64,000 bases of DNA from Actinomyces gerencseriae DSM 6844. Lineage in GTDB: Bacteria; Actinomycetota; Actinomycetes; Actinomycetales; Actinomycetaceae. Every line of letters starts with the position of its first letter. Positions within the stretch are counted from its first letter, which is position 1. Under the pieces are notes generated by a model, which worked only from the letters and a program-made list of their open reading frames with translations, made no database searches and was not told the DNA's origin. Shown here one piece after another: positions 1 to 64,000 of the stretch. The position numbers and the translations under genes are program-made. The DNA is taken from NCBI RefSeq assembly GCF_000429265.1, contig NZ_AUBN01000006.1:186001-250000 (forward strand), written 5' to 3'.

Positions 1-936
<936 letters not shown>

Positions 937-973
937 TAGTGAAGTCCTTCGTTCGTGAGGTGGGGAGAATGTC

Positions 974-1010
974 GTCGATCGGGACGGGTTGGAAGCGGGT
1001 CCCGATCGAC
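974..1010 (-). terminator. Intercistronic hairpin between rpsG and fusA
   Basis: A perfect 12-base inverted repeat (974-985 and 999-1010) with a 13-base loop lies in the 83-base gap between rpsG and fusA. No T tract follows. It may be a partial terminator, an mRNA-processing stem or a stability element that adjusts fusA level relative to the ribosomal proteins. The repeat is seen directly; the role is inferred. Confidence 0.5.
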
Positions 1011-1019
1011 GCGCGGCTG

Positions 1020-1490
1020 TTACCAGCGGTAGTGGGCGAAGGCCCTGTTGGACTCGGCCATACGGTGCATGTCCTCGCGGCGCTTCACAGCGGCGCCCAG
1101 GCCGTTGGAGGCGTCCAGGATCTCGTTCATGAGTCGCTCGGTCATGGTGTTCTCACGGCGCTGGCGGGAGAAGTCGACGAGCCAGCGCAGCGCGAGGGTG
1201 GTGGCGCGATTGGGACGGACCTCGACCGGAACCTGGTAGGTCGCGCCGCCGACGCGGCGCGAGCGGACCTCCAGCGCGGGACGGATGTTGTCCAGGGCGC
1301 GCTTGAGGACGGAGACCGGGTCCTGGTCCGTCTTGGTGCGCACACCCTCCAGGGCGCCGTAGACGATGCGCTCGGCCGTGGACTTCTTGCCATCCAGAAG
1401 AACGCGATTGACGAGCTGGGTGACGACCGGCGAGCCGTAGACGGGGTCGACGGCGAGCGGGCGCCGGGGGGCGGGACCCTTACGAGGCAT
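1020..1490 (-). CDS. rpsG: 30S ribosomal protein uS7
   Basis: This is a 156-residue protein starting [11 protein letters not shown] and ending FAHYRW, the normal length and termini for bacterial uS7. uS7 nucleates assembly of the 30S head by binding 16S rRNA and contacts the E-site tRNA. The ATG at 1490 shares its A with the TAA stop of rpsL (TAATG), so the two genes are translationally coupled. This overlap fixes the start, and longer readings of the same frame run through rpsL. It sits in the conserved str-operon order with fusA downstream. Confidence 0.98.
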
Positions 1491-1864
1491 TACTTCTTCT
1501 CCTTCTTGGCGCCGTACTTCGAGCGTGCCTGCTGGCGGCCCTTGACGCCCTGGGTGTCGAGGGAGCCGCGCACGATGTGGTAGCGGACGCCGGGAAGGTC
1601 CTTCACACGACCGCCGCGCACGAGCACGATGGAGTGCTCCTGGAGGTTGTGACCCTCGCCGGGGATGTAGGCCGTGACCTCGATGCCGGTCGACAGGCGC
1701 ACACGGGCGACCTTGCGAAGGGCGGAGTTCGGCTTCTTGGGGGTGGTGGTGTACACACGGGTGCACACCCCACGGCGCTGCGGGCTGGACTTCAGCGCAG
1801 GTGTTTTCGACGACGAGCGCTTGGTCGAGCGGCCCTTGCGGACCAGCTGCTGAATCGTAGGCAC
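1490..1864 (-). CDS. rpsL: 30S ribosomal protein uS12
   Basis: uS12 is a 124-residue protein of the decoding centre. The start is a GTG at 1864, giving [17 protein letters not shown], preceded by GGAG. An in-frame ORF extends much further upstream, but only this start gives the family N-terminus. Lys43 in [13 protein letters not shown] and the lysine of [11 protein letters not shown] are the residues whose substitution classically gives streptomycin resistance; both are wild type. It is the first gene of the str operon and overlaps rpsG by one base. Confidence 0.98.
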
Positions 1865-2191
1865 TACTCGATCTCCATAATGAAGTGCATCTGGACAGTT
1901 CTGCTGCCCGCGCACCGGCCCCGCCCCCGCCGGGCGCGCTCGCCCCACGGAGTCTGGCCGGCCCGCCGCCGTCGGTGATCGACATACCGCGTCCGGAGCC
2001 CCGTGGAGGGGCCCGTCGGTTCCCGCCGCGGCAGACCCGCGTGGCATCGTCGTCGGGACCTGCCCGCCTAGGTGCTGGGAACGGAATGGAGGAGGGTGAC
2101 CCGTGTGCGGGCACCGCAGGCCAGGATACGTGGTCGACAATGCCGACCACCATCCTGGGAGTACTGCGGTTTCGTGGTTCTCACCACTGAA
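1865..2191. other. Noncoding region upstream of rpsL
   Basis: This 327-base stretch has no convincing gene. It must hold the promoter and leader of the rpsL-rpsG-fusA operon and the end of the preceding minus-strand gene. A GGAG ribosome binding site for rpsL lies at its left end. I could not identify a -35/-10 pair with confidence. Confidence 0.5.
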
Positions 2192-3574
2192 TCAGTAGGA
2201 GTTCATCGCCCGCTGGACCGTCACCGTGGGCTCCTCCTGACCCTCGGTCCACTCGATGTCTCCGGAGAACGTGAACGAGCTCCTCTCCGGCCTGGGAGTG
2301 ACGGCACCGGTGCTGGAGGTTCCCGTCGTCGTCACGACGATCTTGCTGCTCGTGAACCCCGTTGGCGGGGAGTCGATGGTGACGTCCGTGGCCTCCGTGG
2401 ACACCTCCATCTTCGACAAATGGGTCGACTGCACGGCGGGGGGGCACTCGGAGTCCGTATTGGTCGGCACCGTCGTGCAGTCCGTCGTCTCCTGCTTGAC
2501 CTTGTTCAGGACGAGATCCCTGAGGTCCTGGGTGGGCTCGCCCTCCACCGTCACCGTCTGGTCGGACGAGCTGTCCGACGACCGGTCGGACGAGCTGTCC
2601 GACGACCGGTCGGACGAGTTCCCCGACGACCGGTTGGATGAGCTGTCCGACGGCTCGACTCGGAGCGACGTCTTGTCCGGGCTCAGATACTTCGACCGGG
2701 ACGAGCCCGCGGCGATGTCGTAGAGGCCGGGGTAGACGTACTGCTCCGTCTCGTAGTGCGCTTCCTTCGTGTCGATCGTGCCGACGGAATCGATCTTGTC
2801 GAGCGACACATCCTGGCCCCCGATGGTCAATGAGTCGAAGGAGGTCGATGATAGTTTCACCTTATCGACCAGGGAGTCCTCGATCGTCCAGTTGTCGAGC
2901 AGCCCGTAGTCCCTATCCTCCCTCCTCAAGGAGAATGTGTGCTCGAGCTTCTCCCCGTCGAGGCGGAAGGTCGCTGTGATGCGGACGCTGTCGTCACCGC
3001 GGTCCACGTCCGCGTCCTCGACGTTGATCGACGTAATGCGGGAGGTCGCCGCGCTCAGGGCCTCGTCGGTCAGGAGCACTCCCTTGCTACTGGCGACCCC
3101 CGGGTCCACCATCTCGTTGGCGGCCTGCGCATGCCCGTCGGCGATGAGGCCGAGGTAGGTCGCGACCTCCTTCTCCGGGGTCCGACGAGAGTTCAGAACG
3201 TTGACGGCGACCACCGCGGCGACGACCAGGACCAGGACCAGGACCAACGCGCCGACACCGACCTTGAGCTGCCGTCGAGCCCTGGGACTCATCGACGCCG
3301 ACGGCGCGGGCACACCCGCCGCCGGACCCACCGGGAAAGCACCCGTCGCCGCCGAAGCCGCCGACGGCGCGGGCACACCCGCCGCCGGACCCACCGGGAA
3401 AGCACCCGTCGCCGCCGAAGCCGCCGACGGCGCGGGCACACCCGCCACCGAAGCCGCATTGACAGGTCCGGGAGGCGGCGGCACCGGATCCGGCCCCGGG
3501 GTCACCGCAGGATCACCGACCGACGACTCCTCGGGCTCATCGGAATTCGGCGTTGTTGACGTCGTATCGCTCAT
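2192..3574 (-). CDS. Hypothetical single-pass membrane protein with Pro/Ala and Ser/Asp repeats
   Basis: This 460-residue protein has no family I recognise. The ATG at 3574 is chosen because AGGAAGG sits 8 bases upstream; a longer reading to 3628 lacks a site. The layout is a cytoplasmic Pro/Ala-rich N-terminus with two full and one partial 21-residue repeat (VPAPSAASAATG core), one membrane helix of Val/Leu/Ala preceded by RARRQLK, and a large outside domain. A Ser/Asp-rich repeat (SSDRSSDS) interrupts the outside domain. The fold after the helix, with a conserved ATYLGLIADGHAQAANEM segment, resembles the helical start of DUF4878-like secreted domains, but that is a weak inference. The two repeat tracts are annotated separately. 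Confidence 0.85.
   Translation of the reverse strand: MSDTTSTTPNSDEPEESSVGDPAVTPGPDPVPPPPGPVNAASVAGVPAPSAASAATGAFPVGPAAGVPAPSAASAATGAFPVGPAAGVPAPSASMSPRARRQLKVGVGALVLVLVLVVAAVVAVNVLNSRRTPEKEVATYLGLIADGHAQAANEMVDPGVASSKGVLLTDEALSAATSRITSINVEDADVDRGDDSVRITATFRLDGEKLEHTFSLRREDRDYGLLDNWTIEDSLVDKVKLSSTSFDSLTIGGQDVSLDKIDSVGTIDTKEAHYETEQYVYPGLYDIAAGSSRSKYLSPDKTSLRVEPSDSSSNRSSGNSSDRSSDSSSDRSSDSSSDQTVTVEGEPTQDLRDLVLNKVKQETTDCTTVPTNTDSECPPAVQSTHLSKMEVSTEATDVTIDSPPTGFTSSKIVVTTTGTSSTGAVTPRPERSSFTFSGDIEWTEGQEEPTVTVQRAMNSY
2560..2653. repeat. 24-base tandem repeat, about 3.9 copies
   Basis: Unit GGTCGGACGAGCTGTCCGAC plus four bases runs at 2560-2583 and 2584-2607 (identical), 2608-2631 (degenerate) and 2632-2653 (partial). 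It encodes the Ser/Asp/Arg stretch in the outside domain of the surrounding membrane protein. The period is a multiple of three, so copy changes keep the frame. Confidence 0.85.
3297..3446. repeat. 63-base tandem repeat, 2.4 copies
   Basis: Identical units lie at 3297-3359 and 3360-3422, with a partial third at 3423-3446. They encode 21-residue Pro/Ala/Gly repeats at the N-terminus of the membrane protein on the minus strand. The absence of silent differences between the two full units indicates a recent duplication or ongoing length variation. Confidence 0.9.
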
Positions 3575-3821
3575 ACTGCGACCTTCCTGGGGACGGGGAC
3601 GATGAGCGCATTGTGATCCAATGCCCATCGGATGATCAAATACGCCCGTATCCCGAGCACGGCCCGGCTGCGCGCCCGAACGGCGATGCGCACCATCGCC
3701 TACGCGCTCGGGGGTCCGATCCCACGCACGAGGTCACGCACGGGCTTCGCAGAGGCGCAGCCCCTCGGGGGGCGTCGGCGGGGCGTGTATGACGACACCT
3801 CCCCACGGCGCTCCAGGGGTC

Positions 3822-3842
3822 TCCAGGACCAGGAATCCTGGA
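3822..3842 (-). terminator. Short hairpin after the polytopic membrane protein gene
   Basis: Inverted repeat TCCAGGA (3822-3828) and TCCTGGA (3836-3842) with a 7-base loop sits 5 bases beyond the stop codon at 3848 on the minus strand. There is no T run. It is a candidate terminator only. Confidence 0.35.
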
Positions 3843-3847
3843 AGTCT

Positions 3848-4951
3848 CTAGGAGTCGCCGTCGCCGCTCCCGCCGTTATCACCGTAGCCGCTGCCGCCAC
3901 TGCCGTCGCCGGAACTGTCGCCATCGTAGCCGCTGCCGCCGCGATCGCTATTCCCGCTGTTGCCATCGTAGCCGCTGCCACCGCGATCGCTGTTCCCGCT
4001 GTCGCCGCCGTTGCCGCCGCCCCGGTTGCCGCCGTTAGCGCCGTTGCCGCTGCTATCGTCACTGCCGCCGCCTCCGAGAATGCGCAACAGCTCATCGCCC
4101 CAGGAGACGTCGATGCCGGTGCCCTTGACCTGATTGATCAAGTCCTGGACCTGCGAGACGTTGACCTTCCCCGCCATCCCCTGCGCGTCGGCCAGGGTCT
4201 GATCCTTCAACTGGGTACCACCGTAGTAGGCCGCACCGACGGTGGAGGCCAGGGGCAGGAACAGCGAGCCGAGAAGCAGCATGATCGCCGCCGTCTTGGG
4301 CCGAGCCCGGGCGCAGGCGATCAGAGCCGCGATGAAGGCGAAGAGAGCCAGCAGAGCCCCGACTCCGGCGGCCGTCGCCGCGGTCCCATTGATGAGGCCG
4401 GCGCCGCTGAGAATGATGTCGAAGACGCGAATGGACGTCAGCAGCGTGTAGACGCCCCAGCCCAGGAGGAGCACCGAGGCGATGAGCAGCACCGTCCCGA
4501 TCGGCGTGGCGGCCGTGCGCCGCCTGAGCGACCGGTTCGGCGGAAGTGTCGCGGGCTGAGGCTGCGCAGCCGGTTGCGGCTCGGGCTGAGGCTGCGCAGC
4601 GGGCTGTGGCATCGGCGCGTTCCACTGCGCGGGCGCCGCAGGAGCCCGAACCGTCGGTTCCGGGGCGTAGGCGGGGACAGCGGTCGTGGGCCGGCCGTCC
4701 GCCCACTCGTCCGAGCGCGTCGGCATCACGGAGGTGGCGGGCTGATCATCCGCCCAGCCGGCCGAGCCCGCGGGCATTACAGACGTCGCGGCGGGCTGCT
4801 CATCCGCCCATCCGGCCGGGAGGGCCTCGGTCGCTGCCGACTCCGGCGGCATCGCCCCGGCGGAGTCATTGGCGCGTCCCAGGATGCTGGTGCGCTCCGC
4901 ACGGCGGGGCGGGTCGTAGGAGGGAGGTTCTGACGGTGTGGAGACGGACAA
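3848..4951 (-). CDS. Hypothetical polytopic membrane protein with Gly/Ser/Asp tail
   Basis: This 367-residue protein is not recognised. I place the start at the TTG at 4951 (MSVSTPSEPP), because AGGAG lies 8 bases before it. The in-frame GTG at 4960 would overlap that ribosome binding site. The N-terminal 135 residues are Pro/Ala/Gln-rich with a repeated AGWADDQPATSVMP-type element. Three or four membrane helices follow (about residues 145-260). The C-terminal 90 residues are almost pure Gly/Ser/Asp/Asn with a repeated GNSDRGGSGYDG unit. It lies downstream of rpoC but behind a strong palindrome, so it is probably transcribed separately. A surface or cell-envelope role is a guess. Confidence 0.8.
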   Translation of the reverse strand: MSVSTPSEPPSYDPPRRAERTSILGRANDSAGAMPPESAATEALPAGWADEQPAATSVMPAGSAGWADDQPATSVMPTRSDEWADGRPTTAVPAYAPEPTVRAPAAPAQWNAPMPQPAAQPQPEPQPAAQPQPATLPPNRSLRRRTAATPIGTVLLIASVLLLGWGVYTLLTSIRVFDIILSGAGLINGTAATAAGVGALLALFAFIAALIACARARPKTAAIMLLLGSLFLPLASTVGAAYYGGTQLKDQTLADAQGMAGKVNVSQVQDLINQVKGTGIDVSWGDELLRILGGGGSDDSSGNGANGGNRGGGNGGDSGNSDRGGSGYDGNSGNSDRGGSGYDGDSSGDGSGGSGYGDNGGSGDGDS

Positions 4952-5114
4952 GGTGAGCACTCCTGTAACGGGTGGGCTGCTGTCGGCATGAGGCTACGCC
5001 CTCTGCTCCTCGATGTCTGCCTCCTCGCTCTCCCCTCGCCCTCACCCACGCGATCGGAATGCCGGACTGCCCGTCGGATGCCCCGGGGAGGCGGATCCGC
5101 CAGTGGAAGCACGT

Positions 5115-5156
5115 GCGGGGGGGCCGGCCGCCCCATGGGGCGGCCGGCCCCCCCGC
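5115..5156 (-). terminator. Perfect 42-base palindrome after rpoC
   Basis: The arms at 5115-5134 and 5137-5156 are perfectly complementary and G/C-only, and the whole 42 bases is a palindrome centred on AT. It lies 64 bases past the rpoC stop on the minus strand and before the next gene. No T tract follows, as is common for actinobacterial terminators. It very likely ends the rpoBC transcript. Confidence 0.75.
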
Positions 5157-5219
5157 AGAGCCGACGACTCGAAGCCGCTCAGGACTCCCCGAGAGCCCCC
5201 GGGACGGGCGGACGGATCA

Positions 5220-9179
<3,960 letters not shown>

Positions 9180-9276
9180 AGTTCCTACTTCCGATGGTGA
9201 ATCTCATCAGGTGGTGGTCCGGGGGCGTTCCGTCGTCGTTGTTCCACGACTCCGACGGCGCCTGCGAGCCTGGTGG

Positions 9277-9308
9277 GAGGGCGGGCGACGGACCTGCCGC
9301 CCGCCCTC
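9277..9308 (-). promoter_or_regulatory. Hairpin in the rpoB-rpoC gap
   Basis: A perfect 10-base stem, GAGGGCGGGC (9277-9286) and GCCCGCCCTC (9299-9308), with a 12-base loop lies midway between rpoB and rpoC. It may be an RNase processing site or a partial terminator that balances beta and beta'. The stem is seen directly; the function is inferred. Confidence 0.5.
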
Positions 9309-9356
9309 GACCGGGGCTCGATGAAGTTGTCACGAAGTCGTCACCGGGGTGACCAC

Positions 9357-12878
<3,522 letters not shown>

Positions 12879-13335
12879 AGGGGATCCTTCCCTCATCTCG
12901 GGGATCACACTGCGTCCGCAGCAGTACGTGCGATACCGTCTTCCCGGCGAGGCCCCAGCGATTGGCGCCGAAGCCCTGACGGTGCGACCGAAGCCAGTAC
13001 ACACAATGGACGCAAAGCGCTAGCGTACACGTCCGATACACCACGGGCTACGCCCGAAGGAGCATCGGGTCTTGCGATTCGCACCACAGTCACGCATACT
13101 GCCCCGTCCCGCCCACCCGGATCCCGCCCCGGAGCCTCACGGCACCAGCGCCCCCTCGAGCACGGCGCCCCGCAGTCCGGCTCCCCGCAGCTCCGGCACC
13201 GCGAACCGGGCCCCGTTCACGTGATGCGAACGGGGCCCGGTCGGTGTCGAGAGCCTCGGTCTCAGTCGGTCCTCGAAGGAGCCGGAAGCGGATGGCCCGC
13301 CCCGAAGCCGAGTGGCCGAGGGGACGGGGAGGGGG
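12879..13335. other. rplL-rpoB intergenic region (terminator plus rpoB leader)
   Basis: This 457-base noncoding stretch contains the hairpin terminator of rplJL at 13205-13241 and the rpoB leader with its GAAGGA site next to 12878. A TACGCT hexamer on the minus strand near 13025 could be a -10 element, but no good -35 is visible. No reading frame here looks like a gene. Confidence 0.55.
13205..13241 (-). terminator. Hairpin terminator after rplL
   Basis: A perfect 14-base stem (13205-13218 with 13228-13241, ACCGGGCCCCGTTC and complement) has a 9-base loop. It lies about 95 bases downstream of the rplL stop on the minus strand. It should terminate or attenuate transcription between rplJL and rpoBC, a place where bacteria commonly attenuate. 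Confidence 0.7.
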
Positions 13336-13725
13336 TCACTTGAGGGTGACGGTGGCGCCCGCGCCCTCGAGCTGGGCCTTCGCCTTCTCAGCGGCCTCCT
13401 TGTTGGCGCCCTCGAGAACGGCCTTGGGGGCGCCGTCGACGAGCTCCTTGGCCTCCTTCAGACCGAGGGAGGTCAGGGTGCGCACCTCCTTGATGACCTG
13501 AATCTTCTTGTCGCCGGCGGCCTCGAGAACGACGTCGAACTCGTCCTTCTCCTCCTCGGCGGCGGCCTCGCCGGCCGCGCCCGGAGCGGCTGCGACGACG
13601 GCGGCGGCCGGAGCGGCTGCGGTGACGTCGAAGGTCTCCTCGAAGGCCTTGACGAACTCGGACAGCTCGAGAAGGGTGAGGTCCTTGAACTGCTCAATGA
13701 GCTCTTCGGTGGTCAGCTTCGCCAT
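13336..13725 (-). CDS. rplL: 50S ribosomal protein bL12 (L7/L12)
   Basis: This 129-residue protein starts [13 protein letters not shown] at the ATG at 13725, with GAAGGAAC upstream. A longer frame adds MQEGTPT, which includes the ribosome binding site and is not real. The N-terminal dimerisation helices, the Ala/Pro hinge (about residues 36-62) and the C-terminal factor-binding domain ([20 protein letters not shown]) are present. L7/L12 forms the mobile stalk that recruits EF-Tu and EF-G. It is co-transcribed with rplJ, 104 bases away. Confidence 0.98.
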
Positions 13726-13829
13726 GGTGGGCGTTCCTTCCTGCAAAACGGGTCCTGCACTGTCGCATGGCAGCTCTTGTCAGCACAGTCAGCACAGGGT
13801 GTGTGTGATGGTGATTGACGCGCGCGGCC

Positions 13830-14351
13830 TCAGGCCGCGGTCTCCTGCTTCTCGCGCAGGGCGTCGACAGTGCGGACCGCCTTGGAGGCGGGCGCGGCGA
13901 AGAGGTACGCGGCCTTGGACAGCGACGCCTTCATGGCGCCCGCGGCCTTGGCGAGCAGCACCTCGCGGGACTCGAGCGAAGCAAGTCTGTCGACCTCGGC
14001 GGCGTCCATGACGTTGCCGTCCATGACGCCGCCCTTGACGACGAGGTTCTTGTTCTCCCTGGCGAAGTCACGCAGCGCCTTGGCGGCCTCGACCGGCTCG
14101 CCGGTGACGAAGGTCAGGGCCGTGGGGCCCGTGAAGTCGCCCGCGAGCGCCTCGAGCCCGACCCGTCGGGCGGCGATCGCGGCCAGCGTGTTCTTCACCA
14201 CGGCGTACTCGGCGTTATCGGCGAGAGAGCGACGCAGCGCCCTGAGATCGGCGACGCTCAACCCGCGGTACTCGGTCAGCAGGACAGCGCCGCAGGAGCG
14301 GAACTTGTCCGCCAGGTCGGCAACAGCCGCTTCCTTGTCAGGCCGTGCCAT
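13830..14351 (-). CDS. rplJ: 50S ribosomal protein uL10
   Basis: This 173-residue protein starts at the ATG at 14351 ([17 protein letters not shown]), preceded by AGGAGG at 6 bases. The in-frame ATG at 14396 falls inside the leader and is rejected. uL10 anchors the bL12 stalk to 23S rRNA. It is the first gene of the rplJ-rplL unit. In most bacteria it follows rplA directly; here rplA is about 20 kb away. Confidence 0.98.
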
Positions 14352-14722
14352 GGGCCCTCCTTCCGTGGTCTGCCGCAGGCGCCCGGCGCCCTTCATCGAA
14401 AAGCCCCGCGCCGGTGGGCACGGGGCTCGCGCTCCTCATTCGGAGTGGACTCGTCTCTCACCTGCGCGGGCTCCGACTCTGCGATTCCGTGACGACTCAG
14501 CGGCGAACACGCGGCGTCGGACTTGGCCCCACCGGGGTGGGGGACCTGCGGTCTTTGGCGAGCGACAGGTTACAGGTTGCCGGGGACGAAGGCGCAAGCG
14601 CTCAGAGGCTCCGACGACAGTGCGTTCGGTCACGCCCGCCTCGCCCAGACCGGGCCGGCGCCCCATGACATGGGGGCGAACGCCCCTGCCCCGGCCCGAT
14701 CCCCCCTCCCTAGCCTCCGAAC
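14352..14722. other. Divergent region between rplJ and the DUF192 gene
   Basis: This 371-base noncoding region carries the rplJ leader with its hairpin (14402-14427) on the minus strand. On the plus strand it carries a TAGCCT hexamer at 14711-14716, six bases before the DUF192 start, consistent with a leaderless transcript. It marks one edge of the insertion that separates rplJ from rplA. Confidence 0.5.
14402..14427 (-). promoter_or_regulatory. rplJ leader hairpin with T run (L10-leader-like)
   Basis: On the minus strand the stem AGCCCCG / CGGGGCT (14421-14427 with 14402-14408) is followed directly by TTT. It lies about 50 bases upstream of the rplJ start. Autogenous control of rplJL by the L10-L12 complex binding the mRNA leader is well established. 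The hairpin plus T run could be the regulated attenuator. The assignment to that RNA family is an inference; a covariance-model search would decide. Confidence 0.5.
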
Positions 14723-15151
14723 ATGACGACGACACCGATCTGGTCGACGACGCCGGTAGGCGGGCTCCCCCGCCTCACCATCGACGGGGAGGACACCGGC
14801 ACGCCGCTGTGGATCGCGCGCACCCGCCGGCAGCGCGGCAAAGGACTGCTCGGCACCGACGGCATCGACGGCGCCCTGTGGATCCCCCGCTGCAACTGGG
14901 TGCACTGCCTGGGCATGCGGTACGCGATCGACGTCATCCACGTGACCCGTCCCGGCAGAGTGCTGGGCGTGAGGCCCCTGCGCCCCGGCCGTATCGGACT
15001 GCCGCACCCGCGTGCCGCCGCCGTCGTCGAGATGGTGCGGGGCGGAGCCGCCCGCCTGGGCATCCGCACGGGCAGCATGCTGTCGTCCCTGCCCGCCCCG
15101 CCGACGGTGGGGCCGTGGATACGACCGCCCGAACTCGTCCGACTCGTCTGA
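14723..15151 (+). CDS. DUF192 family protein
   Basis: This 142-residue protein belongs to the DUF192 fold, a small beta-barrel often found as a secreted or cytoplasmic protein in bacteria and archaea. The family hallmarks are visible: RTRRQRGKGLLG near residue 35, the NWVHCLGMRYAIDVIHV core, and a C-terminal VEMVRGGAARLGIRTGS helix. There is no signal peptide and no clear ribosome binding site. A TAGCCT hexamer six bases before the ATG suggests leaderless translation. The stop is 11 bases before the prepilin peptidase start, so the two genes form an operon. DUF192 genes are often seen next to tad loci, but the molecular role is not known. Confidence 0.85.
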   Translation: MTTTPIWSTTPVGGLPRLTIDGEDTGTPLWIARTRRQRGKGLLGTDGIDGALWIPRCNWVHCLGMRYAIDVIHVTRPGRVLGVRPLRPGRIGLPHPRAAAVVEMVRGGAARLGIRTGSMLSSLPAPPTVGPWIRPPELVRLV

Positions 15152-15162
15152 GAGGCATCCCC

Positions 15163-15894
15163 ATGTCGGTGTTCCATCCTTGGGTCCTGGCGACCGTGGC
15201 CGCGTGCTCGGTGGCGCTCGTGGCCGGCCCGGTATCGGCGTGGACGCGCCGTTACGTTCGCGATCCCCTCGGGCACGACGACAGGGGCAGCGGCATCGAC
15301 CGCCCCGAGGACCGAGAGCGCTCCGAATACTCGACGCCGCCCCGCCCCGGCCTTCTGGCCATCGTCCCGCAGAGCCTGCTCTCGCTCGCGCTCTGCGGAT
15401 TCTGCGCGTGGTGGGGCATGACGGCGGACGTCATGGGCGCGGCACTCGTCGCCGTCCCCGTCTACGCCCTGCTGACGAGCGCCGCCTGCGTCGACGCCGT
15501 CGCCCACCTCCTGCCCAACCGCCTCCTGGGGGCGACGGCGGCATGGCTGTCGGCCTGCGGCGTCGTGGCCGTCGTCGCCCATCCCGGGAACGCCCACGCG
15601 GCGATCCGGGCGGGGCTGTGCGCGCTCGGGGCGGGAGCGACCGGCCTGCTGCTCACACTGGCGCCCTCCGGCCTGGGGCTGGGGGATGTCAAGCTCTGCA
15701 CGGTCATCGGTCTCTGGCTGGGCTGGTACGGCGTACTACCGCTCACCCTCGGTCTGTGCGCCGGGGTCGCCCTCGGCGGACTCGCCGCCATTTTTCTTCT
15801 CATCACTCGTCGCGCCGGGCGGAAGGATCCCATGGCCTACGGTCCGCACCTCATCGCGGGCGCCCTGATGAGCTGGCCCCTGGCCGTCGCCTGA
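15163..15894 (+). CDS. Type IV prepilin peptidase (A24 family, Tad pilus)
   Basis: This 243-residue polytopic membrane protein has both catalytic aspartates of the A24 aspartic peptidases: Asp111 in VDAVAHLLPN and Asp175 in the GLGLGDVKL motif. About seven membrane helices surround them. It lacks the N-terminal cysteine-rich methylase domain of PilD, as is usual for TadV/CpaA-type enzymes. It should cleave the prepilin leaders of Flp, the TadE-type proteins and the large pseudopilin encoded downstream, at the cytoplasmic face of the membrane. It follows the DUF192 gene in an operon, and a hairpin at 15925-15960 follows it. Confidence 0.92.
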   Translation: MSVFHPWVLATVAACSVALVAGPVSAWTRRYVRDPLGHDDRGSGIDRPEDRERSEYSTPPRPGLLAIVPQSLLSLALCGFCAWWGMTADVMGAALVAVPVYALLTSAACVDAVAHLLPNRLLGATAAWLSACGVVAVVAHPGNAHAAIRAGLCALGAGATGLLLTLAPSGLGLGDVKLCTVIGLWLGWYGVLPLTLGLCAGVALGGLAAIFLLITRRAGRKDPMAYGPHLIAGALMSWPLAVA

Positions 15895-16332
15895 CGAGGA
15901 AGAACGTCAGCATAATATTCGTCCGGATGATCCGAACCGCCTGGACCATCCGGATCATCCTCATTTCCCGAATCATCGCCGACTGGACGAATCCCGCACC
16001 GGGAACCCGATTCCCGACCGTCTCGGACCACCGCCATCGCACCGCGGACCGGCTGCACCGATCGGTGCGCTCGTTCGCACCAGCATGCGGAAAAGTGCGA
16101 GAGGATACTATTCTCATCGAATAGATCATCGTCGCATCGGCGAAGCATTGAATCGATCCACGTCGCATAAGGCCAGTCGAATACATGGGCACCTGTACCC
16201 ATGGCACAAGAAAAGCGCCCGGCCTACCTTACTCATTACAGGCGGAGCCGTTCACCAGGACAACACGGCGCACGCCTCGATAATCGATTCCCAGTTGATT
16301 CGATAATTGACGACACAGGAAGTCCCTCCCGA
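15895..16332. other. AT-richer noncoding region upstream of the tad operon
   Basis: This 438-base stretch is visibly less GC-rich than its surroundings and has no credible gene. It contains a hairpin (15925-15960) after the peptidase gene and a CATGGG/CCCATG inverted repeat (16184-16203) that could be an operator. It must also hold the promoter of the pilus operon that starts at 16333. Low GC in an otherwise GC-rich locus points to a regulatory region or to sequence of different origin. Confidence 0.5.
15925..15960 (+). terminator. Hairpin after the prepilin peptidase gene
   Basis: GGATGATCC (15925-15933) pairs with GGATCATCC (15952-15960) across an 18-base loop, 30 bases after the stop codon. 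No T run. A candidate terminator for the DUF192-peptidase transcript. Confidence 0.4.
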
Positions 16333-17139
16333 ATGCTTGTGCTCACCGGCTCCCAGTCCCCGGCCGATACGGCCGGCGAGCAGGACGCGCTTCAGGCCAT
16401 CGACGCGCTCGAGGCCCTGGGCCCCGCTCCCGCCCTCCTGCTGTGCCGCGTCGGCGACGACGAGCGCGCTGCCCGGCTGATCCGCGCGGCTCTGAGCCGG
16501 GGCGCGCCGGGTGTACTGCCAGTGGACGAGTCCGAGACCCGCTTCAGGGTGCTCGCCCACTGCCTGCGCCCGCTCAGTCCCCGAGCGCTCGGCCAGGCTC
16601 CGGTCGTCATCGACGCGCTGCGCCCCGTGCTGCGCACCCGTGTCGTGCTCACATCGGTCAGGAGGGTCGCCATCCCCTCCCCGTCCGTCTGGCAGCACGC
16701 GCGAAGCATGCTGCCCGGGGCCCGCTTCGAACTGGATCTGAATCGGAACCGCATCACCAGGATCAGCGGTCCCGCGTGGGTCGCCCCCGCGCCCGGGCGC
16801 ATGGGCGTCTGGGCGGCCGATGACGAGAAGGGGCGGGTCACCGCGGACCTCGCTCGGCTCGGACTCCGCCGCGAACGCCTTCAGCGGGCATCCCGGCGAT
16901 GGCCGGCGAAGGCGTGGGCGGAGATGACGGTGCTCGACGCGGATCCCGCCCCGCTCATCACCGAGGCGCTCGCCCGCGTCGCCCGAACGAGCTGCCCCCG
17001 CTGCGGCCGGATGTCCCTTCCAGCGGGATGCCTCATGTGCGGCACATGGCCGTATGCGGATCCTCCCGGGCCCGCACCGGCTCCCGCACCGCATCCGCAG
17101 CGCCCTCCTCGGCCCCGTCCAGCGAAGGAGATCCGATGA
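16333..17139 (+). CDS. Hypothetical protein with C-terminal zinc ribbon, first gene of the tad operon
   Basis: This 268-residue protein is unfamiliar. The ATG at 16333 has AGGAAG 10 bases upstream; an upstream in-frame ATG at 16201 lies in AT-rich noncoding sequence. There is no signal peptide or membrane helix. Residues 221-236 carry two CxxC pairs (Cys221, Cys224, Cys233, Cys236) separated by eight residues, a typical zinc ribbon, followed by a Pro/Arg tail. The N-terminal two thirds is Arg/Leu/Ala-rich, with alternating short strands and helices that look like a Rossmann-type or receiver-like fold. The stop overlaps the cpaB start (ATGA), so it belongs to the pilus operon, perhaps as a regulator or assembly factor. 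Confidence 0.8.
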   Translation: MLVLTGSQSPADTAGEQDALQAIDALEALGPAPALLLCRVGDDERAARLIRAALSRGAPGVLPVDESETRFRVLAHCLRPLSPRALGQAPVVIDALRPVLRTRVVLTSVRRVAIPSPSVWQHARSMLPGARFELDLNRNRITRISGPAWVAPAPGRMGVWAADDEKGRVTADLARLGLRRERLQRASRRWPAKAWAEMTVLDADPAPLITEALARVARTSCPRCGRMSLPAGCLMCGTWPYADPPGPAPAPAPHPQRPPRPRPAKEIR

Positions 17140-17858
17140 ATCCGCGTCAACGACGAGGAGTTCTGCTCATCCTCGTCACAGTCCTCGGGGCCGTCGTCAC
17201 CTTCGGAGCCGTCTTCAACTACGTCCAGTCCGTCTCCTCGCAGGTCGGCCCCAGGACCACCGTGCTGGAGCTGTCGAAGGATGTGACCGAGCTGCAGGAG
17301 ATCACCGCGGCCGACGTCACCGCCGTGCAGGTGCCCGAGCGCTGGGCCCCGAAGGACGCCGTCCACGACCTGTCCGATGTCCAGGGCGAGGTCGCCGCCG
17401 CCTCCTACCGACGGGGCGCCGTCCTCCAGACCAGCATGCTCCAGGATCCGCCCCAGCTGACCGAGGGCTATCGCGAGGTGACGATCATGGTCGACGCCGA
17501 GACCGGCGTGGCCGGCAGGATCGCATCCGGCTCTCGCGTCGACGTCGTCTCCACCCTGCAGGACCCCGGAACCGATCAGCAGTCCGCTCACGTCATCATC
17601 CAGAACGCGCTCATCACCAACGTCGGTGTCGCCACCACGGTGGAGGACGAGAACTCCTCCGGCGACTTCACCGAGGCGCAAGCCGTGCCCGTGACCTTCG
17701 CCCTCACCCCGGATGACTCGCTCAAGCTCGCCTACGCCGAGAGCTTCTCCAAGAAGGTGCGCCTTCTTCTGCGCCGCGACGGCGACAACGGCTCCGTCGG
17801 CGATCCCGAGTACTCGGCGCCGGCGGGCACCCCCACCACCAACGGAGGTAATCAATGA
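17136..17858 (+). CDS. cpaB: Flp pilus assembly protein CpaB/RcpC
   Basis: This 240-residue protein has an N-terminal membrane helix (about residues 9-30), a SAF domain (residues 45-105, LQEITAADVTAVQVPERWAP) and the RcpC/CpaB domain with YREVTIMVDAETGVAGRI and the GSRVDVVSTL motif. CpaB is the periplasmic or outer-face component of the Tad machine. In Gram-positive bacteria it would sit on the outer face of the membrane. AAGGAG lies 6 bases before the ATG. The gene overlaps its neighbours by four bases on each side (ATGA), indicating tight translational coupling. Confidence 0.93.
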   Translation: MNPRQRRGVLLILVTVLGAVVTFGAVFNYVQSVSSQVGPRTTVLELSKDVTELQEITAADVTAVQVPERWAPKDAVHDLSDVQGEVAAASYRRGAVLQTSMLQDPPQLTEGYREVTIMVDAETGVAGRIASGSRVDVVSTLQDPGTDQQSAHVIIQNALITNVGVATTVEDENSSGDFTEAQAVPVTFALTPDDSLKLAYAESFSKKVRLLLRRDGDNGSVGDPEYSAPAGTPTTNGGNQ

Positions 17859-19417
17859 CACAGTACGTGTTGACCGACGACGAACAGGTCCGCATCCAGG
17901 TCACCGCCGCCATCGCGGAGGCGGAAGGCCTCGGCGAGGTCGTGGCCGTGGACTCCCCCGACCGCCTGCGCGAGTCCCTGCGCGCCGGCAGCGCGTCCTG
18001 CGTCCTCGTGGACGAGGCTCTCGGGGGCGTCTCCGCTCTGGCCGTCACGCAGGAGATCTCCCGCTCCCATCCGCTCACCCCGGTCGTCCTGCTCTCCCGC
18101 GGCCGGAGCGTCGAGGTTCTCACCGCCGCCATGGACGCGGGAGCGCGCACCGTGCTCGCCGTACCGCTCTCCCTGGAGGAGCTGAACAGTCGTCTCCAAC
18201 CGGTCCTGGCCTGGTCGCAGGCGGTCCGCAACGAGGCGGGCTCCCACGACGATCCCGGCGCTCACCGCCCCGGCAGCGTCACCGCCATCGTCGGAGCCAA
18301 GGGCGGCGTCGGCGCCTCCACCGTCGCGCTCATGACCGCGGCCCAGCTGGCGCGGCGCACCCGCACCTGCCTGGTGGACCTCGACGTGCGCGGAGGAGAT
18401 CTCGCCGCCATGACGGGTCTGTCCGCGCGACGCTCGATCGCGGACCTGGTGGACATCGCCGCGGAGGCGAGCTCCCGGGAACTCTCGGAGGTCATGTACC
18501 CGCTGCCGGGCGGAATCGCCCTGCTGCCCGCACCGGATCATGGCGAGATGGGCGAGGCGGTGACCGAGACCGCCACCCGCCAGGTCATCTCCGTGCTGCG
18601 CTATCAGTTCGACCACGTCGTCCTCGACTGCGGCGGGCGCCTGGACGACGTCCTGGCGATGGCGCTCGACTCGGCCGATCGGGTCCTCATCGTGGCGACT
18701 CCCGACACCCCGGCCGTGCGCTCCGTGCGGCGGCTGACGGACGCGCTCCACCGGCTCGGCATCGCCCACGGGCGCTCCATGGGCCTCATCGTCAATCGCA
18801 GTGGCCGCCGGCGCGAGATTCAGCCCAGGACGGCGGCGAAAATGGCGGCGGTTCCGCTGATCGTCAGCATCCCGGACCTGACGACGCGAATGGAGATGAC
18901 GGTCAACTCGAACGCGCTGCTCACGACGGAGGTGCCGCCCCTGGCCAAGGCCGTGCGCTCCATCACGGGCACGATCCTGGCCGGGCGGGCAGGCGCATCG
19001 ACGTCGCCCCCGCCCGAGCCGGAGGACGAGGCCCGGTCGTCGCCCCGACGGCGCAGAGGAGGAAAGGGGAGGCACTGGCGCGAGCGCTCCGACAAGGGCC
19101 AGGTCACGGTGGAGTTCCCCGTGGTCTTCGCCCTCGCCACAGCAGCGCTCCTTCTGTGCGTGCAGCTCCTCGGCTACGGGATCTCCTCCATGCTCGCCAA
19201 CAACGCCGCCGAGGAGGCGGCTCGCGACTACGGCATCGGCATGAGCGCCGAGGAGGTCCGCCGGGACGTCGCCGATCATCTTCCCGATGCGTACGACTCG
19301 AGCATGACCATCACTCGGCACCCCGACGACACGGTCACCGTCGCCCTGCCGGTGCCCTCCGTCGTCGAGCTCCGCACGTCCGCCGAGGCCGGGATCGTCC
19401 GGGAGGGGCGATCATGA
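17855..19417 (+). CDS. cpaE: CpaE-type pilus ATPase fused to a TadE-like pseudopilin
   Basis: This is one 520-residue frame with two parts. Residues 1-125 form a degenerate receiver-like domain. Residues 140-380 form a MinD/ParA-type ATPase with deviant Walker A KGGVGAST (Lys149), as in CpaE/TadZ, the polar localisation factor of Tad pili. After a Pro/Glu and Arg-rich linker, residues 414-520 are TadE-like: DKGQVTVEFPVVFALATAAL with the class III prepilin motif (Gly415, then Gln416 at +1 and Glu420 at +5), a membrane helix and a short outer domain. No in-frame start codon lies near the junction, but an AGGAGG at 19057-19062 is placed where a separate tadE would be expected to have its ribosome binding site. 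Peptidase cleavage after Gly415 could release the pseudopilin. A sequencing error is possible but unlikely, as both parts are in one clean frame. Confidence 0.88.
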   Translation: MTQYVLTDDEQVRIQVTAAIAEAEGLGEVVAVDSPDRLRESLRAGSASCVLVDEALGGVSALAVTQEISRSHPLTPVVLLSRGRSVEVLTAAMDAGARTVLAVPLSLEELNSRLQPVLAWSQAVRNEAGSHDDPGAHRPGSVTAIVGAKGGVGASTVALMTAAQLARRTRTCLVDLDVRGGDLAAMTGLSARRSIADLVDIAAEASSRELSEVMYPLPGGIALLPAPDHGEMGEAVTETATRQVISVLRYQFDHVVLDCGGRLDDVLAMALDSADRVLIVATPDTPAVRSVRRLTDALHRLGIAHGRSMGLIVNRSGRRREIQPRTAAKMAAVPLIVSIPDLTTRMEMTVNSNALLTTEVPPLAKAVRSITGTILAGRAGASTSPPPEPEDEARSSPRRRRGGKGRHWRERSDKGQVTVEFPVVFALATAALLLCVQLLGYGISSMLANNAAEEAARDYGIGMSAEEVRRDVADHLPDAYDSSMTITRHPDDTVTVALPVPSVVELRTSAEAGIVREGRS

Positions 19418-19791
19418 CCGCCCCGTCATCGCAACGCCTGCTGCACGGGCTGCGCCGCGTCGAGCGCGGCGCCCTCGACATCGAGCTCGCCGGCTTCATC
19501 CCGGTCCTGCTCGTCGTCCTGCTTCTCCTCCTTCAAGGCTTCCTGGCCATCTCCACCGTGACCTCCACGAGCGCGGCCGCCCGCGACGGCGCTCGCGCCG
19601 CCATGCTCGGGCGATCCGCCACGGCCGCCGCGGAGCGGTCCCTGCCGGACTGGGTCGCGCTCGAGTCGGTCACGGACAGCTGCGGTTCGGAGCACTGCGT
19701 GCGGGTGACGGCACGGGTTCCGATCGGCCTGCCGGCCTTCACCACCAGGCACGTCACCGTGACGCGAACGGCCTACTTCCCGGAGGACTGA
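19414..19791 (+). CDS. tadE: TadE-like pseudopilin
   Basis: This 125-residue protein has a short basic leader ending ERG, cleavable after Gly19, then ALDIELAGFIPVLLVVLLLL with Glu24 at +5 of the mature form and one membrane helix. A Ser/Ala-rich SAAARDGARAA segment follows, typical of TadE/TadF proteins, and then a small outer domain with two cysteines (CGSEHC). The ATG overlaps the stop of the upstream gene (ATGA). It is probably the partner minor pilin of the TadE domain fused to CpaE, and it should be processed by the peptidase encoded at 15163. Confidence 0.85.
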   Translation: MTAPSSQRLLHGLRRVERGALDIELAGFIPVLLVVLLLLLQGFLAISTVTSTSAAARDGARAAMLGRSATAAAERSLPDWVALESVTDSCGSEHCVRVTARVPIGLPAFTTRHVTVTRTAYFPED

Positions 19792-19792
19792 C

Positions 19793-21094
19793 ATGGCGCT
19801 GAGAGATCGCACGGCCTCGCCCGCCGCAGGAGGGCATCCGGTGGCGAACAGCAGGGAGGAGCTCGTCACCCGGTATCGGGCCCGTCTGCTGGAGGAGGTC
19901 GACCTGGAGGAGGTGGCCGGGCTCGATCTCCCCCAGCAGCGAGCGCGGCTGGAGCGAATGCTCTCCCGGCTCCTGTCCCTGGAGGGGCCGGTCATGTCGC
20001 CCCGGGAAAGAACGTGGCTCATCACACGGATCGTCGATGACGCCGTCGGCCTCGGTGTGCTCGAGCCTCTGGTGGCGGACCGCAGTGTCACCGAGATCAT
20101 GGTCAATGGCGCGGACGACGTCTTCGTGGAGCGCGCCGGCAGGATCGAGCGGGTCCCCACCCGGTTCGCCTCCGAGGCGGATCTCTACCGGCTCATCGAC
20201 CGCGTCGTCTCCTCGGTCAATCGCCGTGTGGATGAGTCGAGCCCCATGGTGGACGCCCGCCTGCCCGGGGGCGAACGCGTCAACGTCATCATCCCGCCAC
20301 TCGCCCTGGACGGGCCGACGATCACGATCCGCCGCTTCCCCCAACCCTTCCACCTCGCGGATCTCGTGGCTCGCCGCAGCCTGCCTCAGCAGGCCGCGGA
20401 TCTTCTCGGCGCCCTGGTGGCGGCGAGGCTCAGCATTCTCATCTCGGGCGGAACCGGTTCCGGCAAGACCACCTTCCTCAACGCCCTCTCCGGCACGATC
20501 CCGGAGCACGAGCGCATCATCACCATCGAGGACGCCGCCGAGCTCTCGCTGCAGCAGCCCCACGTGGTGCGTCTGGAGGCGCGCCCTGCCAACATCGAGG
20601 GACGCGGTCAGATCGCCATACGCGACCTGGTGCGCAACTCCCTGCGCATGCGTCCGGATCGGATCATCGTCGGAGAGGTTCGCGGAGGTGAGACCCTGGA
20701 CATGCTCCAGGCCATGAACACCGGGCACGAGGGCTCGCTCACCACGGTGCACGCGAACTCCCCGGTGGACGCGCTCAGTCGTCTGGAGACACTCGCCTCG
20801 ATGTCGGACGTCGCCCTCCCGGTGGAGACCGTGCGCGACCAGATCAACGGCGCCATCGACGTCATCGTCCAGCTGGAGAGGGACTCCTCGGGGGTGCGCC
20901 GGGTCAGCGGCATCGACGCGGTCACGTCGCAGCGTCGAGAGGCGTATGCGACGTGCCCGATCCTGCACTACGTCCGTGCGACTCGCCGTGGCGAGGGGAG
21001 CTTCGAGTTCGGCGGGATCCCGGGAGCCATGGCACGACGAGTACTCCAGCACGGCCAGTCGCTCCCGGAGGGGCTGACGGGAGCAGCAGCATGA
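19793..21094 (+). CDS. cpaF: Tad pilus assembly/secretion ATPase CpaF (TadA)
   Basis: This 433-residue hexameric traffic ATPase powers Flp pilus polymerisation from the cytoplasmic face. It shows the N-terminal helical domain, a linker with [15 protein letters not shown], Walker [11 protein letters not shown] (Lys225, Thr226), an Asp/Glu box ([10 protein letters not shown]), Walker B ([16 protein letters not shown]) and the His box [14 protein letters not shown]. All are intact and the length is normal. It starts one base after the tadE stop and overlaps tadB by four bases. Confidence 0.96.
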
Positions 21095-22017
21095 ACGGCA
21101 TCGGGGTCATCCTCCTCAGCACAGCGGTGACGATCGCCGCCGGCGCCGCCGCGGTGCTGTCATTGGGGACCGGCGCTGAGCGCGCCGCTCGGGTCGCGCA
21201 GAGCCTGGGGGCGGCGGAGAGCTCCCGTCGAACCAGGCCGACGGGCCTCCTCCTGGCACCGCTGCGGCGGTCGCCCCTCGGCCGCGCGCTCCGCAAACGG
21301 CTCACCGGGGCCGGACTCGACTGGGATCCGGCGGGCACCGAGCTGATCCTCGCAGCCGGCATCATCATCGTGTTCCTGGGAACGCGTCCGTTCATCGGAC
21401 GGATCGCGGGCGGCGTCCTGGCGGCCGCAGTGCCGCTCGCCTTCTCCCGGTGGATGCAGCGCCGCGCGGCCCGGCGAACCGAGCACTTCATCGCCCAGCT
21501 CCCGGATGTCTCCCGGCTCCTGTCCAACGGCACCTCGGCGGGAATGTCCGTGGAACGGGCCCTCGGAATGGCGGCGGCGGAGGTTCCGGAGCCCGCGAGG
21601 ACGGAGCTGAGTCGAGTGGTCGCCCAGCTCGGACTGGGATGGGCGCTGGACGCCTCCCTGACCGACCTCTCGGAGCGGATGCCCTCGCGCGAGCTCGACG
21701 TCCTCGTGCGCACCATCATCATTCAGTCCAGGTCCGGCGGCACCCTGGTCGCCGCCCTGCAGGAGATCGCCTTCGCCCTCGAGGACCGCAAGCAACTGCA
21801 CCGCGAAGTGCGCACCGCGATTCTCGGCTCGGCGGTCAGCGGCTACATCGTTCCCGTCATGGGCGTGGGGTGCGTCGTACTCCTCAATCTCATGAAACCG
21901 GGCGTCCTCGACGACATGGCCTCCTCCCTCATCGGTCGCCTCGTCCTGCTGGCCGCCCTCATCTTCTTCGGACTCGGCGCCCTGCTCATCAAGACCGTCT
22001 CACGGGTGGAGGTGTGA
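21091..22017 (+). CDS. tadB: Tad pilus platform protein TadB
   Basis: This 308-residue inner-membrane platform protein has the type II secretion GspF-like core. An N-terminal helix, a pair of central helices (about residues 85-120), the cytoplasmic FIAQLPDVSRLLSNGTSAG segment and two C-terminal helices (SGYIVPVMGVGCVVLLNL and RLVLLAALIFFGLGALL) are visible. TadB and TadC form the membrane platform turned by CpaF. The ATG overlaps the cpaF stop (ATGA), and tadC starts one base after its stop. Confidence 0.93.
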   Translation: MNGIGVILLSTAVTIAAGAAAVLSLGTGAERAARVAQSLGAAESSRRTRPTGLLLAPLRRSPLGRALRKRLTGAGLDWDPAGTELILAAGIIIVFLGTRPFIGRIAGGVLAAAVPLAFSRWMQRRAARRTEHFIAQLPDVSRLLSNGTSAGMSVERALGMAAAEVPEPARTELSRVVAQLGLGWALDASLTDLSERMPSRELDVLVRTIIIQSRSGGTLVAALQEIAFALEDRKQLHREVRTAILGSAVSGYIVPVMGVGCVVLLNLMKPGVLDDMASSLIGRLVLLAALIFFGLGALLIKTVSRVEV

Positions 22018-22018
22018 C

Positions 22019-22945
22019 ATGGTCGCCCTCGGCGCGGGCCTCCTCGCCGCGTGCTTCGTGCTCGCGGTCGCCAACGGCATTCGAATGATCCGGGATGACG
22101 GCACGGGGCACATGGCCGGTCCCGCGACCGAAACCGGCGGGACGGGCGGAACGGATGAGTCGGTCGGGACCGACGCGCACCGACGCGAGGGCGTCTTCGT
22201 CAGGTTCATCGACGCCCTGGGGCTGCGGGGGCAGCAGGTGCTTCGCCGTCTCTACGGGCCGGTGCGCCTGAGCACGCTCAACCAGCGGCTCAGGAGCGCC
22301 GGCAACCCGGAGGGCCTGCATCTCGACCTGTTCATTCAGCGCGAAGCGGGTTTCGTCCTGCTCAGCACGGGCCTGCTGCTCGTCTTCGTCCTGCTGGACC
22401 AGCCGGTCCTCGGAGTCGTGATCGCCATCATCTTCTCAGGATGGATGCAGCTGTGGCTCGCCCAGTCTCTTCGCGGCCGGCAGAGGAGGATCAACCAGGA
22501 CCTGCCCGACTTCCTCGACATCCTCGCGGTCGCCGTCCGTTCCGGACTCCCGTTTCGAAACGCGCTGGAGCGCGTCTGCGAGCGCTTCGAGGGACCGGTG
22601 TCCGAGGAGATGACCACCGCTCTCCACGAGATGCGTCTGGGGGTATCCCGGCGAGACGCCTTCTCCGCGGTCAGGAGGCGGAGCCGCTCGGACAGCATCG
22701 ACACCTTCGTCACGGCCCTCCTCCAGTCCGAGGAACTGGGGACCCCGATCGGCGACGCCCTGCAGGCGATCGTCAAGGAGATCAGACGCGAACGCGCCGA
22801 GCAGGTGCGCCGTGATGCCGCCAAGGCCTCGCCGAAGGTCTCGCTCGTCGCCACGATGACCATGCTGCCGGGCACGATCATCCTCATGACGGGCGGCATG
22901 CTGTACGCCAATCGAGACGTCTTCGCCCGCATCTTCGGTGGTTGA
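22019..22945 (+). CDS. tadC: Tad pilus platform protein TadC
   Basis: This 308-residue protein is the second GspF-like platform subunit. After an N-terminal helix and a Gly/Thr-rich loop, the core shows two helices around residues 115-150, the QDLPDFLDILAVAVRSGLPF motif, EELGTPIGDALQAIVKEIRR, and the C-terminal helix starting SLVATMTMLPGTIILMTGG. This matches TadC in length and motifs. It is encoded directly after tadB and just before the sensor kinase gene. Confidence 0.93.
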   Translation: MVALGAGLLAACFVLAVANGIRMIRDDGTGHMAGPATETGGTGGTDESVGTDAHRREGVFVRFIDALGLRGQQVLRRLYGPVRLSTLNQRLRSAGNPEGLHLDLFIQREAGFVLLSTGLLLVFVLLDQPVLGVVIAIIFSGWMQLWLAQSLRGRQRRINQDLPDFLDILAVAVRSGLPFRNALERVCERFEGPVSEEMTTALHEMRLGVSRRDAFSAVRRRSRSDSIDTFVTALLQSEELGTPIGDALQAIVKEIRRERAEQVRRDAAKASPKVSLVATMTMLPGTIILMTGGMLYANRDVFARIFGG

Positions 22946-22947
22946 CG

Positions 22948-24183
22948 ATGACGTCTCAGACAACGATCGTCCGGCCGCCCCTGGCGCAGGAGATACGGGA
23001 CCGCAGCATGTCCGGTGCCGTAGGACTCATCTGCGACGTGAGGCTGGGCATCCTGCTCACCTGCGAACTGATTCTCATAACGAACGGCACCTCGATCCCG
23101 TCGATCGTCTCCCTCTTCGTGACGATGAGTCTGAGCTGGATACTGCTGCGAACCGTACGGCGAGCCCCGGCCGTGGCCAGCTGGGGCCGGCTCTTCCCCT
23201 GCACGGACCTCATCGTCACCGGAGCGCTCGTCTTCACCCTGTCCGACGCCTTCAACGGCGCATACGCGCTGACCATCGCCTACATCCTGACCTCCGCGCT
23301 GCTGATCGGCATCATCACGAGCGCGGCCTGGGCCGCCGTGTGGACGACCGGCATCCTGACCATTCTCATCACGATGAGGCCGAGCCACGCGCCGCTCCCG
23401 TCGGCGATCTCGATCATCTCGATCCTCGGCATCGCAGCGGGCGTCCTCCTCGGCAATCGTCTGTTCGTCCAGCTCCAGGAGGTCGGCAGGCTCACCGCCG
23501 AGGCCGCCGCCGCCCGTGCCGAGGAGCGCGCTCTCACCGAGCGCCTGACGATCGCCCGGGACCTCCACGACTCGCTGGCGAAGAGCATCCACGGCATCAG
23601 AATGCTCGCCGAGACCCTCGACGACTCGCTGCGCACGACGAATCATGAGGACGCCGTTCTCAGCCGCACCCTCTTCGAGTCGGCGGACGAGGCCAGCCGG
23701 GAGGCTCGCCTGGTCCTGGACGGCCTGCGGATCAGCGGCGAGAACGACGCCGTGGGAGCCCTCGCCGAAGAGGTCGCGCGCTGGAGCGCCCGAACCGGCA
23801 TTGCAGCGATCCGCGCCGACTCCGAGTCGGCACCGCGCCTGCCGTGCTCGCCGGAGGCGATGTGGCAGCTCCAGCGCGTGCTCGGAGAGGCGCTCACCAA
23901 TATCGAGAAGCACGCCCGGGCCACCACGATGCGCTTCTCCGCCCGAACGGAGGGGGACCGGCTGCGCATGGAGATCAGCGACGACGGCATCGGACTCGAC
24001 ACGGACGGCGGTGAGCCCCTCCTTCCCGAGGGGCACTACGGCCTCACGGGGATGCGTGAGCGCGCCGAGGTCCTCGGCGCCGAGCTGAGCATCGAGTCGC
24101 ACCCGGAGCCCGGCATCGGACTGCGGACACGGCTGCTCGTCCCACTGACATCGCTGACGACCACCCGGGAGGCACGAACGTGA
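22948..24183 (+). CDS. Sensor histidine kinase (NarX/HisKA_3 type)
   Basis: This 411-residue sensor has about six membrane helices in its first 180 residues and almost no extracellular loop, so it probably senses a membrane or intramembrane signal. The dimerisation/phosphoacceptor motif is ARDLHDSLAKSIHG with His207. The ATPase domain has the N box (EALTNIEKHARAT), DDGIGLD and GHYGLTGMRERAEVLGAEL. I use the ATG at 22948; a TTG six bases earlier overlaps the tadC stop. It overlaps the response regulator by four bases (GTGA). Its place inside the pilus locus suggests control of pilus genes. Confidence 0.93.
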   Translation: MTSQTTIVRPPLAQEIRDRSMSGAVGLICDVRLGILLTCELILITNGTSIPSIVSLFVTMSLSWILLRTVRRAPAVASWGRLFPCTDLIVTGALVFTLSDAFNGAYALTIAYILTSALLIGIITSAAWAAVWTTGILTILITMRPSHAPLPSAISIISILGIAAGVLLGNRLFVQLQEVGRLTAEAAAARAEERALTERLTIARDLHDSLAKSIHGIRMLAETLDDSLRTTNHEDAVLSRTLFESADEASREARLVLDGLRISGENDAVGALAEEVARWSARTGIAAIRADSESAPRLPCSPEAMWQLQRVLGEALTNIEKHARATTMRFSARTEGDRLRMEISDDGIGLDTDGGEPLLPEGHYGLTGMRERAEVLGAELSIESHPEPGIGLRTRLLVPLTSLTTTREART

Positions 24184-24803
24184 AGATCATGATCGTGGAT
24201 GACAACGCCATCGTGCGCGCGGGTCTTCGAGCGGTGCTGACGCGGGTGGACTCGGTGACGGAGGTGGTCGAGGCCGAGGACGCCTTCGCGGCCCTGGAGA
24301 CAGCCACCGCCGAGTCGCCGGAGATCGTCCTGCTGGACATCTCGATGCCAGGGCGCAGCGGCCTGGACATCCTCCCCGAGCTCGTCGATCGCATGTCCGT
24401 CATCATGCTCACGTCATTGAAGGATCCGGCGCTGATCCGCCGGGCGATCGACGCCGGCGCACGCGGGTACCTGGTGCACGGCCAGCTGGGCGTCAACGAG
24501 GTCGCCGGAGCCATCGAGACCTGTCGGCACGGCGGACTCGTCCTCGGCCGGGAGGCGGCCGAGGTCGTGCTCCACCCCTCCGAGGCCGACCGCCCCAACC
24601 CCCTGCGCGAGCACCTGACCGAGCGCGAGGCCGAGATCCTCGACCTCGCGGCCGGGGGCCTGTCGAATGCGGAGATCGCGTCCCGGCTGTACCTGTCCGA
24701 GCGGACCGTCAAGAACTATCTCAATGCCGCCTATCCCAAGATCGACGTCCACAACCGGGCCGAGGCGGTCTCCGCCTGGCTGGGGCGGAATCAAGGGCGC
24801 TGA
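24180..24803 (+). CDS. NarL/LuxR-family response regulator
   Basis: This 207-residue regulator has a receiver domain (acidic pair Asp7-Asp8, phosphoacceptor Asp53 in LLDISMPG) and a C-terminal LuxR-type helix-turn-helix (LTEREAEILDLAAGGLSNAE, then IASRLYLSERTVKNYL). It starts with a GTG that overlaps the kinase stop, so the pair is translationally coupled. It lies directly upstream of the flp pilin gene, which is separated by a hairpin, and is the likely regulator of flp or of the whole operon. Confidence 0.94.
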   Translation: MKIMIVDDNAIVRAGLRAVLTRVDSVTEVVEAEDAFAALETATAESPEIVLLDISMPGRSGLDILPELVDRMSVIMLTSLKDPALIRRAIDAGARGYLVHGQLGVNEVAGAIETCRHGGLVLGREAAEVVLHPSEADRPNPLREHLTEREAEILDLAAGGLSNAEIASRLYLSERTVKNYLNAAYPKIDVHNRAEAVSAWLGRNQGR

Positions 24804-24811
24804 TCGAGGCG

Positions 24812-24835
24812 CCCGCCCCTGCGCCCCGGGGCGGG
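24812..24835 (+). terminator. Hairpin between the regulator gene and flp
   Basis: CCCGCCCC (24812-24819) pairs with GGGGCGGG (24828-24835) with an 8-base loop. A short T run (24847-24850) follows 11 bases later. It probably ends the tad operon transcript, so flp would have its own promoter in the 75 bases that remain. Confidence 0.45.
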
Positions 24836-24909
24836 GGCCCGCCTACTTTTCATTCCGTCAGCAGGACGCAGCCGGCCCTCCGGCTCCATCCCATCACACG
24901 GAGGTCATG

Positions 24910-25143
24910 ATGAACAACAACTCCCTGCTCCGCCTTCAGGTCCGCATTCAGCAGGCGTGGACCGACCTGCGCGACAGCGAGCGCGGTCAGACGATGGTCG
25001 AGTACGCGGGCATCGGCCTGGTCGTCGTCGCCATCGTCGCGGCCGCGGCCGCGGCCGTGAGCGGGAAGGACAAGTCCATCGGAGAAGCGATCACGGGAAA
25101 GATCTCGCAGATCATCGGGTCGATCAAGACAGGCGGGAAATGA
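24910..25143 (+). CDS. flp: Flp-family major pilin
   Basis: This 77-residue prepilin has a 26-residue leader ending SERG, cleavage expected between Gly26 and Gln27, then the Flp signature QTMVEYAGIGLVVVAIVAAA (Glu31 and Tyr32 at +5 and +6) and a short Lys/Gly-rich tail. It is the only small Flp protein in the window and should be the main filament subunit. Two ATG codons lie in tandem (24907 and 24910). The second has the better spacing (5 bases) from GGAGG. A stem-loop at 25175-25213 follows, as expected for a highly expressed single-gene transcript. Confidence 0.95.
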   Translation: MNNNSLLRLQVRIQQAWTDLRDSERGQTMVEYAGIGLVVVAIVAAAAAAVSGKDKSIGEAITGKISQIIGSIKTGGK

Positions 25144-25174
25144 GCTCCCCCGCGAGGGAGTGACACGGACAGCA

Positions 25175-25213
25175 CGGCCAGGCGCATCCGGAGGAGACGG
25201 ATGCACCTGGCCG
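25175..25213 (+). terminator. Long hairpin after flp
   Basis: A 16-base inverted repeat (25175-25190 with 25198-25213, one A/C mismatch) and a 7-base loop lie 31 bases after the flp stop. It is a strong candidate terminator and would also stabilise the 3' end of the pilin message. Confidence 0.65.
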
Positions 25214-25313
25214 CGCGCTGCTTGTCCAGGTCATACGCCCTCCGCACCCCCTGAATATGCCCACCGCATGCTCCCACGACACATGCCCCTATCGCGTCAT
25301 GCAGGACTGACCT

Positions 25314-25985
25314 ATGATGAAACACCATCCGGCGCCGGCGAACGGCGCGCACTCCCACCGGACCCGCGAGGACGAGCGGGGCAGCATCTCCCCCTATCTC
25401 TGCATCGCCTCCGGACTTCTCACCATGGTCGCGCTGCTCGTCATGCTCAGCCTGGGCGACGCCACCCTTCACCGGCGGGACGCGAGCAATGCGGCGGACT
25501 CCGCCGCGCTGGCCGCGGCCGGCGCCTGGGCCGACTCCATCGAGTCGGCGTACGACGACGCCGTCGGCGCCGGCAACGCGGACGACCTGTGGGGCGGGGT
25601 CGGGAACGGCGTGGGATCGTACGCGGGGCCGAAGGCGAGAAGAGCGGCGGAGACGTACGCCTCGCGCAACGGGGCCACGGTCACCGCGTACTCCGTCGAT
25701 GCGACCAGGAGAACCATCACCGTCGCCGTGGAGACGAACTCCGCCGTCGAGGGCGTCGACGAGAGGATGACCGCCGAGTCGACCGCGGAGATCGTCCTCG
25801 GGAACGGCGTCTGCCTCAAGGGCGGCAAGATCGGATTCACGATGGACGGCCGGTGCGTCGCCAAGCGCCCCGATGAGGATCCCGCGCCCGAGTCCACCCC
25901 CTCGCCCTCCCCGACCACCGCCCCGTTCAAGGTGCCCGACGGCATGAGCGAGCACGCGAGGGTCACCACCAGACTGGTGTCCTGA
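25314..25985 (+). CDS. TadG-like (TadE/G) pilus-associated protein
   Basis: This 223-residue protein begins with a His-rich cytoplasmic stretch, then DERGSISPYLCIASGLLTMV and a membrane helix. The RRDASNAADSAALAAAGAWA segment that marks TadE/G-like proteins follows. The residue at +5 after ERG is Tyr rather than Glu, so peptidase processing is uncertain. The outer part has two cysteines, CLKGGKIGFTMDGRC, and a Pro/Ser/Thr-rich region near the end. It is probably a pilus-associated surface or minor pilin protein. Tandem ATG codons at 25314 and 25317 make the exact start ambiguous by one residue. Confidence 0.8.
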   Translation: MMKHHPAPANGAHSHRTREDERGSISPYLCIASGLLTMVALLVMLSLGDATLHRRDASNAADSAALAAAGAWADSIESAYDDAVGAGNADDLWGGVGNGVGSYAGPKARRAAETYASRNGATVTAYSVDATRRTITVAVETNSAVEGVDERMTAESTAEIVLGNGVCLKGGKIGFTMDGRCVAKRPDEDPAPESTPSPSPTTAPFKVPDGMSEHARVTTRLVS

Positions 25986-26083
25986 CCCCTCACGCACCGG
26001 CCGGGGATCCCTCACCCGCTCCATCCGTCGAATCCCACCATCTCCACCGTCCTCATCATCGTCATACTCATCAGGGGGATATC

Positions 26084-26692
26084 GTGCCCACCGCCGCTTC
26101 ACGCCCGCTGCTCGCCGTCGTCGTCGGGCTCGCCCTGCTCTCCGGCTGCAGTGGCGGGCCCGGGGCCGACGACGCCTCCTCGGAGAGCGCCACCCCCTCG
26201 GACGCACGGGCCGCCGGAACGCCCTCCGCCCTCACGCCCGCGCACGGGCTCACCCTGACCATGCCCGCCGACCTCGTCTCCGACGACCAACCCGCGAAGG
26301 GCTCGAACGACAAGTCGCGCGTCGACTACTACGTCCAGGACGAGTCCGCCCCCGCCGTCATCGACGTCGAGTACTACACCGAGAGCTCCCGGACGGCGTC
26401 CAGCATCGCCTCCCTGGACAAGGAGGCCTACGCGGAGGACGGCATCATCGTCACGCCCGCTCCGACGACCGTCGAGAACTCCCCCGACGCGTACACCTAC
26501 GCCTGGGAGCAGAGCACCGCGCCCCCGTGGGACGAGACGGCGCCCGCGATCGACCTGTCCTGCCAGGCGAAGACGGCCGATGGCCCCGATGGTTACGCCT
26601 ACGGCGTCTACGTCTGCTCGCCCAAGGGCAATCAGCGGAGCATCGACGCCATGCAGGCCGTGCTCGACTCCATGTCCATCAGCGGGTCCTGA
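26084..26692 (+). CDS. Secreted lipoprotein, possibly LpqN/DcrB-like fold
   Basis: This 202-residue protein starts with a GTG at 26084 after AGGGGG. It carries a lipoprotein signal peptide with lipobox LLSGC (Cys22), so the mature form is lipid-anchored on the outer face. After a Ser/Ala/Thr linker, the domain (about residues 52-200) has the pattern LTLTMPADL, DVEYYTES and YTYAWEQ with two cysteines. This resembles the LpqN/DcrB type of small secreted alpha/beta domain, and it looks related to the lipoproteins at 28407 and 29110. The function is not known; its place after the pilin genes suggests a pilus or envelope accessory. Confidence 0.8.
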   Translation: MPTAASRPLLAVVVGLALLSGCSGGPGADDASSESATPSDARAAGTPSALTPAHGLTLTMPADLVSDDQPAKGSNDKSRVDYYVQDESAPAVIDVEYYTESSRTASSIASLDKEAYAEDGIIVTPAPTTVENSPDAYTYAWEQSTAPPWDETAPAIDLSCQAKTADGPDGYAYGVYVCSPKGNQRSIDAMQAVLDSMSISGS

Positions 26693-26819
26693 CCGGACTC
26701 CCCCCCGCGGACCCGCGCGCCGGTGCCGCAGGGCGCATTCCGGGGCGCCCGCCCCTTCGCCGTCGCGCACCGGCGCGATTCACTGCCGACAGCACCGACA
26801 GCAAGCGCAAGGAGATCCG

Positions 26820-28346
26820 ATGAGCCCTCGCAGGAAATCGCTGCAGCACGAGCACGGGCAGACGCTCACCGAGCACGCCGGGATCGGACTGGTCGTCGTC
26901 GTTCTGATCCTGGTGGTCGCGGGCGGAATCACCGTGGCCTCCGGGGACGGAATCGGCCAGGCCATCGTCTGCAAGATCGCTCAGCAGATCCGCTCCGTCG
27001 CCGGGGGATCGTACGAGTGCCCCTCGAGCAGCAATCCCTATGCCGCGAATCCCGCTGCGGTTCCCTCGAAGGTCCAGGAGACCACTAAGTCGACGTCCGC
27101 GGGCGTGGAGCTGATCAAGGTGACCGGCAACGTGAGCGATGGCTCCTCGGTCAGGAGGACGACGTACGCCGACGGCTCCGGCAGCCGTCAGTACAGCAAG
27201 ACGATAGAAGGATCCGTGGGCTACTCCCTCGGCACAGGCCATTCGAAGAAGAAGGAGAAGGCCGCGGAGAAAAATGGAGAAAAATCCGGAGACGGTGAGA
27301 AGACCGAGAAGAAGGGCGATGGAGACCCCTTCAAAGTCTCCCTCGAAGGCTCGGTGAAGGCATCCGGAACCATCACGACAACACAGACCTATAAATGCGA
27401 CACCCCTCGCCACATCTCGTGCTCCGAATTCGACAAGCAGAATCGGGCCGCAACCAAGGAACGACTCCGCGACCAGGGGATAGGGCGCTTCAGAAGCGGC
27501 GACAAGACCATCAAGCAGACTCCCGACACCACCTCCAGGGCCTGGAACGTCAAACTGTCCCTCAAGGCCGGCGCCAGCATCAGTGCCGGAGTGAAGAAGA
27601 ACGACAAGCACAAGAGCAAGAACGAGAAGAGCGAGAAGGAGAAGAAAGACGAGTCGAGTAAGAAGAAGAAAAAGAAAAAGGACAAGACGAGCGCCGCAGC
27701 CCAGAGCGGCATCAACATATCCGGAGAGGCCGGCTACACCAACACCTCCACGACCAATGCGGATGGCAGCACCAGCAGGTCGCACAGGTTCGCCTACAAG
27801 GGCACGATCGATGCCGCGGACGAGATCTTCGGCATCGAGGGCGGGGCCGATGACAGTTACTTCGGCAGCTACGAGGTGACCTACGACGGGGACGGCAAGC
27901 TCAAGACCGTGACGTTCACCAGCGTCCGGGAGGGCGAGGCCTCCGCCTCCAAGAATAAGGAGCACGGGAAGAAAGGAGCGGGAGGATCGGCGACCACGAC
28001 GATCACGACCACGCTGGACGTGTCCCAGTTGAGCCCGGAGGACCGTGCGATCGCGGAGCGCTACGCCTCCTCCTCCTTCACCAACGGAGCGCTCATCGTC
28101 CCACCCTCGTCCCTCAAGCCGTCGAGCCCGTCCGACGACGACTTCGACAACCTGCTCTACCGGCAGGCGCGGACGACCCGGGTCGTCCAGAACGGCAAGA
28201 CGGTCACCAAGGAAGGAGGATGGGATCTCTGGCTCATCAAGTACAAGACGGAGTCCACCACCTCCACGCAGGACACGATCAGCTCCCAGCACCTGGGCAG
28301 GCCCGGGCAGGACGGTGAACGGGTCTACGAGGACGACACGGAGTAG
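26820..28346 (+). CDS. Large Flp-like pseudopilin with Lys-rich outer domain
   Basis: This 508-residue protein begins MSPRRKSLQHEHGQTLTEH, close to the Flp signature of the 77-residue pilin. Cleavage would fall after Gly13, with Glu18 at +5 and His19 in place of Tyr at +6, followed by the helix AGIGLVVVVLILVVAGG. AAGGAG lies 6 bases before the ATG. The other 460 residues are a secreted region of Thr/Ser-rich beta-type repeats broken by two highly charged Lys/Glu tracts (about residues 140-165 and 260-290, the latter a run of Lys). Four cysteines are present. Family members normally have 60-80 residues, so this may be a tip or adhesive subunit. No known domain was recognised in the outer part. 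Confidence 0.8.
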   Translation: MSPRRKSLQHEHGQTLTEHAGIGLVVVVLILVVAGGITVASGDGIGQAIVCKIAQQIRSVAGGSYECPSSSNPYAANPAAVPSKVQETTKSTSAGVELIKVTGNVSDGSSVRRTTYADGSGSRQYSKTIEGSVGYSLGTGHSKKKEKAAEKNGEKSGDGEKTEKKGDGDPFKVSLEGSVKASGTITTTQTYKCDTPRHISCSEFDKQNRAATKERLRDQGIGRFRSGDKTIKQTPDTTSRAWNVKLSLKAGASISAGVKKNDKHKSKNEKSEKEKKDESSKKKKKKKDKTSAAAQSGINISGEAGYTNTSTTNADGSTSRSHRFAYKGTIDAADEIFGIEGGADDSYFGSYEVTYDGDGKLKTVTFTSVREGEASASKNKEHGKKGAGGSATTTITTTLDVSQLSPEDRAIAERYASSSFTNGALIVPPSSLKPSSPSDDDFDNLLYRQARTTRVVQNGKTVTKEGGWDLWLIKYKTESTTSTQDTISSQHLGRPGQDGERVYEDDTE

Positions 28347-28406
28347 CGGGATTCGCGACCGCGCGCGGTCGAGCCGTCATCACAACCACCACGCAAGGAG
28401 AGTCTC

Positions 28407-29105
28407 ATGGATCGCATCAGGGAGAGCATCGGAGCGTCCCCGCCGCGCCGCTCGGCCGGCCGCGGCATCGTCACCGGACGGCGACGACTCCTCATGACGG
28501 GACTCGGAGGGGGCGCTCTGGCGGCTCTCGCGGCATGCGGTGCGACGTCGTCCCCTCCCCCGGGAGACGGACTGACGACGGTCGATGACGTTCCCCAGCC
28601 CCACCCCGCCACGACGCCTCCGAGCGAGGCGCAGGACGACTGGGAGACCGTGACCTACGAGGGGCAGTCCTTCAGCCTCCCGACGGCCTTCGACGATCCC
28701 GTCCCCCATGACGACTGGGGCATCTACAGGGCCGCGTACGACCTCCTCGGCAATGACGAGGGCGACGAGAACGACGGCGAGGACGACGGCAGGCTTCAGC
28801 GCGTGCTGGTCACGGGCATCACCACCGACGTCACGACCGCTGACGGGGTCCGGCAGACGGTCGATATGATGAACAGCGGACTGATCGAGAACTACAGCCG
28901 GCTCAACACCATCTCCTGGGAGGCGGATGGCACCACCGCCATCGAGCGGGTCTCCTTCTACTGGGGGCCGGACGCCGACTCCCCCGGCTGCACCTGGATG
29001 ATCGCCTCGCCCGCCGGCATCGGGGTCGCCACCCTCCTGGGCGCCTACGCCGATGACGTCCTGCGCAACAGCATCGAGGCCACCCTGGCCCTGGACGAGG
29101 GCTGA
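28407..29105 (+). CDS. Secreted lipoprotein with possible twin-arginine signal
   Basis: This 232-residue protein has an N-terminal GRRRLLMTGLGGGALAALAA segment followed by Cys44 (lipobox LAAC). The arginines before the hydrophobic stretch could make it a Tat substrate. The mature domain after a Pro/Ser linker contains FSLPTAFDDPVPH, an Asp/Glu-rich loop (residues 112-125) and a C-terminal half reminiscent of LpqN/DcrB-type lipoproteins, similar to its neighbours. AAGGAG precedes the ATG. The next lipoprotein starts 4 bases after its stop, so they are co-expressed. The function is unknown. Confidence 0.8.
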   Translation: MDRIRESIGASPPRRSAGRGIVTGRRRLLMTGLGGGALAALAACGATSSPPPGDGLTTVDDVPQPHPATTPPSEAQDDWETVTYEGQSFSLPTAFDDPVPHDDWGIYRAAYDLLGNDEGDENDGEDDGRLQRVLVTGITTDVTTADGVRQTVDMMNSGLIENYSRLNTISWEADGTTAIERVSFYWGPDADSPGCTWMIASPAGIGVATLLGAYADDVLRNSIEATLALDEG

Positions 29106-29109
29106 TGCC

Positions 29110-30111
29110 ATGAGACGACGCACGAGCCTCATCGCGCTGACGACGATCGTCCTGGGGTCCGCCGCCACGGCATGCTCATCGGACGGGACCGCCGCTCCTT
29201 CGGGGGACTGGCGGCGGGAGGACGACGGCGACCTCCTGGTCGCGATACCGAAGAAGTGGGAGAGGTCCAGTCCCGAGGAGGGCGCGTGGACGACTCGGTG
29301 GACCGATCCCGACAACGACTCCAACGTCCTCATGACCATTCGCTCGGCCGACGAGGACGACGTCTACACGGCGCTCGACACCGCGGCGGACTCCGCGCGG
29401 TCCGTGACCCGCGGCTACCAGCTGGTCGGGGAACGAGCCGCCTGGTCCGACGGCACCACCACGCTGGCCCGCCAGGACTATCGGACGACGTGGCCGGTCG
29501 ATGGCCGTGGCGCCACCTGGGCGGTCAGCGCCCATGGCCTCGTCGCCCTCGTCGACCTGTTCGGGGACTCCGTGACCGACGACCAGTTCACGACCGTCGG
29601 CACGTGGATCGAGCTCACAGGAGCCGCTTCCGCGACCGCGGCGGGTTCCGCAACAGCATCAGCCGACGCCGACGGCAACCAGCACGTTGAGCTCTCCGGC
29701 CTGAGCTGCGCACTGCCGGCGACCTGGATCGACACAGGGGCCCTGGAGGGCTCGCAGCGATGGACAGGAACATGGGGGCTGGTCGAGGACCAGATCCTGG
29801 TGCAGAGGCTCTTCCTCGCGCCCGAGATGCCGCAGAGCACCGTCGAGGACGCGATGGCGCAGATCGAGAGCGACTCGGCCGGCGGCGCGCTGGACGACTA
29901 CGCGAAGCAGCAGGAGGTCCCCCTTCAGCTGTCGGGGCTCGCCGAGGCCACGCGAACCGACTTCAGCGCCGGCGACGACGGCACCGACGAGGGCTGCATA
30001 TGGGTTCTGCGTCAGGACTCCCGCATCGCCGCTGTGCAGTACTCGGGCACCGGCGCCATGGACACCGCTCTGCGCGACTCGATCGAGCAGTCGCTCGCCC
30101 TCACCACATGA
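29110..30111 (+). CDS. Secreted lipoprotein with two similar domains
   Basis: This 333-residue protein starts MRRRTSLIALTTIVLGSAAT with lipobox Cys22. Two domains of roughly 140 residues follow. The first runs from WRREDDGDLLVAIPKKWE, the second from ELSGLSCALPATWID. Each begins with an amphipathic strand plus a P-x-x-W motif and ends in a helix before a Thr/Leu sequence, so they look like a tandem duplication of an LpqN/DcrB-like domain. A Ser/Thr/Ala linker (ATAAGSATASADADG) joins them. It is the last gene of the pilus-linked plus-strand block and is convergent with the OmpA-domain gene. The role is unknown. Confidence 0.78.
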   Translation: MRRRTSLIALTTIVLGSAATACSSDGTAAPSGDWRREDDGDLLVAIPKKWERSSPEEGAWTTRWTDPDNDSNVLMTIRSADEDDVYTALDTAADSARSVTRGYQLVGERAAWSDGTTTLARQDYRTTWPVDGRGATWAVSAHGLVALVDLFGDSVTDDQFTTVGTWIELTGAASATAAGSATASADADGNQHVELSGLSCALPATWIDTGALEGSQRWTGTWGLVEDQILVQRLFLAPEMPQSTVEDAMAQIESDSAGGALDDYAKQQEVPLQLSGLAEATRTDFSAGDDGTDEGCIWVLRQDSRIAAVQYSGTGAMDTALRDSIEQSLALTT

Positions 30112-30239
30112 CTCCGAAACCCCGGGTCGCTGGATTGAGATCGCCCGACCGCGAGGGGCCGGCGATACCCGCCCGCCGGATGCCGCCGACGCCCGAGACG
30201 GCGCCAGTCGGGTTCGCCGGCCGGGCTCGCCAGTCGGGC

Positions 30240-31835
30240 TCACCCCTCGACGACGGGCACGTCGGTCAGCCTCCACGGGCAGGACATGGCGCCGCCGGCG
30301 GGATGATCGACCATGACGGCGTCCTCCCCTGTGTCCGGCCAGGCCACGCACACCCGGCTCGTCTGACCGTCGCCCAGGATCTCGGCGAGCTCGAGCTCGG
30401 TGAGCGCGCGGTGCGCAGCCGCTCCCGGCAGGAGGTAGTCCACGGGATAGATCCGGTCCGCCCCCGACAGCAGGGTCAGCCCGTCGGAGGCGAGCAGGCT
30501 CGTGGCGCCGCCCAGCTCCCCGCGGACGTTGTTGAGCACGCTGCCCGGGTCGGCGAGCCACCCGGTGCCCAGAGGGGACACCGACCCGCCCTTGCCCCCG
30601 GTGACCTCGAGGACGCCCAGCAGCAGGCTCCCGCGGCGCTGCACCTGCGCGAGCCGGACGCTGATGCTCCCCAGCCCGAAGCCACCCGCAACGGTGACGC
30701 CGTCGGGGCCCGCCGCAGCGGGCCCGGTGGGGTCCGGGATGGCGGTCTCACTCCGGGAGCGCACCAGGGCGCCGTCCGTCCCCCGCGTCGGGGCGATGAC
30801 CACCTCGACGCGCCGGTTGGCCTGGCGCCCCTCCTCAGTGTCGTTGGCGACCTTGGGCTCGCTTTCGCCCTTGCCGGTGACGGTCTGCGTCCAGGCGCCC
30901 AGGTCGGTCAGCCGCCCGAGCCTGTCGGCCACGGCTCGCGCGCGCTGCTCGGACAGCGTCTGGTTATGGGCGTCGTCCGCCACGTCGTCGGTGTGCCCGG
31001 TGATCGTCAGCTCTCCGCCGTCATAACCGCCGATCGTCTCGGCGACCCCCTTCAGGGCGTTGTCCGCCTGCGCGGTGAGCTCGGCCGAGTCGACGGCGAA
31101 GGTGACGTCGCTGGCCACGTCGACGGAGGTCTCGTCCCCCGTGGTCAGTCCGCTGGTGGAGCCGTCCAGGGCGACGGAGTAGCGCTCGACGGTCACCGGG
31201 TCGCGCAGGGAGTCCTGGGGACTCGACTCGGCGATGGCCGAGACGACGTCCAGCTCGGGCGCTCGGGCGTCGTCGGCATCGACGACGGGGACCTCGATGA
31301 AGCCTCCGTGCGACAGGAGGACCGTCACCGTGTCGGCGTCGACCGGGCCGAAGGTCGGGTGGAGGGCCAGACTCCCGCCGGGGCCGACGGGGTCGAAGGT
31401 GGATTGCGCAATCGTGGTCGACCAGACGCGCGAGCCCTCGGGATCGATCAGACGCAGGGGTCTGTAGGCGCCGAGGGCGGAGGCAGTCCCGCCGAGCACG
31501 ACGGCGGCGACGTCGAGCGTCGGAGCGGCACCGTCCTCGGAGCGGGTGACGTCGAGGGGAAGTATCGTCAGGTCGGCTCCCCGGTGCGAGACCCGCACGA
31601 GAGGCCCGACGACGACGGTGAGCGACTCACCGGTCGCGACCACCTCGGCGTCGATCGCGGCCTGCGAGGAGGAGGACGCGGAGGAGGCCGACGGCGATGC
31701 CGACGAGTCGATGGCCGCCCCTCCCCTGTCGCAGGCGACGAGGCCGCCGGCCGCGACCAGCGCCGGCAATGAGAGCACGACCCGGCGCGAAAGACCGGAT
31801 CGCGTCGTGAGATGATACGAGGACGAGGTACTCAC
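30240..31835 (-). CDS. OmpA-domain lipoprotein
   Basis: This 531-residue lipoprotein starts at a GTG at 31835; GGAAAG lies 8 bases upstream, and an in-frame ATG at 31901 has no site. LSRRVVLSLPALVAAGGLVA leads to the lipobox Cys35, with twin arginines before the hydrophobic stretch. A Ser/Ala linker and a beta-rich domain follow. Residues about 255-360 form an OmpA C-terminal domain with the peptidoglycan-binding motifs TGHTDDVADDAHNQTLSEQR and RRVEVVIAP. A last domain of about 150 residues is unassigned. It should bridge membrane and peptidoglycan. The neighbouring Ser/Thr kinase gene, on the same strand 141 bases upstream, may share its function. Confidence 0.88.
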   Translation of the reverse strand: MSTSSSYHLTTRSGLSRRVVLSLPALVAAGGLVACDRGGAAIDSSASPSASSASSSSQAAIDAEVVATGESLTVVVGPLVRVSHRGADLTILPLDVTRSEDGAAPTLDVAAVVLGGTASALGAYRPLRLIDPEGSRVWSTTIAQSTFDPVGPGGSLALHPTFGPVDADTVTVLLSHGGFIEVPVVDADDARAPELDVVSAIAESSPQDSLRDPVTVERYSVALDGSTSGLTTGDETSVDVASDVTFAVDSAELTAQADNALKGVAETIGGYDGGELTITGHTDDVADDAHNQTLSEQRARAVADRLGRLTDLGAWTQTVTGKGESEPKVANDTEEGRQANRRVEVVIAPTRGTDGALVRSRSETAIPDPTGPAAAGPDGVTVAGGFGLGSISVRLAQVQRRGSLLLGVLEVTGGKGGSVSPLGTGWLADPGSVLNNVRGELGGATSLLASDGLTLLSGADRIYPVDYLLPGAAAHRALTELELAEILGDGQTSRVCVAWPDTGEDAVMVDHPAGGAMSCPWRLTDVPVVEG

Positions 31836-31955
31836 CTGGCCACTTTCCTTACGTTCCCTGACAACCTCTGCACATTGCACGTCCTGTGCATGCTGTTGCA
31901 TGACCGTACCGCGCCGCGCGCACGACGACCATGGGCAGTGCTCACCCGAAGCCGC

Positions 31956-31975
31956 CCCGGTGACGCCCCACCGGG
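31956..31975 (-). terminator. Hairpin after the Ser/Thr kinase gene
   Basis: CCCGGTG (31956-31962) pairs with CACCGGG (31969-31975) across a 6-base loop, directly beyond the kinase stop at 31977. Short but well placed; no T run. Confidence 0.4.
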
Positions 31976-31976
31976 C

Positions 31977-34463
31977 TCAATCGGCCACGACGGCGCTGAT
32001 GACCAACTCGCCGTTGCTACCGCTTCCCCCCTGACGCACGAGCACGCGCGGTTGACCCGACGCCTCTCCCGGGGCGTTTCCGGACGGAGGCAGCGCCTTG
32101 ACCAGAGTGCCGGCAGTCTGCCACAGCTGCTCACCCGTCGTGACGTCGTAGGCGACCACGTTCGCGCCGGTGGCCTTGGAACGGCTCGTGGGCTGCCCCA
32201 TGTCGAACAGGACCGCGGAGTCCCCTCCGATGAGGCCCTTGGGCGTGATCACGCAGGCCTCCCCATCGGTGGGCGCGGGAGGGACGAAGGAGACCCCGTC
32301 CTTGTCGGAACGCGTGGCCTCGCAGGCGTCGGTGTCCACCGCGACGGGCACCGACGCATCCGTGCCGACCACGGCGACCGTGTTGGAAGCGCTCTCGACC
32401 TTGGACAGGTCGGCGGCGAAGTCCTTGGCGTCACGGCTCGCCGACATCGCCCAGGCCGGGTTCCCCGAGGCGGCGCTGGAGATGTCGGTGATCCGGTTCC
32501 CCTCCGAGTCGTAGACGGTGGCGGCGGAGCCTCCCCGAACGACGAAGGCCCTGGTGCCGGCGCCGATATTGATGCCACCGACTTCGAAGGCCTTGTCGGC
32601 GGGGCCGGGGTCCCTGGCACCGGAGCGACTGCCCGTGAAGTCGGGGTCGGCATCGGCGGGCTGGGAGTAGAGAACGTTCCCGGTAGCGGCGGACAGCACC
32701 TGGAGAGACTTCGAACGACCGTCGTAGGCGATGACGAATCCGTTCCTCACGCGCGCCTTGGAGTAGTGGCCCCCGGCGCGCCAGGACTCCTTCCCCTCCT
32801 CGTCGAGGGCCACCAGGGACCCTTGGGACTCGCCGTCGATGAGGATGGCGCGCTCACCGTCGGAGCCCACGAGGCGGTGGTCGACCGGACCGGGCACGTC
32901 AGTGGTCGTGCTCCCGTCGAGAGAGACCAGCGTCGCCGCGTCGGAGTCCCTGCACAGCAGCGTCGTGTCGTTCCAGAAGCGGGGCTTGTCGCAGCTCCCC
33001 GTCCACACCGGCGCCTGATCCGTCGAGTCGAGGTCGTACAGCGACCAGTCCCCGGAGGACTCGACCGCCAGGGCGCCCCCACCGGGCGAGGGAAGGTAGT
33101 CGTAGACATTCCCGATACGGCGCAGCTCGACCACCTTGGCCTTGGCCGGCAGCGAGGCGATGGTGCCGGCCAGGGCGGCCTGGCGGCGGTGGCGCTGCCA
33201 CAGGAACAGGCCGCCGGCGGCGAGGACGAGGGCGATCACGATGACGGTGGCGATGCCCGCCACGATGAGCGGGCGGCGCGGCGACGCGGCGACGGCGGTG
33301 GCCGCGTCGGGCGGGGAGGCGTCCGGGGCCGTCGACGGGGCCGGGGAGGCGACGGCTGTTGGAGGGGCCGTCGCCCCGGTCGGCGACGAGGGGGCGAGCA
33401 GGGTGGGCGCGTACTGATCGGCGACCGTCGTAGGCGTCTCGGCCGCGGGACTCCCGTCCTGCTCGGACGCGGTCGGCTCCTCGTTCCACACGTACGGCAT
33501 CGCCGAGGGAGTCGAGGGCGGCGGCTCCTGAACACGCGGCGCCGCGGGCAGTCCCGCCAGGCGGGGGGCGAGAGCGGCCAGAGCCCGGGCGGCCTCGGGC
33601 GCGCCGGGCCGTGCCGCCGGCTGCTTGGCGAGCATCCCGTCGATCGTCCCCCACAGGGCGTCCGGTATGCCCTGCGGCCTTCCCGGTGCGCGCCGAGCGT
33701 GCTGCCCCAGGACCTGGGAGGGCACGCCGACGAAGGGCGGCGCGCCGCACGCCGCCTCGTACAGGACGACGCCCAGGGAGTAGACGTCGGCCGCCGGAGT
33801 CGGAGCATGGACGTCGAGAATCTCGGGCGCCATGTACAGCGGCGTGCCGATGGCGCCGGTGGCCCTGGACGAGGCGACCGTGCTGCAGATGCGCGCAACG
33901 CCGAAGTCGGCCAGGCGAGGGATCCACGCGGCGGCCTGCGGGTCGAGCGCCCGTGTCGGGGCGCCACCGACGCTGGTGGCACCGTTGAGGCCGCTGCCGT
34001 CGACGACATCGATGAGGACGTTGGCCGGCTTGACATCGCGGTGCACGATTCCCGCGCCGTGCACCACGGCCAGCCCCTCGGCCAGGAGCGCCCCGATCCT
34101 GGCGACCTCCTCGGGCGGCAGGGTTCCCCGGGACTCCAGGAGCCGACGCAGGTCCCCACCGCCGACGTAGTCCATGACGATGGCGGCGGTATCGCCCTCC
34201 ACCACCATGTCCTGAATGCCGACCACGTAGGGGGAGCGCACCCGCATGAGAGTGGCCCGCTCGCGCACGAAGCGCTCGATGACGCCGGGATCCTGGAGGA
34301 GGTCGGCGCGCAGGAGCTTCACCGCGAGGTCGGCCGCGGAGCCATCGACGCGCCGTCCGAGCCAGACCTCGCCCTGGGCACCGGCACCGACGAGAGAGGT
34401 CAGGACATAGGCGCTGCCTAGACGACGGGGCCCTCCTGCGGTGGTCGGGGTGGGAGCAGTCAT
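31977..34463 (-). CDS. Receptor-type serine/threonine protein kinase with sensor domain
   Basis: This 828-residue Hanks-type kinase has the glycine loop LVGAGAQGEVWLG, catalytic Lys49, HRDVKPANVL with Asp143, DFGVAR and the MAPE motif, so it looks active. A Pro/Ala/Ser-rich juxtamembrane region (about residues 300-400) leads to one membrane helix near residues 405-430. The outer 400 residues contain repeated strands such as GSLVALDEEGKESW and ATGNVLYSQ that suggest a PQQ-like beta-propeller rather than PASTA repeats. The ATG at 34463 is preferred over a TTG at 34499, which would overlap a TAGGTT promoter element. Substrates are not evident from the context. Confidence 0.92.
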   Translation of the reverse strand: MTAPTPTTAGGPRRLGSAYVLTSLVGAGAQGEVWLGRRVDGSAADLAVKLLRADLLQDPGVIERFVRERATLMRVRSPYVVGIQDMVVEGDTAAIVMDYVGGGDLRRLLESRGTLPPEEVARIGALLAEGLAVVHGAGIVHRDVKPANVLIDVVDGSGLNGATSVGGAPTRALDPQAAAWIPRLADFGVARICSTVASSRATGAIGTPLYMAPEILDVHAPTPAADVYSLGVVLYEAACGAPPFVGVPSQVLGQHARRAPGRPQGIPDALWGTIDGMLAKQPAARPGAPEAARALAALAPRLAGLPAAPRVQEPPPSTPSAMPYVWNEEPTASEQDGSPAAETPTTVADQYAPTLLAPSSPTGATAPPTAVASPAPSTAPDASPPDAATAVAASPRRPLIVAGIATVIVIALVLAAGGLFLWQRHRRQAALAGTIASLPAKAKVVELRRIGNVYDYLPSPGGGALAVESSGDWSLYDLDSTDQAPVWTGSCDKPRFWNDTTLLCRDSDAATLVSLDGSTTTDVPGPVDHRLVGSDGERAILIDGESQGSLVALDEEGKESWRAGGHYSKARVRNGFVIAYDGRSKSLQVLSAATGNVLYSQPADADPDFTGSRSGARDPGPADKAFEVGGINIGAGTRAFVVRGGSAATVYDSEGNRITDISSAASGNPAWAMSASRDAKDFAADLSKVESASNTVAVVGTDASVPVAVDTDACEATRSDKDGVSFVPPAPTDGEACVITPKGLIGGDSAVLFDMGQPTSRSKATGANVVAYDVTTGEQLWQTAGTLVKALPPSGNAPGEASGQPRVLVRQGGSGSNGELVISAVVAD

Positions 34464-34497
34464 GCGGATTCCACTCGGTCGGGCTGACAGGAGACGC

Positions 34498-34508
34498 AAC
34501 CTAACCTA
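34498..34508 (-). promoter_or_regulatory. Tandem TAGGTT -10 elements upstream of the kinase gene
   Basis: On the minus strand TAGGTTAGGTT gives two overlapping TANNNT hexamers (34508-34503 and 34503-34498). Transcription starting 6-7 bases later would give a leader of about 28 bases before the ATG at 34463. The -35 region would fall within the rplA terminator stem. A weak assignment. Confidence 0.3.
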
Positions 34509-34514
34509 CAGGGT

Positions 34515-34560
34515 CGCCGACCTCCCCGCGCCCACTGCGCGGGGCGCGGGGAGGTCGGCG
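34515..34560 (-). terminator. Strong hairpin terminator after rplA
   Basis: A perfect 19-base stem (34515-34533 with 34542-34560) and an 8-base loop lie 104 bases past the rplA stop on the minus strand. It closes the rplKA transcript and isolates it from the downstream kinase gene. In the common gene order rplJ would follow here; instead this is the other edge of the inserted block. Confidence 0.8.
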
Positions 34561-34664
34561 CGTGGATGCCGAGGATCCGCACGCGGGCCCGGCGCGGGCG
34601 GCGCACCCGGGCCGCGGCGGGCTGTCCCGCTCCGGCCCCGGCGGATGCGGCGGCGTCGCGAGGC

Positions 34665-35354
34665 TCAGGCCTTGGCGACGTCGACCGGAATACCGGGGCC
34701 CATGGTGGTGGCCATGGTGGCCTTGAGGATGTAGCGGCCCTTGGAGGTCGACGGCTTCAGGCGCACGACCTCGTCCAGGACGGCCTGGAAGTTGTCGGCC
34801 AGCTGCTCCTCGGTGAAGGAGACCTTGCCGATGATGAAGTTGAGGTTCGCGGCGCGGTCGACGCGGAACTCGATACGACCGCCCTTGATGTCGGTGACGG
34901 CCTTGGCCACGTCCATCGTCACGGTGCCGGTCTTGGGGTTGGGCATGAGGCCGCGAGGGCCGAGGACGCGGCCGAGACGGCCGACCCTGCCCATGAGGTC
35001 GGGGGTGGCGACGGCGGCGTCGAAGTCGGTGTAGCCGGCCGCGACCTTGGCGATGAGATCGTCGCTGCCGACCTCGTCGGCTCCCGCGATGAGAGCCTGC
35101 TCGGCCCGCTCGCCCTGGGCGAAGACGACGACGCGGGCGGTCTTACCGGTACCGTGCGGCAGGGACACGGTTCCGCGCACCATCTGGTCGGCCTTGCGAG
35201 GGTCCACGCCGAGACGCAGGACGACATCCACGGTGGAGTCGAACGTCGTGACGGACGTGGCCTTGGCGAGGGCGACGGCCTCGGCCGGGGTGTAGAGGAC
35301 TCCGGACTGAATCTTCTCAGCGGCGGCTCGATAGGCCTTGCTGCGCTTGGTCAT
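34665..35354 (-). CDS. rplA: 50S ribosomal protein uL1
   Basis: This 229-residue protein starts [18 protein letters not shown] at an ATG with AAGGAG upstream and has the family motif [20 protein letters not shown]. uL1 forms the mobile L1 stalk that handles E-site tRNA, and it usually represses its own operon by binding the mRNA. It follows rplK with a 97-base gap and ends before a strong terminator. Confidence 0.98.
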
Positions 35355-35451
35355 CTGCTTCTCCTTAGCAGTCGTGGTGAACGGGCCGCGCTCGGCCCTT
35401 CCACGGGGTTCGATCGGGGGTGCTGGGCCCGGGCGGGCCTCGAATCGGGCC

Positions 35452-35883
35452 TCAGGCCTCGACGGTGATGCCCATGGAACGGGCGGTGCCGGCGATGATC
35501 TTCGTCGCGGCCTCGACGTCGTTGGCGTTGAGATCGGCCATCTTGGACTCGGCGATCTCGCGCACCTGAGCCGTGGTCAGGGAGCCGATCTTGTCGGCGT
35601 GGGGGCTCGGGGAGCCCTTGGCCACGCCCGCCGCCTTCTTGATGAGCTCGGCCGCCGGCGGCGTCTTGGTCACGAAGGTGAAGGAGCGATCCTCGTAGAC
35701 CGTGATCTCCACCGGGATGACATTGCCGCGCTGCGACTCGGTCGCCGCATTGTAGGCCTTGCAGAACTCCATGATGTTGACACCGTGCTGACCGAGCGCC
35801 GGGCCGATCGGCGGAGCGGGGTTGGCCTGGCCGGCCTGGATCTGGAGCTTGATGAGCCCGGAGACCTTCTTCTTGGGAGCCAT
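35452..35883 (-). CDS. rplK: 50S ribosomal protein uL11
   Basis: This 143-residue protein starts [20 protein letters not shown] at the ATG at 35883, with AGGAAAGAG upstream. A longer frame to 35946 lies in the leader. The proline-rich [19 protein letters not shown] and the C-terminal rRNA-binding domain ending [10 protein letters not shown] are intact. uL11 forms the GTPase-associated centre, the site of thiostrepton action. A GC hairpin-like stretch (35927-35957) in the 225-base gap to nusG may be a leader element. Confidence 0.98.
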
Positions 35884-36108
35884 GAGTCTCTTTCCTGTCC
35901 GGATGGGCTGCACGCCTGCCGTGCAGCGTGCGCGCGCATCATGCATGCACGCGCACGAACGCTCATCCTATCCCCGACCGGAGGCGGCAGAGCACCCGGT
36001 GCGGGGAATCACAGGGGTTACCAGCTGTGAGACGCAACGCCCACCGGGGCCTCACGAGGGCCGACGGCGACTGCGAGACGATGATGAGCGAGGGCGCGAC
36101 CCGCGACC

Positions 36109-36957
36109 TCAGATCTTGGCGACCTGGGAGAAGGACAACTCGGCCGGCGTGTCACGGCCGAACAGGGAGATGAGGACCTGAAGCTTCTGGGTCTCGGGGT
36201 GGATCTCGGCGATGGTGGCCGGGAGGGACTCGAAGGGGCCGTCGGTGACGATGACGGACTCGCCGGCCTCGAAGGCGATCTCGTAGACCTGACCATCGGC
36301 GGCGGCCCGGGTGCCCGCGCCCTCCTGAGGAGCGGCCTTGGCTGCGCTCCGCTTGGCGGCGATCTCCTCGGGGGTGGGGCCGAGTTGGGACACGGCCTCC
36401 TCGAAGGTCAACGGCACCGGGTTGTAGCGGTCGCCCACGAAGCCGGTGACGGCTGGGGTGTCCTTGATGGTGCGCCATACGCGGTCGGAGGTCTCAGGAT
36501 CGTCCAGGTCCATGCGCACGAAGACGTAGCCCGGAATGCGCACCCGGGAGACTTCCTTCTTCTTGCCCGCGTTCTTGATCTCGATGACCGTCTCCATGGG
36601 GACGACGGCGTCGAAGACGTAGTCCTCGACCTCGAAGTTCTCCGCGCGGGCGGCGATATCGGCGGCCACACGACGCTCGTAGCCGGAGTACGTGTGCAGG
36701 ACGTACCACTCGCCCGGCAGCGAGGACATCTGCTTGCGGAACTCCTCGACGGGGTCGGCCTCGGGCGCCGCGGGCGTCTGCTCAGCCGCCCCGGTCCGCC
36801 CGGGCTCCTCCTCGGCGGTCCCGACGGCGCGCTCGGCCGCGCCCTCCTCGGCCTGGGCGTCCAGGGACTCCGGCTGCGCCTCGTCCACCCGGATGGCCTC
36901 CTCGTCCACGACGGGGGCGAGCCCCCCGGGAAGGATCTGCTCGGACTGCTCGGACAC
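36109..36957 (-). CDS. nusG: Transcription termination/antitermination factor NusG
   Basis: This 282-residue NusG has an unusually long acidic N-terminal extension (about residues 1-80, rich in Glu, Ala and Pro), as in other actinobacteria. The NGN domain follows ([20 protein letters not shown] and [11 protein letters not shown]), then a linker and a C-terminal KOW domain with [20 protein letters not shown]. It binds RNA polymerase and links it to Rho or to the ribosome. The start is a GTG at 36957 with CAGGT upstream. It follows secE by 59 bases in the usual secE-nusG-rplK order. Confidence 0.97.
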
Positions 36958-37016
36958 GATGTACCTGCTTTCCTCGGACTGGTGCGGCTGAGGGCGAACG
37001 ATCGGACGTCAGTGAC

Positions 37017-37277
37017 TCAGGAGGACTGCGATCCCGCGGGACGGGAGAACGCCCACATCACCAGCCGGTCGAAGGCGAAGTCGAGAACTCCGGTGAAGGC
37101 CATGATCGCCACGATGAACACCACGACGACGAGGAAGTAGGTCCACAGCTCACTGCCGGTGGGCCACACGACCTTGCGCAACTCATCGACCACCTGGCGG
37201 AAGAACAGGACGATCCGGCCCAGGGGGCCGTACTTGGTGGCCTGCTTGCGCCTGGCGACGCTCGCGCTCTCGCTCAT
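37017..37277 (-). CDS. secE: Preprotein translocase subunit SecE
   Basis: This 86-residue SecE is a single-span essential subunit of the SecYEG channel. The amphipathic segment FFRQVVDELRKVVWPTGSEL and the helix TYFLVVVVFIVAIMAFTGVL are diagnostic. It is encoded just downstream of tRNA-Trp and upstream of nusG, a conserved actinobacterial arrangement. A GGAG site lies close to the ATG. Confidence 0.97.
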   Translation of the reverse strand: MSESASVARRKQATKYGPLGRIVLFFRQVVDELRKVVWPTGSELWTYFLVVVVFIVAIMAFTGVLDFAFDRLVMWAFSRPAGSQSS

Positions 37278-37371
37278 GCTCCGGGTTCCTCGGGTTCGAC
37301 GGTTCGGTCATGCCCTCAACGGGCGAGAGGACGGAACCGACGGGATCTCCCGACAGATCCGCCGTTCTCAG

Positions 37372-37444
37372 CAGGGCAGGCGGGACTCGAACCCACAACC
37401 GCCGGTTTTGGAGACCGGTGCGCTACCAATTGCGCCACTGCCCT
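37372..37444 (-). tRNA. tRNA-Trp (anticodon CCA)
   Basis: This 73-base cloverleaf on the minus strand has the 7-base acceptor AGGGCAG/CTGCCCT, a D arm with AATTGGTA, an anticodon stem CCGGT/ACCGG with loop CTCCAAA (anticodon CCA), and a T arm with the GTTCGAGTC-type loop. The discriminator base is G, as expected for tRNA-Trp. The CCA end is not encoded. Its position just upstream of secE is the usual one. Confidence 0.97.
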
Positions 37445-37724
37445 TCAGCGGTGACCAATCTTGTCACAGGTTCACTCCGATCGCGAAGCCCCGGGGCGTG
37501 GACTGCGCCACGCGGAAAGCCCTCTTCGGACGGCGCTATGGCAGAACATGGGAGCGCGTGGACCGCGCGGCGCAGGGCGCCCGCGCCGCCGGCGGCACGG
37601 GGCGAGCCGCCGCGGCGCCCACCGAATGCCCCAAGCCGCACCACGGGCCGATCATGAGGCTGGCGATCGCGGTCCGACGCGATGTGACGAGCGCGTGACA
37701 CCCGCGCGTGGGACCATCGGATCC

Positions 37725-38948
37725 GTGAGCACTGCACGCATCGCGCCCGGCGCCCGGGTCTCCTCGCGCCTGGCCGCCATCGCCCCGTCCGCCACCCTCG
37801 CCGTCGACTCCAAGGCCAAGGCGCTCAGGGCCGCCGGCCGCCCCGTCATCGGATTCGGCGCCGGCGAGCCCGACTTCGCCACCCCCGGCTACATCGTCGA
37901 GGCCGCCGTCGCCGCCGCCGGGGACCCCGCCAATCACAAGTACACGCCCGCCAAGGGACTGCCGGCCCTGCGCGAGGCCATCGCCGCCAAGACGCTGCGC
38001 GACTCCGGCTACGAGGTCTCCCCCGACGACGTCATCGTCACCAACGGCGGCAAGCAGGCCGTCTTCGAGGCCTTCGCCGCGCTCGTCGACCCGGGCGACG
38101 AGGTGATCCTCCCCGCCCCCTACTGGGTCACCTACCCGGAGTGCATCCGCCTGGCCGGCGGCACCCCCGTCGAGGTCTTCGCCGGCGCGGACCAGGACTA
38201 CAAGGTCACCGTCGCCCAGCTCGAGGCCGCCCGCACACCGCGCACCAAGGCCGTCCTCATCTGCTCGCCCTCCAATCCCACCGGCTCCGTCCACACGCCC
38301 GCCGAGCTCACCGCCATCGGACGGTGGGCGCTGGAGCACGGGGTGTGGGTCATCACCGACGAGATCTACGAGCACCTCCTCTACGAGGACGCCGAGCCCG
38401 CCCACATCGTCGCCCTCGTCCCCGAGCTGGCGGACCAGGCCGTCGTCCTCAACGGCGTCGCCAAGACCTACGCCATGACCGGTTGGCGCGTGGGCTGGAT
38501 GCTCGGCCCCTCCGACATCGTCAGGGCCGCCACCAACCTGCAGTCCCACATGACGAGCAACGTCGCCAACGTCTCCCAGCGCGCGGCTCTGGCCGCCGTG
38601 TCCGGGGACCTGTCCGCGGTCGCCGCCATGCGCAGGGCCTTCGACCGCCGTCGCCGCCTCATGATCTCCCTGCTCTCGCAGATCGATGGCCTGACGGTCC
38701 CCACCCCCAAGGGCGCGTTCTACGCCTACCCCAGCATCGAGGGCCTGATCGGACGGGATCTGAGGGGCCGCACCATCGACTCCTCCATCACGCTGGCCGA
38801 CGCGATCCTGGAGCACGTCGAGGTCGCCGTCGTCCCGGGCGAGGCCTTCGGCCGCTCGGGCTTCCTGCGCCTGTCCTACGCCACCGGCGACGATGCCATC
38901 ACCGAGGGCATCGGCCGCATCGCCGCCCTGCTCGCCGAGGCCGGGTGA
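37725..38948 (+). CDS. Pyridoxal-phosphate aminotransferase (aspartate aminotransferase type)
   Basis: This 407-residue class I aminotransferase most closely resembles bacterial aspartate aminotransferases of the Ib type. The motifs are [10 protein letters not shown] near the start, [32 protein letters not shown], and the PLP-binding lysine Lys247 in [15 protein letters not shown]. It would interconvert aspartate and 2-oxoglutarate with oxaloacetate and glutamate; exact specificity cannot be read from the sequence. The GTG at 37725 has no ribosome binding site, so translation may be leaderless. The upstream in-frame codons run into the tRNA-Trp gene. Confidence 0.92.
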
Positions 38949-39211
38949 CGGGCTCGCGCACGCACTGGCGCGGCTCCGTCGGGGTCCTGCTCGGCGTCGC
39001 CGCGGCCGACGGGCTCGAGCACGCATCGCACGCACGGTCGCATCGGGCCCGCGGGCCCGCCGTGGAGTCCCGGGCCCGGCCCGGCACACGGCCGACCAGA
39101 GGCGGGCACGGAGACGGAGTGGGACGACCGAGGTCCGCGAACGCTGCGCGGTCGCAGTATTTTCGGGCTTCCGGGCTGGATTCAGGGGGCGGAGTCAACG
39201 AGACTGTACAT

Positions 39212-41502
39212 ATGTTCGAAGACCGCGGCTCCCCCGCGCCGGCCCTCCCGGCGGACGGCGGCGCGCCGCGGTCCTGCGATCCCGCCGGCCGCACCGACCC
39301 CGCGATCCATGCGATCGACCTCCGAGAAGAGGCTCTGGAGCGTCTGGCCGCCATGGTCCCGGGAGCGGAGTTGGCCGACGTGATCGAGCGGCTCCTGGGG
39401 TCTCTTCTGCGCCCGGCGTCGACGTCGGCTCCGCGCCCCGACGTACCCGACGCAACCGGGGGACCCCTTCTCGACCGGCCGGCGAGCCCCGGTGAACGGG
39501 CGCTGACCGAGGCCGCCGAGTCCATGGAGGTCGTCCCGGAGGCGGCCGATACTCTGGCGGACCTGGGGGCGGACGCCCTCAGCGAAGTGGTGGCCGCCTG
39601 CGCTCGGCTGTCCTCCTGGGCCCAATGGGCCGCCGCCCTGGCGGCCGCCTGCCTGGCCCGCACCCCCGAACTGAGCAACCACCCCGCTCAGCGGGGACCC
39701 GTGAACGACGGCTCGCACGTCGTCAGCGCCGAGGAGAACAGGTTCACCACCTCCAGCGAGATCGCCTGCCGCCTGGGGATCTCGCGCGTGCGGGCGCAGA
39801 AGGTTCTGGACCGCGGTCGGGCCCTCGCGACCAGCACTCTCGCGCCCACGGAGCGACTGCATCGGGCAGGCCTGATCGACGAGGCCAAGACCGCCCTGAT
39901 CGCCAGCCGCCTGGACGCTGCGAGCCCGGCCAGGGCCGTACAGGAGCACGTGCTGCCGCGCGCCGTACCCATGCGCAGCTCGCCCGCGACATCGACCGCG
40001 CCCTGACCATCCAGGACCCCGACGGGTCCAGCCGGCGCCGCCTCCGCAACGCGGCGCAGCGCCGCGTCACCCGGCCACGTCCCGCGGGAGAGGGCGTGCA
40101 CGAGATGGCGATGCTCCTGCCCACCATGGACGCGTTCCTGCTGGATTCCACTCTCAGCGCCGTAGCCGCCTCCGCGAGAGCCGCCGGCGACGGGCGCACC
40201 CCCTCGCAGTTGCGCGCCGATGCCCTGGTCGCCGTGAGCCTGCGCGCCCTGCGCACCTGTCAGCAGGAGGCCTGCCGGAGCGCTGAGACCGATCTCGCGG
40301 CCAGAACCGCCCCCATCCCGGCGTCCGCGGACCCCGGTGCTCCAGCGCGCCCGACGAACGCGAGCGCCACGGGCGGCCCCGTCTCCGAGGACGGTCCCGT
40401 CGGCAACGTCGCCGGCGCCTCGGAGCCGGCCGCCGGGGCCGAGCGCCTGATGCCCGACGGCGTCCCTCTGGAGGGGATGCTCACTGCTCTGAGCGACCTC
40501 GTCGGATCGACCAGCCCATCGTGGACGCCGTCGGGAACCGACCTCGTGCCACTGCCACCCGGACTGGTGGCGCAGGTCGACGTCACCGTTCCCCTGGACC
40601 GCCTCACCGACGTCCTCGACGATCCCGACGCCGGCCCACCCGCAGCAGGAGAGCAGGATCATGCAGTCCCGCCCAAGGCCATTCCATGCGGAACCGGTGG
40701 GATCCGAGCCATCGACCGTCGCCACGGATGCCATGAACATCCTGAACATCATGAGCATCATGAGCATCACGGGCGCTACGAACACCATGGCCATGACGAG
40801 GCGGCGACTCTGACGGTGGGTGGGTGCAGCGCGCCCGTGCCAGCGGTCGTCGCCCGCGCCCTGGCCGCGGGCGGCACCTGGCGACGAATCGTCACCGACC
40901 CCCTGTCCGATGCCGTCGTCGATGTGGGCCGCCGCCGCTATCGGCCCCCGGCCGCCATGGCGGATCTGGTGCGCGCCCGCGACGGCGCGTGCACACACCC
41001 GGGGTGCAGTACACCCGCACGTCGCTGCGATCTGGACCACATCACCCCGTGGAGTGCCGGTGGCATCACGTCCCTGGACAATCTGACGTGCCTGTGCCAG
41101 GCCCACCATCGCCTCAAGCACACGCCGGGCTGGTCGCTGAGCCGCGCCACCGATGGCGTTCTGGTCTGGCGCACCCCCCACCGGCGCCCGCTACCGGCGA
41201 GACCCCGACGGCACCATCACCATGCTCCCCGCAGGGTCGGGCCCCGGTCCGTCCTCCGCCCCGCGGCCCGCGTCCCCGACCGGCTGGCCGACGCGGTCAC
41301 CACTGCGGTCCTGAACCGTCTCGACAAAGGACTCGCCCGGGCCGACCTCGGACTCTCCGAGACCCCGGGAGGGGCACCCGTCCTGGCCACTCGGGGCCCG
41401 CGTCCCGGGCAGCGACCCGGAGCCTACGAGACCGTCCCCTACGCCCAGGCCCTCCACACCCTCGGCCTGACCGCCCTCCTCGACGAGGTCCCACCCTTCT
41501 GA
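39212..41502 (+). pseudogene. DUF222/HNH endonuclease-like gene with a frameshift
   Basis: The first frame runs from the ATG at 39212 (MFEDRGSPAPALPADGG) through the DUF222 region (ELADVIERLLGSLL, SSWAQWAAALAAACLAR, RVRAQKVLDRGRALATS) to EEHVLPRA-like sequence near 39960, then leaves frame and stops at 40006. The second frame picks up as RTHAQLARDIDRALTIQ near 39966 and continues to 41502. It includes a His-rich insert (40724-40800) and an HNH nuclease motif (CTHPGCSTPARRCDLDHITP and CLCQAHHRLKH). A single lost base around 39955-39965 explains the join. Such DUF222-HNH genes are multicopy in actinobacteria and often decay. It could be a sequencing error, but as written the full protein is not made. 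Confidence 0.78.
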
Positions 41503-41570
41503 GCGAGCTCTGACGCCATCGGGCCCCGGCACCAGCAGGCTCCCCGGGCCCAGGACGGGTCGTCTCGTCG

Positions 41571-42818
41571 TCAGTGCGCGCCGCGCCTGGCCTGAATCTC
41601 GCGAGCCTGGGCGAGCCAGGACTCGGCGCGCGCGAGCCGCCCCTCGGCGTCGGGCCGCCACGGGCCGCCGTCCTCCCGACGTGCTCCCGCGACCAACGAC
41701 AGGACGACGCCCGCGCAGCGGGCCCGTAGGGAGACCGGATCGACCTGCTGCTCCGCCAGGCGCGTCCACACCTCCAGCACCGGTCGCAGATGCGGGTACG
41801 AAGCGGGCGCCAGGTGATCCAAGACACTGACGTGGCCGAGCAGACAGGCGAGGTCATCCACGCGGTGACCGGGGCCCAGCGAGTCCACATCGAGCAGACT
41901 CGCCACGCCCTCCCCCTCCATGAGCACGTTGGCCTCGTAGAAGTCACCGTGCACGGGGACGACCGGACCCGGATCGCAGGCGGCCATGAGCTGCTCGACG
42001 CCATCGGCGACGGCGCGGGCGCGCAGAGCGTGCTCGGGCAGCACCGTCGAGGCCGCATGCGCGTAATGGCGAGCGCGCTCGGACCAGGCCGGGTGGGGGG
42101 TGAGGCGCAGGGCGCTGGCCGGCAGAGTGTCCAGCAGCGCGGCGAGAGAGGTGAAGACGCGTGCGGCGCGCCCCTTGTCCATGCCGTGGGACAGCAGACC
42201 CGACAGGGCCACGCCGCGCCCGGTCGAGAGCAGAACGAGGCCGTCCGGGTCGTCGCGCAGGACGTCGGGGGCGGGCACGCCCGCGGCGCGCAGCATGCGA
42301 TGGCGCTCCGCGAAGGCGGAGGACTGACCGGGCCGCAGTACCTTGGCGTAGGCGGTGGTGGAATCGGGGTACGTCACGCGGACCACAGCGCGTCGCGTGG
42401 GCCGGTAGGCCACCATGGTGGCCTTGATGGCGGTCCCCAGACGCCGGGAGAGCAACGACGGCGTGCACGCGATCGCGAGCGCCGGCAACTCGGGGTCGGC
42501 GGGGTGCCGCCAGACGTGAACGACCGGCCCTTCCCCGCCCCGTGGCGCAACTCGGGTCAGGCCCGCCGCCTGAGGGTTGGACAGTCGCGCCGTGGTCGCG
42601 CACAGGTACTCGGTGCTGCGCGATCCGCTCGGAGAGACCACGACCGCGGTGTAGCCGACTGAGACACCGGCGCCGGGACGATGATGAACCGAGTGCACCT
42701 CCCAGCTCAGCAACTGTTGGCCGGCGGGGGCGAGCGCCCCGGCCAGGACAGAGGCTGCGCGCGGACCGGTCAGGAGGGCGACCTCCTCTGGCTCACGGGC
42801 GGCCTTCGTGCTGCTCAT
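41571..42818 (-). CDS. Aminoglycoside phosphotransferase-family kinase
   Basis: This 415-residue protein has the APH/choline-kinase fold. The catalytic loop is VPVHGDFYEANVLMEG (HGDxxxxN) followed by LLDVDSLGPGHRVDDLACLL, which carries the metal-binding Asp. The N-terminal lobe has KVLRPGQSSAFAERHRML. The substrate is not evident; in actinobacteria many such kinases act on small metabolites or maltose-type sugars rather than drugs. I use the ATG at 42818. It lacks a ribosome binding site, and a GGCACACT element six bases upstream suggests a leaderless message. An alternative GTG at 42839 overlaps that element. It is convergent with the HNH gene and divergent from adenosine deaminase. Confidence 0.85.
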   Translation of the reverse strand: MSSTKAAREPEEVALLTGPRAASVLAGALAPAGQQLLSWEVHSVHHRPGAGVSVGYTAVVVSPSGSRSTEYLCATTARLSNPQAAGLTRVAPRGGEGPVVHVWRHPADPELPALAIACTPSLLSRRLGTAIKATMVAYRPTRRAVVRVTYPDSTTAYAKVLRPGQSSAFAERHRMLRAAGVPAPDVLRDDPDGLVLLSTGRGVALSGLLSHGMDKGRAARVFTSLAALLDTLPASALRLTPHPAWSERARHYAHAASTVLPEHALRARAVADGVEQLMAACDPGPVVPVHGDFYEANVLMEGEGVASLLDVDSLGPGHRVDDLACLLGHVSVLDHLAPASYPHLRPVLEVWTRLAEQQVDPVSLRARCAGVVLSLVAGARREDGGPWRPDAEGRLARAESWLAQAREIQARRGAH

Positions 42819-42824
42819 GGGAGT

Positions 42825-42832
42825 AGTGTGCC
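42825..42832 (-). promoter_or_regulatory. GGCACACT element before the phosphotransferase start
   Basis: On the minus strand GGCACACT ends six bases before the ATG at 42818, where no Shine-Dalgarno is present. The spacing fits an extended -10 (CANNNT) of a leaderless promoter. The same element occurs before other starts in this window. Confidence 0.45.
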
Positions 42833-43044
42833 TCACCACGAGGTGCCAACCGTCCTACATCGCGCAGATCTTTTCCGGCCGAGCGCGGACGCCGCCGGGC
42901 CGGACGCGGGCGCCTCGAGCACCCCGCCGAGTACGGCGGAGCGACGTCGTCGAGCACACCCTGCCGAACACGGGCTCCGGGCCCGCGGTGGGGACGGGCT
43001 CCGGGCCCGCGGCGGAGGCTGCGCGGGCGACCGCTGTCGGCCGT

Positions 43045-43052
43045 GGCACAAT
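43045..43052 (+). promoter_or_regulatory. GGCACAAT element before the adenosine deaminase start
   Basis: GGCACAAT ends seven bases before the ATG at 43060, and no ribosome binding site is present between them. This is consistent with a -10 element that gives a leaderless transcript. Confidence 0.45.
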
Positions 43053-43059
43053 CCCGCCC

Positions 43060-44085
43060 ATGCGCGACCTCTCCCGTCTGCCCAAGGCGCACCTGCACCT
43101 GCACTTCACGGGGGCGATGCGCCTGGAGACGCTGGTGGATCTGGCTCAGGCCTCGCGCACGCGCCTGCCGTCGTCCTTCATCGACGGCGACCCGCTCCAC
43201 GTCCCGGCCGACCATCGCGGCTGGTTCCGCTTCCAACGCGCCTACGACACCGCCCGTCACCTGGTCACGGCCGAGGAGACCATGCGCAGGATCGTGCTGG
43301 AGGCCGCACTCGATGACGCCGCGGAGGGCTCGCGGCGCCTGGAGATCCAGATGGACCCGACCTCCTACGCCCCCTTCGTCGGAGGCCTCACGCCCGCGCT
43401 GGAAATCGTCCTGGATGCGGCGGAGCAGGCGACGATCCTGTCTGGGGTCGAGGTCGCCGTTGTCGTGGCCGCCTCCCGCATGCGCCACCCGTTGGATGCG
43501 CGCACGCTCGCCCGACTCGCGGCCAGGTACGCGGGGGACGCCCCGGGCACCGTCGTCGGCTTCGGGCTGAGCAACGATGAGCGCGCCGGGGATACGAGCT
43601 CGTGGGGCCCCGCCTTCGCGATCGCCAGGCGCGCGGGACTCGCCTCCCTCCCCCACGGCGGCGAGCTTCTGGGGCCGGAGCACGTGCGCGACGTGGTAGC
43701 GGCCCTGAAACCGACCCGGCTGGGGCATGGCGTGCGCACGAGCGAGGACCCGGCACTGCTGGACTCCGTGGTGGCGGCGGGCATCAGCCTGGAGGTGTGC
43801 CCCGCATCGAACGTGTGCCTGGGGGTCTACCGCACTCCGGACGACGTGCCGCTGACGACTCTGCTGGAGCACGGGGCGCAGGTGGCACTCGGCGCCGACG
43901 ACCCGCTCCTGTTCCAGACGAGGCTGACCGACCAGTACGAGATCGCGCGCCGACTGGGCCTGGACGACGACGCCCTGGCCGAGCTGGCCCGGGGAAGCAT
44001 CCGCGCATCGCTGGCCTCGCAGTCCTCCAAGCAGACCTGGCTGGCCGAGATCGATGCGTGGCTCGTCGCCCCCGACCCGGCCTGA
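43060..44085 (+). CDS. add: Adenosine deaminase
   Basis: This 341-residue zinc hydrolase converts adenosine to inosine in purine salvage. The metal-binding HxH lies in KAHLHLHFTGAM (His13, His15). Other active-site motifs are LPHGGE (catalytic Glu and His), RLGHGVR, and LGADDPLLFQT with the second metal Asp. The ATG at 43060 has no Shine-Dalgarno, but a -10-like element lies seven bases upstream. It is divergent from the phosphotransferase gene. An adenine-specific deaminase of the same superfamily is the main alternative. Confidence 0.9.
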   Translation: MRDLSRLPKAHLHLHFTGAMRLETLVDLAQASRTRLPSSFIDGDPLHVPADHRGWFRFQRAYDTARHLVTAEETMRRIVLEAALDDAAEGSRRLEIQMDPTSYAPFVGGLTPALEIVLDAAEQATILSGVEVAVVVAASRMRHPLDARTLARLAARYAGDAPGTVVGFGLSNDERAGDTSSWGPAFAIARRAGLASLPHGGELLGPEHVRDVVAALKPTRLGHGVRTSEDPALLDSVVAAGISLEVCPASNVCLGVYRTPDDVPLTTLLEHGAQVALGADDPLLFQTRLTDQYEIARRLGLDDDALAELARGSIRASLASQSSKQTWLAEIDAWLVAPDPA

Positions 44086-44211
44086 ACGCGGCTCGGCCCG
44101 GTCTGGACACGGCCGGGCCCGGCCCGAACGCGGCCCGACCGCAGGGCGGCGAGCCGCCGCGAGACCGTCGCAGCATCGCTGGAGGATCGCCGCGGAGCCA
44201 CCAAGAATCGG

Positions 44212-45624
44212 TCAGGAGACGGAGGCGCCCTCCCGCCGGGTCTCGTCACGTGCGTCAGCGGTCCGCCCGTGCCGGGAGGCGCGACGATTCGCGCGGTCGA
44301 GGACGACAGCGGTCGCGCAGCCGACCGCCGCGACGCTCGCGGTGATGATGAAGATGATCCGGTACCCGGCGGCCGGGTCGGAGGCGTGACCGTCGAGGAT
44401 GCGACCATCGAGGTTGTAGCCCCACAGGATGGAGGCGTAGGCCAGCAGGGACCCGACGGCCATGGCCGAGCCATCGATCTCCTCGGGCAGCTCCAGCTCG
44501 CCGATCGGCGCCAGGATGACGGACTTGCCGAGGAAGGTGGCCAACGCCACCATGATGAGCAGGCCGACGATCGGCACGATCATGGCCGCGGTGACCGGCA
44601 GCGTCAGGATGATGCCGCACGCCACCGCGACGAAGCCCAGCGCGACCATCATCATCCGAGTGGACGACTTGAAGACGTAATCCGCCGTGACGCCCGAGAT
44701 GATTCCGGCGAGCATGGCGATCAGCCCCACATTGAAGACGCCGAAGGCCGCCGCCACCGCGGTGGAGGCTCCGAAGACCTGCTGCACGTACGGGGCGGAG
44801 ATGTACATGAGGTTGACGTCGCACCAGTACACGGCCATCGCGGCGATGCCGGCGAGCCAGATGCGGGGAAGGGAGAGCACGTGCAGCAGCCCCTTGAGCG
44901 CGGCCACCGAGTGCGAGACGCGCTCACCCGTGGCGATCCTGGTGTCGGGGACGTATCGCACCACGGCGACCATCATCGGCACCAGGAGCAGGGCGTAGGC
45001 GATGGCGAAGCCGCGCATGACGGTCGTCGTCGAGTCGGGCAGGAGCATGAGGACCAGGATGACGATCCCGTTCAGGACGAACTCGGTCAGGCGGCGGACC
45101 GCCTCCAGCAGGCCCATGGCCAGCCCCCTGCCCTTGCGATCCCGGTCCGCCGCCAGGATGCACACGCCGTTGGCGACGGCCGGCCACATGATGGCATCGA
45201 CCACCGCCCAGGTGATCGCGATGACCCCCATGACCGCGAAGGGCGGATCGACCACGAACAGGATGAGGGAGGTGACCATCCTCCACCCGAGACCGCCCAG
45301 GATGATCGTGCGCACCCGTACCCGGTTGTTCACCCAGCCCGCGGGCACGTACAGGAACATGGCCAGACCGAGATAGGTCATGAGCAGCCCGAACTGGGTC
45401 TGGGTGATTCCGAGGGTCTGCTGCAGGGGAATCAGGAGCGACCCCTTGAAGGCCTCGAAGCTCGCGTAGATGACCTCTCCGGACAGGGCGATGGTCAGGA
45501 AGGGGAGGAGGCGGCCCCGGCGCAGGAACGGGGGACGACGGAGTGCCGGGAGGTGCGAGGATGCCGAGGGTCGTGAGGATGCTGACGATGACGAGGGGAT
45601 CGAGGGCGCTGAGGATGCAGTCAT
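44212..45624 (-). CDS. Major facilitator superfamily transporter
   Basis: This 470-residue transporter has about 12 predicted helices, with a Ser/Ala/Pro-rich cytoplasmic N-terminus (residues 1-35). The loop after helix 2 (GWVNNRVRVRTIILGGLGWR) matches the MFS signature position. AGGAG lies 8 bases before the ATG at 45624; the upstream TTG at 45642 is rejected. It lies 66 bases downstream of a glycerophosphodiesterase gene on the same strand, so the cargo may be glycerol-phosphate or a related diester product. This is inferred from the neighbour only; the family position cannot be told by eye. Confidence 0.88.
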   Translation of the reverse strand: MTASSAPSIPSSSSASSRPSASSHLPALRRPPFLRRGRLLPFLTIALSGEVIYASFEAFKGSLLIPLQQTLGITQTQFGLLMTYLGLAMFLYVPAGWVNNRVRVRTIILGGLGWRMVTSLILFVVDPPFAVMGVIAITWAVVDAIMWPAVANGVCILAADRDRKGRGLAMGLLEAVRRLTEFVLNGIVILVLMLLPDSTTTVMRGFAIAYALLLVPMMVAVVRYVPDTRIATGERVSHSVAALKGLLHVLSLPRIWLAGIAAMAVYWCDVNLMYISAPYVQQVFGASTAVAAAFGVFNVGLIAMLAGIISGVTADYVFKSSTRMMMVALGFVAVACGIILTLPVTAAMIVPIVGLLIMVALATFLGKSVILAPIGELELPEEIDGSAMAVGSLLAYASILWGYNLDGRILDGHASDPAAGYRIIFIITASVAAVGCATAVVLDRANRRASRHGRTADARDETRREGASVS

Positions 45625-45690
45625 GAGAGGGACTCCTGACAAGGAGGACGGATCGAGCAGACTGGGGGACGGGTCGTCGGGACGAGCCGG

Positions 45691-46521
45691 TCAGCGGGCC
45701 GGTCTCGCGTCGAGAAGGGGATAGACATCGGTGAACACGCCGGTGCAGCCCCAGGTGAACAGCCGGTCGGCGCGGTCGGGCCGATTGACGGTCCAGACGT
45801 TGACACCGTAGCCGGCCGCGCGGGCCGCGCGCACCACCGTCTCACTCAGGCCCGCGTCCTCAGGGTGGATCGCGACGGCGCCGCACAGCTCGGCGACCGA
45901 GCGCCAGTCGGGACGGATGGTCGCCGCCCTGTACAGGACGGCGGTGGCGTACCCGGGGTGGCGCTGGTGGAAGGCCATGAGCAGGGGCTGGCTGAAGGAG
46001 GACACGAGAACCTCCCTGCGCGCGTCGAGCCGTTCCAGGGCCGCGGCGAGGGCGTCGACCAGCTCAATGCTGCGAGCCGCCCCCTGCTCGTTGGCCTTGA
46101 GCTCGATATTGGCGTTGACGCAGCGCTCATTCATGAAGTCGATGAAGGCCCCCAGCGTGGGCAGGCGCTCGCCGGCGAAACCGGGATCGAACCAGCTTCC
46201 GGCGTCGATGCTCTCGAGATCGGCGGCCCGAAGCTCATAGATGCTTCCGCTGCGATCGGTTGTCCGGTCCAGAGCGGTGTCATGGATGAGCACGGGCGTG
46301 GAGTCGGCGAGCAGGTCGACGTCGGTCTCGATCCACTGCGCACCGGCGTCGGCGGCGGCGCGGAAGGCCGCCATCGTGTTCTCGGGCGCGGCCGATGACA
46401 GACCGCGGTGGGCGAGCACGGTGCGCTCGATGCTCGGGATATTGCGGCTCGGGCGCGCCACCGTCCGCGTGACGACGACGCCCCGGCATCCGTCGTCGGG
46501 CAAGGTCTTGGGGACCGGCAT
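45691..46521 (-). CDS. Glycerophosphodiester phosphodiesterase (GDPD family)
   Basis: This 276-residue TIM-barrel phosphodiesterase hydrolyses glycerophosphodiesters to glycerol 3-phosphate and an alcohol. The signature LAHRGLSSAAPENTMAAF, the metal-binding ETDVDLLADSTPVLIHDT and the later NIELKAN and WTVNRPD motifs are all present. AAGGAGG lies 6 bases before the ATG at 46521, which decides the start within a longer open frame. No signal peptide is visible, so it appears cytoplasmic and would act on imported substrates, which fits the MFS gene directly downstream. Confidence 0.93.
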   Translation of the reverse strand: MPVPKTLPDDGCRGVVVTRTVARPSRNIPSIERTVLAHRGLSSAAPENTMAAFRAAADAGAQWIETDVDLLADSTPVLIHDTALDRTTDRSGSIYELRAADLESIDAGSWFDPGFAGERLPTLGAFIDFMNERCVNANIELKANEQGAARSIELVDALAAALERLDARREVLVSSFSQPLLMAFHQRHPGYATAVLYRAATIRPDWRSVAELCGAVAIHPEDAGLSETVVRAARAAGYGVNVWTVNRPDRADRLFTWGCTGVFTDVYPLLDARPAR

Positions 46522-46652
46522 GCGCGGCCTCCTTCCCGCAGCGCTGATCCTCGGCGCCCGCCGGCACCACCCTAGCCGGACCTCGCGCGCCGCTCCCCTC
46601 CGCATCGGCGGCACGAGCCCGGCCACCGGAAGCCGCGGTGACGAGCGGGCCG

Positions 46653-47882
46653 TCACCACCCCACGGCGACGGGCTCGGGCACGAGGACGACTCCGTAGCG
46701 CTCCCGCACCCCCTCGACGATCGCGTCGCGCAGGGCGACCACGTCGGCGGCGGTGGCGCCGCCCCGATTGGTCAGGGCGAGCACGTGCTTGGTGGACAGG
46801 CTCGCCCGCCCGCGCGTCCCGGGCGCGGTGAAGCCCTTCGAGAAGCCGGCGTGGTCGATGAGCCAGGCGGCCGAGGTCTTGACCAGGCCATCGACGACGG
46901 GGGCGCCACGAGTACCGGCGACGGCCCGCGCGCGGTCGGCGACGGGGAACCGAGGGGCGTCCTCGGGGAGGGCCGCGGCCTCGGCCGAGGTGAGGATCGG
47001 ATTGGTGAAGAAGGAGCCGGCGGACCAGGTGTCGTGGTCGGCGGCGTCCAGCACCATGCCCTTGGAGCGGCGCAGCGCCAGGACGGCCTCGCGCACCTCG
47101 CGGGCATCGACGCGGGCGCCCATCTCGACGTCGAGCGCCCCGGCCAGCTGGCTGTAGGCGATGGGGGCGGACAGGGAAGCCCGGTGCACGTGGAAGGTCA
47201 CCGAGAGCACGACCCAGCGCCCCGTCGGGCCCCAGGTGCGGCCCGCCCCGACGTCCGGGTCGGTCAGGGACCGCTTGAGCGCGGAGTCGCGATAGGTCAG
47301 GCGCAACTCCGACAGCGGGATGTGGACCGTCCGCCCCGCGGCCCGGTCCCAGGCGCGCACGGAGGCGAGGAGCTCGGCGACCTCGGCGCCGTAAGCGCCG
47401 ATGTTCTGCACGGGGGCGGCGCCGACAGTGCCAGGAATGCCCGACAGAGCGGCGAAACCGCCCCAGTCCGAGGCGACGGCCCGCCGCACGAGGTCGTCCC
47501 AGGTGGTGCCGGCGGTGGCGGTGACCTGCACGCCGCCGCACGGGTCGTCGGTCACGAGGTCGACCTCGGCCCGCGCATCACGCACGACGACGCCCTCGAA
47601 GCCCGCGTCGGCGGCCAGGATGTTGGACCCGCCGCCGATCACGAGCAGCGGTACCGAGTCGGCGTCGGCCTGCCTGACGGCGTCGATGAGCCCGGCCTCG
47701 CTGGTGGTCTCGACGTAATCGCCCACCGGCCCGCCCACGCGCAGGGTGGTCAGCTCGGCCAGGGCGGGCGCCGTCGCCGTCGGCGTGCCCGGGGTCCGGC
47801 CCAGAGCCTCGACGGACGCCGGCCAGTCGGCGGGGTCGACGGACTCACGAGGACTGACTGCGCCACTGGCGGACTGGCTCAT
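46653..47882 (-). CDS. murB: UDP-N-acetylenolpyruvoylglucosamine reductase
   Basis: This 409-residue FAD enzyme makes UDP-N-acetylmuramate, the second committed step of peptidoglycan synthesis. It shows LTTLRVGGPVGDYVET, the FAD-binding GGGSNILAAD and SGIPGTVGAAPVQNIGAYG, the catalytic Ser region WSAGSFFTNP, and the C-terminal VLVPEPV with the active-site Glu. It is longer than E. coli MurB, as is common in actinobacteria. AGGAG lies 6 bases before the ATG at 47882; the longer frame to 47954 is rejected. It is downstream of the bS22 gene on the same strand. Confidence 0.95.
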   Translation of the reverse strand: MSQSASGAVSPRESVDPADWPASVEALGRTPGTPTATAPALAELTTLRVGGPVGDYVETTSEAGLIDAVRQADADSVPLLVIGGGSNILAADAGFEGVVVRDARAEVDLVTDDPCGGVQVTATAGTTWDDLVRRAVASDWGGFAALSGIPGTVGAAPVQNIGAYGAEVAELLASVRAWDRAAGRTVHIPLSELRLTYRDSALKRSLTDPDVGAGRTWGPTGRWVVLSVTFHVHRASLSAPIAYSQLAGALDVEMGARVDAREVREAVLALRRSKGMVLDAADHDTWSAGSFFTNPILTSAEAAALPEDAPRFPVADRARAVAGTRGAPVVDGLVKTSAAWLIDHAGFSKGFTAPGTRGRASLSTKHVLALTNRGGATAADVVALRDAIVEGVRERYGVVLVPEPVAVGW

Positions 47883-47989
47883 CACTGGCTCCTGGGATCG
47901 GATCGGCGCTCCGAGACCCCGGCCGACATCCGACCATGGGGATGCGCTCCGCACGCGATGCGGAGTCTACGAGCGCGGCGGGGCGATCA

Positions 47990-48088
47990 TCACTTCTTGT
48001 TGCGGCGCTGGTGGCGGGTCTTGCGGAGCAGCTTGCGGTGCTTCTTCTTGGCCATGCGCTTGCGGCGCTTCTTGATAACAGATCCCAT
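47990..48088 (-). CDS. Small ribosomal protein bS22 (AURKAIP1/COX24 type)
   Basis: This is a 32-residue, extremely basic protein (MGSVIKKRRKRMAKKKHRKL, then LRKTRHQRRNKK), preceded by TGAGGAG. It matches the 33-residue bS22 found in mycobacterial 30S structures and annotated as an AURKAIP1/COX24-domain protein. It lies downstream of an HTH gene on the same strand, the same neighbour pair as Rv0500A-Rv0500B in Mycobacterium tuberculosis (from memory of that genome). Open frames that extend it upstream are not supported. Confidence 0.93.
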   Translation of the reverse strand: MGSVIKKRRKRMAKKKHRKLLRKTRHQRRNKK

Positions 48089-48261
48089 GGGACTCCTCAG
48101 TTTGTTCATGCGCCCGGTGGCTCGACCGCGTCCTGGCGTCAACCGCCGACACCGGTCGAGAGCCGGACGAGCACGAGCGAGTACGGCGGCAGGACCACCG
48201 GCGCGCCCGCAGGCGCCCCGCATTCCGGCCACACTGGTGACTTGCGTGAGTCTAGCGGGTA

Positions 48262-48504
48262 TCAGGAACCCGTCGACTCCGACTCCTCGTGGCCCCAGTC
48301 ACCAAGACCGGCGGAGAGGTACTGTCTGACGGCGCGCTCGGGGACGCGGAAGGAACGGCCGACCTGCATCGCAGGCAGATCACCGGAGTGGACCATGCGG
48401 TACACCGTCATCTTGGAGACGCGGAGCATGGTGGCGACCTCGGCCACAGTGAGGAAGGAGGGGGTGCTCGAAGAGCCGGAAGGAGAAGGGATGCCCGGTG
48501 CCAT
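48262..48504 (-). CDS. Excisionase-type helix-turn-helix protein
   Basis: This 80-residue protein (start at 48504, no strong ribosome binding site) contains FLTVAEVATMLRVSKMTVYR and MVHSGDLPAMQVGRSFRVPE, the winged helix-turn-helix seen in excisionase/BldC-type proteins. Its sequence closely resembles Rv0500A, which is always followed by the bS22 gene, as here. A role in DNA binding is clear; the targets are not. A TATATT -10 element at 48595-48600 lies upstream. The N-terminal Pro/Ser-rich stretch makes the exact start uncertain. Confidence 0.88.
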   Translation of the reverse strand: MAPGIPSPSGSSSTPSFLTVAEVATMLRVSKMTVYRMVHSGDLPAMQVGRSFRVPERAVRQYLSAGLGDWGHEESESTGS

Positions 48505-48594
48505 GGGTGGTGAGTTTCCCGTCGTCGAATGTCGGTGGCGCAGCGGTGTCACCACCGCCGAGCGGGCCCGCCCCGGGGCAGACCCGCCGGGAAC

Positions 48595-48600
48595 AATATA
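48595..48600 (-). promoter_or_regulatory. TATATT -10 element for the HTH-bS22 genes
   Basis: On the minus strand TATATT stands out in a GC-rich region between the divergent HTH and trkH genes. A start about 7 bases downstream would give a leader of about 85 bases. No TTGACA-like -35 is seen at 17 bases. Confidence 0.45.
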
Positions 48601-48688
48601 ACCTGAGCCACTCGTGCCGCATAGACCATTTCCTCTCACAAGAGCCACTCGCGTCGCAGATCACATTTAGATCACGAAAGTTGACGAG

Positions 48689-50311
48689 ATGAACAGACGA
48701 CGCGCTTTACCGTCATCGAGCGGTCCAAGCAAGAATGGCCCCGTGCCCGCCTCGCACCCCCGCCTCGGCCCCGACAGCCCGCCGCCCCCTCGTGGAGGGG
48801 GCGCGAGGGGCGTACGCGCCCCCGTGACCCGGAACTGGCACGCCCCGACTCCGGCATTCGCCGGACGACGGCGCCCCTCACCCGTCACCGCGCCCCGGGG
48901 CCCCGGTGATCCTCGCGGTCCCGGCGAATCCAGGACCGCGAGGATCCTGGCGGTCCTGCAGCGGTGGAACCTGCGCGCCCGCGTGGCACGGGCCGCGCGC
49001 TTCACACCCGCCCGCCTGGCCGTCATCGTCTTCGCGGCCATCATCGCCGTGGTCACGATGCTGCTCAGCCTGCCCGTGGCGGCGGCGGACAACCGGCACG
49101 CCAGCATGATCGACGCCCTGTTCACGGCGACCTCGGCGGTGTGCGTCACCGGCCTGACCACCGTCGATACCGCGACCTACTGGTCGCCCTTCGGTCAGGC
49201 GGTCATCATCCTGGGCGCGGCCGTCGGCGGGCTCGGCATCATGACTCTCGCCTCACTGCTGTCCTTCGCCGTGTCCCGCCACGTGGGCCTGACCCAGCGC
49301 ATGCTCGCGGCCAGCGAGAACCAGTCGCGCCTGGGCGACGTCGCCGCCCTGCTGCGAGCCGTGATGTACACGGCGATCGGCGCCGAGGCCCTGCTCGCGC
49401 TCGTCCTGCTCCCCCGCTTCCTCACCCTGGGCCTCGATCTCCGGCATGCCTGCTGGTACGCCTTCTTCATGGCGCTGTCGATCTTCAACAACGCCGGTTT
49501 CGTCGTCATGCCGGAGGGCCTGGCGCCCTACGCGACGGACTGGTGGATGGGTATGCCGATCGTGGTGGGCACCTTCGTGGGCGCCGTCGGCTTCCCCGTG
49601 ATCCTGGACGTCGTGCGCCATCGACGCCGTCCACGCCAGTGGACGCTGCACACCAAGCTCACCCTGGCCACCTACGCCGCTCTATCGGTCGTCTCCACGC
49701 TGACCATCGCCGCCTTCGAGTGGACCAACCCCCGCACCTACGGCGCGCTGCCCGTGGGGGGCAAGATCCTGACGGCGCTGATCAACGGGGTCAATGCGCG
49801 CTCGTCGGGGCTGTCCACGATCACCTCCGAGCACATGCGCGAGGCGACCTGGTTCCTGCAGGACGCCCTCATGTTCGTCGGCGGCGGATCGGCCTCCACG
49901 GCCGGCGGCATCAAGGTGACGACCTTCGCCATCCTGGTCCTGGCGATCCTGGCCGAGGCCCGGGGCGATCGCGACATCGAGGCCTTCGGACGGAGCATCA
50001 CCCTGTCGTCGGTGCGTCTGAGCGTGGCGGTCGCCTTCATCGGAGCCTCCATCATCGGCATCGCGACGCTGCTCATGCTGGAGATGACCAATCTGACGCT
50101 GGACCGCATCCTGTTCGAGGTGGTCAGCGCCTTCGCCACCGTCGGCCTGTCCACCGGGATCACGCAGACGCTCCCGACCAGCGCCAAGTACGTCATCGTG
50201 GTGCTCATGTTCGTGGGACGCGTGGGCACCATGACGGCGGCCACCGCCCTGGCCATGCGCGAGCGGCGCCGCGTGATCCGCATGCCCGCCGAGCGCCCGC
50301 TCATCGGCTGA
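48689..50311 (+). CDS. trkH: Potassium uptake protein TrkH
   Basis: This is a 540-residue TrkH/KtrB-type potassium channel subunit. The four selectivity-filter regions are visible: FTATSAVCVTGLTTVDTATY, SIFNNAGFVVMPEG, GVNARSSGLST and SAFATVGLSTGI, each with the key Gly. Around 10-12 membrane segments fit the superfamily. The N-terminal 80 residues are Pro/Arg-rich and not part of the family core, so translation may begin later, for example at the in-frame GTG at 48743. TrkH works with a cytoplasmic RCK protein, the trkA gene at 51570, which lies beyond a small gene and a decayed patch. Confidence 0.93.
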   Translation: MNRRRALPSSSGPSKNGPVPASHPRLGPDSPPPPRGGGARGVRAPVTRNWHAPTPAFAGRRRPSPVTAPRGPGDPRGPGESRTARILAVLQRWNLRARVARAARFTPARLAVIVFAAIIAVVTMLLSLPVAAADNRHASMIDALFTATSAVCVTGLTTVDTATYWSPFGQAVIILGAAVGGLGIMTLASLLSFAVSRHVGLTQRMLAASENQSRLGDVAALLRAVMYTAIGAEALLALVLLPRFLTLGLDLRHACWYAFFMALSIFNNAGFVVMPEGLAPYATDWWMGMPIVVGTFVGAVGFPVILDVVRHRRRPRQWTLHTKLTLATYAALSVVSTLTIAAFEWTNPRTYGALPVGGKILTALINGVNARSSGLSTITSEHMREATWFLQDALMFVGGGSASTAGGIKVTTFAILVLAILAEARGDRDIEAFGRSITLSSVRLSVAVAFIGASIIGIATLLMLEMTNLTLDRILFEVVSAFATVGLSTGITQTLPTSAKYVIVVLMFVGRVGTMTAATALAMRERRRVIRMPAERPLIG

Positions 50312-50346
50312 TGATGACTCACAGCGACTGACGGCGGCTGACGACG

Positions 50347-50850
50347 ATGCGGTACGACGACCTGCTGGAGGAGGTCTCCGACCCGGAGACCATGCGGCTG
50401 CGCTCGCTGTCCCTGCGCGCCATCGCGCAGGGCATGTACGACGACGGCGCGCGGCTGGCCATGCGCGCGAGGACCGCCGCCATGACGGGCCGCACCCGCG
50501 CCGAGCAGGCCGGTCTGCACCTGAGCCTGATCACCTACGGCCCGGCCCAGCAGCTCGTCTCCGCGGCGGTCAGGCACCTGCTGGCGCATCAGTACGACGA
50601 GTGCCTGCACGCCGCGCAGCTGGCCGGCGCCCTGTACGAGTTCTCCGACGCCACCGACTACGACCTCAAGGAGTACTGGGAAGTCGTGGGGCTGGCCTAC
50701 CGGGGTCTGGGCGACGAGCGCGAGATGGACAACGCCTTCATCCTGGCGAGGCTGTCGAGCTCGGATCCCCAGTGGGCATCGCAGTGGTCGACTCGGGAAC
50801 CGGCTCAGGAGTCACCGCGCCCCGACTCCCCCGATCCCCCCGAGCGGTGA
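50347..50850 (+). CDS. Hypothetical protein between trkH and trkA
   Basis: This 167-residue soluble protein is mostly helical, with a pattern of short helices (RLAMRARTAAMTGRTRAEQA, AVRHLLAHQYDECLHAAQLA, YWEVVGLAYRGLGDEREMDN) that looks like tetratricopeptide-type pairs. The C-terminal 20 residues are Pro/Ser/Glu-rich. It starts 35 bases after the trkH stop, so it is likely co-transcribed with trkH. The function is unknown. Its last 46 bases overlap the end of a decayed tetR gene on the other strand. Confidence 0.8.
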   Translation: MRYDDLLEEVSDPETMRLRSLSLRAIAQGMYDDGARLAMRARTAAMTGRTRAEQAGLHLSLITYGPAQQLVSAAVRHLLAHQYDECLHAAQLAGALYEFSDATDYDLKEYWEVVGLAYRGLGDEREMDNAFILARLSSSDPQWASQWSTREPAQESPRPDSPDPPER

Positions 50851-51158
50851 TGCGGACCCCCGCCTCGGGCGCTCAGGAGGCGCGCGACCGCGCGGGCCGT
50901 CATAGCGGCGTCCCGTCGGCCGTACTCGCCGGTGATGATCCGTTCGACGACCGGATCCGCGGCCCGGCCGAGGACCGCCCGCACGAGGGAGCGCCTGCCC
51001 TCCGGGAAGTAGCGGTAGACCGTGCTCGACGACATGCCGGCCTCGGCGATGATCTCGTCCATCGAGGCGCCGTCGAAGCCCCGCCGGGCGAAGCAGATCT
51101 CCGCCGCCAGGATCCTGGCGACCCGCTGATCTCAGTACGACTGAGTGACGCGCGGCAT
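50805..51158 (-). pseudogene. tetR-family regulator with a nonsense codon and short C-terminus
   Basis: Reading from the ATG at 51158 gives MPRVTQSY, then TGA at 51134-51132, then DQRVARILAAEICFARRGFD and GASMDEIIAEAGMSSSTVYRYF, a normal TetR DNA-binding domain in the same frame. In the family the codon after SY is usually Arg (CGA), so one C-to-T change explains the stop. The frame ends after only 117 codons, without most of the ligand-binding domain, so the gene is truncated too. An internal start at 51062 would lack the first helix. A palindrome CTCAGT-ACG-ACTGAG (51131-51145) covers the stop. Confidence 0.75.
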
Positions 51159-51569
51159 GGCGTCAGGATACGGGGGTCGGCTCGGCGCATTCCGGAACTC
51201 ACTCCTCGTTCTGCTCCGCGGGAGCGAGATCGGGCGGGATCAGATGGACACCATTCGGGGAGTCCGTTATCCCGACTCGATCTTCGCCAGCCGGCCTCCC
51301 GAGCCTCGAGCAGAGCCTTGACGAGGTCCGGCTTCCCCTTCCGGATCTTTCGGATCTCGGCCGGTCCCAGCGCCGGGCCGTCATACGGCATGGGATATCT
51401 CGCGGCGGCACGGCAGGGCGATCACGGCGGTCATCCCAACCGCCGCGGTTCGGGGCTCGGGCGAGTCCGTCGTCAGCGAGTACATTGACGCCCTGAGCAC
51501 AAGGAGCACCGAGCCCGCGCCGTTCGCGCTCAGGACGACACGCACACGCACCACCGCGCAGGAGAACCC
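51159..51569. other. Decayed region between the tetR remnant and trkA
   Basis: This 411-base stretch contains only a short frameshifted minus-strand ORF (51199-51391), listed separately, and the trkA upstream region with its AGGAG site. No intact gene is seen. It separates trkA from the trkH side of the potassium uptake genes. Confidence 0.55.
51199..51391 (-). pseudogene. Frameshifted short ORF, possibly HicA-like
   Basis: One frame from 51391 reads MPYDGPALGPAEIRKIRKGK and PDLVKALLEAREAGWR. Another frame, shifted by one base, ends VGITDSPNGVHLIPPDLAPA and EQNEE before a stop at 51199. Joined near 51280 they give a coherent protein of about 63 residues. The pattern of LxxxARExGW followed by G-V-H-L-I-PPD recalls the HicA-like small double-stranded-RNA-binding fold of toxin-antitoxin systems, but the similarity is faint. 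It lies next to the decayed tetR. Listed as a candidate only. Confidence 0.3.
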
Positions 51570-52238
51570 ATGGCAGCCCCCGTCGATCGCACCGAATCGA
51601 CCCTCGTCATCGGACTGGGACGCTTCGGATCAGCCGTAGCGGCGACCCTGGACCGCCTCGGCCGCGAAGTCCTCGCCGTCGAGACCAATCCGACGATCGT
51701 GCGCCAGTGGACCGGTCGCATCCCCCTCGTCGAGGCCGACGCCACCGACGTGGAGGCCCTCGAGCAGCTGGGCGCCACCGAGTTCGGCACCGCGGTCGTG
51801 GGGGTGGCGACGTCCCTGGAGGCGAGCGTCCTCATCGCCGGCAACCTCGTGGACCTGGAGACCCCGCAGATCTGGGCCAAGGCGATCTCACGGGCGCACG
51901 GCCGCATCCTGAGGCGCATCGGCGCCCACCACGTGGTCTACCCCGAGTTCGACGCCGGCCAGCGCGCCGCGCACCTGGTCTCGGGGCGCATGCTGGACTA
52001 CATCGAGATGGAGAAGGGCGGCTTCACCATCGTCAAGATGCGTCCGCCGACCGAGTTGCACGGATTCACCATCGGCGAGTCCAAGATCCGCTCGCGCTAC
52101 GGCATCACGGTCTTCGGCCTCATGAGCCCCGGGGAGCCCTTCGAGTACGCGACGGCCGAGACCCTGGTCAGCGCGGAGGACGTGCTCGTCGTCGGCGGGG
52201 ACGCGATGCTGCTGGAGCGCTTCGCCAACCGGGCGTGA
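51570..52238 (+). CDS. trkA: Potassium uptake regulator TrkA/KtrA (RCK protein)
   Basis: This 222-residue cytoplasmic RCK protein gates TrkH/KtrB-type potassium channels. The N-terminal Rossmann domain has the nucleotide-binding VIGLGRFGSAVAATLDRLGR motif and VEADATDVEALEQLG; the acidic residue after the second strand (VETNP) suits NAD or ATP ligands. The C-terminal RCK_C domain covers about residues 140-220. AGGAG lies 5 bases before the ATG. It has one RCK unit, the KtrA form rather than the duplicated E. coli TrkA form. Confidence 0.93.
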   Translation: MAAPVDRTESTLVIGLGRFGSAVAATLDRLGREVLAVETNPTIVRQWTGRIPLVEADATDVEALEQLGATEFGTAVVGVATSLEASVLIAGNLVDLETPQIWAKAISRAHGRILRRIGAHHVVYPEFDAGQRAAHLVSGRMLDYIEMEKGGFTIVKMRPPTELHGFTIGESKIRSRYGITVFGLMSPGEPFEYATAETLVSAEDVLVVGGDAMLLERFANRA

Positions 52239-52326
52239 GTCCGGGAGCCCGCGGAGCCGGCCCAACGGCAGCGTCCACCAGCAGGCCGTCGGCACCGGCT
52301 CGAGGAGAGGAGGACGCGAGGAGGCC

Positions 52327-53307
52327 TCAGCCCTCCTCGCGCAGGGCGTAGGAGAAGGAGTGGGTCCGCCCCACCGCGAGCTCGATCAGGTCGCGCCCGC
52401 TGTTGAAGGCGTCGGGGGGACAGGTCATGGGCTCCACGGCGACGCCCCGTCGCCCCAGGTGCTCCGCGGTGTAGACCTGCACCCACGGCGCCTCGGCGCT
52501 CATCACCACGGTGCGGCCCGCCTCCCCACCGGTCAGCCGCACCGCCCAGGGGCCCTGCGGCAGGCCCGTGTAGGCGTTGTCCGTCGCGATCCGCCTCACC
52601 AGGCGGCCAGCGCGCCAGTCCCAGTCGGTGCCGGTGATGTCGCGCTCGGAGGCGGGCGCCATGCGCTCGTCGACGTCGAGGACGCGCGTGGCCGGCACCT
52701 GCAGAATGCACTCGTCCAGCGGCACGGACCGGGTGAGGTAGGGGTGGAAGGAGACGCCGTAGGGCGCCGGTGCGAGGCGGCCGTCCGCCTCGGGGGCGCC
52801 GACGACGCCGGGCGCCGGCGACACGCCCGCCCCGAGGCCGGTGGCGGTCGCCGTCACGGTCAGTCCGGTGCGCGCGTCCAGGACGAAGCGCACTCCGATC
52901 TCCAGGCTCCAGGGGTAGGCGTACGAGCCCGGCAGTACGAGCTCGAGCTCGACCGAGGAGGCCGCGCGACGGTCATCGGCGCCACCGCCGTCCCCGGTCC
53001 CGCCGCCCTCGGCGGCGACCTGGAAGTCGGCCCAGCCCACCAGGCCGTGCAGGGCGGAGCCGGTCTCGGGCTCGTTGCAGGGCACCAGGTACTCCGCGCC
53101 GCGATAGGCGTAGCGCGCCCCGACGATCCGATTGGGCCACGGCACCAGCGTCTTGCCCTGCCAGGCTCCGGGAAGCGAGGCCTCGGCGTCGAAGGGGATG
53201 ATGAGGTCGCTGCCCGCCCTGCGCAGGTGGACGAGCGTGGCGCCCGAGGTGGCGATGCGAGCCTCGTAGTCCCCGGCGACCAGGTCGATGAGTTCTCCAT
53301 TGATCAT
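52327..53307 (-). CDS. Aldose 1-epimerase family protein
   Basis: This 326-residue beta-sandwich protein belongs to the aldose-1-epimerase/galactose mutarotase superfamily. Hallmarks are TLVPWPNRIVGARYAYRGAE, TGSALHGLVGWADF with the catalytic His, YGVSFHPYLT with the second His, and AVEPMTCPPDAFNSG with the catalytic Glu. The ATG at 53307 has AGGA 9 bases upstream; the longer frame to 53448 is rejected. It would interconvert anomers of glucose or galactose or a related sugar. It is not in an operon with either neighbour. Confidence 0.9.
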   Translation of the reverse strand: MINGELIDLVAGDYEARIATSGATLVHLRRAGSDLIIPFDAEASLPGAWQGKTLVPWPNRIVGARYAYRGAEYLVPCNEPETGSALHGLVGWADFQVAAEGGGTGDGGGADDRRAASSVELELVLPGSYAYPWSLEIGVRFVLDARTGLTVTATATGLGAGVSPAPGVVGAPEADGRLAPAPYGVSFHPYLTRSVPLDECILQVPATRVLDVDERMAPASERDITGTDWDWRAGRLVRRIATDNAYTGLPQGPWAVRLTGGEAGRTVVMSAEAPWVQVYTAEHLGRRGVAVEPMTCPPDAFNSGRDLIELAVGRTHSFSYALREEG

Positions 53308-53467
53308 GATGGTGGGTCCTGTCTCTCGTGAGGCCGGCTCCTCGGTCTTTCCGAACCCGAACGACCGGCACGGCGGCTGATCCTGTCCGCCCCTCTCGGC
53401 TCCGGTGCGAACGCCTGCACCAGCATACTGACCGCGGGCGCCGCTCACACGCGCCGGAGCCGACCCG

Positions 53468-54283
53468 TCACGCCGCGAAGAACCAGGTGCTCACGCGCGC
53501 CCACAGCTCCAGCGAGGTCATCATCGCGAGCACCATCTCCTCGGGCTCCCCGGACTCCTCGGCCCCGGCCGCGCCCATCAAGGCGAGGGCCTCCGGAGGG
53601 GCGCCGGCGACGGATCGGGGGAGCAGCTCGTAGAGGCACTCCGGGACCGAAAGGGTGGTGAGGGCACCGTCGAGCTCCCACCCGTCGGCCCTCAGGGCCT
53701 CGGTGGAGATCAGGCTGAGCGTCCAGGTCCGGTGGGCGAAGCCCTCGGTCAGCGGAGTCGGTCCGCCGAGCTCGCCGGGCTCCGCGCCCTGGTCGAGGCG
53801 GCGGGCGAAGTCCTCCAGCTCGATGGCCAGGGCGTCGAGGTCGCCGCTGTCGAGAAGCCCGTAGACCCGCTCGGGCAAAACGCGCGGCCCCAGGTCGACG
53901 TTGTAGCGCGGGCCGATGTCGAGCAGCTGGGCGAAGGCCGAGGGCACCTCGCAGTCATCGAGCCCGTAGACGTGGAAGCCGTCCTGCTCGTGCTTGACGA
54001 GGGTCGCGCGCCGGGGGCCGATCCAGGCCTCGACACGCCGGCCCGACCCGTCGCCCTCGAAACGGGCGACGTCGAGGTGCCGGGTCGCCCCCGCGGCCCC
54101 GTGCAGTGCGGGAGCGGCCTGCGGCGCGATGCCGTCGTCGTCCAGGATCCCGCTTCTGCGCAGGCGGCGGGCGGCCCTGTCATCGGGGACCCGCCCTCCC
54201 GCGGCCACGGCCCGCACGGCGAGCCACTCGGCATCCCCGAGGATGAGGACGGGGGCGTACCCACCGGTGTCCAGGTGAGCCAT
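53468..54283 (-). CDS. Hypothetical protein, EspG-like in a WXG100-linked cassette
   Basis: This 271-residue soluble protein starts at 54283, directly after the TAG stop of the previous gene (TAGATG), with GGAGGA upstream. It has no signal peptide or membrane helix. The GRRVEAWIGPRRATLVKHEQ region with a hydrophobic core recalls EspG-family chaperones of type VII secretion. That is inferred from pattern and context, and I would not name it EspG without a structure-based comparison. It is the last gene of a five-gene minus-strand cassette that begins with a WXG100-like protein. Confidence 0.75.
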   Translation of the reverse strand: MAHLDTGGYAPVLILGDAEWLAVRAVAAGGRVPDDRAARRLRRSGILDDDGIAPQAAPALHGAAGATRHLDVARFEGDGSGRRVEAWIGPRRATLVKHEQDGFHVYGLDDCEVPSAFAQLLDIGPRYNVDLGPRVLPERVYGLLDSGDLDALAIELEDFARRLDQGAEPGELGGPTPLTEGFAHRTWTLSLISTEALRADGWELDGALTTLSVPECLYELLPRSVAGAPPEALALMGAAGAEESGEPEEMVLAMMTSLELWARVSTWFFAA

Positions 54284-54844
54284 CTAGATCTCCTCCAGGG
54301 TCAAGGCCATGTCCGAGAAGCGCAGGGCCGCGGTGTCGCAGGATCTCGTCGGGCAGGAGAAGGTCGCGGAGAAGCCGCGCCGCGAGGCTCCGCTCACCCA
54401 GGACCACTGCAGGAAGGTCACCGAGACGGTGTCGTTGATGTAGACGCCCGAGCGCAGCAGGCCCGTGCGGTCGTCCATGTCCCACTCGGTGATGTCGATC
54501 AGCTGCGCCCCGGGGATGGAGGACATGATCTGCGCGGTGGAGTCGCGGTGCCAGTCCTCGACGGATGCCCCCGGCGGCAGGTCGGCGACGGTGACCACGC
54601 AGTTCTCCGCGAAGCCGGGCGGGCCGGCGCCGCGCGGCTCGGCGCAGATGAGGTCGATGAAACCCGCCGGACCGCCCGGGCTGCTCGCGCCGCTCAGGCC
54701 GCCCGGACCGCCCGGGGTGGCGAGGGGCCCGCCGGCGCCCGCGACGGCGTCCGAGTCGATGGGGATCCACGTGGCGGGGACCGCCATCGCGATGGCGCGG
54801 CCCGTCAGCCTCTGCGGCAGGTCCGAGGTCGGTCGGGGTGTCAT
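54284..54844 (-). CDS. Hypothetical LpqN/DcrB-like protein without signal peptide
   Basis: This 186-residue protein has the pattern of a small alpha/beta domain: IAMAVPATWIPID, AENCVVTVADLPPGASVEDW, IPGAQLIDITEWDMDDRTGL, and two cysteines near the end (SCPTRSCD). It resembles LpqN/DcrB-type domains and the secreted lipoproteins at 26084-30111, but it has no signal peptide, so it would stay in the cytoplasm unless exported by another route. AGGAG lies 7 bases before the ATG, which overlaps the stop of the upstream membrane-protein gene (ATGA). Confidence 0.75.
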   Translation of the reverse strand: MTPRPTSDLPQRLTGRAIAMAVPATWIPIDSDAVAGAGGPLATPGGPGGLSGASSPGGPAGFIDLICAEPRGAGPPGFAENCVVTVADLPPGASVEDWHRDSTAQIMSSIPGAQLIDITEWDMDDRTGLLRSGVYINDTVSVTFLQWSWVSGASRRGFSATFSCPTRSCDTAALRFSDMALTLEEI

Positions 54845-55296
54845 GCGTCATCTCCTGAGTGGTCGGGCGAGTGGGGTGACGAGGCGCCGGGCAACGGGTG
54901 CGATGGGGCCGCGCGGGCGCGGCTCCGACGTCGCTCCGCCTCCGCGATCCGCGCCAGCCGCCCCTCCCGACGACGGGCCAGGTGCCACTCGGGATACATC
55001 CACGCCGGCAGAGGGATCGGGGTGAAGCTCACCACCACAACCAGCATGCAGACAACACTCAGGATGCCGCACACGAAGACGGGAGTCGAGTCGGATCCCT
55101 CCGCCGCCATTGTCGCGGAGCCGAAGACGAACATGAGCCCCGTGGAGGGAATCGTGAGGGCGAGATTGTTCTTATGACCGATCTCGGCACTCGTCTCACG
55201 CGCGAACTCGCCGTACCCGGTATCCGTGAACATGGCCAGCGCCCAGTACATGATGATCACGAGACCGAAGACGAGAACGCCGAATGCGCCCCACAC
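54841..55296 (-). CDS. Hypothetical small membrane protein
   Basis: This 151-residue protein starts with GTG at 55296 after GGAGG. It has three predicted helices (AFGVLVFGLVIIMYWALAMF, STGLMFVFGSATMAA, and VFVCGILSVVCMLVVVVSF) and a basic cytoplasmic tail of about 50 residues. No family is recognised. It overlaps the LpqN-like gene by four bases and lies 63 bases after the large Gly-zipper gene. It may act as a membrane partner or immunity protein of that gene product; this is an inference from position only. Confidence 0.75.
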   Translation of the reverse strand: MWGAFGVLVFGLVIIMYWALAMFTDTGYGEFARETSAEIGHKNNLALTIPSTGLMFVFGSATMAAEGSDSTPVFVCGILSVVCMLVVVVSFTPIPLPAWMYPEWHLARRREGRLARIAEAERRRSRARAAPSHPLPGASSPHSPDHSGDDA

Positions 55297-55359
55297 GACA
55301 TGACCTCCGTCCGCTTCTCTCCATTTCTCTCCATTCCATTCTCCCGCGGGAGTCGGACC

Positions 55360-56484
55360 CTAGCCGAAGAGCTTATGCCAGCCCTTGTTGATGGCATTGC
55401 CCACTGACTCTCCGAGTTTCGAACCGGCCATGCCGCCGATCGCCCCGCCGATAATCCCTCCGGCGGCAATGCCAATAGGGCCACCAGCGGCGCCAAGCAT
55501 CATACCAACCTGGGCTCCCGCCCATCCTCCCGCGTATCCGCCGACCCCCTGGGTGACGGCCTGGGTCCCAGCACGGGCGATCTTCTCCTTCTCGCCCATA
55601 CTGGGATTGGCCGAGTCCTTCTGATACTGCTCCCAACCGGCGAGTGCCCCGGAAAGACCCGCCGAGGCGTACCCCAGCCCCTTGAGCACCGGCGCGGCCT
55701 TGGTCACACCCTGCTGCACCTTCCAGGCGGTCGTGCCACGGGTGTAGGGCTTGTTCACCCAGTTCGAGGTCTTCGTCTTGGCCCACAGCGTGCGCAGGGT
55801 CCCCATCTTGTCGCGGTCGGCCACTCTCATGAAGGCCCCCGCATTGGGATGTCCCTTCGGATAGCGCGGTTGGAACCTGGAGATCGCCCTGATCGATCCC
55901 CAATGGGCTCCAGTCGCCACGCGGCTCACCCACCCCGCCATCTTGGAGGCGTCGCCCACCCCTCCGGTCGGCAGGTACTTGTCCCTGAACCACTCACCGG
56001 CGCTCTTGATGGAGTCGCAGGCGGAGATGAGGGTGTCGTGCGCGGACGACTCGTCCTGGCGGATCAGGTAGAGGGTCTCCTTGAGCTCGTCGAACTTCGC
56101 CTTCTTCGTCTCGTACTTCTCATCGGAGGGGTCGTCGGGGGAGTGGATGGTCGACCCCGACACGACCAGCTCCGCGGCCGCGGCGTCGGCGACGACCTGA
56201 GCCAGCCGGGTCTTGACCGAGTTCATCGAGTTGCCGAATGCGGTGAGCGCCGTCGCCAGCGACGTCGTGTTCGTCGACAGCGTGTCCAGGGTGCTCCGCT
56301 GCGAGGAGAGTGAGGAGAGCGCGGCGTTCGTCGTCTCGCTCGTGCAGTCCGAGGCCACCTGGTTGCGGGCCGAGGAGATGTCCTCGCCCGCGGTGCTGAC
56401 GGTCGTCGAGATCGTCGTCAGGCTCTGCGCCGCGTTCCAGGCGCCCGACGGCTCGGTGATGACCTTGGCATCAAGGGTGCCCAT
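55360..56484 (-). CDS. WXG100/LXG-like protein with glycine-zipper C-terminus
   Basis: This 374-residue protein has a helical N-terminus of about 140 residues, rich in Ser, Thr and Ala (SLTTISTTVSTAGEDI, NSMNSVKTRLAQVVADAAAA), like LXG/WXG100-type export domains. A central Trp-rich region follows (WVSRVATGAHWGSIRAISRF). The C-terminal 70 residues are a glycine zipper (GGPIGIAAGGIIGGAIGGMA, then GSKLGESVG) that could insert into membranes. GGGAGG precedes the ATG. It overlaps the WXG100-like gene by 14 bases. I suspect a secreted, membrane-active effector. There is no nearby EccC/EssC ATPase gene, so export would need a system elsewhere. Confidence 0.8.
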   Translation of the reverse strand: MGTLDAKVITEPSGAWNAAQSLTTISTTVSTAGEDISSARNQVASDCTSETTNAALSSLSSQRSTLDTLSTNTTSLATALTAFGNSMNSVKTRLAQVVADAAAAELVVSGSTIHSPDDPSDEKYETKKAKFDELKETLYLIRQDESSAHDTLISACDSIKSAGEWFRDKYLPTGGVGDASKMAGWVSRVATGAHWGSIRAISRFQPRYPKGHPNAGAFMRVADRDKMGTLRTLWAKTKTSNWVNKPYTRGTTAWKVQQGVTKAAPVLKGLGYASAGLSGALAGWEQYQKDSANPSMGEKEKIARAGTQAVTQGVGGYAGGWAGAQVGMMLGAAGGPIGIAAGGIIGGAIGGMAGSKLGESVGNAINKGWHKLFG

Positions 56485-56755
56485 GAGAGCCTCCCGGGGT
56501 CGAGGAGGCCACCGACGCGTCGGTGTTGCGGAAGGAGGTGGCGGCCCTCCTCAGGGAGCTCGCCGTCGATCGGGCGCTGGACGCCGCGCCGGACGCCTTG
56601 GAGGAGAGGCGGCTGATGGCGGTGGACACCGAGGAGGTCGAACGCCCGACGTCGGGGGCGGCGGGGTAGGACACGGACTCCAGGTCCGCCGCCGCCTCAT
56701 CGACTTTTCCGGCCTGGGCATCAAGGGTGTCTGGGTTCACATGCAGAGTGGTCAC
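56471..56755 (-). CDS. WXG100-like small helical protein
   Basis: This 94-residue protein starts at a GTG at 56755, which has AAGGAG 8 bases upstream; longer frames run into the divergent GH2 gene. It begins MTTLHVNPDTLDAQAGKVDE and continues AAADLESVSYPAAP, followed by a Ser/Ala-rich helix and RRAATSFRNTDASVAS. Size and helix-turn-helix layout fit the ESAT-6/WXG100 superfamily, though the Trp-x-Gly motif is replaced by SYPAAPD. It overlaps the larger LXG-like gene by 14 bases, so the two may form a co-secreted pair. Confidence 0.78.
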   Translation of the reverse strand: MTTLHVNPDTLDAQAGKVDEAAADLESVSYPAAPDVGRSTSSVSTAISRLSSKASGAASSARSTASSLRRAATSFRNTDASVASSTPGGSHGHP

Positions 56756-56878
56756 GCGAGCGTCTCCTTCGACGGGACTCAACGGGCCCGCCCCATCATT
56801 CCCCCCGCGAAACGGGCCGTCAACAGAAGCCGGTGTTGTGGCACACTCGACTCGCGCCGGCCGCGAAAGGGGACATGG

Positions 56879-58888
56879 ATGAGTGCCGACATCGACGAAC
56901 CTGCTGAACCCACTGAGGCTCCTGAGGCCTCCGGGACCTCCGGGGGCGCCACGACGGGGCACCGGTCGCACGCGGACCCGTCCGGGGGCCACCCCCTCCC
57001 CCAGCTGCGCCGCTCCCACTGGTGCACTCTGGACGGGTCCTGGGACTTCGCCTACGACGACGCCGAGACGGGACTGGATCGGGACTGGCCCTCCCGCGGC
57101 GTCGGCGAGCGCACCATCACCGTTCCCCTCCCGCCCGAGAGCGGTCTCTCCGGCATCGGGGATACCGGCTACCACCCGGTCGTGTGGTACTCGCGCGCGA
57201 TCACCGCCGACGACCTGGCCCGCGCTGGTCGACCGACCCAGGGAGAGAGGGTCCTGCTGCACTTCGGCGCGGTCGACTACCGGGCGAGCGTGTGGATCGA
57301 CGGCCGGCTCGTGGGCGAGCACGAGGGCGGGCACGTCCCCTTCGCGCTCGACATCACGCGGGCGCTGCCGGGCGACGGCGAGGACGCCCTTCTCGTCGTG
57401 CGGGCCGAGGACCGGCCGCTGGACGCCGGTCAGCCGCGCGGCAAGCAGGACTGGCAATCCGAGCCGCACGACATCTGGTACTCGCGCACGACCGGCATCT
57501 GGCAGAGCGTCTGGCTGGAGGCGGTGCCGCGCACGGCGATCGCCGAGCTCGCGTGGACGCCGAGCCGGGCCTGCGACGCCGTCGAGCTCGAGGTGACCGC
57601 GACGCGCCCCGTCCCCGAGGGGTCGCGGATCACCGCCCGTCTGACCTTCGAGGGGCGCCCCCTGGCCGAGGTGACGGCGAGGCTGCCCGAGACGACGACG
57701 ACGAGGCTGACCGTCGACCTGCGCCAGCAGCTGCACGGCCAGCACTACGAGAGGCTCCTATGGTCCCCCGAGCACCCGCGGCTCATCAATGCCGAGGTCA
57801 TGCTCTCCCCCGCCAAGGCCCCGCTCGCCGGCGGAACGGCCGCGACCGGCGCGGGCGGAACGGTGCCCGACGTCGTGGCCTCGTACCTGGGCCTGCGCAC
57901 GGTGGGCGCGGACCACCGCCGCTTCCTGCTCAACGACCGCCCCTACTACGTGCGCGGCGTCCTGGAGCAGGGGTTCTGGCCGGACTCGCACCTGGCGGCG
58001 CCCGACGACGACGCCCGCCGTGATGAGGTGGCCCTGATCAAGGAGCTCGGCTTCAACGCGGCGCGCGTCCACCAGAAGGTCGAGGACCCGCGCTTCCTGT
58101 ACTGGGCGGACCGCCTCGGCCTGCTCGTGTGGGGCGAGATGCCCGCGCCCTACGAGTTCACGACGCAGGCGATCACCCGGCTGGTGACGGAGTGGGGCGC
58201 GGCGGTGCGCCGCGACCGCTCGCACCCGAGCATCGTCACCTGGGTGCCGATCAACGAGAGCTGGGGCGTGCAGCACCTCGCCGAGCGCCCCGAGCAGCGG
58301 GCCCTCAGCCGGGCGCTCGCCGACCTGACCCGCGCGATCGATCCCTCCCGCCCGGTCATCTCCAACGACGGCTGGGAGCACACGTACTCGGACATGATCT
58401 CGATCCACGACTACGACGCCGACGACCTCGCGGTGACGCTGCGCTACGCCGAGGCGGACGGGATCGACGCGCTGCTGGCCGGCCTTGGCCCCGCCGGGCG
58501 GCGCATGACGGTGCAAGGGGCGGTTGATCACGACCTGCCGGTCATGGTCACGGAGTTCGGCGGCATCCGCTACGTTCCGGACGGCGCGAGCGGCTCGAAG
58601 GCCGCGAGCCGCGCGAGCGGCTCGAAGGCCGCGAGCCGCGCGAGCGGCTCGGACGAGGCGGAGGGTTCCACCTGGGGCTACACCACCGCCGACGGGCCCG
58701 CGGACTTCGAGGCGCGGCTGCGCCGGGCCTTCGGAGCGATCCAGGCGAGCCCCCACCTGGCCGGCTTCTGCTACACGCAGTTGACGGACACCATGCAGGA
58801 GGCCAACGGCCTGACCGACGCGCACCGCCGCCCCAAGATCGACGCCGAGGTGATCCGCGAGATCGTGAGGGCGCCGGTCACCTCCTGA
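56879..58888 (+). CDS. Glycoside hydrolase family 2 (beta-galactosidase/glucuronidase type)
   Basis: This 669-residue enzyme has the GH2 order: sugar-binding jelly roll (residues 45-220), immunoglobulin-like domain, and TIM barrel. The acid/base is Glu460 in VPINESWG and the nucleophile is Glu559 in VTEFGGIRY. An AAGGGGA site precedes the ATG at 56879. No signal peptide is visible, so it probably acts on imported oligosaccharides. Just after the nucleophile a 27-base tandem repeat (58586-58651) inserts an Ala/Ser/Lys/Arg loop. Substrate choice among beta-galactosides, mannosides and glucuronides cannot be read by eye. Confidence 0.92.
   Translation: MSADIDEPAEPTEAPEASGTSGGATTGHRSHADPSGGHPLPQLRRSHWCTLDGSWDFAYDDAETGLDRDWPSRGVGERTITVPLPPESGLSGIGDTGYHPVVWYSRAITADDLARAGRPTQGERVLLHFGAVDYRASVWIDGRLVGEHEGGHVPFALDITRALPGDGEDALLVVRAEDRPLDAGQPRGKQDWQSEPHDIWYSRTTGIWQSVWLEAVPRTAIAELAWTPSRACDAVELEVTATRPVPEGSRITARLTFEGRPLAEVTARLPETTTTRLTVDLRQQLHGQHYERLLWSPEHPRLINAEVMLSPAKAPLAGGTAATGAGGTVPDVVASYLGLRTVGADHRRFLLNDRPYYVRGVLEQGFWPDSHLAAPDDDARRDEVALIKELGFNAARVHQKVEDPRFLYWADRLGLLVWGEMPAPYEFTTQAITRLVTEWGAAVRRDRSHPSIVTWVPINESWGVQHLAERPEQRALSRALADLTRAIDPSRPVISNDGWEHTYSDMISIHDYDADDLAVTLRYAEADGIDALLAGLGPAGRRMTVQGAVDHDLPVMVTEFGGIRYVPDGASGSKAASRASGSKAASRASGSDEAEGSTWGYTTADGPADFEARLRRAFGAIQASPHLAGFCYTQLTDTMQEANGLTDAHRRPKIDAEVIREIVRAPVTS
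58586..58651. repeat. 27-base tandem repeat inside the GH2 gene
   Basis: Identical units lie at 58586-58612 and 58613-58639, with a partial third copy at 58640-58651. The unit encodes a nine-residue Ala/Ser/Gly/Lys/Arg block in the loop after the catalytic nucleophile. The period is a multiple of three, so copy changes preserve the frame. Confidence 0.85.
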
Positions 58889-58930
58889 GAACGCGGGTGC
58901 CCGGCGGGCGCGTCGACGGGCCTTACTCGG

Positions 58931-60454
58931 TCACCACTCGGTGAACGCCGAGCCGAGATCGCGCCACGTCGTGTAGAAGCCGCCGATGGCATTGCCCACC
59001 AGTCCCAGCGCCGCCGCCACGAGCACCGCGGTCGCCAGGACCGCGACGGCCCTGGCCGCGTACAGTCCGACGCGGGCGGCCCGCCCGGGCCCGGCGGCGT
59101 CCTCGGACGCGGGCGCCGGCACCAGCCGCGGCCCCCACCGGAGCAGCGCCGCCACGCCCACCAGCGCGATGATCCCCGCCACGATCCGCGCGGGCAGGCC
59201 CGCGGGAGACGTGGGCCTGATGGCGCTGGAGGCGTCGCCCCTCTCCGAGGCCGGCGTGTCGACGATGCTCGCCACACCGTCGTCGGCGTGCGGACTCGCC
59301 GGCGCGTCCAGCCCCACGGCGGACCACAGCCGGGGATCCTGCCCCCACCACTGCAGCAGCGTGCGGAAGCGCTCGTCCCACAGCGGCCAGGCATGGCCGC
59401 CGGCCTCCGGCGTGTCCGCCGTGACGGAATCAGGATCATGGACGGCGTCGGCCATCCGCCAGGCGGTCTGCGCCGAGCCGAGGGGGTCGTCCTGGGCGCC
59501 CATGACGTAGAAGCGGGTGTCGCCGGGACTGCTCTCGGCGAGCATCGTGGACAGGGTGTACTTGTCGGCGATCCGGCGGCCCGAGGTGGCCAGGCCTCCT
59601 TCGATGGGTTCATTGAAGGCCGATATCACCCCGGCGGAGCCGAACTGATCGGGGTTCTCGATGGCGGTCCATGCGGCGCAGTAGGCGCCCGAGGAGATCC
59701 CCATGATCATCCATGCCTGCCGGTCGGTGGAGACATTGGGGAAGGAGGCCCGCACCATGCGCGGGATCTCCTCGGCCGCCCAGGTGCCGACCATGGGCCG
59801 GCCCTGCAGGTCGGCGCAGTCGTGCGGGTCGTCGTCCACGTCCAGGGAGGGGATGACGACGATGGACGGCGGGATGCGCCCGGCGTCGATGGCCTCCTGA
59901 AGCGACTGGGCCGACTGCAGGCCGTCGATCATGGAGTCGGGGGTGCCGGTGTACCCGTGGAGCTCCTCGATGACGCCGTAGGTGCGTCCGTCATCCGGCC
60001 GGTATCCCGCGGGCAGGACGACCTTGACCTGCAGATCGATCCCGCTGACCGGGCCGGTCCAGGTCGTCGCCCGCGAGCCGTCGCCCGCGTCCGTGAAGCT
60101 CGCCCTCCAGGCGTCGGCGGGGACGGCGTCGAGCTGCTCCGCGGTCGCCAGGGGAAGGACGGCGCCCGTACCGGCAGACTGGGACGAGAGCGAGCCGATG
60201 AGATCGCCGACGGTCGCGAGGTAGTGCCCCGCGCGATTGACGATCAGCCCGCCGACCGCCAGAACCATGACGGCGGGCACCACGACGGCGAGGACCGCGG
60301 CGCCCCAGCGCGGCACGCGGCCCGCCCGCGGCTGGTCCCTCCGCCCGGCGCGCCCCAGCAGCACGGCCCCCAGGAGCACCGCGCACACGAGAAGGGCCAC
60401 CATCACCGCCAGGAGGTAGCCCGATTCCAGGGAGACACCCTTGATCGCTGTCAT
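58931..60454 (-). CDS. Membrane-anchored esterase (alpha/beta hydrolase, esterase D-like)
   Basis: This 507-residue protein has two N-terminal helices (SGYLLAVMVALLVCAVLLGA and VPRWGAAVLAVVVPAVMVLA), an extracytoplasmic alpha/beta hydrolase domain and two further helices near the C-terminus. The nucleophile is the Ser of MGISSGAYCA (GxSxG), with Asp in MGAQDDP and His in GGHAW. The fold resembles esterase D/mycolyltransferase-type enzymes anchored in actinobacterial membranes. The ATG at 60454 has no Shine-Dalgarno. A CAGACT hexamer 7 bases upstream suggests a leaderless message. It is divergent from rmuC. Confidence 0.85.
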   Translation of the reverse strand: MTAIKGVSLESGYLLAVMVALLVCAVLLGAVLLGRAGRRDQPRAGRVPRWGAAVLAVVVPAVMVLAVGGLIVNRAGHYLATVGDLIGSLSSQSAGTGAVLPLATAEQLDAVPADAWRASFTDAGDGSRATTWTGPVSGIDLQVKVVLPAGYRPDDGRTYGVIEELHGYTGTPDSMIDGLQSAQSLQEAIDAGRIPPSIVVIPSLDVDDDPHDCADLQGRPMVGTWAAEEIPRMVRASFPNVSTDRQAWMIMGISSGAYCAAWTAIENPDQFGSAGVISAFNEPIEGGLATSGRRIADKYTLSTMLAESSPGDTRFYVMGAQDDPLGSAQTAWRMADAVHDPDSVTADTPEAGGHAWPLWDERFRTLLQWWGQDPRLWSAVGLDAPASPHADDGVASIVDTPASERGDASSAIRPTSPAGLPARIVAGIIALVGVAALLRWGPRLVPAPASEDAAGPGRAARVGLYAARAVAVLATAVLVAAALGLVGNAIGGFYTTWRDLGSAFTEW

Positions 60455-60602
60455 GGCGCCAAGTCTGCCAGCCTCGCCGGCACCCGCCGCTGTGCGGACG
60501 GTCATGTCTCGCCGGACGCGCCCTGTCGGGCACGTCCCATCGGCGTCGGGATCGGCGCGAGTGGACCCGATTCGTGTCGCACCCCCGTGAGATCGTGGCG
60601 CC

Positions 60603-62060
60603 ATGACCATCACTGCGCCGCCCGTGCTGCTGCTCCTCATCGGCGTCTGCCTGGGGGCGGCGCTCGGGTACGGCGTCGCCACGGTCCGCGCCGCGCGCCG
60701 CCAGGCGCTCGGGAGTGATGCGGCGAGCACGCTGCGCGCCGAGGCGGCGCAGTGGCGGGCGCGGGCGCACGAGCTGGCGGACAGGGCCGAGCTCGCAGAG
60801 GAGCGGGCCGAGCGCGATGGCTCGGTTCTGCGCGCGCTGGCGCCCGTGCGCGCGCAGCTGGAGCAGATGGGCTCCCGGGTGGACTCCATGGAGCGCCGGC
60901 GCTCGGCCCAGCACGCCGCGCTCACCGAGCAGCTGCGGGCCGGCGCCGAGACCGATCGGGAGCTTCGCCGGGCGACCACAGCGCTCGAGGGGGCGCTGCG
61001 CTCGCGCTCGGCTCGCGGCATCTGGGGCGAGGTCGAGCTGGCGCGCGTGCTCGAGCTGTCGGGGATGATGCCGCACGTCGATTTCGTCGAGCAGCGCTCG
61101 GTCGGCGCCGCGGTGGGGCGGCGCGCGGGTGCGGCCACGAGTCGGGAGGGGGCCGGGGGCAGACCGGACGTCGTCATTCACCTGCCCGGGTCCGGTCACC
61201 TGGCCCTGGACGCCAAGGTCCCCCTGGACTCCTACCTCAACGCCGCGATCATGAGTCCGGCGGAGGACCGGGCGACGGGGTCGGACGCCGAGCGCCGAAG
61301 GCTGCTGGCCGCGCACGCGCGCGCCCTGCGCGGACATGTCGATGCCCTCGCGGAGCGCCACTACGAGCGGCACCTGGAGGACTCCCCCGAGCTCGTCGTG
61401 CTCTTCGTCCCCGCGGAGCCCATTCTGTCCGCGGCGCTGGATGCGGATCCGGCGCTGCTCGAGCACGCCCTGGGACGGGGTGTCGCCCTGACCACGCCGT
61501 CGTCGCTGCTGGCGCTGCTCCGCACCTGCGCCACGGCCTGGGCGCGCAGCTCCGCCGCCGACGACGCCCGCGAACTGCTCGCACTGGGGCGCACGCTCTA
61601 CGAGCGCCTGGGCGTCGTGGCCGGCCACCTCGACGCGCTGGGCGCTGCCCTGAGCCGCTCGGTGACCGCGTACAACCGGACCGTCGGCTCGATGGACTCG
61701 CGGCTGCTCGTCACCGCGAGGTCATTCAGCGCCCTCGGCGAGGGCCCGTCCTCGCCCGCGCCGATCACCCCCGACGCCGCACAAGTGAGGCAATTCACAA
61801 ATATTGACCCCATTCCGCCGACCTCCCGCTCGACCGACACGGACGCCCCCCCATCGACGACCGACGGAGAACCAGCAGATCACGGGGGGATAACGGACTT
61901 TCGACCGTTCACGCGCCGCAAACGAGGTATCGGGAACAAAGGCCTTCGCGCCGTGGGACTTGCTGGCAAGGACATTGCCAGCATCGAGCGGCTTGCTTGC
62001 ACCACTTCGGATCTTTCCCCGCAATGCCACCTATTGCTACCACTCTCCAAGCACCTGTAG
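60603..62060 (+). CDS. rmuC: DNA recombination protein RmuC
   Basis: This 485-residue protein has an N-terminal membrane helix, a long Ala/Arg/Glu coiled coil (about residues 40-130) and the RmuC nuclease-like core with RGIWGEVELARVLELSGMM, GRPDVVIHLPGSGHLALDAK (PD-(D/E)xK-type), LVVLFVPAEPILSAALDADP and a C-terminal helix. RmuC limits DNA inversions between short repeats. The last 70 residues are lower in GC and have no family support, so the true tail may differ. It is divergent from the esterase gene. Confidence 0.93.
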   Translation: MTITAPPVLLLLIGVCLGAALGYGVATVRAARRQALGSDAASTLRAEAAQWRARAHELADRAELAEERAERDGSVLRALAPVRAQLEQMGSRVDSMERRRSAQHAALTEQLRAGAETDRELRRATTALEGALRSRSARGIWGEVELARVLELSGMMPHVDFVEQRSVGAAVGRRAGAATSREGAGGRPDVVIHLPGSGHLALDAKVPLDSYLNAAIMSPAEDRATGSDAERRRLLAAHARALRGHVDALAERHYERHLEDSPELVVLFVPAEPILSAALDADPALLEHALGRGVALTTPSSLLALLRTCATAWARSSAADDARELLALGRTLYERLGVVAGHLDALGAALSRSVTAYNRTVGSMDSRLLVTARSFSALGEGPSSPAPITPDAAQVRQFTNIDPIPPTSRSTDTDAPPSTTDGEPADHGGITDFRPFTRRKRGIGNKGLRAVGLAGKDIASIERLACTTSDLSPQCHLLLPLSKHL

Positions 62061-62127
62061 GCAGACGAACCGTGCACGATATAGGGTTTCCCACGTTCCC
62101 TGGTACGTAACGAAAAGATCTCTTGCC

Positions 62128-62808
62128 ATGACCACGAGTCTCCTGAGCACCGCCACGATCCGTTCCACAGCCCCCGACGCCAACCTGGACGACGAAGCCC
62201 GCGTCACGACCGAGGTCGATCGCGTCATCAGACGCCTGGAATCACTCGCCACCGAGCAGGAGGCCCTCCAGGCGCAGCTCACCGCCCTGCGCGACGAGCG
62301 CGACCAGCTCATCCTGCGCGGCCTCGCCCACGGCATGAGCTCCTCCGAGCTGGCGGCCAGATCGCGCCTGACCGGGGCCCGCGTCCGCGCCATCGCCGAC
62401 GCCGCCGCCGCGTCCTCGGCGCGTGAGCGTGTGGCCACCGCCGTCGCCCGCCTGGTGGCGCACACGCCCGCCCTGTGCACGACCTACGGCGCGCTGGCCA
62501 GCGCCGTCGGCATCGGCTCCGCCAAGGGCGTGGCCTCCTCCCTGGCGTCCAACCCCGACGTCTCCGGACGGGCCGGCGCCCGCGTGCTGCTGCTGCGCTG
62601 GGCCGCCCCGACGCTCGGCGGATACGTTATCCCCGACAGCGAGCCGGCCTGGCAGACCCAGGGCGAGGACACCGCCACGCGTCTGGAGTGCCTTCAGGAG
62701 GAGGGGCTCGTGACCCGGGTGACGACGCCCGAGGGACCGGCGTGGATCGTCCCCTTCGACAAGGTCTGCGCCGACCACACCCGCCTGACCCAGATCGTTG
62801 CCGCCTGA
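62128..62808 (+). CDS. Alkyltransferase-like (ATL/MGMT-fold) DNA-binding protein with coiled-coil N-terminus
   Basis: This 226-residue protein starts at the ATG at 62128, with GAAAAGA upstream. An N-terminal helical segment (about residues 25-70) is followed by an HTH-like helix pair. Residues about 115-210 resemble the DNA-binding half of O6-alkylguanine transferases: ALCTTYGALASAVGIGS (cf. TTYGxLAxxxG), a segment before TLGGYVIP, and RLECLQEEGLV (cf. the C-terminal RxxLLxxEG). The catalytic PCHR motif is absent, which is typical of alkyltransferase-like proteins that flag lesions for repair. This assignment is by pattern; structure prediction would settle it. It is convergent with ispH. Confidence 0.7.
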   Translation: MTTSLLSTATIRSTAPDANLDDEARVTTEVDRVIRRLESLATEQEALQAQLTALRDERDQLILRGLAHGMSSSELAARSRLTGARVRAIADAAAASSARERVATAVARLVAHTPALCTTYGALASAVGIGSAKGVASSLASNPDVSGRAGARVLLLRWAAPTLGGYVIPDSEPAWQTQGEDTATRLECLQEEGLVTRVTTPEGPAWIVPFDKVCADHTRLTQIVAA

Positions 62809-62813
62809 CCCGC

Positions 62814-63863
62814 TCAGCGGGCGCGGTCGGCCGCGGGCCCGCGCCGTCGATCCGCTGCGGGCCCGCCGGCGGCCGCCCTGAGGTCGGCCCGCAGGTTCTT
62901 GGGCAGGGAGAAGGACATCTTCTCCGTGGCGGTGCGCACCATCTCGACCTCGCCGAAGCCCAGCTCGCCGAGGCGCTCGATGACTTCGCGCACAAGGATC
63001 TCCGGCACCGAGGCGCCCGAGGTCAATCCCACCGTCCTCGCCCCGGTGAACCAGGCCTCCTCCAGCTCACGGGCGTCGTCCACCCGGTAGGCGGCCGGCG
63101 CTCCGGCCTCAAGGGCGACCTCCTTGAGACGCACGGAGTTGGAGGAGTTGCCCGAGCCGACCACGACCATGACATCCACGCGCGGGGCGATCGCCTTGAC
63201 CGCTCCCTGACGGTTCTGGGTGGCGTAGCAGATGTCATCACCGGGCGGATCGGCCAGGTGCGGGAATCGCTCGCGCAGGAGGCGGACCGTCTCCAGGGTC
63301 TCGTCCACGCTCAGGGTCGTCTGGCTGATCCACACGACCTTCTCCGGATCGCGCACCGTGACCGCGTCGACCTCGTGGGGGCCGTTGACGACCTGGATGT
63401 GGTCGGGCGCCTCGCCCTGGGTCCCCTCGACCTCCTCGTGACCGGCGTGCCCGACCAGGACGATGTCGTAATCACCCTTGGCGAAGCGGATCGCCTGCTT
63501 GTGCACCTTGGTCACCAACGGGCAGGTCGCGTCGATCGTCCGCAGGTGACGGGCCTCCGCCTGGGCGTGCACCGCCGGGGACACGCCGTGAGCGGAGAAG
63601 ATCACGCGCGCGCCCTCGGGCACCTCGTCGGTCTCCGCCACGAAGATCGCCCCGCGCCGCGACAGGGCCTCGACGACGTACTTGTTGTGGACGATCTCCT
63701 TACGCACGTAGATCGGAGCCCCGTAGTGCGTCAGCGCCTGCTCGACGGCATCGACTGCGCGGTCCACCCCGGCGCAATAGCCCCGCGGGGCGGCCAGGAG
63801 GATCCGTCCGACGTCGGGATCAGCGGGCGGGGCGCTGGTTTGAGCGGTGGGATGGTCGGTCAC
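62814..63863 (-). CDS. ispH: 4-hydroxy-3-methylbut-2-enyl diphosphate reductase
   Basis: This 349-residue 4Fe-4S enzyme makes IPP and DMAPP at the last step of the MEP pathway. The cluster cysteines are visible in [22 protein letters not shown] and [10 protein letters not shown]; other motifs are HNKYVV, SAHGVSP and GSGNSSNS. I use the GTG at 63863; the open frame to 63914 has no site. A CACAGT hexamer ends six bases upstream, which suggests leaderless translation. It is divergent from the gene that begins at 63925. The Arg-rich tail after residue 330 is longer than usual. Confidence 0.96.
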
Positions 63864-63866
63864 GCG

Positions 63867-63920
63867 ACCACTGTGCCACAGCCCGTCGCGGGCCCCCAGG
63901 GGAGAACATGGCACAGTGGT
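63867..63920. promoter_or_regulatory. Divergent promoter pair with a 12-base inverted repeat
   Basis: ACCACTGTGCCA (63867-63878) and TGGCACAGTGGT (63909-63920) are perfect inverted copies flanking a 30-base centre. Each carries a CACAGT that ends six or seven bases before a GTG start, ispH on the minus strand and the next gene on the plus strand. They look like mirrored -10 regions of leaderless promoters, or an operator shared by both. Confidence 0.5.
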
Positions 63921-63924
63921 GCAC

Positions 63925-64000
63925 GTGACAGTGCCGACAGAGCCCGCAAAGCCGATAGAGCCCGCAGGACCCGCTGGGCCCAGCGCCCCCCGGCCCGCGC
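63925..64000 (+). CDS. N-terminus of a divergent gene, possibly exodeoxyribonuclease VII large subunit
   Basis: From the GTG at 63925 a frame [20 protein letters not shown] continues to the window edge with no stop. Only 25 codons are present and they are Pro/Ala-rich, so the sequence alone does not identify it. In many actinobacteria xseA lies divergently next to ispH, and its N-terminus is variable and proline-rich, so that is the best guess. Start support comes from the -10-like element at 63912-63917. Confidence 0.4.

Follow-up and report, generated by a model that had tools for sequence, protein, structure and literature searches.

A CpaE/TadZ-type protein and a TadE pseudopilin share one reading frame in Actinomyces gerencseriae and are joined at a conserved class III prepilin site

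The tad locus of Actinomyces gerencseriae DSM 6844 raises the question of how two proteins of pilus assembly are supplied from a single gene. In the literature on Tad pili, as far as the parts available to us go, TadZ and TadE are listed as separate proteins, whereas here they occupy one frame. In the 64,000-nucleotide stretch of genomic DNA analyzed in this study (the window, to which all positions refer), a single open frame of 520 codons (17855–19417, plus strand) runs from the ATG at 17855 to the TGA at 19415–19417. The original prediction had held that this frame encodes CpaE and TadE joined at a prepilin cleavage site. The joint reading frame was borne out, because its 520 codons are uninterrupted and homologs are fused likewise. 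Along the frame, the CpaE/TadZ-type protein is followed by a variable linker and then by the TadE pseudopilin, which starts from the class III site. No good start codon lies between the two proteins, as would befit a polyprotein, and the existence of split orthologs suggests that two products would be made.

The N-terminal part (approximately residues 1–374; 17855–18976, plus strand) matches PF00072, PF13614, and PF10609 over the cut-offs. The first of these, Response_reg, covers residues 6–114, and the second, the MinD/ParA-like AAA_31, covers residues 142–299. A receiver-like domain followed by a MinD/ParA-like domain, encoded in a tad locus, is what this part shares with CpaE/TadZ of the Tad pili of A. 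actinomycetemcomitans, B. breve, and Caulobacter, from which it differs in carrying TadE and in its P-loop. The score with TIGR03815, the equivalog model of actinobacterial Ssd, is 75 bits against a cut-off of 154, which suggests that the CpaE part represents a related but different subfamily. The P-loop, GAKGGVGAST (18293–18322), lacks the second MinD-type lysine, which is replaced by Thr, Ala, Ser, or Val in all of the 43 fused loci described below. Active MinD-type ATPases have a deviant Walker A motif with both lysines. Because the second one is missing, MinD-like ATPase activity of CpaE is doubtful; the name "ATPase" in the original prediction has thus become uncertain, and the protein, judging from its motif, may not hydrolyze ATP as MinD does.

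The C-terminal part (residues 416–520; 19100–19414, plus strand) would be a mature TadE pseudopilin. The TadE profile PF07811 aligns with residues 415–457 over all of its positions (1–43 of 43), yet it scores 16.6 bits against a cut-off of 22.9, and the 22.2 bits obtained for the fusion in the genome search are also below that cut-off. The assignment is based on a G/x4E site (the slash marks the cut) and one strongly hydrophobic stretch after it, which, together with a small C-terminal part, are also found in the TadE/TadF minor pilins processed by TadV. Among the members of alignment A1, 17 of 27 match PF07811 at E-values up to 0.05, and the profile is present on the listed Streptomyces relatives. 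The proposed division into CpaE (residues 1–413) and TadE (residues 414–520) holds as a two-part layout, but the conserved CpaE sequence ends at approximately residue 375, as judged by eye from A1, and is followed by a linker rich in Arg, Ala, Pro, and Gly (residues 375–414; 18977–19096, plus strand), which was delimited from A1, charge, composition, and lengths.

The genes surrounding the frame, all on the plus strand where a strand was assigned, are those of a tad locus. Upstream lie a prepilin peptidase gene, discussed below, and cpaB/rcpC (17136–17858; TIGR03177, 102 bits with a cut-off of 71; PF16976). The fusion gene overlaps through ATGA with a gene for a second TadE-like minor pilin (19414–19791; PF07811 over the cut-off; site ERG/ALDIE), which is followed by the motor ATPase gene tadA (19793–21094; PF00437; TIGR03819, 341 bits, below the cut-off of 373) and the platform protein genes tadB (21049–22017) and tadC (22019–22945), both matching PF00482. 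Two frames named by eye as a histidine kinase (22942–24183) and a response regulator (24180–24803) separate tadC from the gene of a Flp-like pilin (24907–25143; site SERG/QTMVE), which has CGGAGG upstream of its start and matches PF04964 weakly (E 0.12, below the cut-off), and a TadG-like protein is encoded at 25314–25985 (PF13400 over the cut-off). Farther downstream, a 508-residue protein (26820–28346, plus strand) begins like a Flp pilin (HEHG/QTLTEHAGIGLVVVVLILVVAGG) and continues with approximately 450 residues rich in Lys, Thr, and Ser, including a run of seven lysines; its only Pfam match has an E-value of 0.62, and it is possibly a giant pilin or a tip protein.

The fusion is not a local oddity. 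When the locus was aligned with other loci, as the original prediction had proposed, both fused and separate genes were found: of the 52 loci of this CpaE subfamily that could be read, 43 carry the fusion and 9 have cpaE and tadE as distinct genes that adjoin or overlap, a total that leans on Actinomycetaceae because this family was sampled most. Within Actinomycetaceae (loci L001 and L005–L031, from 213 genomes), 27 of 28 are fused and one, L028, is split, while the 24 loci outside the family comprise 16 fused and 8 split. A search of 149 genomes at the level of the order, with L017 as the query and E-values up to 1.4e-46, gave 12 further places, all outside the family, of which 10 are fused, one (L042) is split, and one (L048) is cut by a contig end; that of 118 genomes at the level of the class, with E-values up to 7.3e-42, gave 13 more, 6 fused and 7 split. 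The states of L042 (split) and L049 (fused) were assigned by reading, and one relative, L034 of A. massiliensis, came from a scan of genome contigs. The counts exclude other ParA-like genes (L002–L004), a 96-residue match (L032), L048, weaker matches that are unfused where read (L033 and L050–L058, of which L050–L058 are unfused), weak matches (L072–L076, with L072 and L076 not read through), a second match in genome G057 with an internal TGA, and weaker matches without loci. Although 97 plasmid records match, none of them covers 80% of the query.

The nine split loci have a stop codon and a start at the seam, a condition that the original prediction had named as refuting. They are orthologs in other lineages, and the fusion in the window stands beside them; their existence does indicate that some lineages do without the fusion. 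The start codon of their tadE lies in the interval from 14 nucleotides upstream to 6 nucleotides downstream of the first base of the CpaE stop codon. Counted from the nearest in-frame start, the leaders of the split TadE proteins are 13–23 residues long in eight of the nine (13, 15, 15, 15, 16, 16, 21, and 23), and that of L061 is 56 residues long. Both arrangements even occur in one genus, with L061, L063, L064, and L067 split and L062, L066, and L069 fused; the genus is recognized by a code common to L061–L064, L066, L067, and L069 and is identified as Streptomyces by L062, which is identical to a protein of Streptomyces fructofermentans.

The history of the two arrangements was traced with IQ-TREE on the CpaE part alone, in a tree of 56 rows including the outgroup-type L050, L053, L055, and L057, which form a separate clade. 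The fused and split labels change 4 times on this tree, or 5 times with the outgroup as a third state; without the long branches L028, L040, and L055, the changes number 3, or 4 with the outgroup taken as split. Since fused lineages branch deepest inside the subfamily, the history is read most simply as a single early fusion and several later splits, and the fused form is likely the older state, on a tree whose base is poorly resolved and which carries long-branch warnings for L040 and L055 and odd composition in L028 and L044. The distance matrices of CpaE and TadE over the 52 loci correlate with r = 0.892, a value reached in none of 2000 permutations (the best gave 0.155), which indicates that split and fused TadEs are of the same lineage; only in L028 and L042 do the nearest neighbors by CpaE and by TadE differ in part.

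The seam itself is a class III prepilin site, Gly415/Gln416-Val-Thr-Val-Glu420 (19097–19114, plus strand), supported by alignments A1 and A2 and by the fused loci. The codons of Gly415, Gln416, and Glu420 at +5 occupy 19097–19099, 19100–19102, and 19112–19114, respectively, so that the motif named in the original prediction is intact. Gly at −1 and Glu at +5 are kept in 43 of 43 fused loci, a figure partly due to construction, since fused loci were found with a pattern demanding G-x4-E; the subfamily loci without the pattern were all read, and none of them was a fusion lacking the Gly, since they proved to be split, truncated at a contig end (L048), or overlooked on other grounds (L049). The site is invariant in A1, and Gly415, Gln416, and Glu420 are invariant in A2, which consists of 38 database proteins hand-picked from 194, that of the window included. 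The motif pattern is found in 192 of those 194; one of the two others, P0045, retains the site but has an incomplete hydrophobic stretch, and the second is P0047, a chimera-like record of 408 residues. P0047 is also the sole exception among the 314 database proteins from three protein searches, again with that of the window included, since G-x4-E lies at the junction in 313. Among the best 120 of 2960 Streptomyces proteins listed, all 120 have the same site. The protein lists, which held the best 120 of 352, 530, and 2960 matches and consist mostly of close copies, were used only for motif counts and names.

The surroundings of the site also look like those of a prepilin. The 12 positions ahead of Gly are all variable in the 43 fused loci (entropy 1.3–3.1 bits), and the most constrained of them, two residues ahead of Gly, is always E, D, or Q. 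Both the Flp-like pilin and the second TadE of the window locus also have E two residues before the cut, so the seam resembles the ordinary peptidase substrates of the locus. The net charge of the last 30 residues before the seam has a median of +5 and ranges from −1 to +12 over the 43 loci. The hydropathy of the fusion in the window peaks at 2.36 in a segment beginning 6 residues past Gly415, and in all fused loci the strongest hydropathy window begins 2–15 residues past Gly, although stretches of CpaE are fairly hydrophobic too (up to 1.96; the TadE stretch has a median of 2.44). Taken together, the class III site, the largely basic residues before it, and the hydrophobic window after Gly suggest that CpaE would be cytoplasmic and that Gly would lie at the inner face of the membrane.

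A candidate for the cutting enzyme is encoded in the same locus, as had been proposed. The frame at 15163–15894 (plus strand) begins with the ATG at 15163, matches the prepilin peptidase profile PF01478 over the cut-off on 15256–15894, and is of the TadV/CpaA type by its location; it contains Asp in the contexts VDAVAHLLPN and GLGDVK, which we take to be the catalytic aspartates. Maturation of TadE by TadV was reportedly described by Tomich in 2006. In a survey confined to Actinomycetaceae, PF01478 was matched over the cut-off in all 27 genomes besides that of the window, 26 with a fused and one with a split locus. Of the 26 fused genomes, 18 have a single match; a peptidase lies on the same contig within 30 kb of the fusion in 18 as well, and none is so near in the other 8. 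The genome of the window has two prepilin peptidases, the second at C3:7041–7391, and further TadE-like matches over the cut-off at G000:C2:60643–60771 and G000:C9:133292–133420, which together suggest another pilus or secretion locus.

Two rival explanations were considered at this point. One is that an error of sequencing or assembly merged two genes; the junction is GC-rich and nothing was found in favor of an error, which the identical fusion in 43 loci, with the seam in 313 of 314 database proteins, refutes, leaving its probability next to nil. The other is that a separate TadE is also translated from an internal start in the linker, whose length varies about tenfold across the fused loci and reaches about 120, 152, and 242 residues in the fused relatives L021, L025, and L047. 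In the window, the nearest upstream in-frame ATG, GTG, or TTG is a GTG 48 codons ahead of Gly415, with a Shine-Dalgarno energy of −1.5 kcal/mol compared with −10.8 at the cpaE start, and the next in-frame start codon is the GTG of Val419, past the cut; the proposal that no start codon lies near the junction is therefore upheld. Shine-Dalgarno scoring of the 27 fused loci of Actinomycetaceae gave a median of −1.7 kcal/mol for in-frame ATG, GTG, and TTG codons up to 80 codons before Gly (n = 90), which is weaker than both the cpaE starts (−8.0) and internal codons elsewhere (−2.8, n = 403). Six of these 27 loci have no such codon within 51 codons of Gly, the number in the last 51 codons (41) is close to that expected (39), and no conserved internal start with a ribosome-binding site was found across them. 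In L007, L008, L019, and L026, however, a GTG or TTG among the last 51 codons before Gly scores between −7.6 and −11.1 kcal/mol, as true starts do, and moderate candidates exist in L021 (ATG 8 codons before Gly, −6.6) and in L011 and L012 (ATG 47 codons before, −6.4). An extra internal product may thus exist in these single loci, but the candidates lie at differing places, and internal initiation seems a very improbable source of TadE in general. The AGGAGG at 19057–19062 (plus strand), which had been regarded as a possible relic of a ribosome-binding site, lies within Arg and Gly codons. GGAGG occurs in the last 75 nucleotides before Gly in 12 of the 43 fused loci, compared with 10.1 expected from codon usage, and AGGAGG occurs in 4 of 43. 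Its chance at the window locus alone is 0.027, which is slightly unusual, and there is no pattern across the loci. Given the codon-usage frequency of GGAGG and the fused state as the likely older one, the relic interpretation was rejected.

We consider it probable, on this comparative evidence, that the frame encodes a two-product precursor from which the prepilin peptidase would free CpaE and mature TadE by cutting after Gly415. CpaE would fold in the cytoplasm and the TadE helix would insert with its N-terminus inside, which would bring the scissile Gly415 to the cytoplasmic side of the membrane. The cut would leave a basic tail at the C-terminus of CpaE and free a mature TadE, which could join the other minor pilins in pilus initiation. 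Before the cut, the pilin would be tethered to the positioning protein, giving equal amounts of the two and placing the pilus-starting subunit at the hub. If the fusion remained uncut, Gly at −1 would be free to drift, and its retention amid a variable flank favors cutting, while the interchange of fused and split forms is expected if both arrangements give the same products. On the other side stand a leader of approximately 400 residues, the below-cut-off score of TadE in the window, and the 8 of 26 fused genomes without a peptidase within 30 kb. Prepilin leaders span 6–51 residues according to the part of a review seen by us (PMC6916266), and the 415-residue leader proposed originally, while ending in Gly as they do, lies far beyond that range; the polyprotein with such a leader nevertheless agrees better with the comparative evidence than the rival readings do. 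Leaders are described in another review (PMC10191384) as sitting in the cytoplasm, positioned for the peptidase.

A stable fusion, in which the uncut TadE helix would serve as a membrane anchor for CpaE as a structural hub, has a parallel in the merger of PilM and PilN in C. difficile (PMC6916266, seen in part), but it appears unlikely in view of the conserved Gly and retained site context, the 3–4 natural changes between fused and split forms with orthologous TadE, and the presence of a peptidase in 27 of 27 genomes. Cutting might also be partial or timed, with tethered and cut forms both functional and a checkpoint that would free the starter pilin only at the assembled hub. The site evidence speaks for timed cutting as it does for complete cutting, and the fact that 43 of 52 loci stay fused despite several splits hints at a use for the tether; yet the tether is dispensable in the genus identified as Streptomyces, which has both arrangements, and we regard such a checkpoint as rather improbable.

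Fusions of pilus assembly proteins have precedents. PilM-PilN of the C. difficile type IVa pili likewise joins two assembly proteins in one, with no pilin or peptidase site mentioned in what we saw of the source (PMC6916266). The TadB-TadC fusion of Micrococcus luteus tad-2 also lies inside an actinobacterial tad locus, while it joins two platform proteins in an organism without TadZ, and no cleavage site is mentioned in the parts consulted (PMC4322843). TadE/TadF minor pilins differ from the fusion in that a whole 415-residue protein stands as the leader here, compared with 13–23 residues in eight of the nine split orthologs. Annotated database proteins of Streptomyces and Actinomyces have both domains and the same fusion. 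The names of the best 120 of 2960 Streptomyces records include AAA family ATPase, CpaE family protein, pilus assembly protein CpaE, septum formation initiator, MinD/ParA family protein, and hypothetical protein, and one A. naeslundii record among the best 120 of 352 listed is named "pilus assembly protein TadE"; none of the names of both-domain proteins among the matches listed mentions cutting. A literature search, with most subscription papers outside it, found no title or abstract opening that dealt with CpaE/TadZ fused to TadE or with polyproteins of a prepilin peptidase. The fusion is thus visible in databases but, as far as seen, undiscussed in the literature.

If the cut after Gly415 does take place, the leaders tolerated by prepilin peptidases would extend to approximately 8 times the maximum of the 6–51 residues given in the review (PMC6916266), and these enzymes would be the proteases that process a bacterial polyprotein, an unusual strategy in bacteria. 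According to a published proposal (PMC12075869), Tad pilus assembly is started by a tip complex of the minor pilins TadEFG. Natural test pairs come from the single genus, taken to be Streptomyces from L062, in which both arrangements occur. On balance, we lean toward the wider view that in many Actinomycetes the prepilin peptidase may serve as a polyprotein-processing protease whose "leader" is a folded protein of 400 residues, so that CpaE and TadE would be released 1:1 and the uncut form would place the start of the pilus at the hub.
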